This document shows, in pieces, positions 1 to 48,921 of a DNA stretch of 48,921 bases. The stretch lies in contig JAVJVK010000012.1 of NCBI GenBank assembly GCA_040221175.1, positions 1 to 48,921 on the forward strand. Reading direction: 5' to 3'. The notes beneath the pieces are model-generated. The model made no database searches, was not told where the DNA came from, and was given only the letters and a program-made list of their open reading frames with translations. Within the stretch, counting starts at the first letter, position 1. The number at the start of each line of letters is the position of its first letter. The position numbers were made by a program, and so were the translations under genes. Source of the DNA: Phycisphaerales bacterium. GTDB taxonomy: Bacteria > Planctomycetota > Phycisphaerae > Phycisphaerales > UBA1924.

Positions 1-2
1 CG

Positions 3-767
3 CCCGAGGCCGGCGCGGCGACGCTCGATCGCGGCGGGCCCGGCCCGGGCGAGGCGTCGGCCCCGCTGCTGGAGCGCGGCACGGGCGGGGGCGAGCCGCT
101 GGCGGGCCTGCGCGAGGGCGCCCGGGCGCCGGCGCTCGACGGGGCAAGCTTCGCGGGCGTCTCGGCCAGCCGTGCCTCGAGCGTGGTCTATGCGGTGGAC
201 GGCAGCGGGGCGATGGTCACCAGCCTGCCCTTCGTGCTCGAGGAGCTGCGCCGGTCGGTCTCGGCCCTGGGCGACGACCAGCGGTTCGCCGTGGTGCTCT
301 TCGGGCGCCGCGCGAGCGATGAGGACGCGGGCGTGCGCGCCTTTCCGCCCCAAGGCCTGCGCCGCGCGACGCCGGGCAGCAAGGCCGAGCTGTTCGCCTG
401 GCTCGACGGCGTGCAGGCCCGCGGGGCGAGCAATCCGCTGGACGGCCTGCTGGCGGCGATCGATCGCGAGCCGGAGGTGGTGTTCCTGCTCTCGCGGAGC
501 ATCCGCCGGACCGATGGCAGCGGCGTGGGCGGCTCGACGGGCGCGGGCGACTGGGGCCCGGGCCGCGAAGCGATCCTGAGCGAACTGGAGCGCGCCAACC
601 CGGTGCGCAGGAGCATCTTCGGCCCGCCCGCGAGGCTGGTGCAGGTCAAGTGCGTGCAGTTCCTGGAAGAAGACCCAACCGGCGTGATGCGCGCCATCGC
701 GCGCGAGCACGGGGGCGGGCCGGGCTCGTACCGCCTGCTGCCCGAGTCGGAGCTGCGCCGGCGATGA
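3..767 (+). CDS. vWA-like domain protein, 5'-truncated by window edge
   Basis: The reading frame is open from the first bases of the window, so the N-terminus lies outside. The visible part begins with a low-complexity Gly/Ala/Pro/Glu-rich linker and then a von Willebrand A-like fold: a hydrophobic strand running into D-G-S-G-A-M (near 198), followed by a helix and later strands (VVLFG, VVFLLSRS). The MIDAS motif is degenerate, since DxSxS has Ala in the last position, so metal binding may be weak. It ends at a TGA that overlaps the ATG of the next gene (ATGA), which implies translational coupling. The role is probably that of a cell-envelope vWA/batA-type protein in Planctomycetes, but this is inference. 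The GTG at 183 is internal and should not be used as the start. Confidence 0.7.
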   Translation, partial: PEAGAATLDRGGPGPGEASAPLLERGTGGGEPLAGLREGARAPALDGASFAGVSASRASSVVYAVDGSGAMVTSLPFVLEELRRSVSALGDDQRFAVVLFGRRASDEDAGVRAFPPQGLRRATPGSKAELFAWLDGVQARGASNPLDGLLAAIDREPEVVFLLSRSIRRTDGSGVGGSTGAGDWGPGREAILSELERANPVRRSIFGPPARLVQVKCVQFLEEDPTGVMRAIAREHGGGPGSYRLLPESELRRR

Positions 768-2902
768 GGGCGTGGTGCGTCGCAGCGTTGTGGCTGGTTG
801 GTGCGGCGGCCCAGAGTCCGGTCCAGGCGCAGGATCCTGCTGGTGAGCGCGCTTTGATGGTGGCGCGCGTCGACGCGGCGGTGGCCAGCGCGGCCCGCCC
901 GGGCGCCACGGCGCAGGAGCGCATCGCCGCGCTCGACCTGGCGATCGCCGAGCGGGCCGCGCTGATGCGCGCCCTGCCCGAGGACGCCCACGCGCCGATC
1001 TGGATGCTCGACCAGGCCGCCGACGAGCTGGCCCGGCTGACGCTCTCGCTGGCCGATGCGCGGCTGGTGGTGGGGCTGATGGGCCAGTGGCGCCGCGACG
1101 AGGCGCTGCGCGCGGCCGAGTCGGCCTACGGCATGGCCCGGCGCGCGGGCGAGCGCATCGAGGCGCGGTTCGAGCGGCAGCGGGCGATCCTTGACGCGGG
1201 GGGCGAGCTGGCGCCCGGCGATCGCACGCTCAACCGCCGGCTGGCCGAGACCGAACAGGCCGTCCGCCGCCCGCTCTTGATGGGCCGCGCCATGGCCCTG
1301 CGCGTGGCCGGCGGGGGGCGCGATGCCGACGCGGCCGAGGCGGCCAACCTGCTGGAGGGCCTGCGCGTGGGCTCGGGCGAGGCGGCGGCGATCCGCGATG
1401 CGTCGCTGGCGATCGCAGAGGTGCACCTGCCCGGTCGCAAGCAGCGGGCGCTCGAACGGCTCGACGCGTTGCGCGCCGGCGAGCGGGCGCCGCCCGGCTC
1501 GCCCACGCACGCCGAGGCGGCCCTGCTTCGCGCCCGCCTGGAACGCGGCGTTGATGCGCAGGCCCGCGCGATCGCCGACGCCGCCGAGACCCTGCCGTTC
1601 GTTGATCGCCAGGGCATGGTCGATCCGGCGCTGCTGGTGCTGGCCACCGAAGCGCGGGCGCGGGTGCTCGTGGAAGGCGGCCGCCTGGAATCGGGCGCTC
1701 GTGCGTTGATGGGCCTGGAAGAACGCGCCGAACTCGGCGGGACGCGCGCCCAGCGCGCCGGGTTGGCCGATGATCGCCTGGCGGCCATCGCGCAGGTCTA
1801 CGACGGCTGGGCTGCCGTCGCGCCCGACGTTGTTCTCCGCGCCGCGCGAGCGCTGGTGGCGCAGGATCGTCCGGATCTGGACGAACGGGCCATTCCGCTG
1901 CTGGTCGGACTGATCGAGCGGGACCAGACGGGCGATGGGGCGGATGACGGGGCGGGCGCGGCGATGGCCGAGCGCGTTCCGGCGATGGAATTGCTGGCCC
2001 GGCTCTGGCTGGCCACCGCCCAGGACGCGAGCGAGGATGACGCCACTCTGGCGCGGCGCACGGCGGCGCTGGGGCTCGTGCGAGCGCTTCTCGACGAGCC
2101 CGAGGCGAACCTCGATGGACTGTTGCCGACGGCCGCCACGCTTTCGCTCGGACGGGCGGGCGAGGCGCTCGAGCCCGCGGACCGGCGCGCGCTGCTGGAT
2201 GCGGCGCTGCGGCAGGCCCCCGGGCACGCGTCGGCCGATCGCTGGCGGCTGGGCCTGGCCGCAAGCTTGATGGCCGCCGACCGGGACTGGCGCCGGGCGC
2301 TGGACCTGGCCCAATCGGCGATGGCCAGCGACGATGCGCGGACGCGGGCCGACGCGGTGGCGCTCGCTGGTGCGGCCCACACGCTGCTCGTCGGGCGCGC
2401 GGGCGACGATGCGGCATCGCTGGAGACGCTGGAGGCCGCCCTGAAGTTTGCTCGGGCCCACCCGGAGGCGACCGAGATCGATCCGGCAGCGCTGGGCTTG
2501 CGATTGGCCTCGGCGCTCATCGATCGCGGACGCCGGGAAGACGCCGTGGGCGTGATCTCCGCGGTCAAGGACGTGCCGGGGCTGGATGCGCTGATCCTGC
2601 GGGCCCGCGCCAGCGACGTGCTCGATCTGCCCGAGCAGGCATTCGCGGCGTACCTGGAGGCATCCGGGTCGCTGCAGCCGGATGACCCGAAGGGACGCTA
2701 CTGGCTGGTGTGGACGCGGCTGCTCGAACTGCTCAACGACGAGCGGCGGGTGCGCGCCGGCGCCGGGAGCCAGCGCAGCGCCGAGCAGATCGAGGCCCGT
2801 CTTCGCGGCTACCTGCTGAAGCTGCGCGGCATCGACGAAGAGCTTGGCGGCGAGCCGTGGGGCCAGCGCCTGCGGGCGGTCGAAGCCAGCCTCGATCGCT
2901 GA
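764..2902 (+). CDS. secreted helical-repeat (TPR-like) protein, 712 aa
   Basis: The start is the ATG in the ATGA overlap with the vWA-like gene; a longer frame from 650 would bury the signal peptide. The N-terminus (MRAWCVAALWLVGAAAQ) is a short signal peptide ending near AQA. The rest is Ala/Leu/Arg/Glu-rich alpha-helical sequence with repeated pairs of about 34-40 residues, as in degenerate TPR solenoids. No catalytic motif is visible. Secreted TPR proteins next to vWA proteins suggest a periplasmic scaffold pair; I do not recognise a named family. Downstream lies a convergent thioredoxin gene with an inverted repeat between the two stops. Confidence 0.8.
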   Translation: MRAWCVAALWLVGAAAQSPVQAQDPAGERALMVARVDAAVASAARPGATAQERIAALDLAIAERAALMRALPEDAHAPIWMLDQAADELARLTLSLADARLVVGLMGQWRRDEALRAAESAYGMARRAGERIEARFERQRAILDAGGELAPGDRTLNRRLAETEQAVRRPLLMGRAMALRVAGGGRDADAAEAANLLEGLRVGSGEAAAIRDASLAIAEVHLPGRKQRALERLDALRAGERAPPGSPTHAEAALLRARLERGVDAQARAIADAAETLPFVDRQGMVDPALLVLATEARARVLVEGGRLESGARALMGLEERAELGGTRAQRAGLADDRLAAIAQVYDGWAAVAPDVVLRAARALVAQDRPDLDERAIPLLVGLIERDQTGDGADDGAGAAMAERVPAMELLARLWLATAQDASEDDATLARRTAALGLVRALLDEPEANLDGLLPTAATLSLGRAGEALEPADRRALLDAALRQAPGHASADRWRLGLAASLMAADRDWRRALDLAQSAMASDDARTRADAVALAGAAHTLLVGRAGDDAASLETLEAALKFARAHPEATEIDPAALGLRLASALIDRGRREDAVGVISAVKDVPGLDALILRARASDVLDLPEQAFAAYLEASGSLQPDDPKGRYWLVWTRLLELLNDERRVRAGAGSQRSAEQIEARLRGYLLKLRGIDEELGGEPWGQRLRAVEASLDR

Positions 2903-2922
2903 GGGTGCTGTTGCGATCCCTG

Positions 2923-2946
2923 ACTCGAATCAGACTGATTCAGAGT
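2923..2946. terminator. inverted repeat between convergent gene ends, possible bidirectional terminator
   Basis: GAATCAG-A-CTGATTC is a perfect 7-bp inverted repeat, extended by ACTC/GAGT with one bulged base. It sits between the stop at 2902 and the stop of the opposite gene at 2940, overlapping the latter. There is no clear T-tract, so factor-independent termination is uncertain. Confidence 0.4.
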
Positions 2947-3431
2947 TCCTGCTCGAGCCAGGCGAGGAACTTGTCGGGGCTGGCGTAGCCCTCGAGCATC
3001 GCCACGGGCTTGCCGTCTCGCAGCACGATGGTGCTGGGGAAGGCACGCACGCCGAGTTGCTCGAGCGTGGGCATGGCGACCTGGGTGTCGGTGCCGTCGA
3101 TCATCACCGGCTGAGCGCGCTGCGAGAGCAGTTCACGCACGCGATCATCGGCAAGCGTCGATCGCTTGAGTTCCTGGCAGGGCCCGCACCAGTCGGCGGT
3201 GACGACCGCGACGACGGGAAGGTCGGCGCCGAAGGTCATGGACGACAGATCGGTCGTTACCGGCATGAACTCGGGCGCCGGCGCGGGCGGGCCACCACCG
3301 ACGATCATGCGGGCCAGCAGCAGGCCCGCAGCGACGACGATCGTGAGCGTGAAGAAGATGCCCGCGATGGGCCGCCCCGATCGGGTCTGTGGTTCCTCGG
3401 TGACTGGGGGCTGCGTCGTCGCGTCGTCCAT
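2940..3431 (-). CDS. membrane-anchored thioredoxin-like protein (DsbD gamma-type)
   Basis: 163 residues. The start is the ATG at 3431, preceded by AAGGA; the longer open frame upstream runs into the neighbouring gene in another frame. One N-terminal transmembrane segment (about residues 23-43) anchors a thioredoxin fold in the periplasm. The active site is W-C-G-P-C, followed by the DsbD-C-terminal-like pattern ELKRSTLADDRV and a cis-Pro loop (AFPST). It should be a thiol-disulfide reductant or isomerase for exported proteins. It is the last gene of a minus-strand run behind two DUF21/CBS proteins, with a 95-base gap. A separate DsbD N-domain protein lies at 15756; no DsbD membrane domain is seen in the window. 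Confidence 0.88.
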   Translation of the reverse strand: MDDATTQPPVTEEPQTRSGRPIAGIFFTLTIVVAAGLLLARMIVGGGPPAPAPEFMPVTTDLSSMTFGADLPVVAVVTADWCGPCQELKRSTLADDRVRELLSQRAQPVMIDGTDTQVAMPTLEQLGVRAFPSTIVLRDGKPVAMLEGYASPDKFLAWLEQEL

Positions 3432-3526
3432 GGCGGGTCCTTTCCGTTGCGGTGTGCGCAGCGGCCCAACCGACGAATCGGCGGCTCTATTCGCGTGCGG
3501 GGCGGCACTCGAGAAGCAGTTTCGGG

Positions 3527-4495
3527 TTATTGGATGAGCAGCGTCTCGGCCAGATCGTTCAAGCTGACGACGCCGACCGGCTTGCCGTTCTGCACCACGA
3601 TCGCCAGGTCGGCCTCGGCCGCCAGGATGCGCCGGATGGCGACCACCGAGGGCGTGTCGGGCGACACGAGCACCGCCGGACGCAGCCGATCGGGCTCGGT
3701 GGGTTCGCCCGCCAGCAGCGAAATGGCCGACGCGACGCCAAGGACGCGGCCGTGGCCATCGGTGACGGGCACGGTCGTCGCCGGCGTGGGGCCCAGTGCA
3801 CGACGGATGCGCTGGTGCGACCAGTCGGCGTGGACCTTCTGTGCCATCGACCAGGACAGCATCTCGTCGCCCACGCGGCCGCGGCCGAGTGCCAGAGCGC
3901 GGTCGAGCAGGGTGGAGTGCTCGTCGCTCATCCCGGTGGGGCCGCCCGCTTCCTTGAGGATGTTGGCCATGCGTTGCCGCGCGTCCGACGAGCCACCCAG
4001 GCCGGCGCCGCCGATGAGCGAGGTCATCGCGCGGCCCGCCAGCATGACCAGCGGCACGACCCCCAGCATGACGTAGAACACGCGTAGGCCGCGCAGGATC
4101 GGCGCGAACAGGTACGTCAGCCGGTCGGCGCCGGTGCGGAACAGTTCCTTGGGCAGTGACTCGCCGAAGATCAGGATGATGGGCGTCACAACGACCGATT
4201 GCACGACGAGCGTCAGGATGGGGCCCATGCCCGCCGCACCGAGCAGGGCCGAGACGCCCAGCACGCCGATGTAGTTGCAGACGTTGTTGTGCACCAGCAG
4301 CGTGGACAGCAGGCGATCGGTGCGACGGATCTCGGTGCGCAGCGTGAGTGCCGCGGGATCGCCGCCCAGCGCGCGGGTCTCCAGTCCCAGCCGACCCAGC
4401 GAATAGAGGCCCATCTCGAGCCCGCTGGCCAGTGCCGAACCGAGCAATCCCAGCAGGGCGACCAGCGACCAGATGACGGCTTCGCCGCTGCTCAC
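3527..4495 (-). CDS. DUF21/CBS-domain membrane protein (CNNM/CorC family), short paralogue
   Basis: 322 residues. The GTG start overlaps the TGA of the upstream gene (GTGA), so the two are translationally coupled. The N-terminal half is a DUF21 membrane domain with about four hydrophobic segments (signatures GLEMGLYSLGR, VHNNVCNYIGV, FGESLPKELF). A region with two CBS-like strands follows (TTVPVTDGHGRVLGVAS; VSLNDLAETLL). It lacks the C-terminal CorC_HlyC domain that its neighbour keeps, so the pair probably forms a heteromeric CNNM-type Mg2+/cation transporter. The substrate is inferred from the family and cannot be read from the sequence. Confidence 0.85.
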   Translation of the reverse strand: MSSGEAVIWSLVALLGLLGSALASGLEMGLYSLGRLGLETRALGGDPAALTLRTEIRRTDRLLSTLLVHNNVCNYIGVLGVSALLGAAGMGPILTLVVQSVVVTPIILIFGESLPKELFRTGADRLTYLFAPILRGLRVFYVMLGVVPLVMLAGRAMTSLIGGAGLGGSSDARQRMANILKEAGGPTGMSDEHSTLLDRALALGRGRVGDEMLSWSMAQKVHADWSHQRIRRALGPTPATTVPVTDGHGRVLGVASAISLLAGEPTEPDRLRPAVLVSPDTPSVVAIRRILAAEADLAIVVQNGKPVGVVSLNDLAETLLIQ

Positions 4496-5835
4496 TTTGA
4501 GGCCTCCGGTTGCGACGGTGGCTCGAGCACCTGCGACGAGAGTCGGAGCAGCACGCGATCGATGGTGCGCCCGGAGACCACTTCGACCTCGACGTGCACG
4601 GGTCCGAAGTCGACCTGATCACCCGGCTCGGCCAGGCGTCCGAGCGAAGCCATGACGGCTCCGGCGATCGTCACGGCCTCGGGCGGCAGGTCGAAGTCCT
4701 GGGCGCGATGCTCGGTGAACAGGCGAGCCAGTTCGCTGACGGGCATGCGTCCGGGCACGCTCCAGCAGCCCAGGCCAACCATGATGATGCCGTCGGCCCC
4801 GGTCTCGCCGTGTTCGATGGGCATGCCGACCAACCCGCGCAACAGGTCGGCAAAGTCGAGCAGTCCGGTGCTCTCGCCATGCTCGTCGACGCACACTGCG
4901 GTGCGTGCCTTGCGTTCTCGAAGCTGGTTGAGCACGCGGTCGAGCCTGGCGTTCTCGGGCACATAGATGGGCTTCTCGAGCATGGGTCGGCCGCGTGCGA
5001 GGGTCGCCTTGACGTCGAGGATGCGCGTGATCGTGGCGCCGCGATCATCGAATACCGGCAGGCGATGGGCGCCGGTGCGATGCACGAACTGCACGAGGTC
5101 GCCGATGGGCATGTGCGGCGACACCGCGGGCAGGTCGAGTCGCGGCGTCATTGCCACGCGGGCCCGGACGTTGCTCAACCCGACGACGCCCTCGAGCAAT
5201 TCCTGCTCGTGGTCGTCGATCGTGCCGCCGTGTGCGCCTGCCCGGATGAGCGTGCGGATCGCCGACGCATCGTGGGGCGTGTAGATAGGCGCCAAGTGGA
5301 TCAATCGTGAGAGCGGCGCCACGACGAGGGCGTCGATGGCCATCAACAGGCCGCCAAGTGCAACGCTGACCGACATGAGCATGGGCGCTGCCAGGCGCGC
5401 CCAGCGCGTGCGGAACGTGTCGGCCGCGAGCTTCGCGAGGATCTCACCGAAGAGGATGATCGAGACCAGGGGCAACACCGCCGCGAGCACGCCGAGCAGC
5501 GGCGATCGCGTGGTCTGGAGCAGCAGCGCCGCGGCTGCGAAGTACAGCACGTTCACCACCATGTTGAGCAGCAGAACGCAAATGAGGAGGCGTCGTGGCT
5601 TGGCCAGCAGGTCGTCGATCGTCTTGGCCGCCTTGGGCGTGTGACGGCGCAACGCCACGCGCTCGCCGTGGGTCAGGCCGAACAGGGCGGTTTCGCTGCC
5701 CGAGGCGGCGGCCGAGCCGACCAGCAATACGGCCATCAGGGCGATGAGCCCGATGGCAAGGCTGCTCCCGCCTTCGGCGGCGGCTTGCAGGCCTTGGGTC
5801 ATCGACTCGGTCGAGGTATCGGTGCTGGGCGTCAT
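4492..5835 (-). CDS. hemolysin-C/CorC-family protein: DUF21, two CBS, CorC_HlyC domain
   Basis: 447 residues, full family length. DUF21 membrane domain at about 25-200 (ASGSETALFGLTHGER; FGEILAKLAADTFRTRWA), then the conserved hinge with a (DDHEQELLEGVVGLSN) and MTPR just before the first CBS motif, the second CBS (AVCVDEHGESTGLLDFADLL), and a C-terminal CorC_HlyC domain (FDLPPEAVTIAGAVMASLGRLAEPGD). The family is linked to Mg2+/Co2+ homeostasis at the inner membrane. The start is the ATG at 5835, 17 bases after the stop of the HscB-like gene, so they are probably cotranscribed. The downstream paralogue overlaps by 4 bases. Confidence 0.9.
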   Translation of the reverse strand: MTPSTDTSTESMTQGLQAAAEGGSSLAIGLIALMAVLLVGSAAASGSETALFGLTHGERVALRRHTPKAAKTIDDLLAKPRRLLICVLLLNMVVNVLYFAAAALLLQTTRSPLLGVLAAVLPLVSIILFGEILAKLAADTFRTRWARLAAPMLMSVSVALGGLLMAIDALVVAPLSRLIHLAPIYTPHDASAIRTLIRAGAHGGTIDDHEQELLEGVVGLSNVRARVAMTPRLDLPAVSPHMPIGDLVQFVHRTGAHRLPVFDDRGATITRILDVKATLARGRPMLEKPIYVPENARLDRVLNQLRERKARTAVCVDEHGESTGLLDFADLLRGLVGMPIEHGETGADGIIMVGLGCWSVPGRMPVSELARLFTEHRAQDFDLPPEAVTIAGAVMASLGRLAEPGDQVDFGPVHVEVEVVSGRTIDRVLLRLSSQVLEPPSQPEASK

Positions 5836-5852
5836 GGGTCGGCCTGCGCGAA

Positions 5853-6362
5853 TCAGGCGTCCGGTGCGTGCGCGGGCACGCCCACCTGCTCAAGCATTCG
5901 CTCGAAGTATCGCCATTGCTGGAGCACCCCGGCGGCCGTTGACGCACGCATCGGGTCGAGCGGTTCGCTACCCGAGCCGAGCAGCGTGCCCAATTCGGCC
6001 GCGAGATCGGCCCTCCGGTCCGTCGCCCATTGGCGCCAGCGCGCCACGGCGTCCTCGTCGCCGGAGGCCACGGCTTCTTCGGCTTCCTGGCGGACCTCCA
6101 GGATCTCGGCCAGGAAGTCCGGCGAAAGAGGTGGCGCCTTCGCATCGGGTGCTCGAATTGCCAGAAGGGCGCGAGCACGTCTTTCGGGGTCCAGCAGGGT
6201 CGTTCGAGCTTCGTTCAGGGTCGAAGGATCTGCGTCGCCGTCGCCCGCGGCAAGATCCGGATGGGCCTTGGCAATGCGTGCGAGGTACGCCTGTTCGATT
6301 TTTGATCGGTCTAGATCGAAGCGTGCGGGCAAGCCGAGAATGTCAAACGGGCTGCTTGGCAT
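5853..6362 (-). CDS. hscB: HscB-like J-domain co-chaperone
   Basis: 169 residues, typical for HscB (about 170). The N-terminal J-domain contains the HPD tripeptide (H34-P35-D36), preceded by the HscB-style opening F-D-I-L-G-L-P and followed by LNEARTTLLDPERRARALL. A C-terminal helical part (FLAEILEVRQEAEEA) matches the three-helix bundle that binds IscU. The expected role is delivery of the Fe-S scaffold to an HscA/DnaK chaperone. No isc genes lie next to it. It is first in a minus-strand operon with the DUF21/CBS pair and the thioredoxin. The assignment to HscB rather than another short J-protein rests on these motifs only. Confidence 0.75.
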   Translation of the reverse strand: MPSSPFDILGLPARFDLDRSKIEQAYLARIAKAHPDLAAGDGDADPSTLNEARTTLLDPERRARALLAIRAPDAKAPPLSPDFLAEILEVRQEAEEAVASGDEDAVARWRQWATDRRADLAAELGTLLGSGSEPLDPMRASTAAGVLQQWRYFERMLEQVGVPAHAPDA

Positions 6363-6461
6363 GGAGCAGACAGGATAGGCCGGGCTCGATTTGGGGTTGA
6401 CCCGTCGGCTCGAATCGGCGAGGATGACCCCGGCGGAGGGGCCGGTATCGCGGGGACCGGC

Positions 6462-7184
6462 ATGGAATGGAGGCCGACCTTGCCATCACATCACGTCGGG
6501 ATCGTGGCCGTGAGCCCCGAGGGCGCCGTCCTTACGTACCGCCAGTTCCACCGCCACGCCACGCGGATGACCATGCCCGAGGACCGTCCGTGCGTCACCA
6601 TGCACGGCGAGCCCTTCGACCAGTATCTTCGCGCCATCGGCGAACAGGACTGGGAATCTGTGGGCGTCTTATTGAGGCGGTCTGCCGAGTGTCTGGCGGC
6701 GGCGGGGGCCCAGTTCTGCCTGACGCCCGACCACGTGGTGCAGCACGCCGTGCAGATGGCCGAGACAGGCTGCCCGATTCCCTGGCTGACAATGGCATCG
6801 CTGTTGGCTGATCAGGTTGGCCAGGATGGCCGTCAGAGCGTCGGAATCCTCGGCACGCGGATGGTCACCAACGGATCGGCCTACCAGACGCACCTGGGTT
6901 TGCGGGGCGTCAAGGTCATGACGCCCAGCCCGGAAGAGGTCGACGAGGTCGACTCGATCATCTTTCAGGAACTCGTGCTGGGTGAGACGCGTGAGGCCTC
7001 CCGGCGACGGCTGGGCGAGATCATCGGTCGCCTGGCCGACCGCGGTGCTGAAGCCATCGTGATGGGCTCCAGCGAGGTTCCCCTGCTGCTTTCGAGCTCG
7101 AATTGCCCGCTGCCGCTGTACGACCCGGGCGAAATCCAGGTCGTCACGGCGGTCCAAAGGGCCGTGGGACCTACGGCGGCCTAG
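6462..7184 (+). CDS. Asp/Glu racemase-fold protein lacking both catalytic cysteines
   Basis: 240 residues. The layout follows amino-acid/aspartate racemases: an N-terminal GIVAVSPEGA strand, then the first catalytic loop near residues 86-92, the GILGTRMV strand at about 128-135, and the second catalytic loop near 200-210. In the family the loops read roughly ICPDNT and LGCTEIPLL; here they read C-L-T-P-D-H-V (Thr88 where Cys is expected, though Cys86 is two residues away) and M-G-S-S-E-V-P-L-L (Ser203 replaces Cys). A two-base racemase mechanism therefore looks impossible. It may be a binding protein or use another chemistry. It is transcribed divergently from the hscB-like gene across 99 bases; a weak TTGACC-N18-AGGATG promoter lies at 6397-6426. 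Confidence 0.75.
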   Translation: MEWRPTLPSHHVGIVAVSPEGAVLTYRQFHRHATRMTMPEDRPCVTMHGEPFDQYLRAIGEQDWESVGVLLRRSAECLAAAGAQFCLTPDHVVQHAVQMAETGCPIPWLTMASLLADQVGQDGRQSVGILGTRMVTNGSAYQTHLGLRGVKVMTPSPEEVDEVDSIIFQELVLGETREASRRRLGEIIGRLADRGAEAIVMGSSEVPLLLSSSNCPLPLYDPGEIQVVTAVQRAVGPTAA

Positions 7185-7610
7185 CGGTGCTGAAACCGTA
7201 CAGAGGCAGGACCTGCGCGGTTCCCGGGCCTTGGCCTGATAGCCGGATCTCGACAAGGTGGAGTGCAACCCTGGCTCGCTCGGGGGCGAATACGTAGGTG
7301 ACGAGACGCTCGGGTTGGAAAAATGGGCTGGACAAGTGGGGGTGCCCGCTGGTATCCTGACCCCGAGCAGATCCGCGTGCAAGGCGGGAGCCGTCGACAG
7401 GCGGTATCCTTCGCCGACCGAGAGCGTACACGGTCGAGCGCAGGCCCTGCATCCCGCCCCACGTGAGCGTGCCGGTGAACCACGTCACCGGTGAACAAGC
7501 AGGCCCCCTGACCGACCAGCCCCGGGCAGGATGGCAACCGCACCAACCCCGCCAAGGGTCCCACGAGCACCCCAGCCGGCCAGACGCCGATCCATAACTG
7601 GAGCATCATC
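7185..7610 (+). other. 426-base gene-free leader upstream of the giant surface protein
   Basis: No convincing gene is seen here. A candidate promoter TGGACA-N18-TATCCT lies at 7329-7358, which would give a 5' leader of about 245 bases. Within it a perfect hairpin, CCGGTGA (7472-7478) with TCACCGG (7485-7491), has a six-base loop. No T-tract follows, so this is a leader structure rather than a terminator. GGAG lies about 9 bases before the ATG at 7611. Confidence 0.4.
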
Positions 7611-10600
7611 ATGAGTGGCCAACGTACCGGTTCGTCCCGCCACGCCAAGTCCACCTTCGGCCTTGGCCGTCTCAGTTCGCTGTATCGCTCGGCCGGCAAG
7701 GCCCTGAGCCAGCAAGGGAGCACCGAGCGTTCCGGCACGGGCCAGATCGTCGAGCAGTTGGAAGCCCGCATCCTGCTGGGTGGCGACCACCCGAGCTTCG
7801 AATTGCCGCTGACGCCCACCTCGGGCACCGAGATCGTGCTCGACGGCATGACCGGCGAAGGCACGGTCGATGGCGAGATCGAGGACGTCACGCCCGCGCT
7901 GGCCGACGATCTGTTCCGCTTCACGGCCCCGCAGACCGACTTCGTGACCGTTTGGGCCGACACGCTCAACGTGGCGGGCGGCTCCGACCTGGACTCGCGC
8001 GTCGAGATCTACGACATCGACGGCATGTTGGTCGCGCAGGGATCCTCGCAGGGCGAGTTGTCCGACGGGCTGTTCACCGATGGCTGGGCCGGGTTCCTGG
8101 CCGAGGCTGGCGAGACCTACTTCGTTCGCGTGCTCAGCGACGTCGACAACGCCGGCCAGATGACCACCGGCGAGTACACCGTGCGGGTCGACGCCATCAC
8201 GAACACCGACCTGGTGATCGAGACTGATCCCATGCCCACGCCCCCGGCCCGATTCGGCGCCGGCTCGGCCGCGGGCAGCCTGACGATGGTCGGCGAGGAC
8301 GTGGTCTACCGGATCGAGGCTGGCAGCGACAGCGCGTTCAACTCGCTGGCGACGTTCTACGCCGCCCTTCCCGCGATGCCGCCCTCGCAGCTCGACACCC
8401 GGATCGACATTTACGACGAGCAGGGTCGCTTCGTGGCCGGCGACAGTGATACGGGCCGTTTGCTCACCGGCTTCGAGGTGGTCGAGTCGGCCGCCGACGC
8501 CGTGTTCTACGTCCGCGTGCGCAGCGACCGCTTCGATTCGACCGATCCGAGGTCGACGGGCGCCTATCAGCTCAACGCCGAAATGGCGGCGACGACGGTC
8601 GATATCGACCCGGTCATCCGCCGTGGCCAGGTGACCGACGCCATCTCCAGCGCGTTCGACACGCGCATCTACCGATTCACCACGCAGGGCTCGGGACTGA
8701 CCTTCGTCGGCGCGGTGGGCACGGGCCTGGTGCCGCTGCCCGAGCCCGCAGTTCGCCTGTACGACAGCAACGCCACGCTCGATGGCTTCAGCGACCTGGC
8801 CGGCATTGCCGACCTGCAGATCCAGCTCGATGGCAACACCGAGTACTTCGTTGTTGTTGAAACCTTCGACAACCCGCCCGGCGGCCAGTACGACCTGCTG
8901 ATCGAGAGCAACCACACCTTCCTGCCGACGCAGGACGTGGATGATCACGTCGATCGCCTGGAAGGCGATGATCCCGATGGCAACCCCATCGAGTTCTCTC
9001 CCGGCGAGGGCTACACCAACCCCGATCAGTTTGATCTGGTCCGGCGCCAGTTCGATGCCGCCACGCCGCTGCGATTCAGCGATCCCTTCCTCTACACCCG
9101 CACGTTCGTCGACCCCAACGGGCTCTTCGACGACGTCGTGAACCCGGTGGCCGATCGCTCCTACGTGCAGCAGGCCCTGGGCACCGGACGCATCCACAGC
9201 TTCGGCGACACCGACCTGTTCCAGTTCACGCTTCCCGTAGACATGCTGGGCGACTACGCCGGCGACGATGACGATGCGGGCGACGCGCTCTTTGCCGGCG
9301 GCGAGGGCTCGTTCATCATCAAGGGCACCGACAACGACACCGGTGGCCCGATCACGCGCGACTTCCTGGGCATCTGGGATGCGCAGGACTGGTGGCCCGT
9401 CCGCGCTGGCGTCGACATGACGATCTACACGATGACGACCTGGGAGTACGATCCCTCGGCCGACATCGGCGGCACGGCGCTCATCCTGGGTGGTGAGTTC
9501 CAGTTTGCCGACTTCCAGGCCGCTCCGTTCATCGCGGCGTATGCCTACGACCCGACGCCCGGCGTCGAGGAATACGTGCTCACGCCGCTCGCGGGCGGGC
9601 TCGACGGCGCGGTCTTCGACTTCGGCGTCTTCGACCTGGACCCCGAGGACGACATCGAGAGCCAGCTCATCGTGGGCGGCGAGTTCACCGGCGGCATCCG
9701 CTCGTACACCGTCCAGCCGGGCGACTTCATCGCCGATGGCGCCTTTGCGCCGCTGCCGGCCCCGGCTCCGCCGGCCGGCGGCAACGTTTACGCCATCGAG
9801 GTATGGGATCCGGCCGATCCGGAGATGGGCGATCCCAACGAGTTGGGCCTGTACTACGCGGGCGACAGCGGCGTGGTGCGATCGGTGGTGCTCGAAGACG
9901 ATGGCCTGGCCGTCGGACCGACCATCAACATCGGCCTTGGCGCCGGCGATGGCATCGTACTGGACATGAAGACGATCCTCATCCCGCAGGACGAGGGCGA
10001 TCCGATCCAGGCCATGGCAATTGGCGGTACCTTTGATGATGTCGAAGGCAACGGCGCGAACAACGTGGTGCTCGTGAGCGTCGACCCCGGCGCCGCGATG
10101 GGACCCGGCGAGTTCGATTTCGACATCATGGGCGGCGGCGTCAACGACACCGTTCGCGCCCTGGAAGCCTGGGACCGCGACGGCTCGGGCGAGGACCTGT
10201 TCGACGAGTTGATCGTCGGCGGCGACTTCACGGCGACCGACTTCGGCCAGCCCCTGGGATTCATCGGCTCGTTCGTTCCCGGTGGCGGGTGGACGTCCCT
10301 GGGCTCGGACCTGCCCTTCGGCGGTCCGATCGACTTCAACGCTCCAGTGCACAGCCTTGTCGTGTTCGTGGACCAGGAATTCGGCGTGGGTTCGGCGCCG
10401 TTTGCCGAGAACCCCGTGCTGTATGCCGGCGGCGAGTTCACGCTTGCCGATGGCCAGACCGTCTCGCGCATGGCCCAACTCACGTTCGATACGGCGCTGC
10501 TGGTGTGGACGTGGACGCCCATGGGGCTGGGCTCGACCGACACGGTCTTCGCGCTGCAGAACTTCAACGATGAACTGCCCGGCGTGTGGGACCGCGACGA

Positions 10601-13600
10601 CCGGCCTGCGACGCGTGTCTCGCTGGTTGTCAGCCCCGACTTCCTGCCCGGTGCGCAGACTTTCGTTCGCATTTACGACTCGGCCTTCCGCGTGGTGTAT
10701 ACCAACGACACCATCGCACCGCCGTTCCCCGATCCCTCGGGCGCGTTCGATCCGTCCATCCAGGGCTCGGAGTTCAGCGCCGACGATTTGGTCATCGACA
10801 TCGGCGACGGCCAGGAATCGCAGTTCTGGGCCGGCGAGAAGTACTACCTCGAGATCAGCTCGGTGGGTGGCAACGGCCGCTACAACGTGTCCATGATCGT
10901 CGATGCGCTGCCGCCCGACGTGGACGGCGACGGTACGTTCGACGACGTCATCAGCCAGTATGCCGAGCCGGGCGGCCTCGACCTGATCCGCTCGGAGTTC
11001 GACGCGGCTCCCGAGATCGTGCTGGGCTCGACCGGCGCCGGTGACGGCCGGAACTTCCTGGGCTTGCCCAACGCCGCGTACCAAGTGCGTCAATACGACG
11101 TGACGCCCAGCGGTTTCCTGGTGACGCAGTACCAGGAACTGGGCGCCATCGAGCGCATCGAAGACTTTGACATCTACTTCTTCCGGGCGCCCGACAACGG
11201 GATGACCGAGATTCGCCTCGCGACCCAGCAGATCACCGATGAATTCGTCGAGGACATCGTTGATCTGAATGTCTTCCCGCCGGCGCTCGACCGCCGCATC
11301 GTCAACAAGACCTACGACAGCCCGCTGGACGGCAAGATCCGCGTGTTCAACAACGACCTCCAGCTGCTGGCCACCAACAACGATAATGAGGGCTTTGCCG
11401 GCGTTCGCCAGGAGCAGCCGATTGGCACGCTCGACCTGACCGGCGACAACGCCGACTTCTTCTACGGCGACAGCGGCAACGGCGAGATCGAGGGCCGCGT
11501 GTTCAACAACGTCGACCCACGCGTGGTGGTGCCCACCGAGCGTGGCGAGGTGTACTTCATCGTGGTCGAAAGCGGCCAGCTCGACGCCTACTCGAGCGAT
11601 CCGGACCTGGTCGACTGGCGTCGTGCCCTCGGGTCGTACGAACTGCTGATCAACAGCTCGCCGAACCTCGAGTTTGCCGACGACCACCAGGACTTCAGCC
11701 CGCTGTTCTTTGACTTCTACACCTACGACACGCCGCTGGCCATCGACGAGATGGGCCAGGGCGAGATCCGCGGCGAGATCCGAACCCGCTCGGGTGGGGT
11801 CGAGGACAGCGACGCGTTCTTCGCGTATGCCGTGGGTACCGGAGACGTGACCGTCACGGTCAGCGCCGATGTGCCCACCGAGTTCCAGCCTCGCGTGACG
11901 ATCTACGACAGCGAGGGCAACGTTCGCGTGAACCCGACAGCGGCTACGCGGACCGCGCCGGCCGAAGTCACGTTCTTCGCCAACAAGGGCGATCAGTACA
12001 TCATCCGCGTGGACGCGAACGTGGGCCTGCAGGGTCAGTACACCGTCGAGGTCGACGGCGCACCGGCAGCCGACGACTACGCCGACGCGCATCGCCCGAT
12101 CGACGCCACGGAGATCGAGATCCTTGACTTCCTGGGCCTGGGAGAGATCTCGGGTGCCATCGAGAACCCGGGTGACACTGATATCTTCCGCTTCACGACG
12201 CCCGGCTACGACGAGCTGACCATCGACGTCGAGTCGACCAGCTTTGGCTTTGACCCGCTGGTCCGCGTGTACGAGGTGAGCGAGGATCCTGCGGGCAACC
12301 AGATCTTCCTGCAGATCGCGTTCAATGACAACATCAACGCCGGTACCGTGAACTCCCGCGTGACGTTCCCGGTCACCGGCGCCGATCGCACGTCGTCGGC
12401 GACGATGCGGACGTACAACGACTACTACATCGTGGTCGAGGGTGCCGATCAGCAGGGCAGCAGCGGCACCTACGACCTGACCATTACCTCGACGCCCACC
12501 GACGACCATCCCGACGAGGGCGAGTTCGCCTTCGCCTCGCCCCTGAACGTTGCGCCGCTGACCGGCCAGGGCGAGCGTGCGGGCGTCATCGAGACTTCCG
12601 ACGACACCGACCTCTTCGTGTTCACCGCTCCTGGCGGCGGCGAGGCACTGCTCTCGGCCGTCAGCAACGAGTTGAGCACCCTGCGTCCGACGATCCGGGT
12701 GTTCGACGCCGACTTCAACCCGGTCATCAACCTGGGCACCGGTACCGATGCAACGGTCATCGGCCCCGACGCGATCTTCTCGGCCGCGAGCTTCCGCTTC
12801 GACGTGACCCGCTCGGCCCAGTACTACGTGCTGGTCGGCAGCGATGGCACGGGCGGCGTGACCACCGACACCGGGTCGTACTCGCTCAACGCGACGACGC
12901 CCACCGCCGACGAGACGCCCAACGAGGGCGAGTTCGAGATCGCTCGCGAGATCGGTCTTTCGACCGAGACGGGCGATGGCCAGGCCGACGGCATCATCGG
13001 CACGGTGAACGATACCGACCTGTTCTTCTTCGACACCATCGTCGATGCATCCACGACGCCCCAACAGCACGTCGTGCGGGTCGATGCGACGGACGAGATG
13101 GTGACCCCGGTGCTGAGCGTCTTCGACGCGGGCACCAGCCTGCTCACGCAGATCGTCGACGGCGGCGCGGGCGATCTCGCGCCCGAGGCGGGCGTCATCG
13201 AGACCAACATCGTGGCGTCGGGCATGCCCGGCCAGCGATTCTTCCTGCTCGTTGAGCTCGACGATTCGAGCATGTTCCCCACCGGGGCCTACACGGTTTC
13301 GATCGATGGTCCGACGCCCGACGTCATCCCGACGCCCGGCGATGACCACGCCAACCGCGGCCAGTTCAGCCAGGCAACCGTCATCGAACTCGATGAGCGC
13401 ACCGGCAACGCCGAGATCACCGGCCGCATCGACCCGGCGCGCGACAGCGACCTGTTCCGCATCAACCCATTGGCTGGCGGCCGGACCTTTGTCCAGGTCG
13501 TCACGCCCACCGGTGCGTTGCTCGACGTCGACCTCACCGTGTTCGAGCAGGTCGGCGGGGGCGCCACGCCCGCGCAGATCGCCAAGGACACCACCGGGTT

Positions 13601-15077
13601 CCAGGGCGTCAACGCCTCGGTCGAGTTCGACATCGCCGGTGCTGGTACGCCCTACTACCTGCTCGTCAGCGGCCTGAACTCGGCCACGGGCGAGTACACC
13701 CTGCGGATCGACACGCAGCCCGAGACGTTCTTCCTCTACTACCCCGAGGGCTTCGTCAACGATTCGATCAGCGAGTACGTGTCGATCAGCAACCCCAGCC
13801 AGAGCCAGTCGGTCAGCTATACCATCCGCCTGTACTACGAAAACCCCGATCTTGGCGAGATGACCCTCGTCGAGAACGAGACGCTCGAGCCGGGCAGCCG
13901 TGGCGGCGTCACCATCGCCGACCGTGGGCAGTTCATCTTCCCCGGCGTGGCGACCGACGAGCCCTACTCGATCGTGATCGAGTCAGATGGCCAGCTCGGC
14001 GCAACGCTCTCGCACTACGACTTCGAGGGTGCCGTGGGCGAGGCGTTCACGCCCGTCACCAGCGACACCTGGGCCTTTGGTCGCCTGGAGCGCAGCCCCG
14101 GGCAGGTCGAGTCGTTCCTGGTCTTCTTCAATCCCAACGACCACGACGTGGTGGTGACCCTGAGCACCGTCGTTGCCGGCAGCGAAGTGCAGATCCAGCA
14201 GACCGTCCAGGCCTCCAGCCGAGGCGGTTGGGAGTTGAGCAACCTTGGTCAGCTCCCGCTTGGCGTGTTCGGCGCCACGCTCACCAGCGAGCCCGCCGAT
14301 GGCTCCATTACCGAGAGCATCGGCATCGTCGCCGCCCTCAGCCAGTATGACCTGGTGAACGGCGAGGCATTCGGCGTGCTGGGTGACCCGACCGGTGGGG
14401 CCACCTTCAACGTGGTGCCCAGCTTCACCTCGGGCGCCGAGGTGACGGGCGAACTCGTCCTCTACAACCCCAACGATTCGATCGCTACGGTCACCATTAC
14501 GAGCGACTACATCACCGCGCCGCTGCCGAACGTCCGCGTGTCGCGCGAGATCGGTGCGGGCCAGACGGTCGTGCTCCGTGCCGCGGACCTCAGCCTGGCT
14601 GCGGACGTGTCCGCCGGCCTGACCATCGAGTCGAGCCTGCCGCTGGCGGGCGTCTCGCTCGAGCGTCAGAACGGCGACGCCAACGCGATCGCCACGCAGA
14701 ACACCGCCGCGTCCACGTGGTTCTTCGGTGACGCATTCCTCAACAGTGCCGAGGCTGGCCTGACGTACTTCGAAACGCTCAGCTTCTTCAACCCCACGGG
14801 CGAGTCGATCGCGGTCGAGATCACCCTGTTCTTCAACGATGGCTCCACCGAGAACACCGTGCGTCAGGTGGGTGCCGGCGGGTTCAACAACCTGCGTCTG
14901 GACACCTTCGCCCCGATCATCGATCGTCAGGCCCTGAACTTCTTCTCGATCCAGGTGAGCTCGAACCTGCCCATCATCGCTTCGCTGACTCACTACGACC
15001 TGGTGCTCGACGGTGGTTGGACCAACGCCGGCGCGCCGCTGGGCCTGACCAACCCGCTCGAGCGCATCATCACCTGA
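7611..15077 (+). CDS. giant planctomycetal surface protein, 2488 aa, GGEF-strand repeats and PPC-type domains
   Basis: The N-terminus lacks a normal signal peptide but carries the planctomycetal extracytoplasmic motif at residues 50-59 (LEARILLGGD). Residues from about 625 to 960 contain at least five repeats built on [IL]-x-G-G-[ET]-F, resembling delta-60/beta-propeller blades. Later come beta-sandwich modules of the pre-peptidase C-terminal (PPC) kind, each with a motif like G-x-I-x-x-x-x-D-T-D-[IL]-F-x-F, near residues 524, 1387, 1514, 1657, 1792 and 1937. From about 2040 to the end are several copies of a different beta module (EGFVNDSISEYVSISNPS type) found in other secreted proteins. 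Composition is very acidic and Cys-poor, as in secreted calcium-rich adhesins. No protease or other enzyme motif is visible. It is monocistronic and followed by a strong terminator. Adhesin or cell-surface matrix protein is the likely role. Confidence 0.88.
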   Translation: MSGQRTGSSRHAKSTFGLGRLSSLYRSAGKALSQQGSTERSGTGQIVEQLEARILLGGDHPSFELPLTPTSGTEIVLDGMTGEGTVDGEIEDVTPALADDLFRFTAPQTDFVTVWADTLNVAGGSDLDSRVEIYDIDGMLVAQGSSQGELSDGLFTDGWAGFLAEAGETYFVRVLSDVDNAGQMTTGEYTVRVDAITNTDLVIETDPMPTPPARFGAGSAAGSLTMVGEDVVYRIEAGSDSAFNSLATFYAALPAMPPSQLDTRIDIYDEQGRFVAGDSDTGRLLTGFEVVESAADAVFYVRVRSDRFDSTDPRSTGAYQLNAEMAATTVDIDPVIRRGQVTDAISSAFDTRIYRFTTQGSGLTFVGAVGTGLVPLPEPAVRLYDSNATLDGFSDLAGIADLQIQLDGNTEYFVVVETFDNPPGGQYDLLIESNHTFLPTQDVDDHVDRLEGDDPDGNPIEFSPGEGYTNPDQFDLVRRQFDAATPLRFSDPFLYTRTFVDPNGLFDDVVNPVADRSYVQQALGTGRIHSFGDTDLFQFTLPVDMLGDYAGDDDDAGDALFAGGEGSFIIKGTDNDTGGPITRDFLGIWDAQDWWPVRAGVDMTIYTMTTWEYDPSADIGGTALILGGEFQFADFQAAPFIAAYAYDPTPGVEEYVLTPLAGGLDGAVFDFGVFDLDPEDDIESQLIVGGEFTGGIRSYTVQPGDFIADGAFAPLPAPAPPAGGNVYAIEVWDPADPEMGDPNELGLYYAGDSGVVRSVVLEDDGLAVGPTINIGLGAGDGIVLDMKTILIPQDEGDPIQAMAIGGTFDDVEGNGANNVVLVSVDPGAAMGPGEFDFDIMGGGVNDTVRALEAWDRDGSGEDLFDELIVGGDFTATDFGQPLGFIGSFVPGGGWTSLGSDLPFGGPIDFNAPVHSLVVFVDQEFGVGSAPFAENPVLYAGGEFTLADGQTVSRMAQLTFDTALLVWTWTPMGLGSTDTVFALQNFNDELPGVWDRDDRPATRVSLVVSPDFLPGAQTFVRIYDSAFRVVYTNDTIAPPFPDPSGAFDPSIQGSEFSADDLVIDIGDGQESQFWAGEKYYLEISSVGGNGRYNVSMIVDALPPDVDGDGTFDDVISQYAEPGGLDLIRSEFDAAPEIVLGSTGAGDGRNFLGLPNAAYQVRQYDVTPSGFLVTQYQELGAIERIEDFDIYFFRAPDNGMTEIRLATQQITDEFVEDIVDLNVFPPALDRRIVNKTYDSPLDGKIRVFNNDLQLLATNNDNEGFAGVRQEQPIGTLDLTGDNADFFYGDSGNGEIEGRVFNNVDPRVVVPTERGEVYFIVVESGQLDAYSSDPDLVDWRRALGSYELLINSSPNLEFADDHQDFSPLFFDFYTYDTPLAIDEMGQGEIRGEIRTRSGGVEDSDAFFAYAVGTGDVTVTVSADVPTEFQPRVTIYDSEGNVRVNPTAATRTAPAEVTFFANKGDQYIIRVDANVGLQGQYTVEVDGAPAADDYADAHRPIDATEIEILDFLGLGEISGAIENPGDTDIFRFTTPGYDELTIDVESTSFGFDPLVRVYEVSEDPAGNQIFLQIAFNDNINAGTVNSRVTFPVTGADRTSSATMRTYNDYYIVVEGADQQGSSGTYDLTITSTPTDDHPDEGEFAFASPLNVAPLTGQGERAGVIETSDDTDLFVFTAPGGGEALLSAVSNELSTLRPTIRVFDADFNPVINLGTGTDATVIGPDAIFSAASFRFDVTRSAQYYVLVGSDGTGGVTTDTGSYSLNATTPTADETPNEGEFEIAREIGLSTETGDGQADGIIGTVNDTDLFFFDTIVDASTTPQQHVVRVDATDEMVTPVLSVFDAGTSLLTQIVDGGAGDLAPEAGVIETNIVASGMPGQRFFLLVELDDSSMFPTGAYTVSIDGPTPDVIPTPGDDHANRGQFSQATVIELDERTGNAEITGRIDPARDSDLFRINPLAGGRTFVQVVTPTGALLDVDLTVFEQVGGGATPAQIAKDTTGFQGVNASVEFDIAGAGTPYYLLVSGLNSATGEYTLRIDTQPETFFLYYPEGFVNDSISEYVSISNPSQSQSVSYTIRLYYENPDLGEMTLVENETLEPGSRGGVTIADRGQFIFPGVATDEPYSIVIESDGQLGATLSHYDFEGAVGEAFTPVTSDTWAFGRLERSPGQVESFLVFFNPNDHDVVVTLSTVVAGSEVQIQQTVQASSRGGWELSNLGQLPLGVFGATLTSEPADGSITESIGIVAALSQYDLVNGEAFGVLGDPTGGATFNVVPSFTSGAEVTGELVLYNPNDSIATVTITSDYITAPLPNVRVSREIGAGQTVVLRAADLSLAADVSAGLTIESSLPLAGVSLERQNGDANAIATQNTAASTWFFGDAFLNSAEAGLTYFETLSFFNPTGESIAVEITLFFNDGSTENTVRQVGAGGFNNLRLDTFAPIIDRQALNFFSIQVSSNLPIIASLTHYDLVLDGGWTNAGAPLGLTNPLERIIT

Positions 15078-15113
15078 CGCCTCGTTCGGATCGGTCTGCG
15101 ACAATTGAAATAG

Positions 15114-15153
15114 CACACGCCCCCGGGAATCGCTTCCGGGGGGCGTTGTGTTT
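15114..15153. terminator. strong bidirectional terminator after the giant gene
   Basis: A long GC-rich stem (CACGCCCCC...GGAA with TTCC...GGGGGGCG) closes on a TCGC loop and is followed by TTT. Read on the opposite strand it is followed by an AT-rich stretch. It separates the giant gene from the convergent rhodanese-like gene. Confidence 0.8.
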
Positions 15154-15177
15154 ATGGTCTCGGAATGTTCGATCGGC

Positions 15178-15660
15178 TCAGGGCACCGGGCGACGGACGT
15201 CGCGAGGCGTGGGCTTGGGGGCCTCGTTCACGGGCTGGCCCTGGGCGATCGGGAACCCGGCGTCGGACCACTCCACCACGCCCCCGCCGAACAGACGCGT
15301 CTGGTCATATCCGAGCACCAGCAGCCGCTTGGTCATGGCCCGCCCGGATAGGGCGCCAGGGCCTTCGGCATACACGATGATGTGCTCGTACTGGCTCACG
15401 TTCGGGTCCGTGCGAGACTGGAGCGCCAGGTCTGGCAGCGTTACGTGGACGGCGCCGGGCAGCCTTGCCCCCTCGAACGCATCCCGGCGGCGGGGGTCGA
15501 CGAGCATGAGCAGTGGCTCGTCGGGGTTCTCCTGCTGTTCGAGCCAGAGCAAGCGAACCTCGGTCAGCGACACGTTTTCGATGTCGGCGTCGGTGATGCC
15601 CATGTTGCAACCGCCAGCGGCGACCGCCAGGCACAGCCCGAGGGCGGACGCATGACGCAT
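15178..15660 (-). CDS. rhodanese-fold lipoprotein without the catalytic cysteine
   Basis: 160 residues from the ATG at 15660; an upstream ATG at 15696 is in frame but would lengthen the leader. The N-terminus is a lipoprotein signal with a possible lipobox A-A-G-G-C (Cys18). The remainder has rhodanese features: L-M-L-V-D-P-R (usual LIDVR), GARLPGAVHV (usual GHIPGA) and a GYDQTRLFGGGVVEWSDAGFP C-terminus (usual GG...W...G.P). The active-site loop, normally C-x-x-G-x-R-S after the IVVY strand, reads Y-A-E-G-P-G-A-L-S-G-R, with Ala in place of Cys. It is probably a binding or scaffold domain on the periplasmic side. It is divergent from the DsbD-like gene. Confidence 0.8.
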   Translation of the reverse strand: MRHASALGLCLAVAAGGCNMGITDADIENVSLTEVRLLWLEQQENPDEPLLMLVDPRRRDAFEGARLPGAVHVTLPDLALQSRTDPNVSQYEHIIVYAEGPGALSGRAMTKRLLVLGYDQTRLFGGGVVEWSDAGFPIAQGQPVNEAPKPTPRDVRRPVP

Positions 15661-15710
15661 GGCGTTTCGCGGATCGATCGCAGTTGTAGGGGGCATCCTG
15701 TATCCTTGTG

Positions 15711-15733
15711 TTTCCGTTCCGGAACCTTGGAAA
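15711..15733. promoter_or_regulatory. nested palindrome in divergent intergenic region
   Basis: TTTCC-G-TTCC faces GGAA-CCTT-GGAAA, with the perfect 10-bp centre GTTCCGGAAC at 15716-15725. It lies in the 95-base gap between the rhodanese-like gene (-) and the DsbD-like gene (+), a natural position for an operator controlling both. A TATCCT hexamer lies just upstream. No regulator is identified. Confidence 0.4.
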
Positions 15734-15755
15734 TATTGGCTGGGTGGGTCACGTT

Positions 15756-16724
15756 ATGCGATCACCCGTCTCGCGGGATCAGCCGGAGGTGCGCTTGGAC
15801 ACAACGCCTGCAATCGTCGCGATCTTGGCAACCCTGGCGGCGTCTGCCCTGCCCGCCGTGGCCCAGGATGCCGAAGACGTCTCCAAGGTAGAACTGATTG
15901 CAGAGGCAGCCGAGGTGCATCCGGGGCAGACGGTATTGCTTGGCCTTCGCTTCGAGTTGGCCGACCACTGGCACATCTATTGGGACGGACGCAACGATAC
16001 CGGCTTTGCCCCCATGGTGGACTGGACGGTGCCCGAGGGTGTGAGCGTGGGCCCCATGCTCTGGCCCGCACCGCAGCGATACGTGTCGCCCGGCAACATC
16101 CTGGACCATGTCTACGAGGGGAGCCCGACGATCCTGGTGCCCGTGACGATTTCACCCGACGCGGCAGCCGGCACGAGCCTGGCAATCTCTGGCGAAGTTG
16201 AGTGGCTGGTGTGCAATGACATCTGCCTGCCCGGCTTCGGCCCGGTGTCCACGGAACTGAACGTTGTAGCACCTCAGGGCGATGCGGGCGAAGAGCAGGG
16301 CCGCCTGTCGACTAACTCCGACTTGGGCAAGGCGGCCGCGAAGCTGCCGGAGCCCATTACAGAACAAACCGCTCCGGAAGAGCTTTCGCTGCATTGGAGC
16401 GATGAGGCGGTGAGCGTTCGATTTGCGGGCGCCTCGGCGATGGCGTTCTACCCCGCCATGGCCTCGGCCTCGCTCGTCTCGACGCTCGACGACGGACAGG
16501 TCGAGCGTGACACGCTCATGCTCCGGCTTGCACCGGCAGAGCGCGACCTTTCGACGGCCGACGAGCGACGCCTCGTGGGCGTTCTGGAGGTGCGTCGCGG
16601 CGATGGACCGGCCTCGTGGTATCAGATCGACTTCGGACCCGATGGCCTGAAGTCGCCCGAGAATGCACGGATTCTGACTCGTGTCCGCCAGCGCGTGGGG
16701 CAAAGCTCTGCGCGAGGCGGTTGA
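15756..16724 (+). CDS. stand-alone DsbD N-terminal (alpha) domain protein
   Basis: 322 residues from the ATG at 15756. An alternative TTG start at 15795 has a far better ribosome site (GGAGG, five-base spacing) and would give a 309-residue protein starting just before the signal peptide ending in PAVAQ. The mature part resembles DsbD's periplasmic N-terminal domain: HWHIYWDGRNDTG, then the redox pair in V-C-N-D-I-C-L-P-G (Cys153 and Cys157 from the ATG). In DsbD this domain passes electrons to partner proteins; here the membrane and thioredoxin domains are missing. The next gene, 57 bases on, is a redoxin, so the two may act together on exported thiols. Confidence 0.82.
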   Translation: MRSPVSRDQPEVRLDTTPAIVAILATLAASALPAVAQDAEDVSKVELIAEAAEVHPGQTVLLGLRFELADHWHIYWDGRNDTGFAPMVDWTVPEGVSVGPMLWPAPQRYVSPGNILDHVYEGSPTILVPVTISPDAAAGTSLAISGEVEWLVCNDICLPGFGPVSTELNVVAPQGDAGEEQGRLSTNSDLGKAAAKLPEPITEQTAPEELSLHWSDEAVSVRFAGASAMAFYPAMASASLVSTLDDGQVERDTLMLRLAPAERDLSTADERRLVGVLEVRRGDGPASWYQIDFGPDGLKSPENARILTRVRQRVGQSSARGG

Positions 16725-16781
16725 TAAACCATTGCATCGAAACCGGCCGAACACCCGGCCCAGAGGAACAAGGAGCCCGAC

Positions 16782-17453
16782 ATGGGATGGCTGAAACGCA
16801 ACGGCATGGCGATGATGAGCACGATCGCGGCGGTTACCGCCGCCACGAGCCTTTCCGTGGCCCTGGCCGGCCAGGATGGCAACATGAACGGCCAGGCGGC
16901 CCAGCAGGGCGTGACCGCGGGCGAGAAGGCTCCCATGTTCACCCTGAAGGACCTGGACGGCAAGGAGCACAGCCTCAAGGACGTGCTGGCTAAGGAAAGC
17001 ACCAAGGCCGTCGTGATCGAGTGGTTCAACCCTGACTGCCCGTTCGTCAAGAAGCACCACCAGACGGCCAAGACGATGAAGGAACTGGCCAAGAAGTACG
17101 CCGACCAGGGCGTCGTGTGGATGGCCATCAACTCCAACTACCCCGGATCTCAGGGGTCGGGTGAAGAGCGAAACAAGAAGGCCGTCGAAGAGTACAAAAT
17201 CGAGTATCCTTTGCTGATGGATCCCGAGAGCAAGGTCGGCAAGGCCTATGGCGCCAAGCGCACCCCCGAGATGTACGTCATCGCCAAGGATGGCACCGTT
17301 GTCTACCACGGGGCCATCGACAGCGACCGCAGCGCACGCACCATGGGTGAGGTCAACTACGTCGACGAAGCCCTCAAGGCTCACCTGGCCGGCGAGACCA
17401 TCGCCAACAGCCGCACGCAGGCCTACGGCTGCACCGTGAAGTACCGCAACTGA
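16782..17453 (+). CDS. secreted redoxin-family thioredoxin, single N-terminal active-site Cys
   Basis: 223 residues. AAGGAG lies 8 bases before the ATG. Signal peptide to about residue 30, then an AhpC/TSA-redoxin fold: GEKAPMFTLKDLDGK, then the active site F-N-P-D-C-P-F-V-K-K-H-H with one Cys (Cys86) where thioredoxins have CxxC, a cis-Pro loop (RTPEMYVI), and a conserved late Cys in Y-G-C-T-V-K-Y (Cys217). This CPFVK pattern with a C-terminal GC[ST][IV]K is a recurrent subfamily in Planctomycetes and related phyla. The two Cys could form a resolving pair as in 2-Cys peroxiredoxins; that is inference. It follows the DsbD-like gene and ends before a terminator. Confidence 0.88.
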   Translation: MGWLKRNGMAMMSTIAAVTAATSLSVALAGQDGNMNGQAAQQGVTAGEKAPMFTLKDLDGKEHSLKDVLAKESTKAVVIEWFNPDCPFVKKHHQTAKTMKELAKKYADQGVVWMAINSNYPGSQGSGEERNKKAVEEYKIEYPLLMDPESKVGKAYGAKRTPEMYVIAKDGTVVYHGAIDSDRSARTMGEVNYVDEALKAHLAGETIANSRTQAYGCTVKYRN

Positions 17454-17477
17454 GCGTCCAGACTCTTGCGACCCGTT

Positions 17478-17513
17478 CGGGCGGGCGTTAATACGCCCCC
17501 CCGGGCTTCGTTT
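17478..17513 (+). terminator. rho-independent-type terminator
   Basis: Stem GGGCGGGCGT / ACGCCCCCCC around a TAAT loop with one mismatch, followed by GGCTTCGTTT. It separates the redoxin gene from rseP. Confidence 0.65.
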
Positions 17514-17551
17514 CAGGCCAGCCGCCTCGACCTCCGATCTATGATCCGGAC

Positions 17552-19648
17552 ATGGCCCAACTCCTCCCCCTGTTTTCGACCGTTTTCGACCTGCTGCTGG
17601 TGGTGGTGGGCTTCGGGCTGATCATCGTCATCCACGAATTGGGCCACTTCGTGGCGGCCCGCTGGGCTGGCATCCGCGTCTTCGCGTTCGCCGTCGGATT
17701 CGGCCCCGCGATGTTCAGCTATCGCAAGGGTCTGGGCATTCGCCGGGGCAGCAGCGAGCCGGCATACCGGGCCATGCTGGCCGATCGCGGGCTGACGATC
17801 CACCAGGAGCCGCCCAGCGATGTCAGCCCGACCGAGTATCGACTGAACTGGCTGCCCTTCGGGGGCTACGTCAAGATGCTGGGCCAGGAGGACGCCAACC
17901 CCGGCGCCACCAGCCACGCGCCCGACAGCTATCAGCGATGCCATCCCGCCAAGCGCCTGGTGGTCATCTCCGCGGGGGTCGTTGCCAACGTCGTTCTCGC
18001 GGCGTTCATCTTCATGTTCGTATTCATGATCGGCTTGAAGACCGAGCCGCCGCGTATCGGGGCGGTCGCGTCGAACGGCCCCGCGGCCGCGGCGCAGCCG
18101 GTCGAGCAAGACTCCGTCGAGCCGGGGCTCAAGCCGGGTGACACGGTCCTCCGGATCAACGGACGGGAAGCGCGCAGCTTCAACGACCTGATGCTTGCCA
18201 CCGCCATGGCGACTCCCGGCAGGCCGATCGACCTCGTGGTGGAGCGCGATGGCTTCGATCAGCCGCTGGAGTTCATCGTTGAGCCTCGGAAGAGTGAACT
18301 CACAAATCTCCAGGACATCGGCGTCGCGCCCGCCCGGTCGACGCGGGTGTACAAAGATGGTGGCGACCGGGCGGGCTACGACCGCGTCATGCAGCGGCTC
18401 GGCCTTGAGGGCGTTCCTCCGGGCAGCACGCTCGTGTCCGTCGAGCCGGCCGGTGGCACGGCCCGGCCGATCAACGATGCCGGGCTGTTGTCGGAAGTCT
18501 TCGCCCAGTCGCAGGGCCAACCCGTGGTGCTCGAATTCGAGCAGGATGGCCGGACCAGCCGCGTCCGGGTCGAGCCACGGCCCGAGTTCCAGGAAACGCT
18601 GGTGTCGATGCCGTCGGGCGCCAGTTCCCCCCAGACCCATCTCATCGGGCTGACGCCCGTGATGACCGTGGGCGAACTCGACACGGTCGCCCGGGGCTAC
18701 GAGCAGGGGCTGCGGACCGGCGATCTGTTCGCACGTCTCGGCTCGCTGGAGTACCCGAGCATCACCGCTGGCATCGCGGAAATCAAACGCCACGCCGGAC
18801 GAGACATCCCCATCGTCGTGGTCCGCGAAGGCAAGCAGGCGTCGCTAAACGCAAGCGTGCAGCGCGACGGCACCATCGGCTTTTATCCAGATCAGGATCT
18901 CGATGCTGCCAGGGTGTCGCTCCCGCCAGCGGGCTTCGAGTCGCGCCCGATCGCCATCGATCGTCCGGGCCTGCGAATTGCCTCGGTGGATGGCCGAGCG
19001 GTTTCGGACTTTGCGGAGATTCGTTCGGCGTTGATCGACGCAACGGCGGAAGCATTCGATCGCGGATCTCTTGCAGAGATACCGGTGAGCCTGTACCTCC
19101 CCGAAGACGCCGAGGGCGCAGAGCCTGTGCAACGCACGCTCTCGTTGACCGCCGAGCAGGTGGCAGAACTCCATGAATTGGGATTTGGTCCGCCAGCGGG
19201 GCTGCTGAGCATTTTTCAGCCCGCCGAGTTCACGCTTCGGGCCGATGGACCCATCGACGCGATCGGCGTGGGCCTGGCCGAGACGCATCGCGTGATGATG
19301 ATGACCTACCTGACCTTTGCTCGCCTGGTGCAGGGCAGCGTGAAGGTCGAGCACTTGAAGGGGCCCGTGGGCATCGCCCACCTCGGCACGCGTGTGGCGG
19401 ACCGTGGGATCATCTGGCTACTTTTCTTTATGGCGCTCATCAGCGTGAACCTGGCGGTCGTGAACTTCCTGCCGTTGCCGATCGTCGACGGCGGCCAGTT
19501 CCTGTTCATCCTGTTCGAGTGGGTGCGGGGCAAGCCCGTGCCCGAAGCCGTGCAGAGCGTGGCAACCGTCGCGGGCTTGCTGCTTATTGGCGCGGCGTTC
19601 CTCCTGGTCACGTTCAACGACATCCGAAACGTCTTCACCGGGCTCTGA
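17552..19648 (+). CDS. rseP: RseP-type site-2 membrane protease, enlarged periplasmic region
   Basis: 698 residues, against about 430-460 for typical RseP. Zinc site H28-E29-x-x-H32 lies in the first transmembrane helix (IVIHELGHFVAARW). The third metal ligand is in N-F-L-P-L-P-I-V-D-G-G-Q at about 638-649, in the C-terminal membrane part. Between them PDZ-like segments (LKPGDTVLRINGREARSFNDL; YEQGLRTGDLFARLGSLEYPSI; GLRIASVDGRAVSDFAEI) occur three times, suggesting extra PDZ modules. It should cut membrane anti-sigma factors and signal-peptide remnants. The RskA-type anti-sigma at 22476 is a possible local substrate, but that is inference. The hydrolase gene follows after 3 bases. Confidence 0.92.
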   Translation: MAQLLPLFSTVFDLLLVVVGFGLIIVIHELGHFVAARWAGIRVFAFAVGFGPAMFSYRKGLGIRRGSSEPAYRAMLADRGLTIHQEPPSDVSPTEYRLNWLPFGGYVKMLGQEDANPGATSHAPDSYQRCHPAKRLVVISAGVVANVVLAAFIFMFVFMIGLKTEPPRIGAVASNGPAAAAQPVEQDSVEPGLKPGDTVLRINGREARSFNDLMLATAMATPGRPIDLVVERDGFDQPLEFIVEPRKSELTNLQDIGVAPARSTRVYKDGGDRAGYDRVMQRLGLEGVPPGSTLVSVEPAGGTARPINDAGLLSEVFAQSQGQPVVLEFEQDGRTSRVRVEPRPEFQETLVSMPSGASSPQTHLIGLTPVMTVGELDTVARGYEQGLRTGDLFARLGSLEYPSITAGIAEIKRHAGRDIPIVVVREGKQASLNASVQRDGTIGFYPDQDLDAARVSLPPAGFESRPIAIDRPGLRIASVDGRAVSDFAEIRSALIDATAEAFDRGSLAEIPVSLYLPEDAEGAEPVQRTLSLTAEQVAELHELGFGPPAGLLSIFQPAEFTLRADGPIDAIGVGLAETHRVMMMTYLTFARLVQGSVKVEHLKGPVGIAHLGTRVADRGIIWLLFFMALISVNLAVVNFLPLPIVDGGQFLFILFEWVRGKPVPEAVQSVATVAGLLLIGAAFLLVTFNDIRNVFTGL

Positions 19649-19651
19649 ACG

Positions 19652-20578
19652 GTGGAGGGCGTGCTCGGACTCCTGCTGCTGCTCTTCATCGGCGCGGCGA
19701 TCTACTGGCTCGCGCTCGTCGTCCTGACGGCCCGCACGCTCACCCATCCGTCCAGGCAGACCTACGCCAGCGCCGTCGCACGCGGCAGGCCCGGGGATCC
19801 GAGCGAACTCGACGAACCGAGAGGCTTCGAGACCTGGACCCTGCAGAGCCAAGGTAGGGAGTTGGCGGTCTGGGACGTCGCCGGCGAGGTAGAGGATGGG
19901 CCAGTGGCCATCATGACCCATGGCTGGGGCAGTGGCAAAGTGCATTCGATACGGCGCCTTTCCCTCCTGGCCAGTCTCTGCTCGCGCGTGATCTTCTGGG
20001 ACATGCCCGGTCATGGCGAGAGCGGGGGTCGATGCACGTTGGGCATCCTCGAGACCGCCGACCTGCGCGCCCTGATCGATCGCGTTCGCGATAATCGGCC
20101 GCTGGTGTTGTGCGGGTCTTCGATGGGGTCGGCCGTCACGATCGCAGCCGCGGCCGGCGCCAACGGCATCGCACGGGTGATCGTCGAAGCGCCGTATCGT
20201 CTTCCGGTGACGCCGGCCCGCAATGTCATGCGATTCCAGCGCTCCCCGATCTGGTTCAATCTCAAGCCTGCCTTGGCCTACATCGGCTTGGCCTCGACGG
20301 GCCGCTGGACTGGCCCGGGCCTGACCGGTCCGAACCGGCAGCCGTTCGACCGCGCCGCCTTCGCGGCACGGCTTACCTGCCCCCTGCTGGTCTTACATGG
20401 CGATGCCGACCCAACCTGCCCGATCGAGGACGGTCGGAAGATCGCAGAGGCATGCCCGCAGGGACGATTCGTTGAAATTCCCGGCGGAACCCATCAGAAC
20501 CTGTGGAAGAATCCGCCGTGCCGTGCGATGATGGAGCGTGAGTACACCAACGCCATCGCAGCCATCGCTCAAACCTGA
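19652..20578 (+). CDS. alpha/beta hydrolase with N-terminal membrane anchor
   Basis: 308 residues from a GTG three bases after the rseP stop, so probably translated with it. The N-terminus is hydrophobic (about residues 3-25) and is a likely membrane anchor or uncleaved signal. The hydrolase part has the oxyanion strand IMTHGWGSGK, nucleophile elbow C-G-S-S-M-G-S, acid HGDADPTCPIEDG and base GGTHQNLW, which gives a complete Ser-Asp-His set. The substrate is unknown; the family is broad (esterases, lipases, peptidases). The last 41 bases overlap deoC in another frame. Confidence 0.85.
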   Translation: MEGVLGLLLLLFIGAAIYWLALVVLTARTLTHPSRQTYASAVARGRPGDPSELDEPRGFETWTLQSQGRELAVWDVAGEVEDGPVAIMTHGWGSGKVHSIRRLSLLASLCSRVIFWDMPGHGESGGRCTLGILETADLRALIDRVRDNRPLVLCGSSMGSAVTIAAAAGANGIARVIVEAPYRLPVTPARNVMRFQRSPIWFNLKPALAYIGLASTGRWTGPGLTGPNRQPFDRAAFAARLTCPLLVLHGDADPTCPIEDGRKIAEACPQGRFVEIPGGTHQNLWKNPPCRAMMEREYTNAIAAIAQT

Positions 20579-21356
20579 GTTGCTCCGCCATCTGGTGGGG
20601 GTGCTCGACCTGACCACCCTCGAGGCCACCGATACCGCCCAACGCGTCCGGAAGCTGTGTGCTACCGGACTCGATCCTCTCGGCGACGGGTCGGCCACGG
20701 TTGCGGCCATATGCGTGTATCCGACCATGGCGCCCTCTGCAGCCGAGGCGCTGGAAGGCTCGGCCGTGAAACTCGCGTCCGTTGCGGGCGCCTTTCCCAG
20801 CGGCATGAGCCCGCTGCACCTCCGCGTCGCCGAGGCAGCATGGGCATGCGAGCAGGGGGCCGCGGAAATCGACATGGTGATCAGCCGGGGCGAATTCCTG
20901 GCAGGTCGCGTTGAGCGCGTCGTCGAAGAGGTGTCCGAGATCCGCGATGCCGTCGGCGAAGCCCGGCTGAAGGTCATCCTCGAGACCGGTGAACTCGGCG
21001 GCGATGGCAACATTCGCGCCGCCAGCGAACTCATCGCGCCCCTGCTGCGAGACGGCGACTTCATCAAGACGAGCACGGGCAAGACCCAGCCAGCCGCCAC
21101 GCTCGATGCAACGGGGATCATGCTCGACGTGCTGGCCGAGTGCTGGCGGACTGGTGGCCCACGGGTCGGCCTCAAGGTCGCGGGCGGAGTGCGCACGGCC
21201 CACGACGCGATCGCGTACTGGTCTCAAGCGGCACGAGCGATGTGTGATCATCGGGAATGGCACGCGCCGAACAGCCAGTACTTCCGCATTGGCGCGTCCA
21301 GCCTCCTGGACTCGCTTCGTAACTCAATCCATCAGGGGCCGGACGAGCCCAGGTAG
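20538..21356 (+). CDS. deoC: deoxyribose-phosphate aldolase
   Basis: 272 residues. Catalyses reversible cleavage of 2-deoxyribose-5-phosphate to glyceraldehyde-3-phosphate and acetaldehyde in cytoplasmic nucleoside catabolism. Family marks: AICVYPTM, VAGAFPSG near the first active-site region, the Asp-bearing AAEIDMVISRGEF, the LKVILETGEL strand, the Schiff-base lysine in D-F-I-K-T-S-T-G-K, and GLKVAGGVRT with the second lysine. The GTG start at 20538 lies inside the hydrolase gene. The 3' end overlaps the convergent channel gene by 25 bases. Confidence 0.92.
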   Translation: MSTPTPSQPSLKPELLRHLVGVLDLTTLEATDTAQRVRKLCATGLDPLGDGSATVAAICVYPTMAPSAAEALEGSAVKLASVAGAFPSGMSPLHLRVAEAAWACEQGAAEIDMVISRGEFLAGRVERVVEEVSEIRDAVGEARLKVILETGELGGDGNIRAASELIAPLLRDGDFIKTSTGKTQPAATLDATGIMLDVLAECWRTGGPRVGLKVAGGVRTAHDAIAYWSQAARAMCDHREWHAPNSQYFRIGASSLLDSLRNSIHQGPDEPR

Positions 21357-22417
21357 CGTTCCAGGAGATCCTGCCAGCCGGCGCTGCTGGTTTCGGCCAG
21401 AATAGCTCGGTTGATCGCCTCGCGTTGGTCGCTGCCCTCGGGCAGGGCCATGCCGTAACTCTGCGGTGCGAAGGTTGCCTCGAGCACGCGAACCTCTGAT
21501 CGCTTCCGAGCCAGCGAGCGCAGGACCGGTGCGTCGTGAACCACGGCATCAACCTCACCATCGGCCAGCATCCGCAACGCGTCCTCGACCGACTCGACCT
21601 CCCGCGGTCGCACACCGTTGTCACGAAGGTACTCCGCCGCGGTCGTGCCCTGTGGCGCGGCAACGCGCACGTTGGGCAGGTCTTCGGGGCCGCGAACCTT
21701 GCCATCCAGCGCGCCCACGGTGATGGCGCTCGCGATTCCTCCGGTGAAGGCCGCGATGATGATGATGCTCGTGAACATCCAGATCAACGCAATCACCCGG
21801 CCGGCAAAGGTCACGGGCGCCTTGTCTCCATATCCCACGGTGGTCATGGTCACGGCGCTCCACCAGAAGCCGTCTCCCAGCCCTCGGACGCCGCCGGGGA
21901 ACTGTTCGCTGTTGGCCTTGCGTTCGAACAACCACATGAGCAAGCCGCTGATCAGGAGCACGAGCGCCAACGCGCCCACCGCCTGGAGGAACGCAAGGCT
22001 GACCAGGCCCCGGGCGATCGAGAAAAGCCCCGCACCGCCCGAGTTCGAGCTGTCTACGGCGATGCCCAGGCCCGAATTGAAGTAGGCGTGCGTAAAGTCC
22101 ATCTCGGCTTCGCGCTCACGCGAGATGGTCAGCGCCGCGATTCCCACGTCCGAGTCGCCGCTGCGTACCGAGTCCAACGCGTCCTTCAGCGTCGTGACGT
22201 TCCACTCGGTCTGCACGCCCAGTCGGTCGGCCACGCGATTCCACAATTCCACGTCGATGCCGGTCAGGCCTGCGTCACCGTCCTGGATGACGAACGGGGG
22301 CGTGATCGTCGTGGAAACGCGGAGCGTTTGGGGCGTTTCCGCGGCTGCATCTTGACCAAAGACTGGGGGCGCCAGCATTGCAAACAACACTGTCACGAGC
22401 AGGAGAACGTGTTTCAT
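21332..22417 (-). CDS. prokaryotic ionotropic glutamate-receptor-type K+ channel (GluR0-like)
   Basis: 361 residues. Signal peptide (about 1-21). A periplasmic-binding S1 lobe (about 30-120; LRVSTTITPPFVI, GIDVELWNRVADRLGV, DVGIAALTISREREAEMDFTH) is followed by a membrane helix (about 145-162), a re-entrant pore loop whose filter T-T-V-G-Y-G-D spans 192-198, a second helix (about 205-225), and the S2 lobe to the end. The S1-M1-P-M2-S2 order and the K+-channel filter match GluR0 of cyanobacteria. It should open a K+ conductance when an amino acid binds outside the membrane. The ligand cannot be predicted with confidence: R-E-R-E-x-x-M-D-F-T-H carries the conserved ligand-binding Arg region. 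Confidence 0.9.
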   Translation of the reverse strand: MKHVLLLVTVLFAMLAPPVFGQDAAAETPQTLRVSTTITPPFVIQDGDAGLTGIDVELWNRVADRLGVQTEWNVTTLKDALDSVRSGDSDVGIAALTISREREAEMDFTHAYFNSGLGIAVDSSNSGGAGLFSIARGLVSLAFLQAVGALALVLLISGLLMWLFERKANSEQFPGGVRGLGDGFWWSAVTMTTVGYGDKAPVTFAGRVIALIWMFTSIIIIAAFTGGIASAITVGALDGKVRGPEDLPNVRVAAPQGTTAAEYLRDNGVRPREVESVEDALRMLADGEVDAVVHDAPVLRSLARKRSEVRVLEATFAPQSYGMALPEGSDQREAINRAILAETSSAGWQDLLERYLGSSGP

Positions 22418-22475
22418 GTGCTCACGTTACGGGCCTCGGGCAAGTCAGGCCACCGCGCTCGATCCTTGCGGGACC

Positions 22476-23438
22476 TTACCCATCATCGCGCGGGGCCACC
22501 ACGACACGCCGACGAAGATCGGGCACCATGATGCCGCCCGGCTCTTCGACCGTCACGGCGAACAACGCCACGCGTCCCAGATCCAGCGCCGGATCGATCG
22601 GCACGATCACCTCGCCATCGGCCGTTGCGTTGAACACGCCGCCGCTGACCTTCTGCTCCATGCCGCGATCGTCGATGACCCACACCTGGTATTGCTCCTT
22701 GGTCGGGTCATTGACGTCAAGATTGACGAATCGCAGGTAGCCCTGCTCCAACTCATCGTTCCAGACGACGTCGCCGCGCACGTCCTGTTGCTCGGCCGGC
22801 GAGTCGGGAAGGTCGAACGGCGTCCAGGCGAGCCTTACCGAGCCGGGAAGTTCGAGCAGCTTCTGGCGATTCGCCGCCAGGGTTGCCGGGTCGACCGGTT
22901 CCTCGTAGCGCGCGATGCGAAGCTCGGCCTGTTCCAGGTCGCTCGTGGCCGTTGCCAGCCGTTCGGCCAACTGGAGCCGCCGTTCTTCCGCGGCGGCCAG
23001 GGCGGTCTGGGCCTCGTCGAGTTCGCCCTGACGCGAGTCCAATTGCGTGCGCAGCTCGGCCAGGAACGCCTGGTTCTGTTCGACCTGGGCCCGAGCCCGC
23101 GAGAGCTGCGTCTCCAGTTCGGCGATGCGATCGTTCTTGCCCTGCATCGTCACGGTGAGAACGGCCAGCCCGATGCCCGCGCCCACCATGAGTGCCGCGG
23201 CGATGCCAAGCAGCGCCCAGGGAACGCGCATGGGCTTTGAATCGTGCGATCGAACATCATCGATCTTCGGACCTTCGTCTTCACGCATCGCGGCCTGTCC
23301 CTGCTGCTCGATCGCCGATGCCAAGGCCGCGGGCAAGCGCTCTTCCTCGGCCATGGCGGCCAGGGCCAGCGCTTCGGCTTGTTCATCGGCAGTCACGGGC
23401 TCGAAGCCGGCGGTGTCGTGTGGGCGATGCACGCTCAT
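22476..23438 (-). CDS. anti-sigma factor with RskA C-terminal domain
   Basis: 320 residues. An N-terminal cytoplasmic segment lacks the zinc HxxxCxxC motif. One transmembrane helix spans about 72-96 (WALLGIAAALMVGAGIGLAV). A Glu/Gln/Arg coiled coil follows (about 98-172), then a C-terminal RskA-like beta domain (LAWTPFDL, GYLRFVNLDVNDPTKEQYQVWVID, VSGGVFNATADGEVIVPIDPALDLG). It probably holds the upstream sigma factor at the membrane until proteolysis. Its ATG overlaps the sigma stop (ATGA), so the pair is stoichiometrically coupled. The coiled coil between helix and sensor is longer than in simple RskA. Confidence 0.88.
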   Translation of the reverse strand: MSVHRPHDTAGFEPVTADEQAEALALAAMAEEERLPAALASAIEQQGQAAMREDEGPKIDDVRSHDSKPMRVPWALLGIAAALMVGAGIGLAVLTVTMQGKNDRIAELETQLSRARAQVEQNQAFLAELRTQLDSRQGELDEAQTALAAAEERRLQLAERLATATSDLEQAELRIARYEEPVDPATLAANRQKLLELPGSVRLAWTPFDLPDSPAEQQDVRGDVVWNDELEQGYLRFVNLDVNDPTKEQYQVWVIDDRGMEQKVSGGVFNATADGEVIVPIDPALDLGRVALFAVTVEEPGGIMVPDLRRRVVVAPRDDG

Positions 23439-24067
23439 GTTGCGGCCCCTCCCATGTCCTGCCGCTTGCTCGCTGGTTGCTGCCCCTCGGCCCGTACGTC
23501 CTCACGGATCCTGGCCAATCCCCGGCGGATGTGGCTCTTGACCGTCCCCAGCGGAATGCCGGTGGCGTCTGCGATCTGTTCGTGGGTGTGGCCCGAAACG
23601 ATGAACAATCGGAGCACGATTCGCTGTGGTTGCGGCAGATTCTCCAGGGCGGCGGCGGCTTTCCGGACGTCATCGGCATCGCTCGACGTCCCCGGAAGCG
23701 GGCGATCGTCGATCTGGCCGTCGAGGCGATCGGCGTCCACCGCGGTCTCTCGCGCGGGTCCGACCCGCCGCAGCCGATCGATGACCCGCCGACGGGCGAT
23801 CACCGCGATGAACGTCTTCTCGCTGCCCTTGCCCGGGTCGAATCGATCCGCGTGCTTCCAGATGGAGGCGAACACGTCCTGGACGACTTCCTCGGCGTCG
23901 TGCTGCTGCGCGGGTCCGGGGAAGCGCGCCCGCACGATGCTCCACACGAAGCCGCCGTAGGCGTCGATGAGCGGGCGGACCGCCGACGCGTCGCCGCGGG
24001 CGATGCGCTCCAGCAGCGACTGCCGATCGACCCTCGCCGCCTCGAGTTGGGGCGCCGCGCCCGTCAT
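23435..24067 (-). CDS. ECF-type RNA polymerase sigma factor
   Basis: 210 residues from the ATG at 24067; ATGs further upstream at 24115 and 24211 are in frame but precede the conserved region. Region 2: LLERIARGDASAVRPLIDAYGGFVWSIVR and the core-binding AEEVVQDVFASIWKHADRFDPGKGSEKTFIAVIARRRVIDRLR. Region 4: LENLPQPQRIVLRLFIVSGHTHEQIADATGIPLGTVKSHIRRGLARIRE, a standard HTH. It is followed by its anti-sigma (ATGA overlap) and diverges from the exported DUF4394 gene across 118 bases, which is therefore a possible target promoter region. Confidence 0.92.
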   Translation of the reverse strand: MTGAAPQLEAARVDRQSLLERIARGDASAVRPLIDAYGGFVWSIVRARFPGPAQQHDAEEVVQDVFASIWKHADRFDPGKGSEKTFIAVIARRRVIDRLRRVGPARETAVDADRLDGQIDDRPLPGTSSDADDVRKAAAALENLPQPQRIVLRLFIVSGHTHEQIADATGIPLGTVKSHIRRGLARIREDVRAEGQQPASKRQDMGGAAT

Positions 24068-24185
24068 GGTCCAGAGTGTAACCCCGGGCCGCAGAAAAGC
24101 GCGGCGCCGGTGCATCGCAAACCGCCGCGTGCGCGAACCGGGCATCCGAAGACGAAAGAGAACCCACCACAGGAGGAAGACCCCC

Positions 24186-25037
24186 ATGCGCTGCTCGCAC
24201 GCCCTGACCATTGCCCTCGCCGCCGCCGGCCTGGCCGCCCCCGCCCACGCCCAGCTCGTCTACGGCCTGACCGACACCCAGTCGCTCGTGACGTTCGACG
24301 CCGCCAGCCCCGGCACGATCCAGGGCGGCGCGTTCCTCAGCGGCCTGGCCGGCGGCGAGCGGGCCATCGGCATCGACTTCCGCCCGGCCACCGGCGAGCT
24401 GTTCGCCCTGGGCAGCCAGAACAACCTGTACACCGTCAACCCGGGCACCGGGCAGGCCACGCGCATCGGCTCGGGCTTCAGCGATCGCCTCGATGGCTCG
24501 AGCTTCGGCTTCGACTTCAACCCAACGATCGACCGCATCCGCGTGGTCAGCGACGCCGACCAGAACCTTGTCCTGAATCCCATCACCGGCGGCAGCACGA
24601 TGGTGACCGACCTCTTCTATCGCGCCGGAGATATCAACGAGGGCGCCGACCCCAACGTCGTCGGTTCGGCGTACACCAACTCGGTCCCGGGCGCGACCAC
24701 CACGCAGCTCTACGGCATCGACACGGGCCTGGACGTCCTCGTGCGGCAGGACAACAGCGCCGGCACGCTCGACACCGTGGGCTCGCTGGGCGTCGACCTG
24801 ACCGACGTGGTCGGCTTCGACATCGACGGCGCCACCAACACGGCCTACGCCGCCGTGCAGGACATCGCCCTGGGCCGCTCGACGTTCTGGTCGATCGACC
24901 TGGACACCGGCGCGGCCACGCAGATCGACGAGATCGGCGGCGGCGCGCTCGTGGGCTCCATCGCCATCGTCCCCGCGCCCGGCACGCTGGCCATGCTCGG
25001 CCTTGCTGGCGTTGTCGCGACACGCCGCCGACGCTGA
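24186..25037 (+). CDS. exported DUF4394 protein with PEP-CTERM-like sorting tail
   Basis: 283 residues. AGGAGG lies 10 bases before the ATG. Signal peptide ending AHA-Q (about residue 21). The body is a DUF4394-type repeat of short strands (YGLTDTQSLVTFDA, IGIDFRPATGELFALGSQNNLYTVNPGTG, IRVVSDADQNLVLNP, LYGIDTGLDVLVRQD), probably a beta-propeller. The C-terminus is a short sorting signal: P-A-P-G, a hydrophobic stretch (TLAMLGLAGVVA) and T-R-R-R-R, a PAP variant of PEP-CTERM. It may be controlled by the divergent ECF sigma factor. Function at the surface is unknown. Confidence 0.85.
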   Translation: MRCSHALTIALAAAGLAAPAHAQLVYGLTDTQSLVTFDAASPGTIQGGAFLSGLAGGERAIGIDFRPATGELFALGSQNNLYTVNPGTGQATRIGSGFSDRLDGSSFGFDFNPTIDRIRVVSDADQNLVLNPITGGSTMVTDLFYRAGDINEGADPNVVGSAYTNSVPGATTTQLYGIDTGLDVLVRQDNSAGTLDTVGSLGVDLTDVVGFDIDGATNTAYAAVQDIALGRSTFWSIDLDTGAATQIDEIGGGALVGSIAIVPAPGTLAMLGLAGVVATRRRR

Positions 25038-25139
25038 TCGCGCCCTTTCCTTGCCGGCAGCGCCGGCGCTTGTAGCTTCGCAATGAGAGCGCCGCCCCGA
25101 TCCGTCGGGGCGGGACACCACGCATCGAAGGAGGAACCC

Positions 25140-25664
25140 ATGCATCCCATCCACGCCATCACCATCGCGGCCGGGATCGGCCTGTCGTCCACGCTGGCCA
25201 GCGCCCAGCTGCTCGAGTACGACTTCGTCATCAACGTCGAGCAGACCGTGCCCCGGGCCGACGTCGGCGCGGCCACCCCCTCGGGCACCGGCCTGGTGAC
25301 CCTCGACCTGGCCACCAACGAGCTGACCTGGGACGTCGCCTACCAGGGCCTGACCGGCGACATCGTCGACCCGGGGGCCCACTTCCATGGGCCCGCCGAC
25401 TTCGGCGAGACCGCCGGGGTCGAGGTCTTCTTCGCCGGCGGGCCCAGCGGCGTGCCCCTGCCCCAGCCGGCCAGCGGGCGGCTCATGGGCTCGACCATGC
25501 TCACCGCCGACCAGGCCCGCGACGTCCAGGCGGGCCTCTGGTACGTCAACATCCACACCGCTCTGAACCCCTCGGGCGAGATCCGCGGCCAGGTCATCCC
25601 CGCCCCGGCGAGCGCCGCGGTGCTCGGCCTGGCCGGGCTGACCGCCCTGCGCCGCCGGCGCTAG
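25140..25664 (+). CDS. exported CHRD-domain protein with PEP-CTERM-like tail
   Basis: 174 residues. The ATG at 25140 follows GGAGG by 5 bases; an in-frame ATG at 25083 lacks such a site. Signal peptide ends near SAQ (about residue 22). The body is a CHRD domain: SGTGLVTLDLATNELTWDV, then A-H-F-H-G-P-A and YVNIHTALNPSGEIRGQV. CHRD occurs in chordin and in bacterial secreted proteins, with no known activity. The tail P-A-P, hydrophobic segment, R-R-R-R matches that of the preceding gene, so both use the same sorting system. The gap between the two genes holds a hairpin (CCCCGA/TCGGGG at 25096-25111) but no clear terminator. Confidence 0.86.
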   Translation: MHPIHAITIAAGIGLSSTLASAQLLEYDFVINVEQTVPRADVGAATPSGTGLVTLDLATNELTWDVAYQGLTGDIVDPGAHFHGPADFGETAGVEVFFAGGPSGVPLPQPASGRLMGSTMLTADQARDVQAGLWYVNIHTALNPSGEIRGQVIPAPASAAVLGLAGLTALRRRR

Positions 25665-25760
25665 GGCCCGAGCCCGGCGATCCGCGGCCCTGCTGGCCTC
25701 GGGATCGCGGGGTTTCCCGAACAGTTCCGCCCCATTGGGCGCCAAGAGCCCCATGCACCG

Positions 25761-25789
25761 CCCCCGATCGGACCCGATCGGGGGTTTTT
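25761..25789 (+). terminator. rho-independent terminator
   Basis: Perfect stem CCCCCGATC (25761-25769) with GATCGGGGG (25776-25784), then TTTTT. It ends transcription from the DUF4394/CHRD genes. Confidence 0.9.
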
Positions 25790-25829
25790 CGCCATTTCTG
25801 GGGGTTTCTGCGTGCCCGATCGCGCCGAG

Positions 25830-26081
25830 ATCGTCGCGATTCGGCGGCCGACCATCGAGAGTCGGCCGCTGACTCTCGATGGTTGCCCGCCGATCATCGT
25901 GAATCACGGCGCGATCCACGACGCTCGGGCCCGGATCATCGTGGATCACGGCCCGATCCACGACGCCCAAGTCCCGATCCACGACGCCCGGGTCCTGATC
26001 CACGACGCTCAGCCGCCGATCCACGACGCCCAGGCCCGGATCGGCGACGCCCGGCTCCCGATCCACGACGCCCGCGTGCCC
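25830..26081 (+). repeat. array of twelve 21-bp tandem units upstream of the TPR lipoprotein gene
   Basis: Units start at 25830, 25851, 25872, 25893, 25914, 25935, 25956, 25977, 25998, 26019, 26040 and 26061. The best-conserved ones read ATCCACGACGCCC-R-GG-Y-CCCG; units 4 and 6 carry ATCATCGTG-R-ATCACGG instead, and the first three are degenerate. In the frame of the downstream gene the units encode heptads such as IHDAQVP, IHDARVL and IHDAQPP. This fills most of the 612-base gap between the CHRD and TPR genes. The rest of that gap holds the terminator at 25761-25789 and, from 26082 to 26276, no feature I can name except the ribosome site. Confidence 0.85.
25851..25883. repeat. 13-bp perfect inverted repeat inside the first 21-bp array
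   Basis: ACCATCGAGAGTC (25851-25863) pairs completely with GACTCTCGATGGT (25871-25883) around a 7-base loop. It spans two consecutive 21-bp units, showing that neighbouring units can be reverse complements. There is no T-tract, so it is not a simple terminator. Confidence 0.8.
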
Positions 26082-26276
26082 GGCCCGGCCGCTTCCCGGT
26101 CCCACTCCGCGGCGGTCTGTCGCGTTCGCGACGCGGCGCGGCCCGCGGGGGTGCACATGGAGTCAAGTTGCCCCACCCCGGGCGCGGGCCAAGATCTCTT
26201 TGTGCCCCGCGCGACCACCGGCGCGAGCCCGCGGCCGCCGGCGGGGCCGAGCCGCGAGACACGAGGAGGCCTCCCC

Positions 26277-27986
26277 ATGCCACGACGCCAGATTTACACG
26301 AACCCCGCCGCGATCATGATCGCCGCCGGCCTGGCCCTTTCGGCCGCGCTGGCCATCCCCGCCTGCCAGCGCGAGAGCGCCGCCGCGCGCACGCCCGCGG
26401 CGATCACCGCGCCCACCACCACGCCGGCCCTCTACGCCGGCTTCGGCGGCTACCACAGGACCGTCAGCACCGACTCGGCCGAGGCCCAGCAATGGTTCGA
26501 CCAGGGCCTGCAGCTGCTGTACGGCTTCAACCACGACGAGGCGATCCGCAGCTTCCAGCGCGCCGCCGAGATCGATCCCGATCTTGCCATGGCCCACTGG
26601 GGCGAAGCCTACGCGCTCGGCCTGCACATCAACAACCCGCAGATGGGCGAGCAGCAGAGCGAGAAGGCCTACGCCGCCGCGCAGCGCGCGATGGAGAAGA
26701 TCGCAAACGCCTCGCCCGTGGAGGCCGCACTGATCCGCGCGGTCGCGGCGCGCTACGCGATGCCCGTGCCCGAGGATCGCACGCCCCTGGACGAGGCCTA
26801 CGCCGCCGCGATGGAGAAGGTCTGGAACCAATACCCGAACGACGCCGACGTGGGCGCGCTCTTCGCCGAGAGCCTGATGAACCTGCAGCCCTGGGACCTG
26901 TGGGAGAAGGACGGCACGCCGAAGGGCCGCACGCTCGATGTGGTTGCGACGCTCGAGCGCGTGCTCGAGATCAACGAGAACCATCCGGGCGCGAACCACT
27001 TCTACATCCACACGGTCGAGGCGTCGAACGAGCCGCAGCGCGGCGTGGCGTCCGCCGACCGCCTGCGCACGCTCGTGCCCGGCAGCGGGCACCTGGTGCA
27101 CATGCCCGCGCACATCTATGCGAGAGTTGGCCGGTGGGCCGAGGCCAGCGACGCCAACGTCGCGGCGATCAAGGCCGACCGCGCGTACTTCGAGAAGGCG
27201 CCGGCGCCCGAGTTCTACGCCCTGTACTTCATCCACAACATCCACTTCCTCTCGTGGAGCGCGATGATGGAGGGGCGGTACGAGACGGCCATGGCCGCCG
27301 CCCGCGAGCTGGAGCGCGACATCCCGCAGAGCTTCCTGCGCGAATGGACGTTCATCGCCGACGGCTTCATGCCCGTGACCTACCACGCGATGATCCGCTT
27401 CGGCAAGTGGGAGGACATCCTGCAGGAGGAGCGGCCCGAGGACTATCGCCGCCTGAGCCTGGCCCTGTGGCACTACGCCCGCGGCATCGCGCTCGCAAAC
27501 ACGCAGCGGGTCAGCGAAGCGCGCGATGAGCTCGCCGCGTTCGAGGAAGTCGCCGCCACGGTGCCCGAGGACTGGGTGGTGGGCAACAGCCCGGCCGCCG
27601 ACGTGCTCGCCGTGGCGCGGCACATGCTCAAGGGCGAGATCGCCTTCAAGGCCGGCAACGCCGAGGAAGCGTTTACCTACCTGCGTCGCGGCGTCGAACT
27701 CGAAGACCAACTGAGTTACGATGAGCCGCCGGACTGGATGCAGCCCGTCCGCCACGCCCTGGGCGCACTGCTCCTGGCCGAGGGGCGGCACGAAGAGGCC
27801 AAGGCCGTCTACCTCGAGGACCTCGAGAAGTACCCCGAGAACGGGTGGGCGTTGCTTGGCTTGAGCAAGGCGATGGACGCCGCCGGCGAGGACACGGCCG
27901 CGGTGGACGCCCGCCGCGCGAAGGTCTGGGCCCGCGCCGACGTGGCGCCCGTCGCCTCGTGCTACTGCCACCCCGACGCGAGCTAG
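26277..27986 (+). CDS. TPR-repeat lipoprotein, 569 aa
   Basis: The start is the ATG at 26277 with AGGAGG 6 bases upstream. The same frame is open for 155 codons further upstream through the repeat array, but that would bury the lipoprotein signal. Signal to Cys30 in A-I-P-A-C. Conserved features follow: GFGGYHRTVSTDSAEAQQWFDQGLQLLYGFNHDEAIRSFQRAAEIDPDLAMAHWGEAYALG, a TPR unit with the style seen in planctomycete and proteobacterial TPR lipoproteins, then HPGANHFYIHTVEAS and LVHMPAHIYARVGRW, whose conserved His residues suggest a metal-binding or enzymatic site. C-terminal TPRs end in a His/Cys-containing tail (CYCHPD). The role is unknown. Confidence 0.85.
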   Translation: MPRRQIYTNPAAIMIAAGLALSAALAIPACQRESAAARTPAAITAPTTTPALYAGFGGYHRTVSTDSAEAQQWFDQGLQLLYGFNHDEAIRSFQRAAEIDPDLAMAHWGEAYALGLHINNPQMGEQQSEKAYAAAQRAMEKIANASPVEAALIRAVAARYAMPVPEDRTPLDEAYAAAMEKVWNQYPNDADVGALFAESLMNLQPWDLWEKDGTPKGRTLDVVATLERVLEINENHPGANHFYIHTVEASNEPQRGVASADRLRTLVPGSGHLVHMPAHIYARVGRWAEASDANVAAIKADRAYFEKAPAPEFYALYFIHNIHFLSWSAMMEGRYETAMAAARELERDIPQSFLREWTFIADGFMPVTYHAMIRFGKWEDILQEERPEDYRRLSLALWHYARGIALANTQRVSEARDELAAFEEVAATVPEDWVVGNSPAADVLAVARHMLKGEIAFKAGNAEEAFTYLRRGVELEDQLSYDEPPDWMQPVRHALGALLLAEGRHEEAKAVYLEDLEKYPENGWALLGLSKAMDAAGEDTAAVDARRAKVWARADVAPVASCYCHPDAS

Positions 27987-28005
27987 CGGGCCGCTACAGT
28001 CCTCC

Positions 28006-28308
28006 ATGGACCGAGGCGAGGGGCAGCCCTCCATCACCGACCGCCTGGCCGCCGACCGCACCCGCCTGGCCAACGAGCGCACGCTCCTGGCCTACGTGCG
28101 CACGGCCCTGGGCATGCTGGTGGTGGGGGGCTCGCTGCTGAAGTTCTTCGACGGCGGCCTGACCAACACGCTCGGGGCGGTGTTCCTGCTGGCCGGCGGC
28201 GCGACGGCGTGCCTGGGCTTCTACCGGGCCGTGCGCACGCAGCGGGCGATCAATCGCGTGATGCGGGCGGCGAGTTCTGGCGGGCCGGCGTCCGAATCGC
28301 CGAGATGA
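28006..28308 (+). CDS. DUF202 (YidH-family) small membrane protein
   Basis: 100 residues. DUF202 signature L-A-N-E-R-T-L-L-A-Y-V-R-T-A-L at about 21-35, followed by two transmembrane helices (about 37-55 and 58-78) and a basic tail. The family is of unknown function in the cytoplasmic membrane. It starts 19 bases after the TPR lipoprotein stop, so cotranscription is likely. No strong Shine-Dalgarno sequence is seen, only an AG-rich stretch. Confidence 0.85.
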   Translation: MDRGEGQPSITDRLAADRTRLANERTLLAYVRTALGMLVVGGSLLKFFDGGLTNTLGAVFLLAGGATACLGFYRAVRTQRAINRVMRAASSGGPASESPR

Positions 28309-28327
28309 AGCGCCCAAGGAGACCACC

Positions 28328-28528
28328 ATGCGCCGCAGAACGACTCGCCGTGCCCTTGCCACCCTCGCCGCGCTGGCCGCGCTCGGGGCCCTCTCGGCCT
28401 GCAAGCCCGACGTGCCGCTGATTCCCTTCATCAAGAGCGACCGCGCGCCCGCCGGAGCGATGGCCGAGCTCACACCCCGCGATCACTCCCCCCAAGCGTC
28501 GCCAGCTCATCCCCATACCGCGCCCTGA
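28328..28528 (+). CDS. small lipoprotein, 66 aa
   Basis: ATG preceded by AAGGAG. The N-terminus is Arg-rich, then hydrophobic, with lipobox L-S-A-C (Cys25), then a short Pro-rich tail. No family is recognised. It follows the DUF202 gene by 19 bases. Its last 59 bases overlap the 3' end of purB on the other strand, so its C-terminal tail shares sequence with purB and may not be functional. Confidence 0.6.
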   Translation: MRRRTTRRALATLAALAALGALSACKPDVPLIPFIKSDRAPAGAMAELTPRDHSPQASPAHPHTAP

Positions 28529-30029
28529 GCGGCTCGACGACCTCCTTCAAGAACCGCTCGGTCTGCTCGACCGAGCGCCCGACATACTTCATCGGGTCCA
28601 GCAGCTGGTCCTCGGTCAGCAGGTGATGCACGGCCGCGAACGCCTCGTCCCCGCGCAGCCGCTCGATGAGGTCGTTCTCCAGCCCCTCCTGCTTCACCTT
28701 CATGCCCGCGGCCTGGGCGTGCACGCGGATCTTCTCGTGCAGGGCTTGCCGGTCGCCGCCGGCCTTCACCGCCTCCATAAGAATGTTCTCGGTGGCCAGG
28801 AAGGGCAACTCGGCCATCAGGTTCTTCCGCACCATCGCCTCGTGCACCACCAATCCCGACGCCACCTGGTGCATCAGGTCGAGGGCGCCATCCAATGCTA
28901 AGAACGCCTCGGGCAGGCTCAGCCGGCGGTTGCTGGAATCATCGAGCGTGCGCTCCAGCCACTGCGTGGCGGCGGTGTCATACGCGTTGCCCACCAGGTT
29001 CATCACGAAACGCGTCAGCCCGCAGATCCGCTCGCACTTCATCGGGTTGCGCTTGTAGGGCATGGCCGATGAGCCGATTTGCTTCTCGCCGAAGGGCTCG
29101 TCGATCTCCTTGCGGTTGCTGAGCAGGCGGATGTCGGTGGCGATCTTGTGGAGGACGGCGGCGACCGAGGCGAGGTCGCCAAGTAGGGCACAGTCGAGCA
29201 CACGCGGGTACGTTTGTGTGGTGAGCTGGAGTGCGTTCACGCGTTGGAGCCCGACATACGCCTCTCGAATCGTGCGTCTTGGGTCTGAATCATTGGCATA
29301 ATCGCTTGCAAAGTCGCATAGATCGATCGATGCGAGGAAATAGCCTTCAAGGCGGGATACCAACTCATGGTCATCGTCCAGCAGCTTCAGAAACGACGCT
29401 TGAGTCCCGGTTGCCCCGCGCAGGCCCCGGAGTCCGAACCAGTGGAGCCGCCCAATGAAGCAGTCGTCGGCAAGGTGCAAGTCGCTCGCCCATTGTGCGA
29501 GTCGTCGGCCGACGGTCAATGGCTGCGCTGACTGATAGTGGGTGAAGCCCAAAGTTGCTAGGCCGATGTGCTCACGAGCGGTGCGGCCCAAAGACACAAT
29601 CGTTCTCGCGACTTTTGTCGCAACTAGTTTCGATGCTTCATGGATCTGCAGCAAATCCGCATTACACACCACATCCTGGCTCGTACACCCCAGATGGATG
29701 ATCCCCTTCGCCTTCGGGCACTGCTCGCCCAGGCAATGCACGTGCGCCATCACGTCGTGGCGCAGGTCGCGTTCGAGCTCCCCCGCACGGGCGATCTCCT
29801 CGTCGGTGATGCCGCGCTCGACGACCGCCCGCAGCTCGCCCAGTTGCTCCTGCGAGACAAGCGGCGTGTCCCACCCCTTGGTCACCTCGTGCTGGGCCTC
29901 GGCCACCGCCAGCCAGATCCGCCGCCAGGTGTTGAACTTGTGCCGCGGGCTCCAGATGCGGAGCATTTCCGGGGACGCGTTGCGGGAGGCGAGCGGGCTC
30001 GTGTACGTGTCGTTGGCTGATGTGGTCAT
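28470..30029 (-). CDS. purB: adenylosuccinate lyase
   Basis: 519 residues from the ATG at 30029; an in-frame TTG at 30059 is less likely. It acts twice in purine synthesis (SAICAR to AICAR, and adenylosuccinate to AMP), releasing fumarate. Catalytic His is in G-F-T-H-Y-Q (His164); the mobile signature loop G-S-S-A-M-P-Y-K-R-N-P lies at 319-329. The long form with RGATGTQASFLKL matches the PurB subgroup shared with eukaryotes. About 29221-29700 (residues 110-270) has lower GC and different codon use than both flanks. The 3' end overlaps the small lipoprotein gene. Confidence 0.93.
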   Translation of the reverse strand: MTTSANDTYTSPLASRNASPEMLRIWSPRHKFNTWRRIWLAVAEAQHEVTKGWDTPLVSQEQLGELRAVVERGITDEEIARAGELERDLRHDVMAHVHCLGEQCPKAKGIIHLGCTSQDVVCNADLLQIHEASKLVATKVARTIVSLGRTAREHIGLATLGFTHYQSAQPLTVGRRLAQWASDLHLADDCFIGRLHWFGLRGLRGATGTQASFLKLLDDDHELVSRLEGYFLASIDLCDFASDYANDSDPRRTIREAYVGLQRVNALQLTTQTYPRVLDCALLGDLASVAAVLHKIATDIRLLSNRKEIDEPFGEKQIGSSAMPYKRNPMKCERICGLTRFVMNLVGNAYDTAATQWLERTLDDSSNRRLSLPEAFLALDGALDLMHQVASGLVVHEAMVRKNLMAELPFLATENILMEAVKAGGDRQALHEKIRVHAQAAGMKVKQEGLENDLIERLRGDEAFAAVHHLLTEDQLLDPMKYVGRSVEQTERFLKEVVEPLRARYGDELATLGGSDRGV

Positions 30030-30093
30030 GCGGGCGATGATATTCGCGCGACCAGGCAAACTTGAGCGAAGACCCGAGCCAAAACCCGAGCGT

Positions 30094-30453
30094 TTACGCG
30101 CTTCGGATCGCCGCCGCGTCCATCTTTCGCTGCTCGGCTCGCTCGTACTGCGCGCGGATGATGGGCAGCAGGCCCCCGAAGATGACCGACGCCACCAGGC
30201 CGGGCAGCAGGAACACGAACCACACGTACCACGGCTGGCCCAGGATCAGCGCTGCCAGCCCGGTCAGCATCAGCCCGACGCCCAGCACCAGACCGAGCCC
30301 GAAGATGCCCAGCACGAGCCCGCGCGCCTTGCCCGCCGCCGCCAGGGGCCCGCCGATGCCGCCGCCCAGGCCGCCGAATCCGGCTCCCAGGCCCACGCCG
30401 ATGGCCGCCCCGATCATCCCCGCCGCCTGCTCAGAAAACCACGGATCCATCAC
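30094..30453 (-). CDS. Gly-rich small membrane protein paired with DUF2089 gene
   Basis: 119 residues. The GTG start at 30453 overlaps the DUF2089 stop (GTGA); an ATG immediately follows at 30450. Several hydrophobic stretches (about 11-25, 44-70, 74-100) and a short basic C-terminal tail. The first stretch is extremely Gly-rich (GAAIGVGLGAGFGGLGGGIG), a glycine-zipper style. No family is recognised. Coupled translation with the HTH regulator suggests a shared function, perhaps membrane anchoring or sensing. Confidence 0.7.
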   Translation of the reverse strand: MMDPWFSEQAAGMIGAAIGVGLGAGFGGLGGGIGGPLAAAGKARGLVLGIFGLGLVLGVGLMLTGLAALILGQPWYVWFVFLLPGLVASVIFGGLLPIIRAQYERAEQRKMDAAAIRSA

Positions 30454-30833
30454 GAGCCCCCTTTCGATGTGTCGTGTGAAGTGCCACGCTCTTCCGCGGC
30501 CGCCAGCACGCGCCGGGCCCCGGAAGCGGTCAGTTCCCCTCGTTGCACCAGTTCGGCCAGAGCCTCGGCCAGCGGATCCCTCGGCCGATCCTCGACCGCC
30601 GCCCGCAGCCGCCCGATGACGCCATCCAGCCGCGCGCGGATGGTCGGGTAGCTCACGCCCACGTCCTTGGCCAGGTCCTTCAGCGAGCCCGAACGCAGGA
30701 CGAACTGGACGATGAGGGCAAGGTCGTCGGCGGGCAGTTGGCCCAGGGGCGAGGCGGCCAGTTCCCTGGGCGAGGCGGGTAAACCCGGCTTTTCACTGAT
30801 CTGGACGCCGGATTTGTGATTGATTGAAGTCAC
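30450..30833 (-). CDS. DUF2089-family HTH protein
   Basis: 127 residues if started at the GTG at 30833. DUF2089 core: LPADDLALIVQFVLRSGSLKDLAKDVGVSYPTIRARLDGVIGRL, a helix-turn-helix of the form seen in this family (about residues 35-80). A Glu/Ala/Arg-rich helical tail follows. The zinc ribbon found at the N-terminus of some DUF2089 proteins is absent. No Shine-Dalgarno sequence precedes the GTG; a TTGACA/TATTGT promoter ends only 5 bases before it, so the message may be leaderless. The frame stays open upstream through the 21-bp array, but that region reads as repeat and is not counted. Probably a transcriptional regulator. Confidence 0.8.
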   Translation of the reverse strand: MTSINHKSGVQISEKPGLPASPRELAASPLGQLPADDLALIVQFVLRSGSLKDLAKDVGVSYPTIRARLDGVIGRLRAAVEDRPRDPLAEALAELVQRGELTASGARRVLAAAEERGTSHDTSKGGS

Positions 30834-30838
30834 ATTCA

Positions 30839-30868
30839 ACAATATGCAAGTTTTCTTGATATTGTCAA
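30839..30868 (-). promoter_or_regulatory. sigma70-type promoter of the DUF2089 gene
   Basis: On the minus strand TTGACA (30868-30863), an 18-base spacer and TATTGT (30844-30839). The predicted start of transcription (about 30833-30831) coincides with the GTG codon. The surrounding 120 bases are AT-rich against a GC-rich background. Confidence 0.65.
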
Positions 30869-30869
30869 G
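30855..30869. promoter_or_regulatory. inverted repeat overlapping the DUF2089 promoter -35 box
   Basis: CTTGA-TATTG-TCAAG, two perfect 5-bp arms. It covers the -35 hexamer, the position expected of a repressor operator; autoregulation by the DUF2089 protein is a natural guess. Confidence 0.45.
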
Positions 30870-30897
30870 GTTGACCTTCAAGAAGTTGCGATTCCCC

Positions 30898-31107
30898 ATG
30901 GACCGGGAGCAATTCCCGATGGATCCATTGTCGTTCCCGATGGAGGAAGAGCCGCTCCCGATGGAACTTTTGTGGTTCCCGATCCATGGGGCGTCGCTCC
31001 CGATGGAACTCTTGCTGCTCTCGATCCACGGGGAATGGCTCCCCATGGATCTCTTGCGGCACCCGATGGACCTCGCTTGGTTCCCGGTGGGCCCCGAGTC
31101 GCGCCCG
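30898..31107 (+). repeat. array of ten 21-bp tandem units between DUF2089 and a serine hydrolase gene
   Basis: Units start at 30898, 30919, 30940, 30961, 30982, 31003, 31024, 31045, 31066 and 31087. Most open with ATGGA and end in TTCCCG or CTCCCG; units 5 and 7 open with ATCCA-Y-GGGG. Read in the downstream gene's frame they give heptads such as MDPLSFP, MELLWFP, IHGASLP and MDLAWFP. Period and core are shared with the array at 25830-26081. It lies in the divergent region between 30833 and the ATG at 31129. Confidence 0.88.
31023..31051. repeat. imperfect inverted repeat within the second 21-bp array
   Basis: GATCCA-C-GGGGA (31023-31034) pairs with TCCCC-A-TGGATC (31040-31051), with one mismatch and a 5-base loop. 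Like the hairpin in the other array it joins two adjacent units of opposite orientation. Confidence 0.75.
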
Positions 31108-31128
31108 CCGGGCCGGATAGCCTTGGGG

Positions 31129-32400
31129 ATGACCGCACGTCGCCCCATCCTGACCGCCATCGTGGCCCTGAGCGCCCTGCTGTTCATGACCGCCCCGGCG
31201 CTGGGGCAGGAGTCCACGCCGCTCGAGGGGATCGAGGCCATCCGGTCCCAGCTGGGCGTGCCCGCTTTGGCCGCCCACGGCGTGCGATGGGACGGCGACC
31301 ATGCGATCACCGCCGGCCCCTGGGCGGTGGGGGACCGGGCCATCGGCCCGGACGGGCCCTCGGGCGTGCCCGCCACCGTCGGCGACCTCTGGCACATCGG
31401 CTCGTGCGCCAAGGCCGTGACCGCGACGCTGCTTGCCACCTACGTCGCCGAGGGCAAGCTTGCGTGGACCGACACGCTCGTCGAGGCGCTGCCCGAACTT
31501 GCCGACGAGATGAGCGAGACGGCCGCCAGCGCGACGATCGCCGATCTCCTGCGCCATCGGGCGGGGCTGCCGCCGAACCCAACGGGCGTCCTGATGCTCC
31601 GACTGTTCGAAGAAGAGGCACGCACCGGACGAGAGGCCGCGATCCTCGAAGCGCTGGCCGAAGCGCGCGATGCGCCCGGGCCGGGGGAGCCATCGCGGTA
31701 CTCGAACTTCGGGTACATGGTGGCGGGCGTGATCGCCGAGCGCCTGGGTGGCAGAGCGTACGAGGACCTGGTCTTCGAGCGCGTGCTCGCGCCGCTGGGC
31801 GTCCGAGCACACGACTTCGGGTTTGGTCCGCCGCCCGCCGGTGAGGATGCGAGCCAGCCCGAGCAGCCCATGGGCCACCGACGGCGACCGGACGAGTCCT
31901 GGGTTGCCCAGTTGCCCGTTCGCCAACGCGGGCAGTTGCCTTCGGACAACCCGCCGGCGTTCGGCCCCGCGGGCACGATGCACATGTCGCTCGATGCGTG
32001 GGGGCGGTTCTGCATGGCCCATGCGCGGGGCGATGACCTGGCCGACGGCGAGCGTGACGCCCTGGGGCTGCGCCGCGAGGACTACGCCGAGTTGCACAGG
32101 CCCGTCGAGACCTTCGCCTGTGGCTGGGTCGTCTCTCAACGTGGCTGGGCGGGCGACGGCGAGGGGGGTGGTCGCACCCTGAGTCACAACGGCAGCAACA
32201 CGCTGTGGTTCGCCACTGCGTGGATTGCACCCGAGAAGGACTGGGTCATGCTGGCGACCACGAACGCGGCGGGGGCCAGTGCCCCGCTGGCATGCGACCG
32301 GGCCATCGGTGTTGCGCTCGACGCGCTCCGCGAGACGAACAGTCCGTCGTCAGGCGGGCAAGCCCGGCCAGAGCAGGGCGAAGATGAGTCCGGTCAATAG
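31129..32400 (+). CDS. serine beta-lactamase-fold hydrolase (class C-like), exported
   Basis: 423 residues from the ATG at 31129; the frame is open 103 codons further upstream through the repeat array, but this start puts the signal peptide (ending LGQ, about residue 27) at the N-terminus. Nucleophile motif S92-C-A-K95, Y191-S-N193 as the second motif, and L-S-H-N-G-S-N as the HxG-type third motif. These are marks of the beta-lactamase/penicillin-binding/esterase EstB family (PF00144). Most such proteins are peptidases or esterases, not resistance enzymes. The tail is acidic. The last 51 bases overlap the convergent membrane-protein gene. Confidence 0.88.
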   Translation: MTARRPILTAIVALSALLFMTAPALGQESTPLEGIEAIRSQLGVPALAAHGVRWDGDHAITAGPWAVGDRAIGPDGPSGVPATVGDLWHIGSCAKAVTATLLATYVAEGKLAWTDTLVEALPELADEMSETAASATIADLLRHRAGLPPNPTGVLMLRLFEEEARTGREAAILEALAEARDAPGPGEPSRYSNFGYMVAGVIAERLGGRAYEDLVFERVLAPLGVRAHDFGFGPPPAGEDASQPEQPMGHRRRPDESWVAQLPVRQRGQLPSDNPPAFGPAGTMHMSLDAWGRFCMAHARGDDLADGERDALGLRREDYAELHRPVETFACGWVVSQRGWAGDGEGGGRTLSHNGSNTLWFATAWIAPEKDWVMLATTNAAGASAPLACDRAIGVALDALRETNSPSSGGQARPEQGEDESGQ

Positions 32401-32913
32401 GCCGTACATCACGCCATCAATGAAGTCCATCACCTTGGCGCGCAGCGGCTTGGTGAACCAGATCTCGCCCAGGATGCCACCGGCCGTGTGCGCCAGCACG
32501 CCCGCGATGGCGGTGAACGTGAAGACGTCGGCGAACGCCGCGCCGCGCCCGAACGCCACGCTGGCCAGGTAGCCGATCACCGCCGACACGATCAGGAACA
32601 TCGTGAACGTGGCGGCGAGGTTCTTGGGCATGCTGACCTCGCCTGGCCAGACGCGCAGCAATCCCCAGGGGCCGGCCTTATAGCGGGCGACCGCGTCGGG
32701 GTTCTTCATATCCGCGTGCTCGCACTTGGGGAACATGTACTGGCCCGGCGTCAGGTTCTGCTCCTTGATGATCGCGAACAGGGAGTCTTCGTTGGGCAGG
32801 AACTTGACGTCGGGCTTGTGGTGGGGCGAGAGCGCCCACGCCACGAAGCTGGCAAAGAACAGCACGACCGCGCACACCAGGATCGGCAGCCACAGCGAAA
32901 GGAACAGTTCCAT
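32350..32913 (-). CDS. four-helix membrane protein of unknown function
   Basis: 187 residues. Hydrophobic segments at about 6-30, 100-118, 122-145 and 165-185. The loop between the first and second contains conserved-looking patterns P-H-H-K-P-D, L-T-P-G-Q-Y-M-F-P-K and GPWGLLRVWPG that I have seen in a widespread uncharacterised membrane family but cannot name. It is convergent with the hydrolase gene, overlapping it by 51 bases, and divergent from the aldolase gene across about 180 bases. Confidence 0.75.
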   Translation of the reverse strand: MELFLSLWLPILVCAVVLFFASFVAWALSPHHKPDVKFLPNEDSLFAIIKEQNLTPGQYMFPKCEHADMKNPDAVARYKAGPWGLLRVWPGEVSMPKNLAATFTMFLIVSAVIGYLASVAFGRGAAFADVFTFTAIAGVLAHTAGGILGEIWFTKPLRAKVMDFIDGVMYGLLTGLIFALLWPGLPA

Positions 32914-33091
32914 GATGTCATCCTCCGCCCGCGGTCGGCGACCCCCCCGAGAGCCCCCGCGCCGCCGGCAATCATTTGGGCCACGTCCGGCCCGTCCAGT
33001 ACCCGAATCCTAGTGCCTTCCGCGCGGGCGGGCCCTACCATGGCCATTGCACACCGAAACCGCTTCCGTGGAGCTCCGCACCGTGACCACC

Positions 33092-34228
33092 ATGACCGCC
33101 CATCAGTCGAAGAAGCCCTCTTCCAGCCGGGACATCGCCTCCATCCTCGGCTCCGATGCCGACAGCCTGCTGGGCTACTCGGCCACCGGCTTCGACAAGA
33201 GCAGCCTCTACCTGCCCGGCCCGGACTTCATCGACCGCGTGGTCGCCCAGAGCGACCGGCCCGTGCCGGTACTGCGAAACTACCAGACCATGCTCAACCA
33301 CGGGCGCCTGGGCGGCACGGGCTACGTGAGCATCCTGCCCGTCGACCAGGGCGTGGAGCACTCGGCCGGCGCCAGCTTCGCGCCCAACCCCGAGTACTTC
33401 GACCCGGAGAACATCGTGAAGTTGGCCATCGAGGGCGGCTGCAACGCGGTGGCCAGCACCTTCGGCGTCCTTGGCTCGGTCGCGCGCAAGTATGCGCACA
33501 AGATTCCCTTCCTGGTGAAGTTCAACCACAACGAACTGCTGACCTACCCGAACGTCCACAGCCAGACGCTCTACGGCACCATCCAGCAGTGCTACGAGAT
33601 GGGCGCCATCGCCGTGGGAGCCACGATCTACTTCGGCAGCGACAACTCGCGCGAGCAGATCCAGTACGTCAGCGAGATGTTCGCCCACGCCCACGCGCTG
33701 GGCATGGTCACCGTGCTCTGGTGCTACACGCGCAACGACGCGTTCAAGGCGACGGGCCCCGACGGCAAGAAGACCGACTACCACGACGCCGCCGACCTGA
33801 CCGGCCAGGCCAACCACCTGGGCGCGACGATCCAGGCCGACATCGTCAAGCAGAAGCTTGCAACGAAGAACGGCGGCTACGTCGCGCTCAACACCGGCGA
33901 CTCCAGCTACGGCAAGTTCAAGAAGGAGATCTACACCAAGCTCGCCGGCGGCGACGACAAGGGCCAGGGCGGCCACCCCATCGAGCTGGTTCGCTACCAG
34001 CTTGCCAACTGCTACATGGGCCGCGTGCCGCTGATCAACTCCGGCGGCGAGAGCAAGGGCGAGAGCGATCTCCAGGACGCCGTGCGAACCGCCGTCATCA
34101 ACAAGCGTGCCGGCGGCATGGGCCTGATCTCGGGCCGCAAGGCCTTCCAGCGTCCCATGAACGATGGCGTCGATCTGTTGCACGCGATCCAGGACGTATA
34201 CCTCGACAGCAACGTCACCATCGCGTAA
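33092..34228 (+). CDS. fbaB: class I fructose-bisphosphate aldolase (archaeal/DhnA type)
   Basis: 378 residues from the ATG at 33092; GTG at 33083 (GGAG 9 bases upstream) and TTG at 33047 are other possible starts. It cleaves fructose-1,6-bisphosphate into the two triose phosphates using a lysine Schiff base. FbaB marks: [64 protein letters not shown]-type strand, [25 protein letters not shown] and the trailing helix. Cytoplasmic glycolysis/gluconeogenesis enzyme. The next gene starts 3 bases after its stop. Confidence 0.92.
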
Positions 34229-34231
34229 GGC

Positions 34232-34729
34232 ATGAAGCGAGCGATCCAGGTCATCCTCGTGGTCGGCGCCATGGTCGCCCTGGCGTCGGCTGCAGCGTGG
34301 GGCGTGGCCGTCTGGTTCCTTGGCCCCTACCTGCTGTGGGCGCCCGTGGGCATCCACGTCAGCGCCGAGACGCCCCAGAGCGTGGCGGTGGGGGATGCCA
34401 TCGAGATGACCGTCCGCGTGCGCAACGATGGGCCCGAAGACCGCGTGCTCTCGGCTATCACCGTCGAGATGGGGTTCCTTGGGGGGTTCACCGTCGATCA
34501 GATCGAGCCGCCGGCAACGACCAGCGAGCGGGCAACCGACTACAGGATCTACCGGTTCGATACGTTGATCCCGGCCGGCCAGGTCACCCCTGTTCGCTTC
34601 ACGCTGCGTGCAACCGGACAGGGCGTCGGCGAAGGGTTGGGCATGCGTCAGGGCCGCGTCGAGATCCAGTTCGAGGATGAAAGCCGGATCAGTTCCACCA
34701 CGGTTTCCGTGGCCGTGCGTGAGCAGTAG
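34232..34729 (+). CDS. exported beta-rich protein of unknown function, 165 aa
   Basis: An N-terminal membrane segment or signal anchor (about 4-40) is followed by an Ig-like beta segment: VAVGDAIEMTVRVRNDGPEDRVLSAITVEMGF and FDTLIPAGQVTPVRFTLRATGQG, reminiscent of CARDB/DUF11-style domains. No active site is seen. It starts 3 bases after the aldolase stop, so it is cotranscribed, but no functional link to glycolysis is evident. Confidence 0.7.
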   Translation: MKRAIQVILVVGAMVALASAAAWGVAVWFLGPYLLWAPVGIHVSAETPQSVAVGDAIEMTVRVRNDGPEDRVLSAITVEMGFLGGFTVDQIEPPATTSERATDYRIYRFDTLIPAGQVTPVRFTLRATGQGVGEGLGMRQGRVEIQFEDESRISSTTVSVAVREQ

Positions 34730-34861
34730 CCACCACGCCATGCCGCTTGCGACCCGATGTAGAACTCTGGCGGCGTCGCCGGCCGCCGGTCGATGCTACA
34801 AACAGGGTCTGGCGTGGGAGTCACGCCAGGGTAATCGCAGGTCCACCGAGGGAGCGACGAG

Positions 34862-35848
34862 TTGACCTTGTTCCAACGATTCATGCGCGTTCTGACCCAC
34901 CCCCAGCACGCTGGCGAGCCACTGCCGAAGAAGAAGCCCAAGGCGCCCAGGCCCGTGGCCCGGCCCAAGGCCGCCGCCTCGATGAAGCCTGCGGGAAAGC
35001 CCAAGGCGCCCGAGACCGCCGCCGCCCTTCGACCGGCTTCCAATGCGGCCTCCGCCACTGCCGTGGCCGAAAAGCCCACGATGCCCGGCTCCACCGGCAA
35101 GCCAGTGGAGGTCTTCGCACCTGATCGGCCGGCCAAGGCCCCGGTGTCAAAGCACGATGATCCCAAGCCCCAGGATGCCGACTTGGGAACTGGTCCGCTC
35201 ATGGATGACCTGGACGACTCGACGCTGGGGCTGGGCGATCCGAAGCCTCAGGCCGAAAGCAAGCCCGATCCTGCCCCATCGGAGAAGGCCATCGAGCGCA
35301 CGCCAGAGCCCCGTGCTCCGGAGGCCACCAAGGGGCCCGAGATCGGCGAGGTCGTGGATCTCATCGAGAAGCTGCGGACCCACGTTGATGCCCAGGGGGG
35401 ACGGTTCGACCACGCGATGGGCGTGCTCGACCAGATCCGCGAATCGGCCGCTGCGTTGCCCGAGATCCGCGAGCGGATCGACACGATGCTGGCATCGATC
35501 GACGAGCTCAAGGCCAATCAGTTCAAGGGGCACGAGAAGGTCGAGCGGGCGCTCTCGGCCCAGAGTTCCCGCCTGGACGAGATCTTCAAGGCAATCGAGC
35601 GGGCGACCCAGCGGGAGGAGAAGCTCGCCCAGAGCCTTGCCGAGATCAATCAGACAATCCTGGCCGTCTCGGGGACCAATGACCGCCTCGCGAGCGCCAT
35701 CGACGCCATGCGACGCCACGAGGCCGAGCGTGACGCCCGCATCGGGCGAGCCCTGACTGGGGCCCAGCGTTGGCTCATCGTGCTGACCCTGGTGATGGGC
35801 GTGGGCATGATCGCCACGATCATCACTGCGGTCGTGGCAGGCGGGTAG
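34862..35848 (+). CDS. Pro/Lys/Ala-rich, coiled-coil, tail-anchored protein, 328 aa
   Basis: The start is a TTG with GGGAG about 8 bases upstream. Residues 1-160 are low complexity, rich in Pro, Lys, Ala and Glu (disordered). About 165-300 form a long heptad-patterned helix (VVDLIEKLRTHVDAQGG, LPEIRERIDTMLASIDELKANQ, LSAQSSRLDEIFKAIERATQ). The C-terminus is one transmembrane helix (about 302-326) with a very short tail. The topology suggests a cytoplasmic coiled coil tethered to the membrane from its C-terminus, as in some chromosome or cell-shape proteins. No family is recognised. 132 bases upstream hold no gene. Confidence 0.75.
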   Translation: MTLFQRFMRVLTHPQHAGEPLPKKKPKAPRPVARPKAAASMKPAGKPKAPETAAALRPASNAASATAVAEKPTMPGSTGKPVEVFAPDRPAKAPVSKHDDPKPQDADLGTGPLMDDLDDSTLGLGDPKPQAESKPDPAPSEKAIERTPEPRAPEATKGPEIGEVVDLIEKLRTHVDAQGGRFDHAMGVLDQIRESAAALPEIRERIDTMLASIDELKANQFKGHEKVERALSAQSSRLDEIFKAIERATQREEKLAQSLAEINQTILAVSGTNDRLASAIDAMRRHEAERDARIGRALTGAQRWLIVLTLVMGVGMIATIITAVVAGG

Positions 35849-35921
35849 ACCCGCGACGATTCGAGTTTGAGGATTGTGTGAGCATCAGCCGACCCCCGCT
35901 CTTGGGGGGTACGGTTGTCCA

Positions 35922-37463
35922 ATGAACAAGGCCCATCCTCGAACGTTCCGCCCGCTCCTTCTCAGTCTTGCCTTGGCCGGCCTGGCCATGGGCGCCTGCT
36001 CAGAAGATGGCCCTCCGGCTGAACCGGTGTCCACCGGGGCCGCGACGACGCTCATCGAGCCCATCGCATGGACCGGCAGCCAGACCATTACGCTGGACGG
36101 CGACGTCAGCGAGTGGCCCCAGGACGTGGCCGCGGTCGCCGATGCGCATTGGCTGTACATGCGGTTCAAGCTCGAAGGCCCCATCCGCACGCTCCAGGGC
36201 ATGGATACCCCGGTTTCGATTCATCTGGATGCCGACGGGGATCCGTCGACCGGGGCCACGCTGGAAGAGCCCGCCATTGCGGGCGGCCTTGGCGCCGACA
36301 TCGAGATCGTCTTCTCCCCTCGCGAAGTCGACGCGCCCCGTCCGGGTGCGGGCGTCATGTTCCGAGTCAACCAGCCCGACGGGACCGCCCGCGTCGTGCG
36401 CCATGAGCAACTGGGATTCTCGTTCACGCCCACGCACGCCGCCGAGTGGTACGAGCTTCGCATCGCCCGCGAATCGGCCGAGCAACTCGGTTTGAGGCCA
36501 AGCGGTCTTGGCGGCTCGGGGCGCATCGCCGGCGTCGTGGTCATGCGTGATGGGCGGGGCCAGATCACCGGGTGGGCCGATCCGTTCGAGGTCGACGCGC
36601 CCTCTGCCGAGCCGCTCGAGGCTTCGGACGTGCGTCTTCCGGCCAAGCCGCAAGACGCAGTCCGCGTGGTCACGTACAACGTCGAGCACTCGAGCCCGGT
36701 CAAGAACCCCGAGCCCTTCGCGCGCGTGATCAACGTCCTTGATCCCGACGTGCTGCTCTTCCAGGAGTGGGTGGAGGGCGATGCCGATGCGCTCAAGGCG
36801 TGGCTTACCGCGCACGTCGACGACAACGTCGACTGGTACGTGCTCAAGGGCCCGGCCTGGGGTGTTGCCGTCGCTTCGAAGCACCCGCTGTCCGTGCTCA
36901 CGCCACTGGACACGCCCAACCCTGTCAACGCGGAGAACGCGCTGCGTTTCGTCGGCGGGCTTGCCCAGACCCCTGTTGGGCCGCTCGCGGTGGGGTCGAC
37001 GCACCTGAAGTGCTGTGGCACGAAGGACAGCCGTGAAGACCGGCAGCGATCGGCCGAAGCGACGGCCATCGCCGAGCTGATGGCTCAGGCGCTCGAGCAA
37101 TCGCCCGGCAGCAAGGCGTGGGGCGTGGTGATCGGGGGAGACATGAACCTCGTCGGCTCCCGCCCGCCGCTGGACGCCATCGCCCGAGGCGTCGATCTGG
37201 ACGGCTCGGCCCTCCTGGTCGCCGAGCCCATGCGACTTGGGGACCAGGCGATGTATACCTGGTTCGATGCGGGTAACGCGTACACGCCGGGCAGGCTCGA
37301 CTTCCTGCTCTACAGCAATGCGGTGACCGAGGCGACGAACAGCTTCGTGCTTGACACGAGCGTGATGAGCGAGGCCGCGCTTGCTCGTTTGGGCCTCGAC
37401 GCAACGGACACCGCCGCCAGCGACCACCTCCCGGTGGTGCTGGACGTCCGGCCTTCGAAGTAA
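35922..37463 (+). CDS. lipoprotein of the endonuclease/exonuclease/phosphatase (EEP) family
   Basis: 513 residues from the ATG at 35922; a frame from 35874 would precede the signal. Lipobox L-A-M-G-A-C (Cys27). The first half (about 50-235) is a beta-rich region of the DOMON/carbohydrate-binding type (ITLDGDVSEWPQDVAAVADAHWLYMRF, DTPVSIHLDADGDPSTG), which binds ligands. The second half is EEP: VVTYNVEHSS, DVLLFQEWVEG, VGSTHLKCCG, VIGGDMNLVGS and DHLPVVL, giving the Asp/His/Asn set. An outer-membrane or surface phosphodiesterase acting on a polymer or nucleic acid is plausible. It ends 15 bases from the convergent rnc stop. Confidence 0.88.
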   Translation: MNKAHPRTFRPLLLSLALAGLAMGACSEDGPPAEPVSTGAATTLIEPIAWTGSQTITLDGDVSEWPQDVAAVADAHWLYMRFKLEGPIRTLQGMDTPVSIHLDADGDPSTGATLEEPAIAGGLGADIEIVFSPREVDAPRPGAGVMFRVNQPDGTARVVRHEQLGFSFTPTHAAEWYELRIARESAEQLGLRPSGLGGSGRIAGVVVMRDGRGQITGWADPFEVDAPSAEPLEASDVRLPAKPQDAVRVVTYNVEHSSPVKNPEPFARVINVLDPDVLLFQEWVEGDADALKAWLTAHVDDNVDWYVLKGPAWGVAVASKHPLSVLTPLDTPNPVNAENALRFVGGLAQTPVGPLAVGSTHLKCCGTKDSREDRQRSAEATAIAELMAQALEQSPGSKAWGVVIGGDMNLVGSRPPLDAIARGVDLDGSALLVAEPMRLGDQAMYTWFDAGNAYTPGRLDFLLYSNAVTEATNSFVLDTSVMSEAALARLGLDATDTAASDHLPVVLDVRPSK

Positions 37464-37478
37464 GCAAAACCGGACGCC

Positions 37479-38222
37479 CTACTTGGCGTCGGCCGACTCG
37501 ATCAGACGGATCTCTCCGTCGTGGGTCCGCTCGATCAGCCCGAACTCGCGAAGGGCCTCGAGCGCGGCCAGTTGCTCGGCTCGCTTCTTGCTCTGACCCC
37601 ATTGGGCGGGGTACTGGCGCCCATCGATCTCGACGGCGATCTTGAAGCTCTTGGCGTGATCAGGGCCCTGCTCGTCGATGACGCGATAGTGGGGGGTCGA
37701 GCCGAGCTGCTGCTGGGCGTGTTGCTGGAGAACGCTCTTGAAGTTCTCCTGGTGACCCAGGCGTGCGGCCTTCTGGATGCACGGGTCCAGGTGGGGCGCC
37801 AGGAATTCGCGGGCGGCATCCAGGCCGCCATCGAGATAGATGGCCGCGATGATGGCCTCGAGCGCTGCCGCCGCCAGCGAGCGTGGCAACGGTGCGCCGG
37901 CGCGCATGCCCTTGCCCAACAGCAACAAATCGATCAGGCCCATGGCATCGGCGATGTCCGCGCACGTACGTCGCGAGACCGCCGTGGACTTGATCTTGGT
38001 CATCTCGCCTTCGAGGAGGTTGGGGAAGAGCGTGAAGATCCGTTCGCTGGTGACAAGGCCGAGGACCGAATCGCCGAGGAACTCCAGCCGTTCGTTGGAA
38101 TCGACGCGCGCGTCGGTGACCGATGCGTGTGTGAGCGCCTTCACGAGCAGGCAGGAATTCTTGAACGTGTATCCGATCGCGCGTTCGGCAGTTTCGATAC
38201 ACAACTCGCCGGAATCTCGCAT
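37479..38222 (-). CDS. rnc: ribonuclease III
   Basis: 247 residues from the ATG at 38222, preceded by GAGG at 5 bases; an in-frame ATG at 38258 is less likely. The RNase III signature N-E-R-L-E-F-L-G-D-S-V-L occupies 43-54. A second acidic site, AAALEAIIAAIYLDGG, completes the metal ligands. The C-terminal dsRNA-binding domain starts near 165 (NFKSVLQQHAQQQLG ... FKIAVEIDGRQ ... GQSKKRAEQLAALEAL). It processes rRNA precursors and cuts long duplex RNA, including antisense pairs. It is divergent from rpmH. Confidence 0.94.
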   Translation of the reverse strand: MRDSGELCIETAERAIGYTFKNSCLLVKALTHASVTDARVDSNERLEFLGDSVLGLVTSERIFTLFPNLLEGEMTKIKSTAVSRRTCADIADAMGLIDLLLLGKGMRAGAPLPRSLAAAALEAIIAAIYLDGGLDAAREFLAPHLDPCIQKAARLGHQENFKSVLQQHAQQQLGSTPHYRVIDEQGPDHAKSFKIAVEIDGRQYPAQWGQSKKRAEQLAALEALREFGLIERTHDGEIRLIESADAK

Positions 38223-38507
38223 GGGAACCTCGGCACCGCCGGCGCCATCCGGGGGCAACCAGCCTCAACAACAGCCAAGCGATTCCGGCATCTCGCGGTC
38301 GACCACCTCCTGTGGTCGCCGACAGCGGGATGCGGGAACCCGGATCACTCCAGTCTACACGATCATCGGCTGAGGGCCAAGCCAATTTGAGTCCGGATAT
38401 GGGCATGTTTCGCCATTGCTTGGCCACGGGGCAGAGCGGGCCTACACTCCGGGCCCCGCAGCGCGGGTCCGGTCCTGCAATTAAGGGTTATCCCGAGGTT
38501 TCGAGCC
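38223..38507. other. 285-base divergent intergenic region between rnc and rpmH
   Basis: No gene found. A promoter-like pair TTGGCC (38420-38425), 17-base spacer, TACACT (38443-38448) points toward rpmH, giving a leader of about 55 bases that contains a GC-rich hairpin (GCCCCGC ... GCGGGTC). GAGG precedes the rpmH ATG. Confidence 0.4.
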
Positions 38508-38645
38508 ATGCATTATCCCCGTCGCCTCAGCAAACTCTCTCGCGCCCGCAAGATGGGCTTCCGCGCCCGCATGCGGACCAAGGGCGGCCGCAAGATGATT
38601 AACCGCCGCCGCCGCATCGGTCGGTCGCTGAATTTTAAGAAGTAG
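38508..38645 (+). CDS. rpmH: 50S ribosomal protein bL34
   Basis: 45 residues, the usual length of bL34 (44-47). The sequence M-H-Y-P-R-R-L-S-K followed by K-M-G-F-R-A-R-M-R-T-K-G-G-R-K-M-I-N-R-R-R is the L34 signature. GAGG lies upstream. It is followed by a terminator. Neither dnaA nor rnpA is adjacent, unlike in many bacteria, where rpmH starts the rpmH-rnpA operon. Confidence 0.93.
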   Translation: MHYPRRLSKLSRARKMGFRARMRTKGGRKMINRRRRIGRSLNFKK

Positions 38646-38671
38646 AGCCGGACAACGCCGGTCAGAGATGA

Positions 38672-38697
38672 GCCCCGGGCGTTCCCCCGGGGTTTTT
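38672..38697 (+). terminator. terminator after rpmH
   Basis: Stem CCCCGGG (38673-38679) / CCCGGGG (38686-38692) around a short loop, then TTTTT. Confidence 0.85.
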
Positions 38698-38712
38698 GCA
38701 TGGGCAGACAGG

Positions 38713-40431
38713 TCAGGGAAGCGAGCGGTCCAACTGCCGACGAAGGCGATCGGCTTCTCGATCTCGCCCTGCCTCGCGGAGCAATGCCTCGTATCGCTCG
38801 CCGACGGCCATGAAGGCGCTGGCGCGAACCTCGGCTTCCTGCGACGACCGCGGCGCTCGCAGGCGGCGGTGGGTCCGCCCGTACAGGCCCAGGAGTTCAT
38901 CGCCCCGGCCGTCCTGGGTCAGCATGGTGTCCAGCCGGGCGAGGGCGTCGAGGGCCAGGGGGGTCTCGTCGGCCTGTCGGTTTACCAGGTCCTCGTAGAT
39001 CTTCATGGCCGCGGCCCGGTCACCCTGGGCAAGCGTCAGGTCGCCCATGGCAAGCTGTGCCGCCGCATAGCTGATCGCATCGCGACGATTCGTGAGCGAG
39101 AACCACTCAAGCAACTCGGCCTTGCCGCTGTCCATCCGTTGGATTGCGTCCAGGGCAAGCTGCGTGGCAAACACCGGAGATCGTTGGCCGAGGCGGCCGA
39201 GGAATTCGGTGAGGACGCGTTGCGGGCCGTCGGGCTCGTCCGAAGCCTGCTCGAGCCGGATCGCCAGCGAGTGTCGCCACGCCTCGGGGAAGCCGCCACT
39301 TGCTTCGATCGACGCGTTGACCAGGGACACGCGCGTGGATTCGTCCGCAAGCCTTGCCGCTTTGAGGAGGGCCCATGCGGTGCGAACTTGGGCCGGACCG
39401 TCCTGCGCGAGGTCGGCAATCAGCAGCAGTTCGGCAATCGCCATGTGTTCGCCCGTAACGGCGTGGCGGGTGGTGCCGAGCGCAAGACCGGGGTGCTCGG
39501 GTAATGCCTGCAGGTTCCATCGATAGCCGCGACGGTCTCGTTCGAGGAACACTGGCGCCGTGAATCGCTCGTCGCCTCGATGGCCCGTGGCCAGTGCAAC
39601 CGGATAGCCGAAAGCCTGGCCGAGTTGCTCGGCGTAGAAGCTGCGCAAGGGACCAAGGCCGCCGCGTTCGGCGATGCGGTCGAACGTGAATTCCTCGGGC
39701 GGCAGTGCCGGCTCGCCCGCCAGCAGCCCCGCCTGCTTATACGGAACGCGACCGTACAACTCGGCTGGGTCCGTCTGGCGACGCTCCTGGATGAAGGTCA
39801 GCAGGCCTTCGCCGGTCATCGCGATGTCTGTTAAGTAGACCAGGACTTCGGCTGGCAAGTCGTCTAGGGGTAAGGCCATGACCCGTCGGTCCTGATGGGC
39901 GAACACCAACGCATCGAAGACCTCCGGCGCCGCCGGCAGGATGGAACCCAGCCCGGGATACTCGTGTGGTCGATCGAGCACGACGCACACCGCGGCTGCG
40001 AGATCCGGATACGTCGCCATGGCCTCGGGCTGGCCCGTTGCGATGGCGTGGGCGATCGTGGCGACCGTGGCGTCATCGTTCGAATCGGTGAACACTCGGA
40101 CCAGCGCCCCCATGAACTCGGGATGGCTCGCCCAGACTTCCAGCATCAGGCTTCGAGCAGACGCGGGGAGCGGCGCGATGAGCTGCACGATCGCGTGATG
40201 CTCGACGGCGTCGACCAGGCTGGCCACTTCGATCGACGGCCACGCATTGACGGCGGCATCGCGAGCCCGCTGGGCCTCGGCCTGAGCGAGTTGAGGGTCA
40301 TCCGCCAGTTGCTCGATGGCCACCGACGCCGGACTCTGTGGAGCATCCTGGGCCGTGCTGAGCGGGGGAAGCCACAACGCCAGCGTCATGGCCACGATGC
40401 CGGATTTGGTTGCCTTGTTCATGCGGGGCAT
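38713..40431 (-). CDS. exported helical-repeat protein with a transglutaminase-like segment
   Basis: 572 residues from the ATG at 40431; 40422 and 40467 are alternative starts. Signal peptide ends near TAQ. Long alpha-helical stretches suggest TPR-like repeats, clearest near the C-terminus (AISYAAAQLAMGDLTLAQGDRAAAMKIYEDLVNRQ). A central segment (RIAERGGLGPLRSFYAEQLGQAFGYPVALATGHRGDE) resembles the planctomycete module G-G-V-C-G-P-R-x-x-F-x-x-x-x-x-x-A-F-G-x-P, related to transglutaminases, but the Cys is missing (GGLGPLRS), so it would be inactive. It is the last gene of the BLUF-to-nuoB run, 57 bases after nuoB. This family link is tentative. Confidence 0.7.
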   Translation of the reverse strand: MPRMNKATKSGIVAMTLALWLPPLSTAQDAPQSPASVAIEQLADDPQLAQAEAQRARDAAVNAWPSIEVASLVDAVEHHAIVQLIAPLPASARSLMLEVWASHPEFMGALVRVFTDSNDDATVATIAHAIATGQPEAMATYPDLAAAVCVVLDRPHEYPGLGSILPAAPEVFDALVFAHQDRRVMALPLDDLPAEVLVYLTDIAMTGEGLLTFIQERRQTDPAELYGRVPYKQAGLLAGEPALPPEEFTFDRIAERGGLGPLRSFYAEQLGQAFGYPVALATGHRGDERFTAPVFLERDRRGYRWNLQALPEHPGLALGTTRHAVTGEHMAIAELLLIADLAQDGPAQVRTAWALLKAARLADESTRVSLVNASIEASGGFPEAWRHSLAIRLEQASDEPDGPQRVLTEFLGRLGQRSPVFATQLALDAIQRMDSGKAELLEWFSLTNRRDAISYAAAQLAMGDLTLAQGDRAAAMKIYEDLVNRQADETPLALDALARLDTMLTQDGRGDELLGLYGRTHRRLRAPRSSQEAEVRASAFMAVGERYEALLREAGRDREADRLRRQLDRSLP

Positions 40432-40488
40432 TGTTTCACCCCAGAGCACCGAAATCGGCCCGAGCAAGGATTTGGGATGCGGAGGCGC

Positions 40489-41058
40489 TCAGGTGCCCAC
40501 GCGGACGCCCACCGGCTGGGGCGTCGACTGGTGGGTCGGCTGCACGGCGATGCCCAGGGGCACCCGCTTGCCGCCGGGACCCTTGGGGGGGATGCCGTCC
40601 TCGTCGATGATTCGCTGGATGGCCATGATGCCTTCGAGCAGCATCTCGGGCCTGGGGGGGCAGCCGGGGATGTAGACGTCCACCGGGATGAACTGGTCGA
40701 TGCCCTGGACGGTGGCGTAGGTATCAAAGACGCCGCCCGTCGAGGCGCACGCACCCATGGAGATGACCCACTTGGGCTCGGCCACCTGCTGGTAGATGCG
40801 CTGGAGCACCGGCATCATCTTGATCCCGATCCGTCCGGCGACGATCACCAGATCGCTCTGGCGAGGGCTGAAGCTCATCCGCTCCATGCCGAAGCGGGCC
40901 AGGTCATAGCGGCTGCTGGCAGTGGCCATCAGTTCGATGCCGCAGCAGGCAGTGGCGAAGGGGATCGGCCAGATGCTGCTGCGTCGGGCCCAATTGATGA
41001 CACGCTGGAGCTGGGTGGTCAGGATGGCGTCGGTTGGCAGTGCGGCTTCGATGCCCAT
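40489..41058 (-). CDS. nuoB: NADH-quinone oxidoreductase subunit B, isolated from other nuo genes
   Basis: 189 residues from the ATG at 41058 (GGAG at 5 bases). NuoB carries the N2 [4Fe-4S] cluster. The four ligand positions are visible: A-C-C-G (Cys38, Cys39), M-G-A-C (Cys104) and P-G-C-P-P-R-P-E (Cys133). The FGMERMSFSPRQSDLVIVAGRI strand and YPIPVDVYIPGCPPRPE-like end fit family use. No nuoA, nuoC or nuoD lies beside it; the neighbours are a small lipoprotein and the TPR protein. A C-terminal extension is Pro/Gln-rich. Confidence 0.92.
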   Translation of the reverse strand: MGIEAALPTDAILTTQLQRVINWARRSSIWPIPFATACCGIELMATASSRYDLARFGMERMSFSPRQSDLVIVAGRIGIKMMPVLQRIYQQVAEPKWVISMGACASTGGVFDTYATVQGIDQFIPVDVYIPGCPPRPEMLLEGIMAIQRIIDEDGIPPKGPGGKRVPLGIAVQPTHQSTPQPVGVRVGT

Positions 41059-41106
41059 GGTGGCTCCGGGGTCAGAAAACAAATGGCTGGAAACAGAGTT
41101 TAGGCC

Positions 41107-41334
41107 CTAGGGCCGCTGCCGCTCGCTTGCGGGGCGGGCATCCCTGCGTTCGCGCCGGCTTTCGGTGGTCATGAAGTCGAGCGGGCGATGTTCGTACTCG
41201 CTACGGAGCTTGGTGCTATCGGCGCCGATGCCCCGGGAACTCACTACCTTGCGGTAGCAGCCCCCCGCGGCGCATGCTAAAACCCCGGTGGCGCTTGCTA
41301 CCAGAAGAACCCGGCTGATGCGTGTCCGATTCAT
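41107..41334 (-). CDS. small basic lipoprotein, 75 aa
   Basis: The ATG overlaps the BrkB stop (ATGA). Signal with a lipobox in A-A-G-G-C (Cys26), then a short Arg/Glu-rich tail (YEHRPLDFMTTESRRERRDARP). A longer frame upstream lies inside the BrkB gene and is not counted. Unknown function; the coupling suggests a partner of the BrkB protein. Confidence 0.65.
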   Translation of the reverse strand: MNRTRISRVLLVASATGVLACAAGGCYRKVVSSRGIGADSTKLRSEYEHRPLDFMTTESRRERRDARPASERQRP

Positions 41335-42866
41335 TCGTTGCCACGTCCTTCGTCCCGATTCGGTACGTCCTCCGAGGCCGTCGGGTTTTCGGGCTTCGCA
41401 CTCAGGCGTGATTGTAGGGTGGCCTCCCCGAGCGACTCGACGGCCGTCTTGGAGAGTTGCGAAGCCGCCGAGCCCTCGCGAGCCGCGGTGGGAGAGGGTG
41501 CGGCCGTGGCAATATCGGCCAAGCGAATACGCTCGGCCGGACGCGAGAGCGTGTATCCACCGCCGTTGTCCAATTGCCTGACGAATCCGCCCCGTTGGAG
41601 GGCGTCGATGATGCGGGAGCATTGGTCGTTGGCCAGGGCCAGTTCGTCGGCCACGTCCGAGGTTCGCGCGCCCTGCCCCTCCGCGAATCGCCGGCCGATG
41701 ACGGTGGCTGCGTCGATGAGTACGCCCGGGCCGGCGAGCATCAAGGCCGGATCGTCGGAATCTTCATCCTGCTCGATGCCGTCTTCGAGCATCTGCACGC
41801 CATAGGCGACCTGAAGACCAAAGAGGATGATGAGCCAGGTCAGGAAGACCCACAGCATGAAGATCGGGATGAGCGCCAGCGAGCCGTAGAGCGTCGCGTA
41901 CGTGGAATTGGTGGAGTACCCGAGGTACTGCGTGAATCCCCACTTGGCCGCTTCCCACCCGATCGCCGCCACGGTGGCGCCGGCCAGGGTTGGTCGCAGC
42001 CGCAGCCGTCGATTGGGGAGGATCATGTACGCCAGCGAAAGCAGGCCGGTGCTGATGACGACGGTGACGAGGAAGCCGGCGGCCCCGACGATGAACCGGC
42101 CGAAGGCGTCGCCCTCGCCGGCCATGTTCTTGACCCATTCTCGGAATTGCACGCCGACGAGAAACGTGAGGGCGATGAGGATGGCGCCCAGCGTCATGAG
42201 TGTCCAATACTGGGTGATCCGTCTGACCCAACTGCGGCCCGACTTGGCTCGACAGATCTGGTTGAAGCAGCGTTCGACTTCGACCACCATGGCAAGCGCA
42301 GCGTAGATCAGGACGAGGCCGCCGATGAGCCCGATGGCGTCGAATCGCACCGAACCGAATCGCTCGACCCAGCCATCGATCAGTTGATCAAGGCTTTCGG
42401 GCGTGGGGTTCATCGTTTCGGGAGGGTTGAGCAGGCCCGTGCCGTTTTCTTCTACTTCCTCGGGCGTGCCGACCATCGCCATCGCCGCGTGCATGCGGAG
42501 CGACGGGCTCAGGGGCCAGGGCATCGAAAGAACGCCGCCGGCAGAAGGATTGATCGGTGCGTCGTCCGATGGATCATTTGGGGTGGTCTGGCCAACGTCG
42601 GATTGGATCACCTCGGCGATGCCCGTGAACTGGACGGCCTGCTCCATCAGACGCTTCAGGTCGTCGTCGCCCACGAACATGCGCACGATGACCAGCGCCA
42701 CGATGCTGATCGGAAGCAGGCCGAAGAGCGTGCGATACGCCAACGCGGCGGCCATCTGGGGCAGCCGGGTTCGCAACAAAGACCGCAGGGCCATGCGGCT
42801 GACGTGTGCGGCGCGGCCCATCTCCTTGCTGCTGGGCAGCCTCAGCCAGTCCGGCCATCGTGCCAT
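41331..42866 (-). CDS. YihY/BrkB-family membrane protein with C-terminal HTH
   Basis: 511 residues, longer than the usual 290-440. The BrkB membrane region: first helix RLPQMAAALAYRTLFGLLPISIVALVI, then IGLIGGLVLIYAALAMVVEVERCFNQIC, WTLMTLGAILIALTFLVG, AAGFLVTVVISTGLLSLAYMILPNRRLRLRPTLAGATVAAIGWEAAKWGFTQYL, and YATLYGSLALIPIFMLWVFLTWLIILFG. Between helices 1 and 2 a long extracytoplasmic loop is inserted (about 75-170). The C-terminal part (about 385-460) looks like a winged helix (SDVADELALANDQCSRIIDALQRGGFVRQ), as in some BrkB proteins. The gene starts 3 bases after the pseudouridine synthase stop. Confidence 0.87.
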   Translation of the reverse strand: MARWPDWLRLPSSKEMGRAAHVSRMALRSLLRTRLPQMAAALAYRTLFGLLPISIVALVIVRMFVGDDDLKRLMEQAVQFTGIAEVIQSDVGQTTPNDPSDDAPINPSAGGVLSMPWPLSPSLRMHAAMAMVGTPEEVEENGTGLLNPPETMNPTPESLDQLIDGWVERFGSVRFDAIGLIGGLVLIYAALAMVVEVERCFNQICRAKSGRSWVRRITQYWTLMTLGAILIALTFLVGVQFREWVKNMAGEGDAFGRFIVGAAGFLVTVVISTGLLSLAYMILPNRRLRLRPTLAGATVAAIGWEAAKWGFTQYLGYSTNSTYATLYGSLALIPIFMLWVFLTWLIILFGLQVAYGVQMLEDGIEQDEDSDDPALMLAGPGVLIDAATVIGRRFAEGQGARTSDVADELALANDQCSRIIDALQRGGFVRQLDNGGGYTLSRPAERIRLADIATAAPSPTAAREGSAASQLSKTAVESLGEATLQSRLSAKPENPTASEDVPNRDEGRGNE

Positions 42867-42869
42867 CGC

Positions 42870-43778
42870 CTAGGACCTCCCAGAGCCGCCGTGCCTGGCG
42901 GGGCCGTTGCGTGATTCATCGCGTTGGAGTCCCACGGCTTTCTTCAGGGCCTTCAATTCGCTCGGCCGAATGTCTCGCCAGTGCCCGCGACGAAGGTCGG
43001 CCAGTTTCACCGGGCCGATGGCGACCCGCTCGAGCTTGCGCACGGGGCAACCAACGCGTGCCAGCACGCGGCGGACCTCGCGGTTGCGACCCTCGGTCAG
43101 CGTGATCTCGAGGTGGGCCCGGTCTCGCAGTTGCTTCGTAACGGTCACCCGGACGGCCTGCGTTCGCTCGGCGCCCTCCGTCCTGCCGTGGGTTCGATGG
43201 GCGAGCACGACCCCGCGTTCGAGGTCGGCCAGGCTCTCCTTGGTCATTACGCCGCTGACGATGGCGCGATAGGTCTTGGGGATTTCGTAGCGGGGGTGGG
43301 CCAGGCGATTGGCCAGTTCTCCGTCATTCGTGAGAATGAGCAGGCCGGTCGTGTCGTAGTCGAGGCGACCCACGGGAAACAGCCTGGGAGCCAGGGGGTG
43401 CTGCACGATGTCGAGCACCGTCCGGCGGTCCATGCCGGGTTCGTCCGCGGCGGTGGTCAGCGTGGCCGTCGGCTTGTTGAGCAGGACCGTGACGTTTGCC
43501 TCGGGCTGGCGGATGCGGCGCCCGTTGACGCGGATGTCGTCGCGGGCGGGGTCCGCGAAGGCGGGTAGATCGGTCACGATCTGGCCGTTGACCTCGACGT
43601 GTCCTTCCCGAATGAGTTGTTCGCAGGCACGCCTGCTGGCAACGCCGGCATCGGCAAGCACGCGGTGCAGGCGGTCCTGCCCGCCGGATCGAAGGCTGTT
43701 CTTGGGTGGCGGCACGGTGGATTGTACGCGCAGGCCGCGGCCGTACGTCGGCGTCACACCGGGGTGACGTCCGACCAT
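42870..43778 (-). CDS. RsuA/RluB-family rRNA pseudouridine synthase
   Basis: 302 residues from the ATG at 43778, overlapping the BLUF gene by 25 bases; a later start within the first 25 residues is possible. An N-terminal S4 domain (RLHRVLADAGVASRRACEQLIREGHVEVNGQIV) binds RNA. The catalytic motif G-R-L-D-Y-D-T-T-G-L-L holds the Asp nucleophile, and the conserved late motif EGRNREVRRVLARVGCPVRKLERVAIGPVKL is complete. It changes a uridine of 16S or 23S rRNA to pseudouridine; RluB-like by length and motifs, exact site unknown. Confidence 0.9.
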   Translation of the reverse strand: MVGRHPGVTPTYGRGLRVQSTVPPPKNSLRSGGQDRLHRVLADAGVASRRACEQLIREGHVEVNGQIVTDLPAFADPARDDIRVNGRRIRQPEANVTVLLNKPTATLTTAADEPGMDRRTVLDIVQHPLAPRLFPVGRLDYDTTGLLILTNDGELANRLAHPRYEIPKTYRAIVSGVMTKESLADLERGVVLAHRTHGRTEGAERTQAVRVTVTKQLRDRAHLEITLTEGRNREVRRVLARVGCPVRKLERVAIGPVKLADLRRGHWRDIRPSELKALKKAVGLQRDESRNGPARHGGSGRS

Positions 43779-44263
43779 CCCGCCAGTTCATCGATGACCC
43801 GTCGGGCAAGAGGTGGTTCCTGATCGCTGCGTGTCTTGGAGCGGTCGGACCCCAGCACGATACGGGCCAGCGGGCTCCACCAGTTGGTCGAGGTGTCCTC
43901 TTCGTGGCTCTTCCCTTCGACGAACAGCCCGATCAGTTCGGGCATCGAGCGGGCAGCATCCGAACTAATGGCACGCATGCCGAATCGCTCGAATCGGCGC
44001 TCGCCGGTGTCTTCGGTCAGGATGTGCGTGACCGAGGCGTGCCGATGGTCTTCGCGGATGACCTCGAACAGGGGTTCGACGGCGTCCTTCGCGCCCTCGA
44101 GGACCTGGAAGAAGTACTTCTCATCGAACCACAGGCATCCGGTGATGCCGAGCTCTCGATTCTTGGTAATGGCTGGCAACACGATCCCGTCGACGATGTC
44201 CTCGTCGGTGACGTGTTCGTGCCTCTTACTGAGATATGCGAGTTGGAAAATAGGATCACCCAT
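43754..44263 (-). CDS. BLUF-domain blue-light receptor
   Basis: 169 residues. FAD-binding BLUF domain at about 5-100: flavin-interacting Tyr10 in L-A-Y-L-S-K-R, Asn35 in K-N-R-E-L-G-I-T-G, Gln53 in F-F-Q-V-L-E-G, and the late pattern V-I-R-E-D-H-R-H. All three photocycle residues are present, so it should sense blue light. No attached output domain; a charged C-terminal tail of about 60 residues. Short BLUF proteins such as cyanobacterial PixD act by binding a partner. It is first of a six-gene minus-strand run and diverges from the ANTAR regulator gene across 102 bases. Confidence 0.88.
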   Translation of the reverse strand: MGDPIFQLAYLSKRHEHVTDEDIVDGIVLPAITKNRELGITGCLWFDEKYFFQVLEGAKDAVEPLFEVIREDHRHASVTHILTEDTGERRFERFGMRAISSDAARSMPELIGLFVEGKSHEEDTSTNWWSPLARIVLGSDRSKTRSDQEPPLARRVIDELAGWSDVTPV

Positions 44264-44365
44264 TTCTTAGGGAGAGATGGTGCTCGTGTGATGCTGCCGT
44301 GATTCAAGCGGTGTACACTGGGGGGCCGCCGTTCTGTCGTGTTTGTTCGCGATGAGGTGCCTGCG

Positions 44366-45058
44366 ATGAGCCGGAAAGAATCGGAATTCAACGAAGCCGC
44401 CGTGGATGGCGCCCGTACGGCCATTGAAGGACTGAACGTCATCGTGGCACACGATCGCGAAGATACACTTCGCCAACTCATTTCGATCGTGGAGCGACGG
44501 CACACGGTTCTCTGCCATTGCGAGAGCGTGACGGGCATGCTCGAGACCGCCGCAGAGCAGCGACCCGACATGATCATTACGGGCGTCTCGTTCCGCGATG
44601 GCGACGGCATCGACACCGTCATTCGCATCGGCGCCGAACGACCGGTGCCCTCGGTCATCGTGGCTGAGCGTGGATCGCTCGACATGGTCGAGAAGGCGAT
44701 GGCTGATCACGTCATGGCCTACTTGGTCATGCCCGTGGATCCGGCGGACCTCGAGGCCGCCATGGTGGTGGCCCAGGCCCGATTCGATCAATTCCAAGAA
44801 GTCGTCAGCGAGGTCGATTCCCTTCGGCAGGCGTTGGCCGATCGAAAGGTCATCGAGCGAGCTAAGGGCGCCATCATGGCCGACCGGAAAATCGAGGAAG
44901 ACGCCGCTTTCGCCATGCTGCGCACGCGAGCGCAGAACGCGCGGATGAAGCTGATCGATGTCGCCAATGGCGTACTGGAGCACGGCCCCGGCTTCGTACC
45001 CGAGCGCACCGGATCCATCGGCGGGGCGCTCGGCCGACCGGATACCGATTCGGCGTGA
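44366..45058 (+). CDS. response-regulator-like protein with degenerate receiver and ANTAR RNA-binding domain
   Basis: 230 residues from the ATG at 44366 (GAGG at about 9 bases); an upstream GTG at 44339 is less likely. A receiver fold spans about 22-135 (NVIVAHDREDTLRQLI ... RPDMIITGVSFRDGDGIDTV ... YLVMPVDPADLEAAM). The position of the phospho-Asp holds Thr72 in I-I-T-G-V, and the conserved Lys of K-P is Met122 in V-M-P. The receiver therefore cannot work by phosphorylation in the usual way; AmiR is a known example of such a receiver. ANTAR domain at about 150-205: DSLRQALADRKVIERAKGAIM, then AFAMLRTRAQ. ANTAR binds paired hexaloop hairpins in leader RNA to block terminators. The short C-terminus is disordered. 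Confidence 0.88.
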   Translation: MSRKESEFNEAAVDGARTAIEGLNVIVAHDREDTLRQLISIVERRHTVLCHCESVTGMLETAAEQRPDMIITGVSFRDGDGIDTVIRIGAERPVPSVIVAERGSLDMVEKAMADHVMAYLVMPVDPADLEAAMVVAQARFDQFQEVVSEVDSLRQALADRKVIERAKGAIMADRKIEEDAAFAMLRTRAQNARMKLIDVANGVLEHGPGFVPERTGSIGGALGRPDTDSA

Positions 45059-45242
45059 TGGGGAAGCGTTGCGCATGGATTCGCCGACACAAAGGGGCTG
45101 ACGGGACGAGACGGCCTCAACGACTCGAATGCAGCCTCTGGCGGCGTCGGCAGAGGTGGTTCAAAGCGTTGACGGCCCAGCAGGCGAAATCAAGGCTCGT
45201 GATACCGGGAACCCAGATTGTGTCGGGTGTTTTCCCTATGTT

Positions 45243-46388
45243 CTACGCGGCGGTTGTGCCATCGTCCGCCCGAACGCCCCGCGCCTCGGCGTCTTCCTGA
45301 CCCTCTTCGACCATCTCAGAGCCCTCGGCATGGTCTGATTGATCGGCCTCCGGTTCTGGGGGCTTGGCCTCGGCGGCCGGCTCCAGCGCGACTGTCGCGA
45401 GCACGCCAAAATGATCCGAGCCGGGCAATCGCACCCGGTCGAGGCGGCCGATCCGCAGCCCCGGCGCCAGGAAGAGGTGATCGACGGGGAACCGAAGATA
45501 CCAGTGCTTGGCGTGGAAGGTATTCATCAGCTTCCGGCCGACGCGCGGATCCTTCAGACCACTTAGTCGCTGAAAGAGCCTCGTCGTGTGGGACCAAGCC
45601 ACATCGTTGAAGTCGCCGGCAACGATCCAGTTTCGCGAAGGACCGCGCGCGATGTCGCGGGCCAGGAGCACGAGTTCGCCATCGCGCACGCGGCTGTCGC
45701 GTCGGTCTTCGCCGGTGCTGTCTTGCAGCCCCGGTGGCGTGGGGTGGAGCCCCACGAAGCGAAGCGCTCGACCATCGGGCATCTGGAGATCCGCGAAGAT
45801 GGACGGTCGACGTTCACTGATGAGGTGTTCGATGCTCTCGTTGCTCAGCGGACGCTTGGACCAGAGTCCCAGGCCGAGCCCTTCGCCGGCAATGCTCTCG
45901 ACGCGATGAGGGAATCGATCCGCGAGGTCTGCCAAGGCATCGCGCCATTTGGTATCCAGTTCGATGAGCAGCAAGATGTCCGGATCTGCACGAGAGATGC
46001 TGTCGGCGACCGCGCGATGTTCTTCGTTCTCATAGCAGATGTTTGCCACCAGGATCGTCAGCATGGCGGACTCTTCGGTGCTGTCGATGAGGTCTTGCAC
46101 TTCTCTGCGCCACAGCCGCGTAAAGGGCGCCATCTGGACCAGGCCTGAGCATGCCATCAGGATCAGCAGGACGAGCAGGATGGATGCTGCAAGCGGTTCG
46201 CTGCCTCGAGCGAGCAATGCGAGCAACGGAACGGCCGGCAAGATCGTCAATGCGCTGAGTTGGAGGCGCGGAAAGTCCCAGGCGCGTACCACCCAGGTTC
46301 CGGAGTTGAGGATGAGCGGGGCTGCCGTGAGCACGGCCAACGGGCCGAACAGCGAAATGGCGAGCCACCAAAGGAAGACGTCGAGCAT
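45243..46388 (-). CDS. endonuclease/exonuclease/phosphatase-family protein, membrane-anchored
   Basis: 381 residues. Three N-terminal transmembrane helices (about 5-28, 42-62, 66-86), then an EEP domain: L-V-A-N-I-C-Y-E-N, DILLLIELDTKW, FVGLHPTPPG, WIVAGDFNDVAWS and SDHFGVLATV hold the usual Asn, Glu, His, Asp/Asn and Asp-His ligands. It resembles the widespread exported EEP phosphodiesterases with a membrane N-terminus. The Pro/Glu-rich C-terminal 40 residues are disordered. 184 bases upstream of its 3' end, toward the ANTAR gene, hold no gene. It starts 162 bases below the dockerin-tailed gene, with a terminator between. Confidence 0.86.
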   Translation of the reverse strand: MLDVFLWWLAISLFGPLAVLTAAPLILNSGTWVVRAWDFPRLQLSALTILPAVPLLALLARGSEPLAASILLVLLILMACSGLVQMAPFTRLWRREVQDLIDSTEESAMLTILVANICYENEEHRAVADSISRADPDILLLIELDTKWRDALADLADRFPHRVESIAGEGLGLGLWSKRPLSNESIEHLISERRPSIFADLQMPDGRALRFVGLHPTPPGLQDSTGEDRRDSRVRDGELVLLARDIARGPSRNWIVAGDFNDVAWSHTTRLFQRLSGLKDPRVGRKLMNTFHAKHWYLRFPVDHLFLAPGLRIGRLDRVRLPGSDHFGVLATVALEPAAEAKPPEPEADQSDHAEGSEMVEEGQEDAEARGVRADDGTTAA

Positions 46389-46473
46389 GCGCGAACTCTC
46401 TCGGGCTCTCGCGAGGACGGGGGCTTCGCCGAGCCGCGGATGCTAGGCCCCGGGATGCGGTATGCCCGGGGTC

Positions 46474-46513
46474 AAAAAGCGACAGCCCGCCCCCAGGGAG
46501 GAGGGGCGGGCTG
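46474..46513 (-). terminator. terminator of the dockerin-tailed gene
   Basis: CAGCCCGCCCC (46483-46493) pairs perfectly with GGGGCGGGCTG (46503-46513). On the minus strand the stem is followed by TCGCTTTTTG. Confidence 0.9.
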
Positions 46514-46549
46514 CCACGAATAGGAGGCCGCTTCTGCGAATCCAGCCGA

Positions 46550-47341
46550 TCAGCAGCCGGCGTCGAAGGCGTTCTGGAACGCCAGGAAATCGAAGAGCGT
46601 GAGGCTGCCATCGCCGTCGAAGTCGGCGCTGGTTTCGCCCGCGTCGAAGGCGTTCTGGAACGCCAGGAAGTCAAAGAGCGTGAGGTCGCCATCGCCGTCG
46701 AAGTCAGCCGGGCAGCTCGAACCGCCGCCGAACACGATGTCGTCGATCAGGATGCGCGGCAGGCTGAATTCGTCACCGAAGGTGGCGTACAGGTGCAGCT
46801 CATCGAACTCAACGCCCGAGATGGAGAGCTCGCCCAGGGCGATGTTGTCGCGGCCGCCTAGATCACTGATGGTGATCGGGTCGGCGCTGCCGACGACCTC
46901 GCCGAGTTGGATGGCGTCCAGGTGGAACTGGATACCGCCCCATGGGCCGTTCTCGTAATAAGCAATCTGCATCGACACGCTGGTCTGGTCCTCGTCAAGC
47001 ACGATGGTGGCCGAGGAGATGCGTCCGATCGACAGGTTCTCGCCGGGCACGAACGCGCTGCCGAAGGTCAGGGCGTTCACCGGGCTGCCCCACATGGGGA
47101 AGTCGTTGTAGAAGAACGTCGCGTCCTCGATGGTGACCTCATCAAACTCCTGAGGGCCAAAGGTCGAGCCATCGGGGAACACGCCCGACACCTGATTGAT
47201 GTCCTGGAAGAACATGCCGGCGTACTCGAACGTCGCGCCCTTGAAGCCCTCGGTCAGGTCCTCGAAGTCGACGGTCTGGGCGAGCGAGGCGGTGGGAGCC
47301 GCCAGAAGGGCGGCGATCATGGCATTACGGATCGTGGACAT
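46550..47341 (-). CDS. secreted protein with tandem EF-hand/dockerin-like tail ending in Gly-Cys
   Basis: 263 residues. Signal peptide ends near SLAQ (about residue 22). The body (about 23-205) is beta-rich, of a type seen in exported planctomycete proteins with a ligand-binding fold (FEDLTEGFKGATFEYAGMFF, SATIVLDEDQTSVSMQIAYY). After SSCPA come two copies of a 27-residue calcium-loop repeat, each beginning D-F-D-G-D-G-x-L-T-L-F-D-F-L-A-F-Q-N-A-F-D-A-G, and the protein ends in Gly-Cys. Such GC-ended dockerin-like tails are a sorting or anchoring signal in Phycisphaerae. A strong terminator follows. Confidence 0.87.
   Translation of the reverse strand: MSTIRNAMIAALLAAPTASLAQTVDFEDLTEGFKGATFEYAGMFFQDINQVSGVFPDGSTFGPQEFDEVTIEDATFFYNDFPMWGSPVNALTFGSAFVPGENLSIGRISSATIVLDEDQTSVSMQIAYYENGPWGGIQFHLDAIQLGEVVGSADPITISDLGGRDNIALGELSISGVEFDELHLYATFGDEFSLPRILIDDIVFGGGSSCPADFDGDGDLTLFDFLAFQNAFDAGETSADFDGDGSLTLFDFLAFQNAFDAGC
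46560..46709 (-). repeat. 81-bp tandem duplication encoding the EF-hand repeats
   Basis: Two nearly identical copies with a period of 81 bases (starts at 46560 and 46641 on the plus strand), differing at only a few positions. They encode the two calcium-loop units at the C-terminus of the dockerin-tailed protein. High DNA identity points to recent duplication or gene conversion. Confidence 0.8.
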
Positions 47342-47395
47342 TTCTTACCTCCAAGGGTGTGCGAATCGGCCCCCACCAAAACGAGTGACGTGTGT

Positions 47396-48613
47396 TCAGG
47401 CCTCCAGCCAGTCTGGGGGCTCGGGCAGATCGTGTCGGATCATCACCGAGGTCGACAGCGGCGGATACGCCATGCGGACCCGGTAAAGGTCGAATTCGTC
47501 GGCTTGCCAGCCGCAGCGGTCGAAGACCGATCGGAGCAGCGCGGCATACCCGGGTGCATCGGGCGTGTGCACGCGAGACAGCCCGTTGCCAAGGCGCTGG
47601 ATCTGCTCCGGCACGCGGAGCCGATCTTGCTCATCGTGCGTGTAGGGACGCCCCAACTCACCGAAAACGCAGAGCTCTCGCTCGATGCCTCGGAAGAGGT
47701 CCTTGTGCACGAAGTGGTCGTAGATCATCGCTTCGGCCGGGGTGGTGATACCAGTGCCAAAGTGCGCGCGCTGGCCGGGTTCGATCGCAAACGCGGGCGC
47801 CAGTTCTCGGATGGTTTCGCCCGTGGTAATGGTCAGCTTGCCTGCCTGGCCGATCTGCCCGGGGAGCAGTTCGTCGATCGCTGCGCCCGAGTCCGAGACG
47901 CGTCGCTCAAGCGTCGGCAGCGGATTCGTGGTGAATTCGCCGATGACCGGGACGCCGCCGGCAGATTGCGCAGCTTCGGGATCCAGCGGCTGGCGATTGG
48001 GTACTCCGGGCTCTTCGCCATTGCCCAGCACCATGGCTTGGCCGATCATCCAGCGCGTGTCGGGCCGCGTTCGACGTAGATCAATGAGGCTGCGCACCTG
48101 CGCGACGTCGAGCCATCCACGCCGCGTGGCCGAGGGCGAAAGCACCGAGAACGCCACCATGGAGCGGGCCTGGACGCCCCAGACGTAGCTGTTGCCCTCG
48201 AAAGCACGCAGTCGCCAGCGGGTATCGATGTCTTCGCTGGGCTCGGCGACGCATGACTCGAGCAGCATGTCCATCGCCGTACGCGTACCCGCGTGCGTCT
48301 GAACCAGATCTTCGAACTTGGCCGACACGGTGCGGACGCGGTCGAGCAGGTCGGCGTCAACGCCGCGCGCCTCGGCCGAACGGACCCAGGTGTCCAGCGC
48401 CTTGGGCGAGGGCATGTAGCGAGCGGCGTAGAACGGGTCGTCGCCATAGGCGACCTTGGTGAGTTGCCAGGCAAGCTTGCGGTGGATGCCAAAGCCGTCG
48501 CAGATGTCGGTCAGGCCGATGCCCGCACCGCACTTGGACTCGATGACCCGGGCAAAGAGATCGCGGATCTCCGCCACCACGGTGGTCGTTTCGTCTTGGA
48601 ACGTTGCGGGCAT
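47396..48613 (-). CDS. HTH-type protein of unknown function, 405 aa
   Basis: The start is the ATG at 48613, directly after a promoter-like sequence; a frame from 48676 would start before that promoter. N-terminal residues 1-110 contain a helix-turn-helix-like segment (GLTDICDGFGIHRKLAWQLTKV) and further helices (FEDLVQTHAGTRTAMDMLLESC). The rest (about 120-405) has no motif I can name; it includes RGWLDVAQVRSLIDLRRTRPDTRWMIGQAMV and the C-terminal VRMAYPPLSTSVMIRHDLP. A transcriptional regulator is the best guess. A palindrome GTTTCTGAAAC lies upstream of its promoter. Confidence 0.7.
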   Translation of the reverse strand: MPATFQDETTTVVAEIRDLFARVIESKCGAGIGLTDICDGFGIHRKLAWQLTKVAYGDDPFYAARYMPSPKALDTWVRSAEARGVDADLLDRVRTVSAKFEDLVQTHAGTRTAMDMLLESCVAEPSEDIDTRWRLRAFEGNSYVWGVQARSMVAFSVLSPSATRRGWLDVAQVRSLIDLRRTRPDTRWMIGQAMVLGNGEEPGVPNRQPLDPEAAQSAGGVPVIGEFTTNPLPTLERRVSDSGAAIDELLPGQIGQAGKLTITTGETIRELAPAFAIEPGQRAHFGTGITTPAEAMIYDHFVHKDLFRGIERELCVFGELGRPYTHDEQDRLRVPEQIQRLGNGLSRVHTPDAPGYAALLRSVFDRCGWQADEFDLYRVRMAYPPLSTSVMIRHDLPEPPDWLEA

Positions 48614-48620
48614 CAGGCAC

Positions 48621-48648
48621 AGCCTACCACGGATCGGCGGTGTGTCAA
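48621..48648 (-). promoter_or_regulatory. sigma70-type promoter of the HTH-type gene
   Basis: On the minus strand TTGACA (48648-48643), 16-base spacer, TAGGCT (48626-48621), then only 7 bases before the ATG. A leaderless or nearly leaderless transcript is implied. The palindrome GTTTC-T-GAAAC (48654-48664) sits just upstream of the -35 box, where an activator or repressor could bind. Confidence 0.55.
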
Positions 48649-48710
48649 TAACAGTTTCTGAAACAATTCCCGGCAATGCTATGTTATAGGACTATGTGAC
48701 GCGGCTATGA

Positions 48711-48739
48711 GAAAACCCCGCCACGGGGCGGGGTCTTTT
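48711..48739. terminator. terminator after tRNA-Ser, symmetrical
   Basis: ACCCCGCC (48715-48722) pairs with GGCGGGGT (48727-48734); flanked by AAAA on one side and CTTTT on the other, so it can act in both directions. Confidence 0.85.
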
Positions 48740-48746
48740 CAAAAGC

Positions 48747-48832
48747 GGAGAGGGGGGGATTCGAACCCCCGATACCCTTGCGAGTATGCCGCATTTCGAG
48801 TGCGGTGCATTCGACCACTCTGCCACCTCTCC
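48747..48832 (-). tRNA. tRNA-Ser (anticodon CGA)
   Basis: 86 bases. On the minus strand the acceptor stem GGAGAGG pairs with CCTCTCC. The anticodon arm CCGCA-CTCGAAA-TGCGG gives anticodon CGA, reading UCG. A long variable arm (CATACTCGCAAGGGTATC) and T arm GGGGG-TTCGAAT-CCCCC complete a class II serine tRNA. CCA is not encoded. Confidence 0.96.
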
Positions 48833-48863
48833 ATTATGAGTCGTGGTACGCATTGGCGTCGCT

Positions 48864-48919
48864 CGGGCTTCCTGCCCTCGCTGGTATCCGGCGCTCTCCG
48901 GCCGGGCTTCCTGCCCGGC
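48864..48919. repeat. short repeated hairpin motif at the window edge
   Basis: CGGGCTTCCTGCCC occurs twice, at 48864-48877 and 48903-48916, 39 bases apart. Each copy is a small stem (GGGC/GCCC) with loop TTCCT; the second extends to GCCGGGC/GCCCGGC. No gene is seen between 48833 and 48921. Confidence 0.55.
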
Positions 48920-48921
48920 GC

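Follow-up and report, generated by a model that had tools for sequence, protein, structure and literature searches.

A divergent gene pair encoding a stand-alone BLUF protein and a pseudo-receiver ANTAR protein in a Phycisphaerales bacterium: a possible two-protein, light-controlled RNA switch

Results

Organization of the locus

The window, that is, the whole stretch of 48,921 nucleotides analyzed here, contains a BLUF gene and an ANTAR gene in divergent orientation. Genome-wide domain searches at E <= 0.001 returned a single match to each of the two domain families, and the two genes are mutual neighbours. The following features were assigned:

43754..44263, minus strand: stand-alone BLUF protein of 169 amino acids, putative sensor of the pair (Pfam BLUF, AlphaFold model)
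43976..44248, minus strand: BLUF domain with Tyr10, Asn35, Gln53, Phe94 instead of the usual Trp, and Met96 (profile match, alignment)
43772..43810, minus strand: C-terminal helix, residues 152-164, candidate docking helix (AlphaFold model, alignment)
44264..44365, no strand assigned: divergent intergenic region of 102 bp between the chosen start codons
44314-44319: TACACT, a putative part of the ANTAR gene promoter, judged by eye to resemble a -10 element
44366..45058, plus strand: pseudo-receiver-ANTAR protein of 230 amino acids from the ATG at 44366 (Pfam, alignment, AlphaFold model)
44438..44761, plus strand: receiver fold with Ala28-His29 in place of the acidic pair, Gly73 in place of the phospho-Asp and Met122 in place of the Lys (Pfam, alignment)
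44819..44974, plus strand: ANTAR RNA-binding domain (64.7 bits in the genome-wide domain search)

Residues of the ANTAR protein are numbered from the ATG at 44366, which was taken as the start; an alternative GTG start lies at 44339. The initial annotation placed the BLUF gene at the head of a run including a pseudouridine synthase gene, BrkB and nuoB. These genes do lie downstream, but the run is not specific to the pair: in each of the six other genus genomes examined, four of which lack the pair, the pseudouridine synthase gene adjoins BrkB. An operon meaning of the run was rejected, as this adjacency is kept with or without the pair. In the genus of the window (G000, G001 and G181), the pair is flanked by the pseudouridine synthase gene and an endonuclease-like gene. 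The latter was dropped as a third component since it is missing, by eye, from the gene lists of pairs outside the genus. At the same site of the sister genome G007, the BLUF, ANTAR and endonuclease-like genes are absent together, and the pseudouridine synthase gene directly adjoins a homologue of the window's dockerin-like gene, which is located on the far side of the pair. Kinase genes were found neither within approx. 6 kb of the G181 pair (by eye) nor among the seven neighbouring window ORFs run against Pfam.

The BLUF protein retains the photocycle residues

The ORF 44263..43754 scored 82 bits against the Pfam BLUF cut-off of 25, and AppA, PixD and BlsA were among the best PDB matches to its AlphaFold model. 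Tyr10, Asn35 and Gln53, already recognized in the initial annotation as photocycle residues, are all present and invariant in the seven paired orthologues. The protein is predicted to sense blue light using FAD. The usual BLUF tryptophan (Trp91 of PixD), a semi-conserved and not strictly defining residue, is replaced by phenylalanine in 7/7 paired BLUF proteins; among the 41 distinct BLUF domains of unpaired proteins in the loci compared, three have this replacement. In a phylogenetic tree the paired BLUF proteins did not form a single well-supported clade and unpaired ones were intermixed.

As proposed earlier, Pfam revealed no output domain following the BLUF domain, although a C-terminal helix was modelled. 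Mean pLDDT of the model was 77 overall, with block means of 89 for residues 151-160 and 59 for residues 161-169, and values below 50 across residues 119-148. The sequence of helix 152-164 is partly conserved in the alignment of paired BLUF proteins, and the helix is a candidate for docking to a partner. Neither the BLUF protein nor the ANTAR protein gave a PAS/LOV match in Pfam at E <= 0.1.

The ANTAR protein combines an unphosphorylatable receiver with an intact RNA-binding domain

The AlphaFold model of the ANTAR protein (mean pLDDT 92) matched Rv1626, EutV and AmiR best among PDB structures. The receiver fold was recognized by Pfam (Response_reg, 41.9 bits; cut-off 30.2), while the residues required for phosphotransfer are missing. 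Loss of the phospho-Asp had been noted before and holds, but the aligned column is Gly73 and not Thr72, one position off. Replacement of the receiver lysine by Met122 was borne out by the alignment, and the acidic pair turned out to be gone as well (Ala28-His29). Ala28, His29 and Gly73 are invariant in all eight orthologues, and the lysine site is occupied by Glu in the remaining seven. With Gly at the phospho-Asp position in 8/8 sequences, the receiver belongs to the aspartate-less type and not to the phosphorylatable two-component receivers; most other ANTAR regulators in the alignment kept Asp-Asp/Glu, Asp and Lys.

The suggestion that the ANTAR domain is intact was well founded: its Pfam score of 62 bits exceeds the cut-off of 27.3, the model has the expected three-helix fold and resembles Rv1626, EutV and AmiR, and the RNA-contact positions are kept bar one. 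Among the ten EutV contact side chains given in the excerpted descriptions of that protein, seven are identical here (Arg142, Lys143, Lys149, Glu160, Arg168, Asn173 and Arg175 of EutV) and three are similar (EutV/here: Lys147/Arg165, Tyr164/Phe182 and Arg177/Lys195), with EutV numbering matched by manual count along the alignment. The lone dissimilar RNA-contact position is Met172 of EutV, which corresponds to Gln190. The protein is predicted to bind RNA.

Search for RNA targets

The window and eight loci (L109-L114, L181 and L182, of which L112 and L182 overlap, both deriving from G194) were scanned for ANTAR targets, defined as two hairpins with hexaloops carrying A at position 1 and G at position 4. 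For the few shapes tried, these paired AnnGnn hairpins showed no excess over shuffled sequences, in which base composition was preserved in blocks and dinucleotides were not. The first scan detected two pairs with 4-bp stems (4.4 expected) and none with 5-bp stems (0.2 expected). In the second scan, two pairs with 4-bp stems were seen (mean 4.0 and maximum 9 in 20 shuffles), and three when one mismatch was allowed (shuffle mean 4.1, maximum 10). A search of the window against Rfam returned one tRNA and no other RNA.

Conservation of the pair

A search of 163 genomes of the family revealed a sharply separated ANTAR orthologue in eight of them (E < 1e-47; next match 1.4e-20). In seven of these eight genomes, representing five genera of one planctomycete family, the BLUF gene is adjacent and divergent, so that the BLUF/ANTAR adjacency, which the initial annotation had suggested searching for in related genomes, is conserved. 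Intergenic lengths between the chosen start codons range from 102 to 245 bp across the seven pairs. In the eighth genome, G125, an ETR1_N sensor gene occupies the divergent position in place of BLUF, and G059 (same genus) encodes two Phe-type BLUF proteins and has zero ANTAR matches.

Both domain families occurred in 13 genomes of an order sample of 121, and they were adjacent only in G000 and G001, whose ANTAR proteins are both of the unphosphorylatable type. BLUF pairing in this sample thus goes with the unphosphorylatable ANTAR type. In two of the other 11 genomes the genes share a contig but are separated by more than 100 kb; nine carry them on different contigs, and adjacency might therefore be hidden by a contig end. 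A class search with alignment A1 in 397 sampled genomes gave 43 matches at E <= 1e-25, of which only those from G000 and G001 (below 1e-94) fell into the orthologue group (next match 2.3e-37). ANTAR and BLUF distances correlated with a coefficient of 0.67 (21 species pairs), a value that does not exceed what shared ancestry could produce. Seven pairs were too few for co-variation analysis.

A wider family of pseudo-receiver ANTAR proteins

In a tree of 51 ANTAR sequences from selected loci, with identical ones removed, the eight orthologues grouped together with a low support of 0.25, the tree being disturbed by the long branch of L095. Related pseudo-receiver ANTAR proteins were found in verrucomicrobial, Rhodopirellula-type and further planctomycete loci with no BLUF gene in the flanks covered. 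Since this wider family occurs without BLUF nearby, the receiver did not degenerate for the sake of the BLUF protein. The DHVMAYL signature was considered as a BLUF-docking site and rejected, as it is common to the relatives without BLUF. In 4 of the 13 other loci examined (L116, L117, L175 and L179), phytochrome genes are located no more than approx. 6 kb from the ANTAR gene.

Discussion

Comparison with known systems

The initial annotation knew of no described system of this kind. This statement has to be narrowed, because an ANTAR domain under the control of blue light has been described in PAL of Nakamurella multipartita, a LOV-ANTAR protein (PMC9614035). PAL likewise ties blue-light sensing to an ANTAR RNA-binding domain, but does so in a single chain with a LOV domain, whereas two proteins are predicted here, a BLUF sensor and a pseudo-receiver adaptor. 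Searches of an open-access library of papers found no two-protein BLUF/ANTAR system.

Regulation of an ANTAR protein by a separate sensor is established for AmiC-AmiR, in which AmiR lacks the phospho-Asp (PMC4395418), and for NasS-NasT (PMC3795266); receivers without the aspartate are enriched among ANTAR proteins (PMC4395418). The ANTAR protein of the window shares the missing phospho-Asp with AmiR, which is also a top fold match. AmiC and NasS sense amides and nitrate/nitrite and are not known to have a BLUF fold, whereas the sensor here is a predicted flavin photoreceptor. Here the two genes are adjacent, and binding of the sensor to the ANTAR protein is predicted. Rv1626 and EutV, both among the best fold matches, are receiver-ANTAR regulators like the protein of the window, which also shares RNA-contact positions with EutV. 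EutV is driven by phosphorylation (PMC8934654, PMC3369931), unlike the window receiver, which has no phospho-site.

On the sensor side, PixD of Synechocystis is a short BLUF protein that acts with the response-regulator-like PixE, which governs phototaxis (PMC5899715). The window pair likewise joins a short BLUF protein to a response-regulator-like partner. This partner ends in a C-terminal ANTAR domain and so is not of the PixE type, PixE not being known to carry such a domain. BlsA of Acinetobacter, another short BLUF protein, acts on the gene regulator Fur (PMC5955987). Pairing of a short BLUF protein with a gene regulator is common to both cases. Fur is a DNA-binding repressor, whereas the partner here is an ANTAR protein.

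Proposed mechanism and alternative explanations

As the likeliest reading, to which we give an even chance, we propose that the pair encodes a two-protein, light-controlled RNA switch that resembles AmiC-AmiR or NasS-NasT but uses BLUF as its sensor. The BLUF protein would sense blue light via FAD and would pass the signal to the pseudo-receiver by direct contact, without phosphorylation. The contact would decide whether the ANTAR domains dimerize and bind leader RNA, and would thereby govern target mRNAs at the level of antitermination or translation. To judge by AmiC-AmiR, NasS-NasT and PixD-PixE, the ANTAR protein is probably kept in a complex in the dark and set free by light. The BLUF-ANTAR contact, the direction in which light acts, the binding of RNA and the existence of target genes are the inferred parts of this reading. 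The proposal is supported by the presence of both domains, each with its single genomic match in this pair, the loss of the phospho-site, the RNA-contact positions, the divergent pairing, the joint absence in the sister genome, the Tyr/Asn/Gln and Phe common to the paired BLUF proteins, the fold matches of both models and the precedents for either half. We counted against it G125 and G059, the pseudo-receiver relatives without BLUF and their DHVMAYL signature, the lack of hexaloop excess and of Rfam matches other than the tRNA, the uninformative distance correlation, the small number of pairs and the intermixing of paired and unpaired BLUF proteins.

A histidine kinase-driven two-component regulator, located beside the BLUF gene by chance or hitch-hiking, would fit a receiver fold that Pfam recognizes and the histidine kinase genes near some relatives. 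Against it stand the recurrent BLUF adjacency and the loss of the Lys and, without exception in 8/8 orthologues, of the acidic pair and the phospho-Asp. Kinase input is disfavoured by the conserved loss of the phospho-site, and we rejected this explanation as highly improbable. A shared regulon appears rather unlikely. In that case the ANTAR protein would regulate the expression of BLUF and of itself, or both genes would use a common promoter region, with another molecule as the input of the ANTAR protein and the BLUF protein acting elsewhere. The intergenic region of 102-245 bp that the divergent genes share and the separate occurrence of the partners, Phe-type BLUF proteins in G059 and an ANTAR protein in G125, are in line with it; adjacency in 7/8 genomes over five genera, the joint absence in G007 and the lack of a kinase gene around the G181 pair or in the seven window ORFs are not.

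The pair might also belong to a general PVC stress/light island, with the pseudo-receiver ANTAR protein as a constitutive or ligand-gated RNA regulator of envelope-stress genes. Photoreceptors would then be recruited nearby because light is one of several stresses, BLUF being one exchangeable sensor. In G131 and G194, DUF2383 genes are found near the pair, and Pfam confirmed MscS in G194 and, in G131, an OmpR-type regulator and DUF1328. A gene for an ETR1_N sensor is the divergent neighbour in G125 and lies approx. 6 kb away in G131, and the nearby phytochrome genes of four other loci point in the same direction. In the genus of the window, the neighbours of the pair are the pseudouridine synthase and endonuclease-like genes instead, and we regard the island as unlikely.

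More broadly, the Asp-less receiver-ANTAR family (Ala-His / Gly / DHVMAYL) of Planctomycetota and Verrucomicrobiota could be a plug-in RNA-binding output that various stand-alone sensors switch by contact. Photoreceptors would be foremost among them, with BLUF proteins in Phycisphaerae and phytochromes in other groups, and ETR1_N proteins would serve at times, forming a light-to-RNA branch that bypasses phosphotransfer. This generalization is tentative and rather unlikely.

Implications

PixD mutants bear on the phenylalanine of the paired BLUF proteins. Recovery of a PixD mutant at Trp91 was about 50 times slower, and the Trp91Ala exchange had no significant effect on phototaxis (PMC5899715). 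From this comparison we predict that the paired BLUF proteins, having Phe where PixD has Trp91, may hold the lit state for long. Little was found on light responses in this group of bacteria in the open-access papers searched. If the proposed switch is true, the pair would provide a natural two-protein path from blue light to gene control at the RNA level, with a degenerate receiver kept as a contact module, and would constitute a small optogenetic pair.

Identity of the paired genes

The window harbors two divergent neighbors with Pfam matches over the curated cut-offs:

44263..43754, minus strand, BLUF gene (Pfam BLUF, 82 bits)
44366..45058, plus strand, receiver-ANTAR gene (Pfam Response_reg, 41.9 bits, and ANTAR, 62 bits)

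The frame of the latter is also open from an alternative upstream start, GTG 44339. Both are unique in the window genome (3.44 Mb, 20 contigs), where each domain has a single match at E <= 0.001. The photocycle residues Tyr10, Asn35 and Gln53 named in the initial annotation were confirmed in the BLUF protein, as was Met122 at the Lys site of the receiver (numbered from ATG 44366). The phospho-Asp position had been assigned to Thr72, one residue off; the aligned column is the neighboring Gly73. According to the alignment, the acidic pair of the receiver is also replaced, by Ala28-His29. The structure model of the ANTAR protein (mean pLDDT 92) matched Rv1626, EutV and AmiR best.

Conservation of the BLUF/ANTAR pair

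When 163 genomes from the window's family were queried with its ANTAR protein, eight (G000, G001, G181, G131, G192, G194, G227 and G125) yielded orthologues at E < 1e-47, the seven others being 44-64% identical to the window protein; the first match outside this group had E = 1.4e-20. BLUF domains were more widespread (51 matches in 34 of the 163 genomes). The initial annotation had proposed conserved adjacency in relatives as a check, and a divergent BLUF gene indeed adjoins the ANTAR orthologue in seven of the eight genomes, as profile searches for both proteins confirmed. These seven genomes span g1, the window's genus (three species), and the genera g86, g114, g116 and g19, with 102-245 bp between start codons as chosen by us.

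In an evenly drawn sample of 121 genomes of the order, 58 displayed an ANTAR match, 19 a BLUF match and 13 both. Adjacency among these 13 was restricted to G000 and G001; in G031 and G047 the two genes share a contig with >100 kb between them, and in nine genomes they lie on separate contigs, where adjacency over a contig end is possible if the assembly is fragmented. Pairing thus accompanies this pseudo-receiver ANTAR type, not the co-occurrence of ANTAR and BLUF generally. In a phylum sample, 22 of 392 genomes matched at E <= 1e-38, with degenerate and canonical forms both present; the 1.5 kb flanks of these matches contained no BLUF save in G000 and G001 (locus L127 of G009 lies outside this comparison).

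The pseudo-receiver family

Alignment A3 combined the eight orthologues with seven additional proteins: Verrucomicrobiales contributed four, and Neorhodopirellula, Rhodopirellula and a genome labelled Planctomyces a single protein each; the weakest of 14 loci from the wider search (E = 1e-4) was left out. The first acidic position is Ala in all 15 proteins and the second His in 14, while the phospho-Asp site is Gly, Ala or Ser throughout. Helix 4-strand 5 carries DHVMAYL in 14/15 and DHVMAFL in the remaining one. Most other ANTAR proteins of the examined loci retain Asp-Asp/Glu, Asp and Lys, and partial degeneration is found in other ANTAR groups too (e.g. no Lys in L003, L017 and L022; no Asp in L029). 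At the Rhodopirellula locus L120, the pseudo-receiver ANTAR gene is preceded by a second, related pseudo-receiver protein, by eye without ANTAR part (5303-5869, 5866-6501).

Thirteen non-Phycisphaerae loci (L115-L121 and L175-L180), some of them short in flanking sequence and two (L117, L118) sharing a contig, were scanned with a profile built from three Pfam-identified phytochromes of wider-family loci. Four of them contain a phytochrome gene (L116, L117, L179 and, as a fragment at the edge of the locus, L175), and three of the four had themselves supplied the profile; nine loci gave no phytochrome match. This hints that the pseudo-receiver ANTAR family is drawn to photoreceptors, 4/13 being a count with no background rate for comparison. 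The phytochrome genes lie within ~6 kb of the ANTAR gene in Verrucomicrobiales (L116, L117), G852 (L179) and G690 (L175), accompanied in L116 and L117 by a heme oxygenase gene. The verrucomicrobial ANTAR gene closely follows a gene of the same orientation whose product of 215-227 aa (L117 5287-5934, L116 5237-5920) has no Pfam match at E <= 0.01.

Features of the BLUF protein

All seven paired BLUFs retain Tyr, Asn and Gln, and in all seven the flavin-near Trp is replaced by Phe. They scored 153-167 bits with a profile built from themselves, which favors them by construction; two BLUFs of G059, a genome of the window's genus, reached 144 and 125 bits, and none of the remaining BLUFs at the loci exceeded 123. 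The comparison set consisted of 41 distinct unpaired domains from the order and family searches (covering part of the 51 family copies, after removal of duplicates and short fragments). The usual Tyr/Asn/Gln/Trp/Met set occurs in 28 of these, and Phe at the Trp site in three (L046 and L053, both G059, and L074). In PixD, Trp91Phe is reported to slow dark recovery ~50-fold, and Trp91Ala not to alter the phototactic response significantly (PMC5899715). The window BLUF model displays, beyond a low-confidence stretch, a C-terminal helix (152-164) whose sequence is recognizable in most paired BLUFs and in the G059 proteins; we propose it as a candidate docking helix.

Putative RNA contacts and search for RNA targets

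The reported RNA-touching residues of EutV, Arg142, Lys143, Lys147, Lys149, Glu160, Tyr164, Arg168, Asn173, Arg175 and Arg177 (PMC8934654), correspond along the alignment to Arg160, Lys161, Arg165, Lys167, Glu178, Phe182, Arg186, Asn191, Arg193 and Lys195; EutV Met172 aligns with Gln190. At three positions, the seven BLUF-paired ANTAR proteins and that of G125 share a fixed residue that none of the seven non-Phycisphaerae proteins has. Since two of them, Phe182 and Gln190, are counterparts of the EutV RNA-contact positions Tyr164 and Met172, the RNA specificity of the Phycisphaerae orthologues may differ. Paired hexaloop hairpins, suggested initially as ANTAR targets, were not enriched: a scan for two AnnGnn hexaloops, limited to few shapes and covering the window plus eight loci (two of them overlapping) from seven genomes, yielded two with 4-bp stems and three when longer stems were allowed one mismatch, versus shuffle means near 4 in both cases. 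Rfam identified one tRNA and no other family in the window.

Genomic context and models of function

In G000, G001 and G181 of the window's genus, the pair is flanked on one side by the pseudouridine synthase and BrkB genes and on the other by an endonuclease-like gene. The BrkB-type membrane protein of the window (41331-42866) contains an Rrf2-like C-terminal stretch that narrowly misses the Pfam cut-off (29.4 bits against 30), and two long ORFs (47396-48676 and 38713-40467) had no Pfam match at E <= 0.1. In the sister genome G007, which gave neither a BLUF nor an ANTAR match, the pseudouridine-synthase gene adjoins a homologue of the window's dockerin-like gene (46550-47341), the aligned parts ~110 bp apart; the BLUF, ANTAR and endonuclease-like genes that separate the two in the window are jointly absent. 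G012, G059 and G071, the three other genomes of the genus without the ANTAR orthologue, carry different genes within 1.5 kb upstream of the pseudouridine synthase.

The ANTAR genes of G131, G194, G227 and G125 are clustered with differing sets of DUF2383, DUF1328, holin-like, MscS and OmpR-type regulator genes, based on Pfam for nine selected proteins (G131, G194, G227) and on inspection by eye for the others; the holin-like proteins fall below the Pfam cut-off. In G125, an ETR1_N-domain protein (106.7 bits; L113 3629-4597) takes the BLUF's place as divergent neighbor. As the ETR1_N protein has no further Pfam match at E <= 0.01, no kinase domain was detected in it. A second ETR1_N (ethylene-receptor-like) sensor gene lies near the orthologue of G131 (L110 12268-12552). 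G059, which gave no ANTAR match at all, encodes two BLUFs of the paired type (L046, L053) that show both the replacement of Trp by Phe and the C-terminal motif; this counts against a strict BLUF-ANTAR partnership. That the two genes share a regulon without contact of their products is rather unlikely, a general stress island whose sensor is exchangeable is unlikely, and a kinase-driven regulator is highly improbable.

A sensor protein is reported to hold and release an ANTAR protein in NasS-NasT (PMC3795266) and likewise in AmiC-AmiR (cited in PMC4395418). The short BLUF protein PixD holds its response-regulator-like partner PixE in the dark and frees it in light (PMC5899715), and in PAL an ANTAR domain is under light control (PMC9614035). 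In the open-access text covered by a whole-word search, no description of a BLUF/ANTAR pair was found; light-to-RNA work among the ANTAR and photoreceptor matches listed concerns LOV receptors such as PAL. The window pair would unite elements of these systems. By analogy, and with an even probability in our view, BLUF and ANTAR protein would constitute a two-protein light switch.
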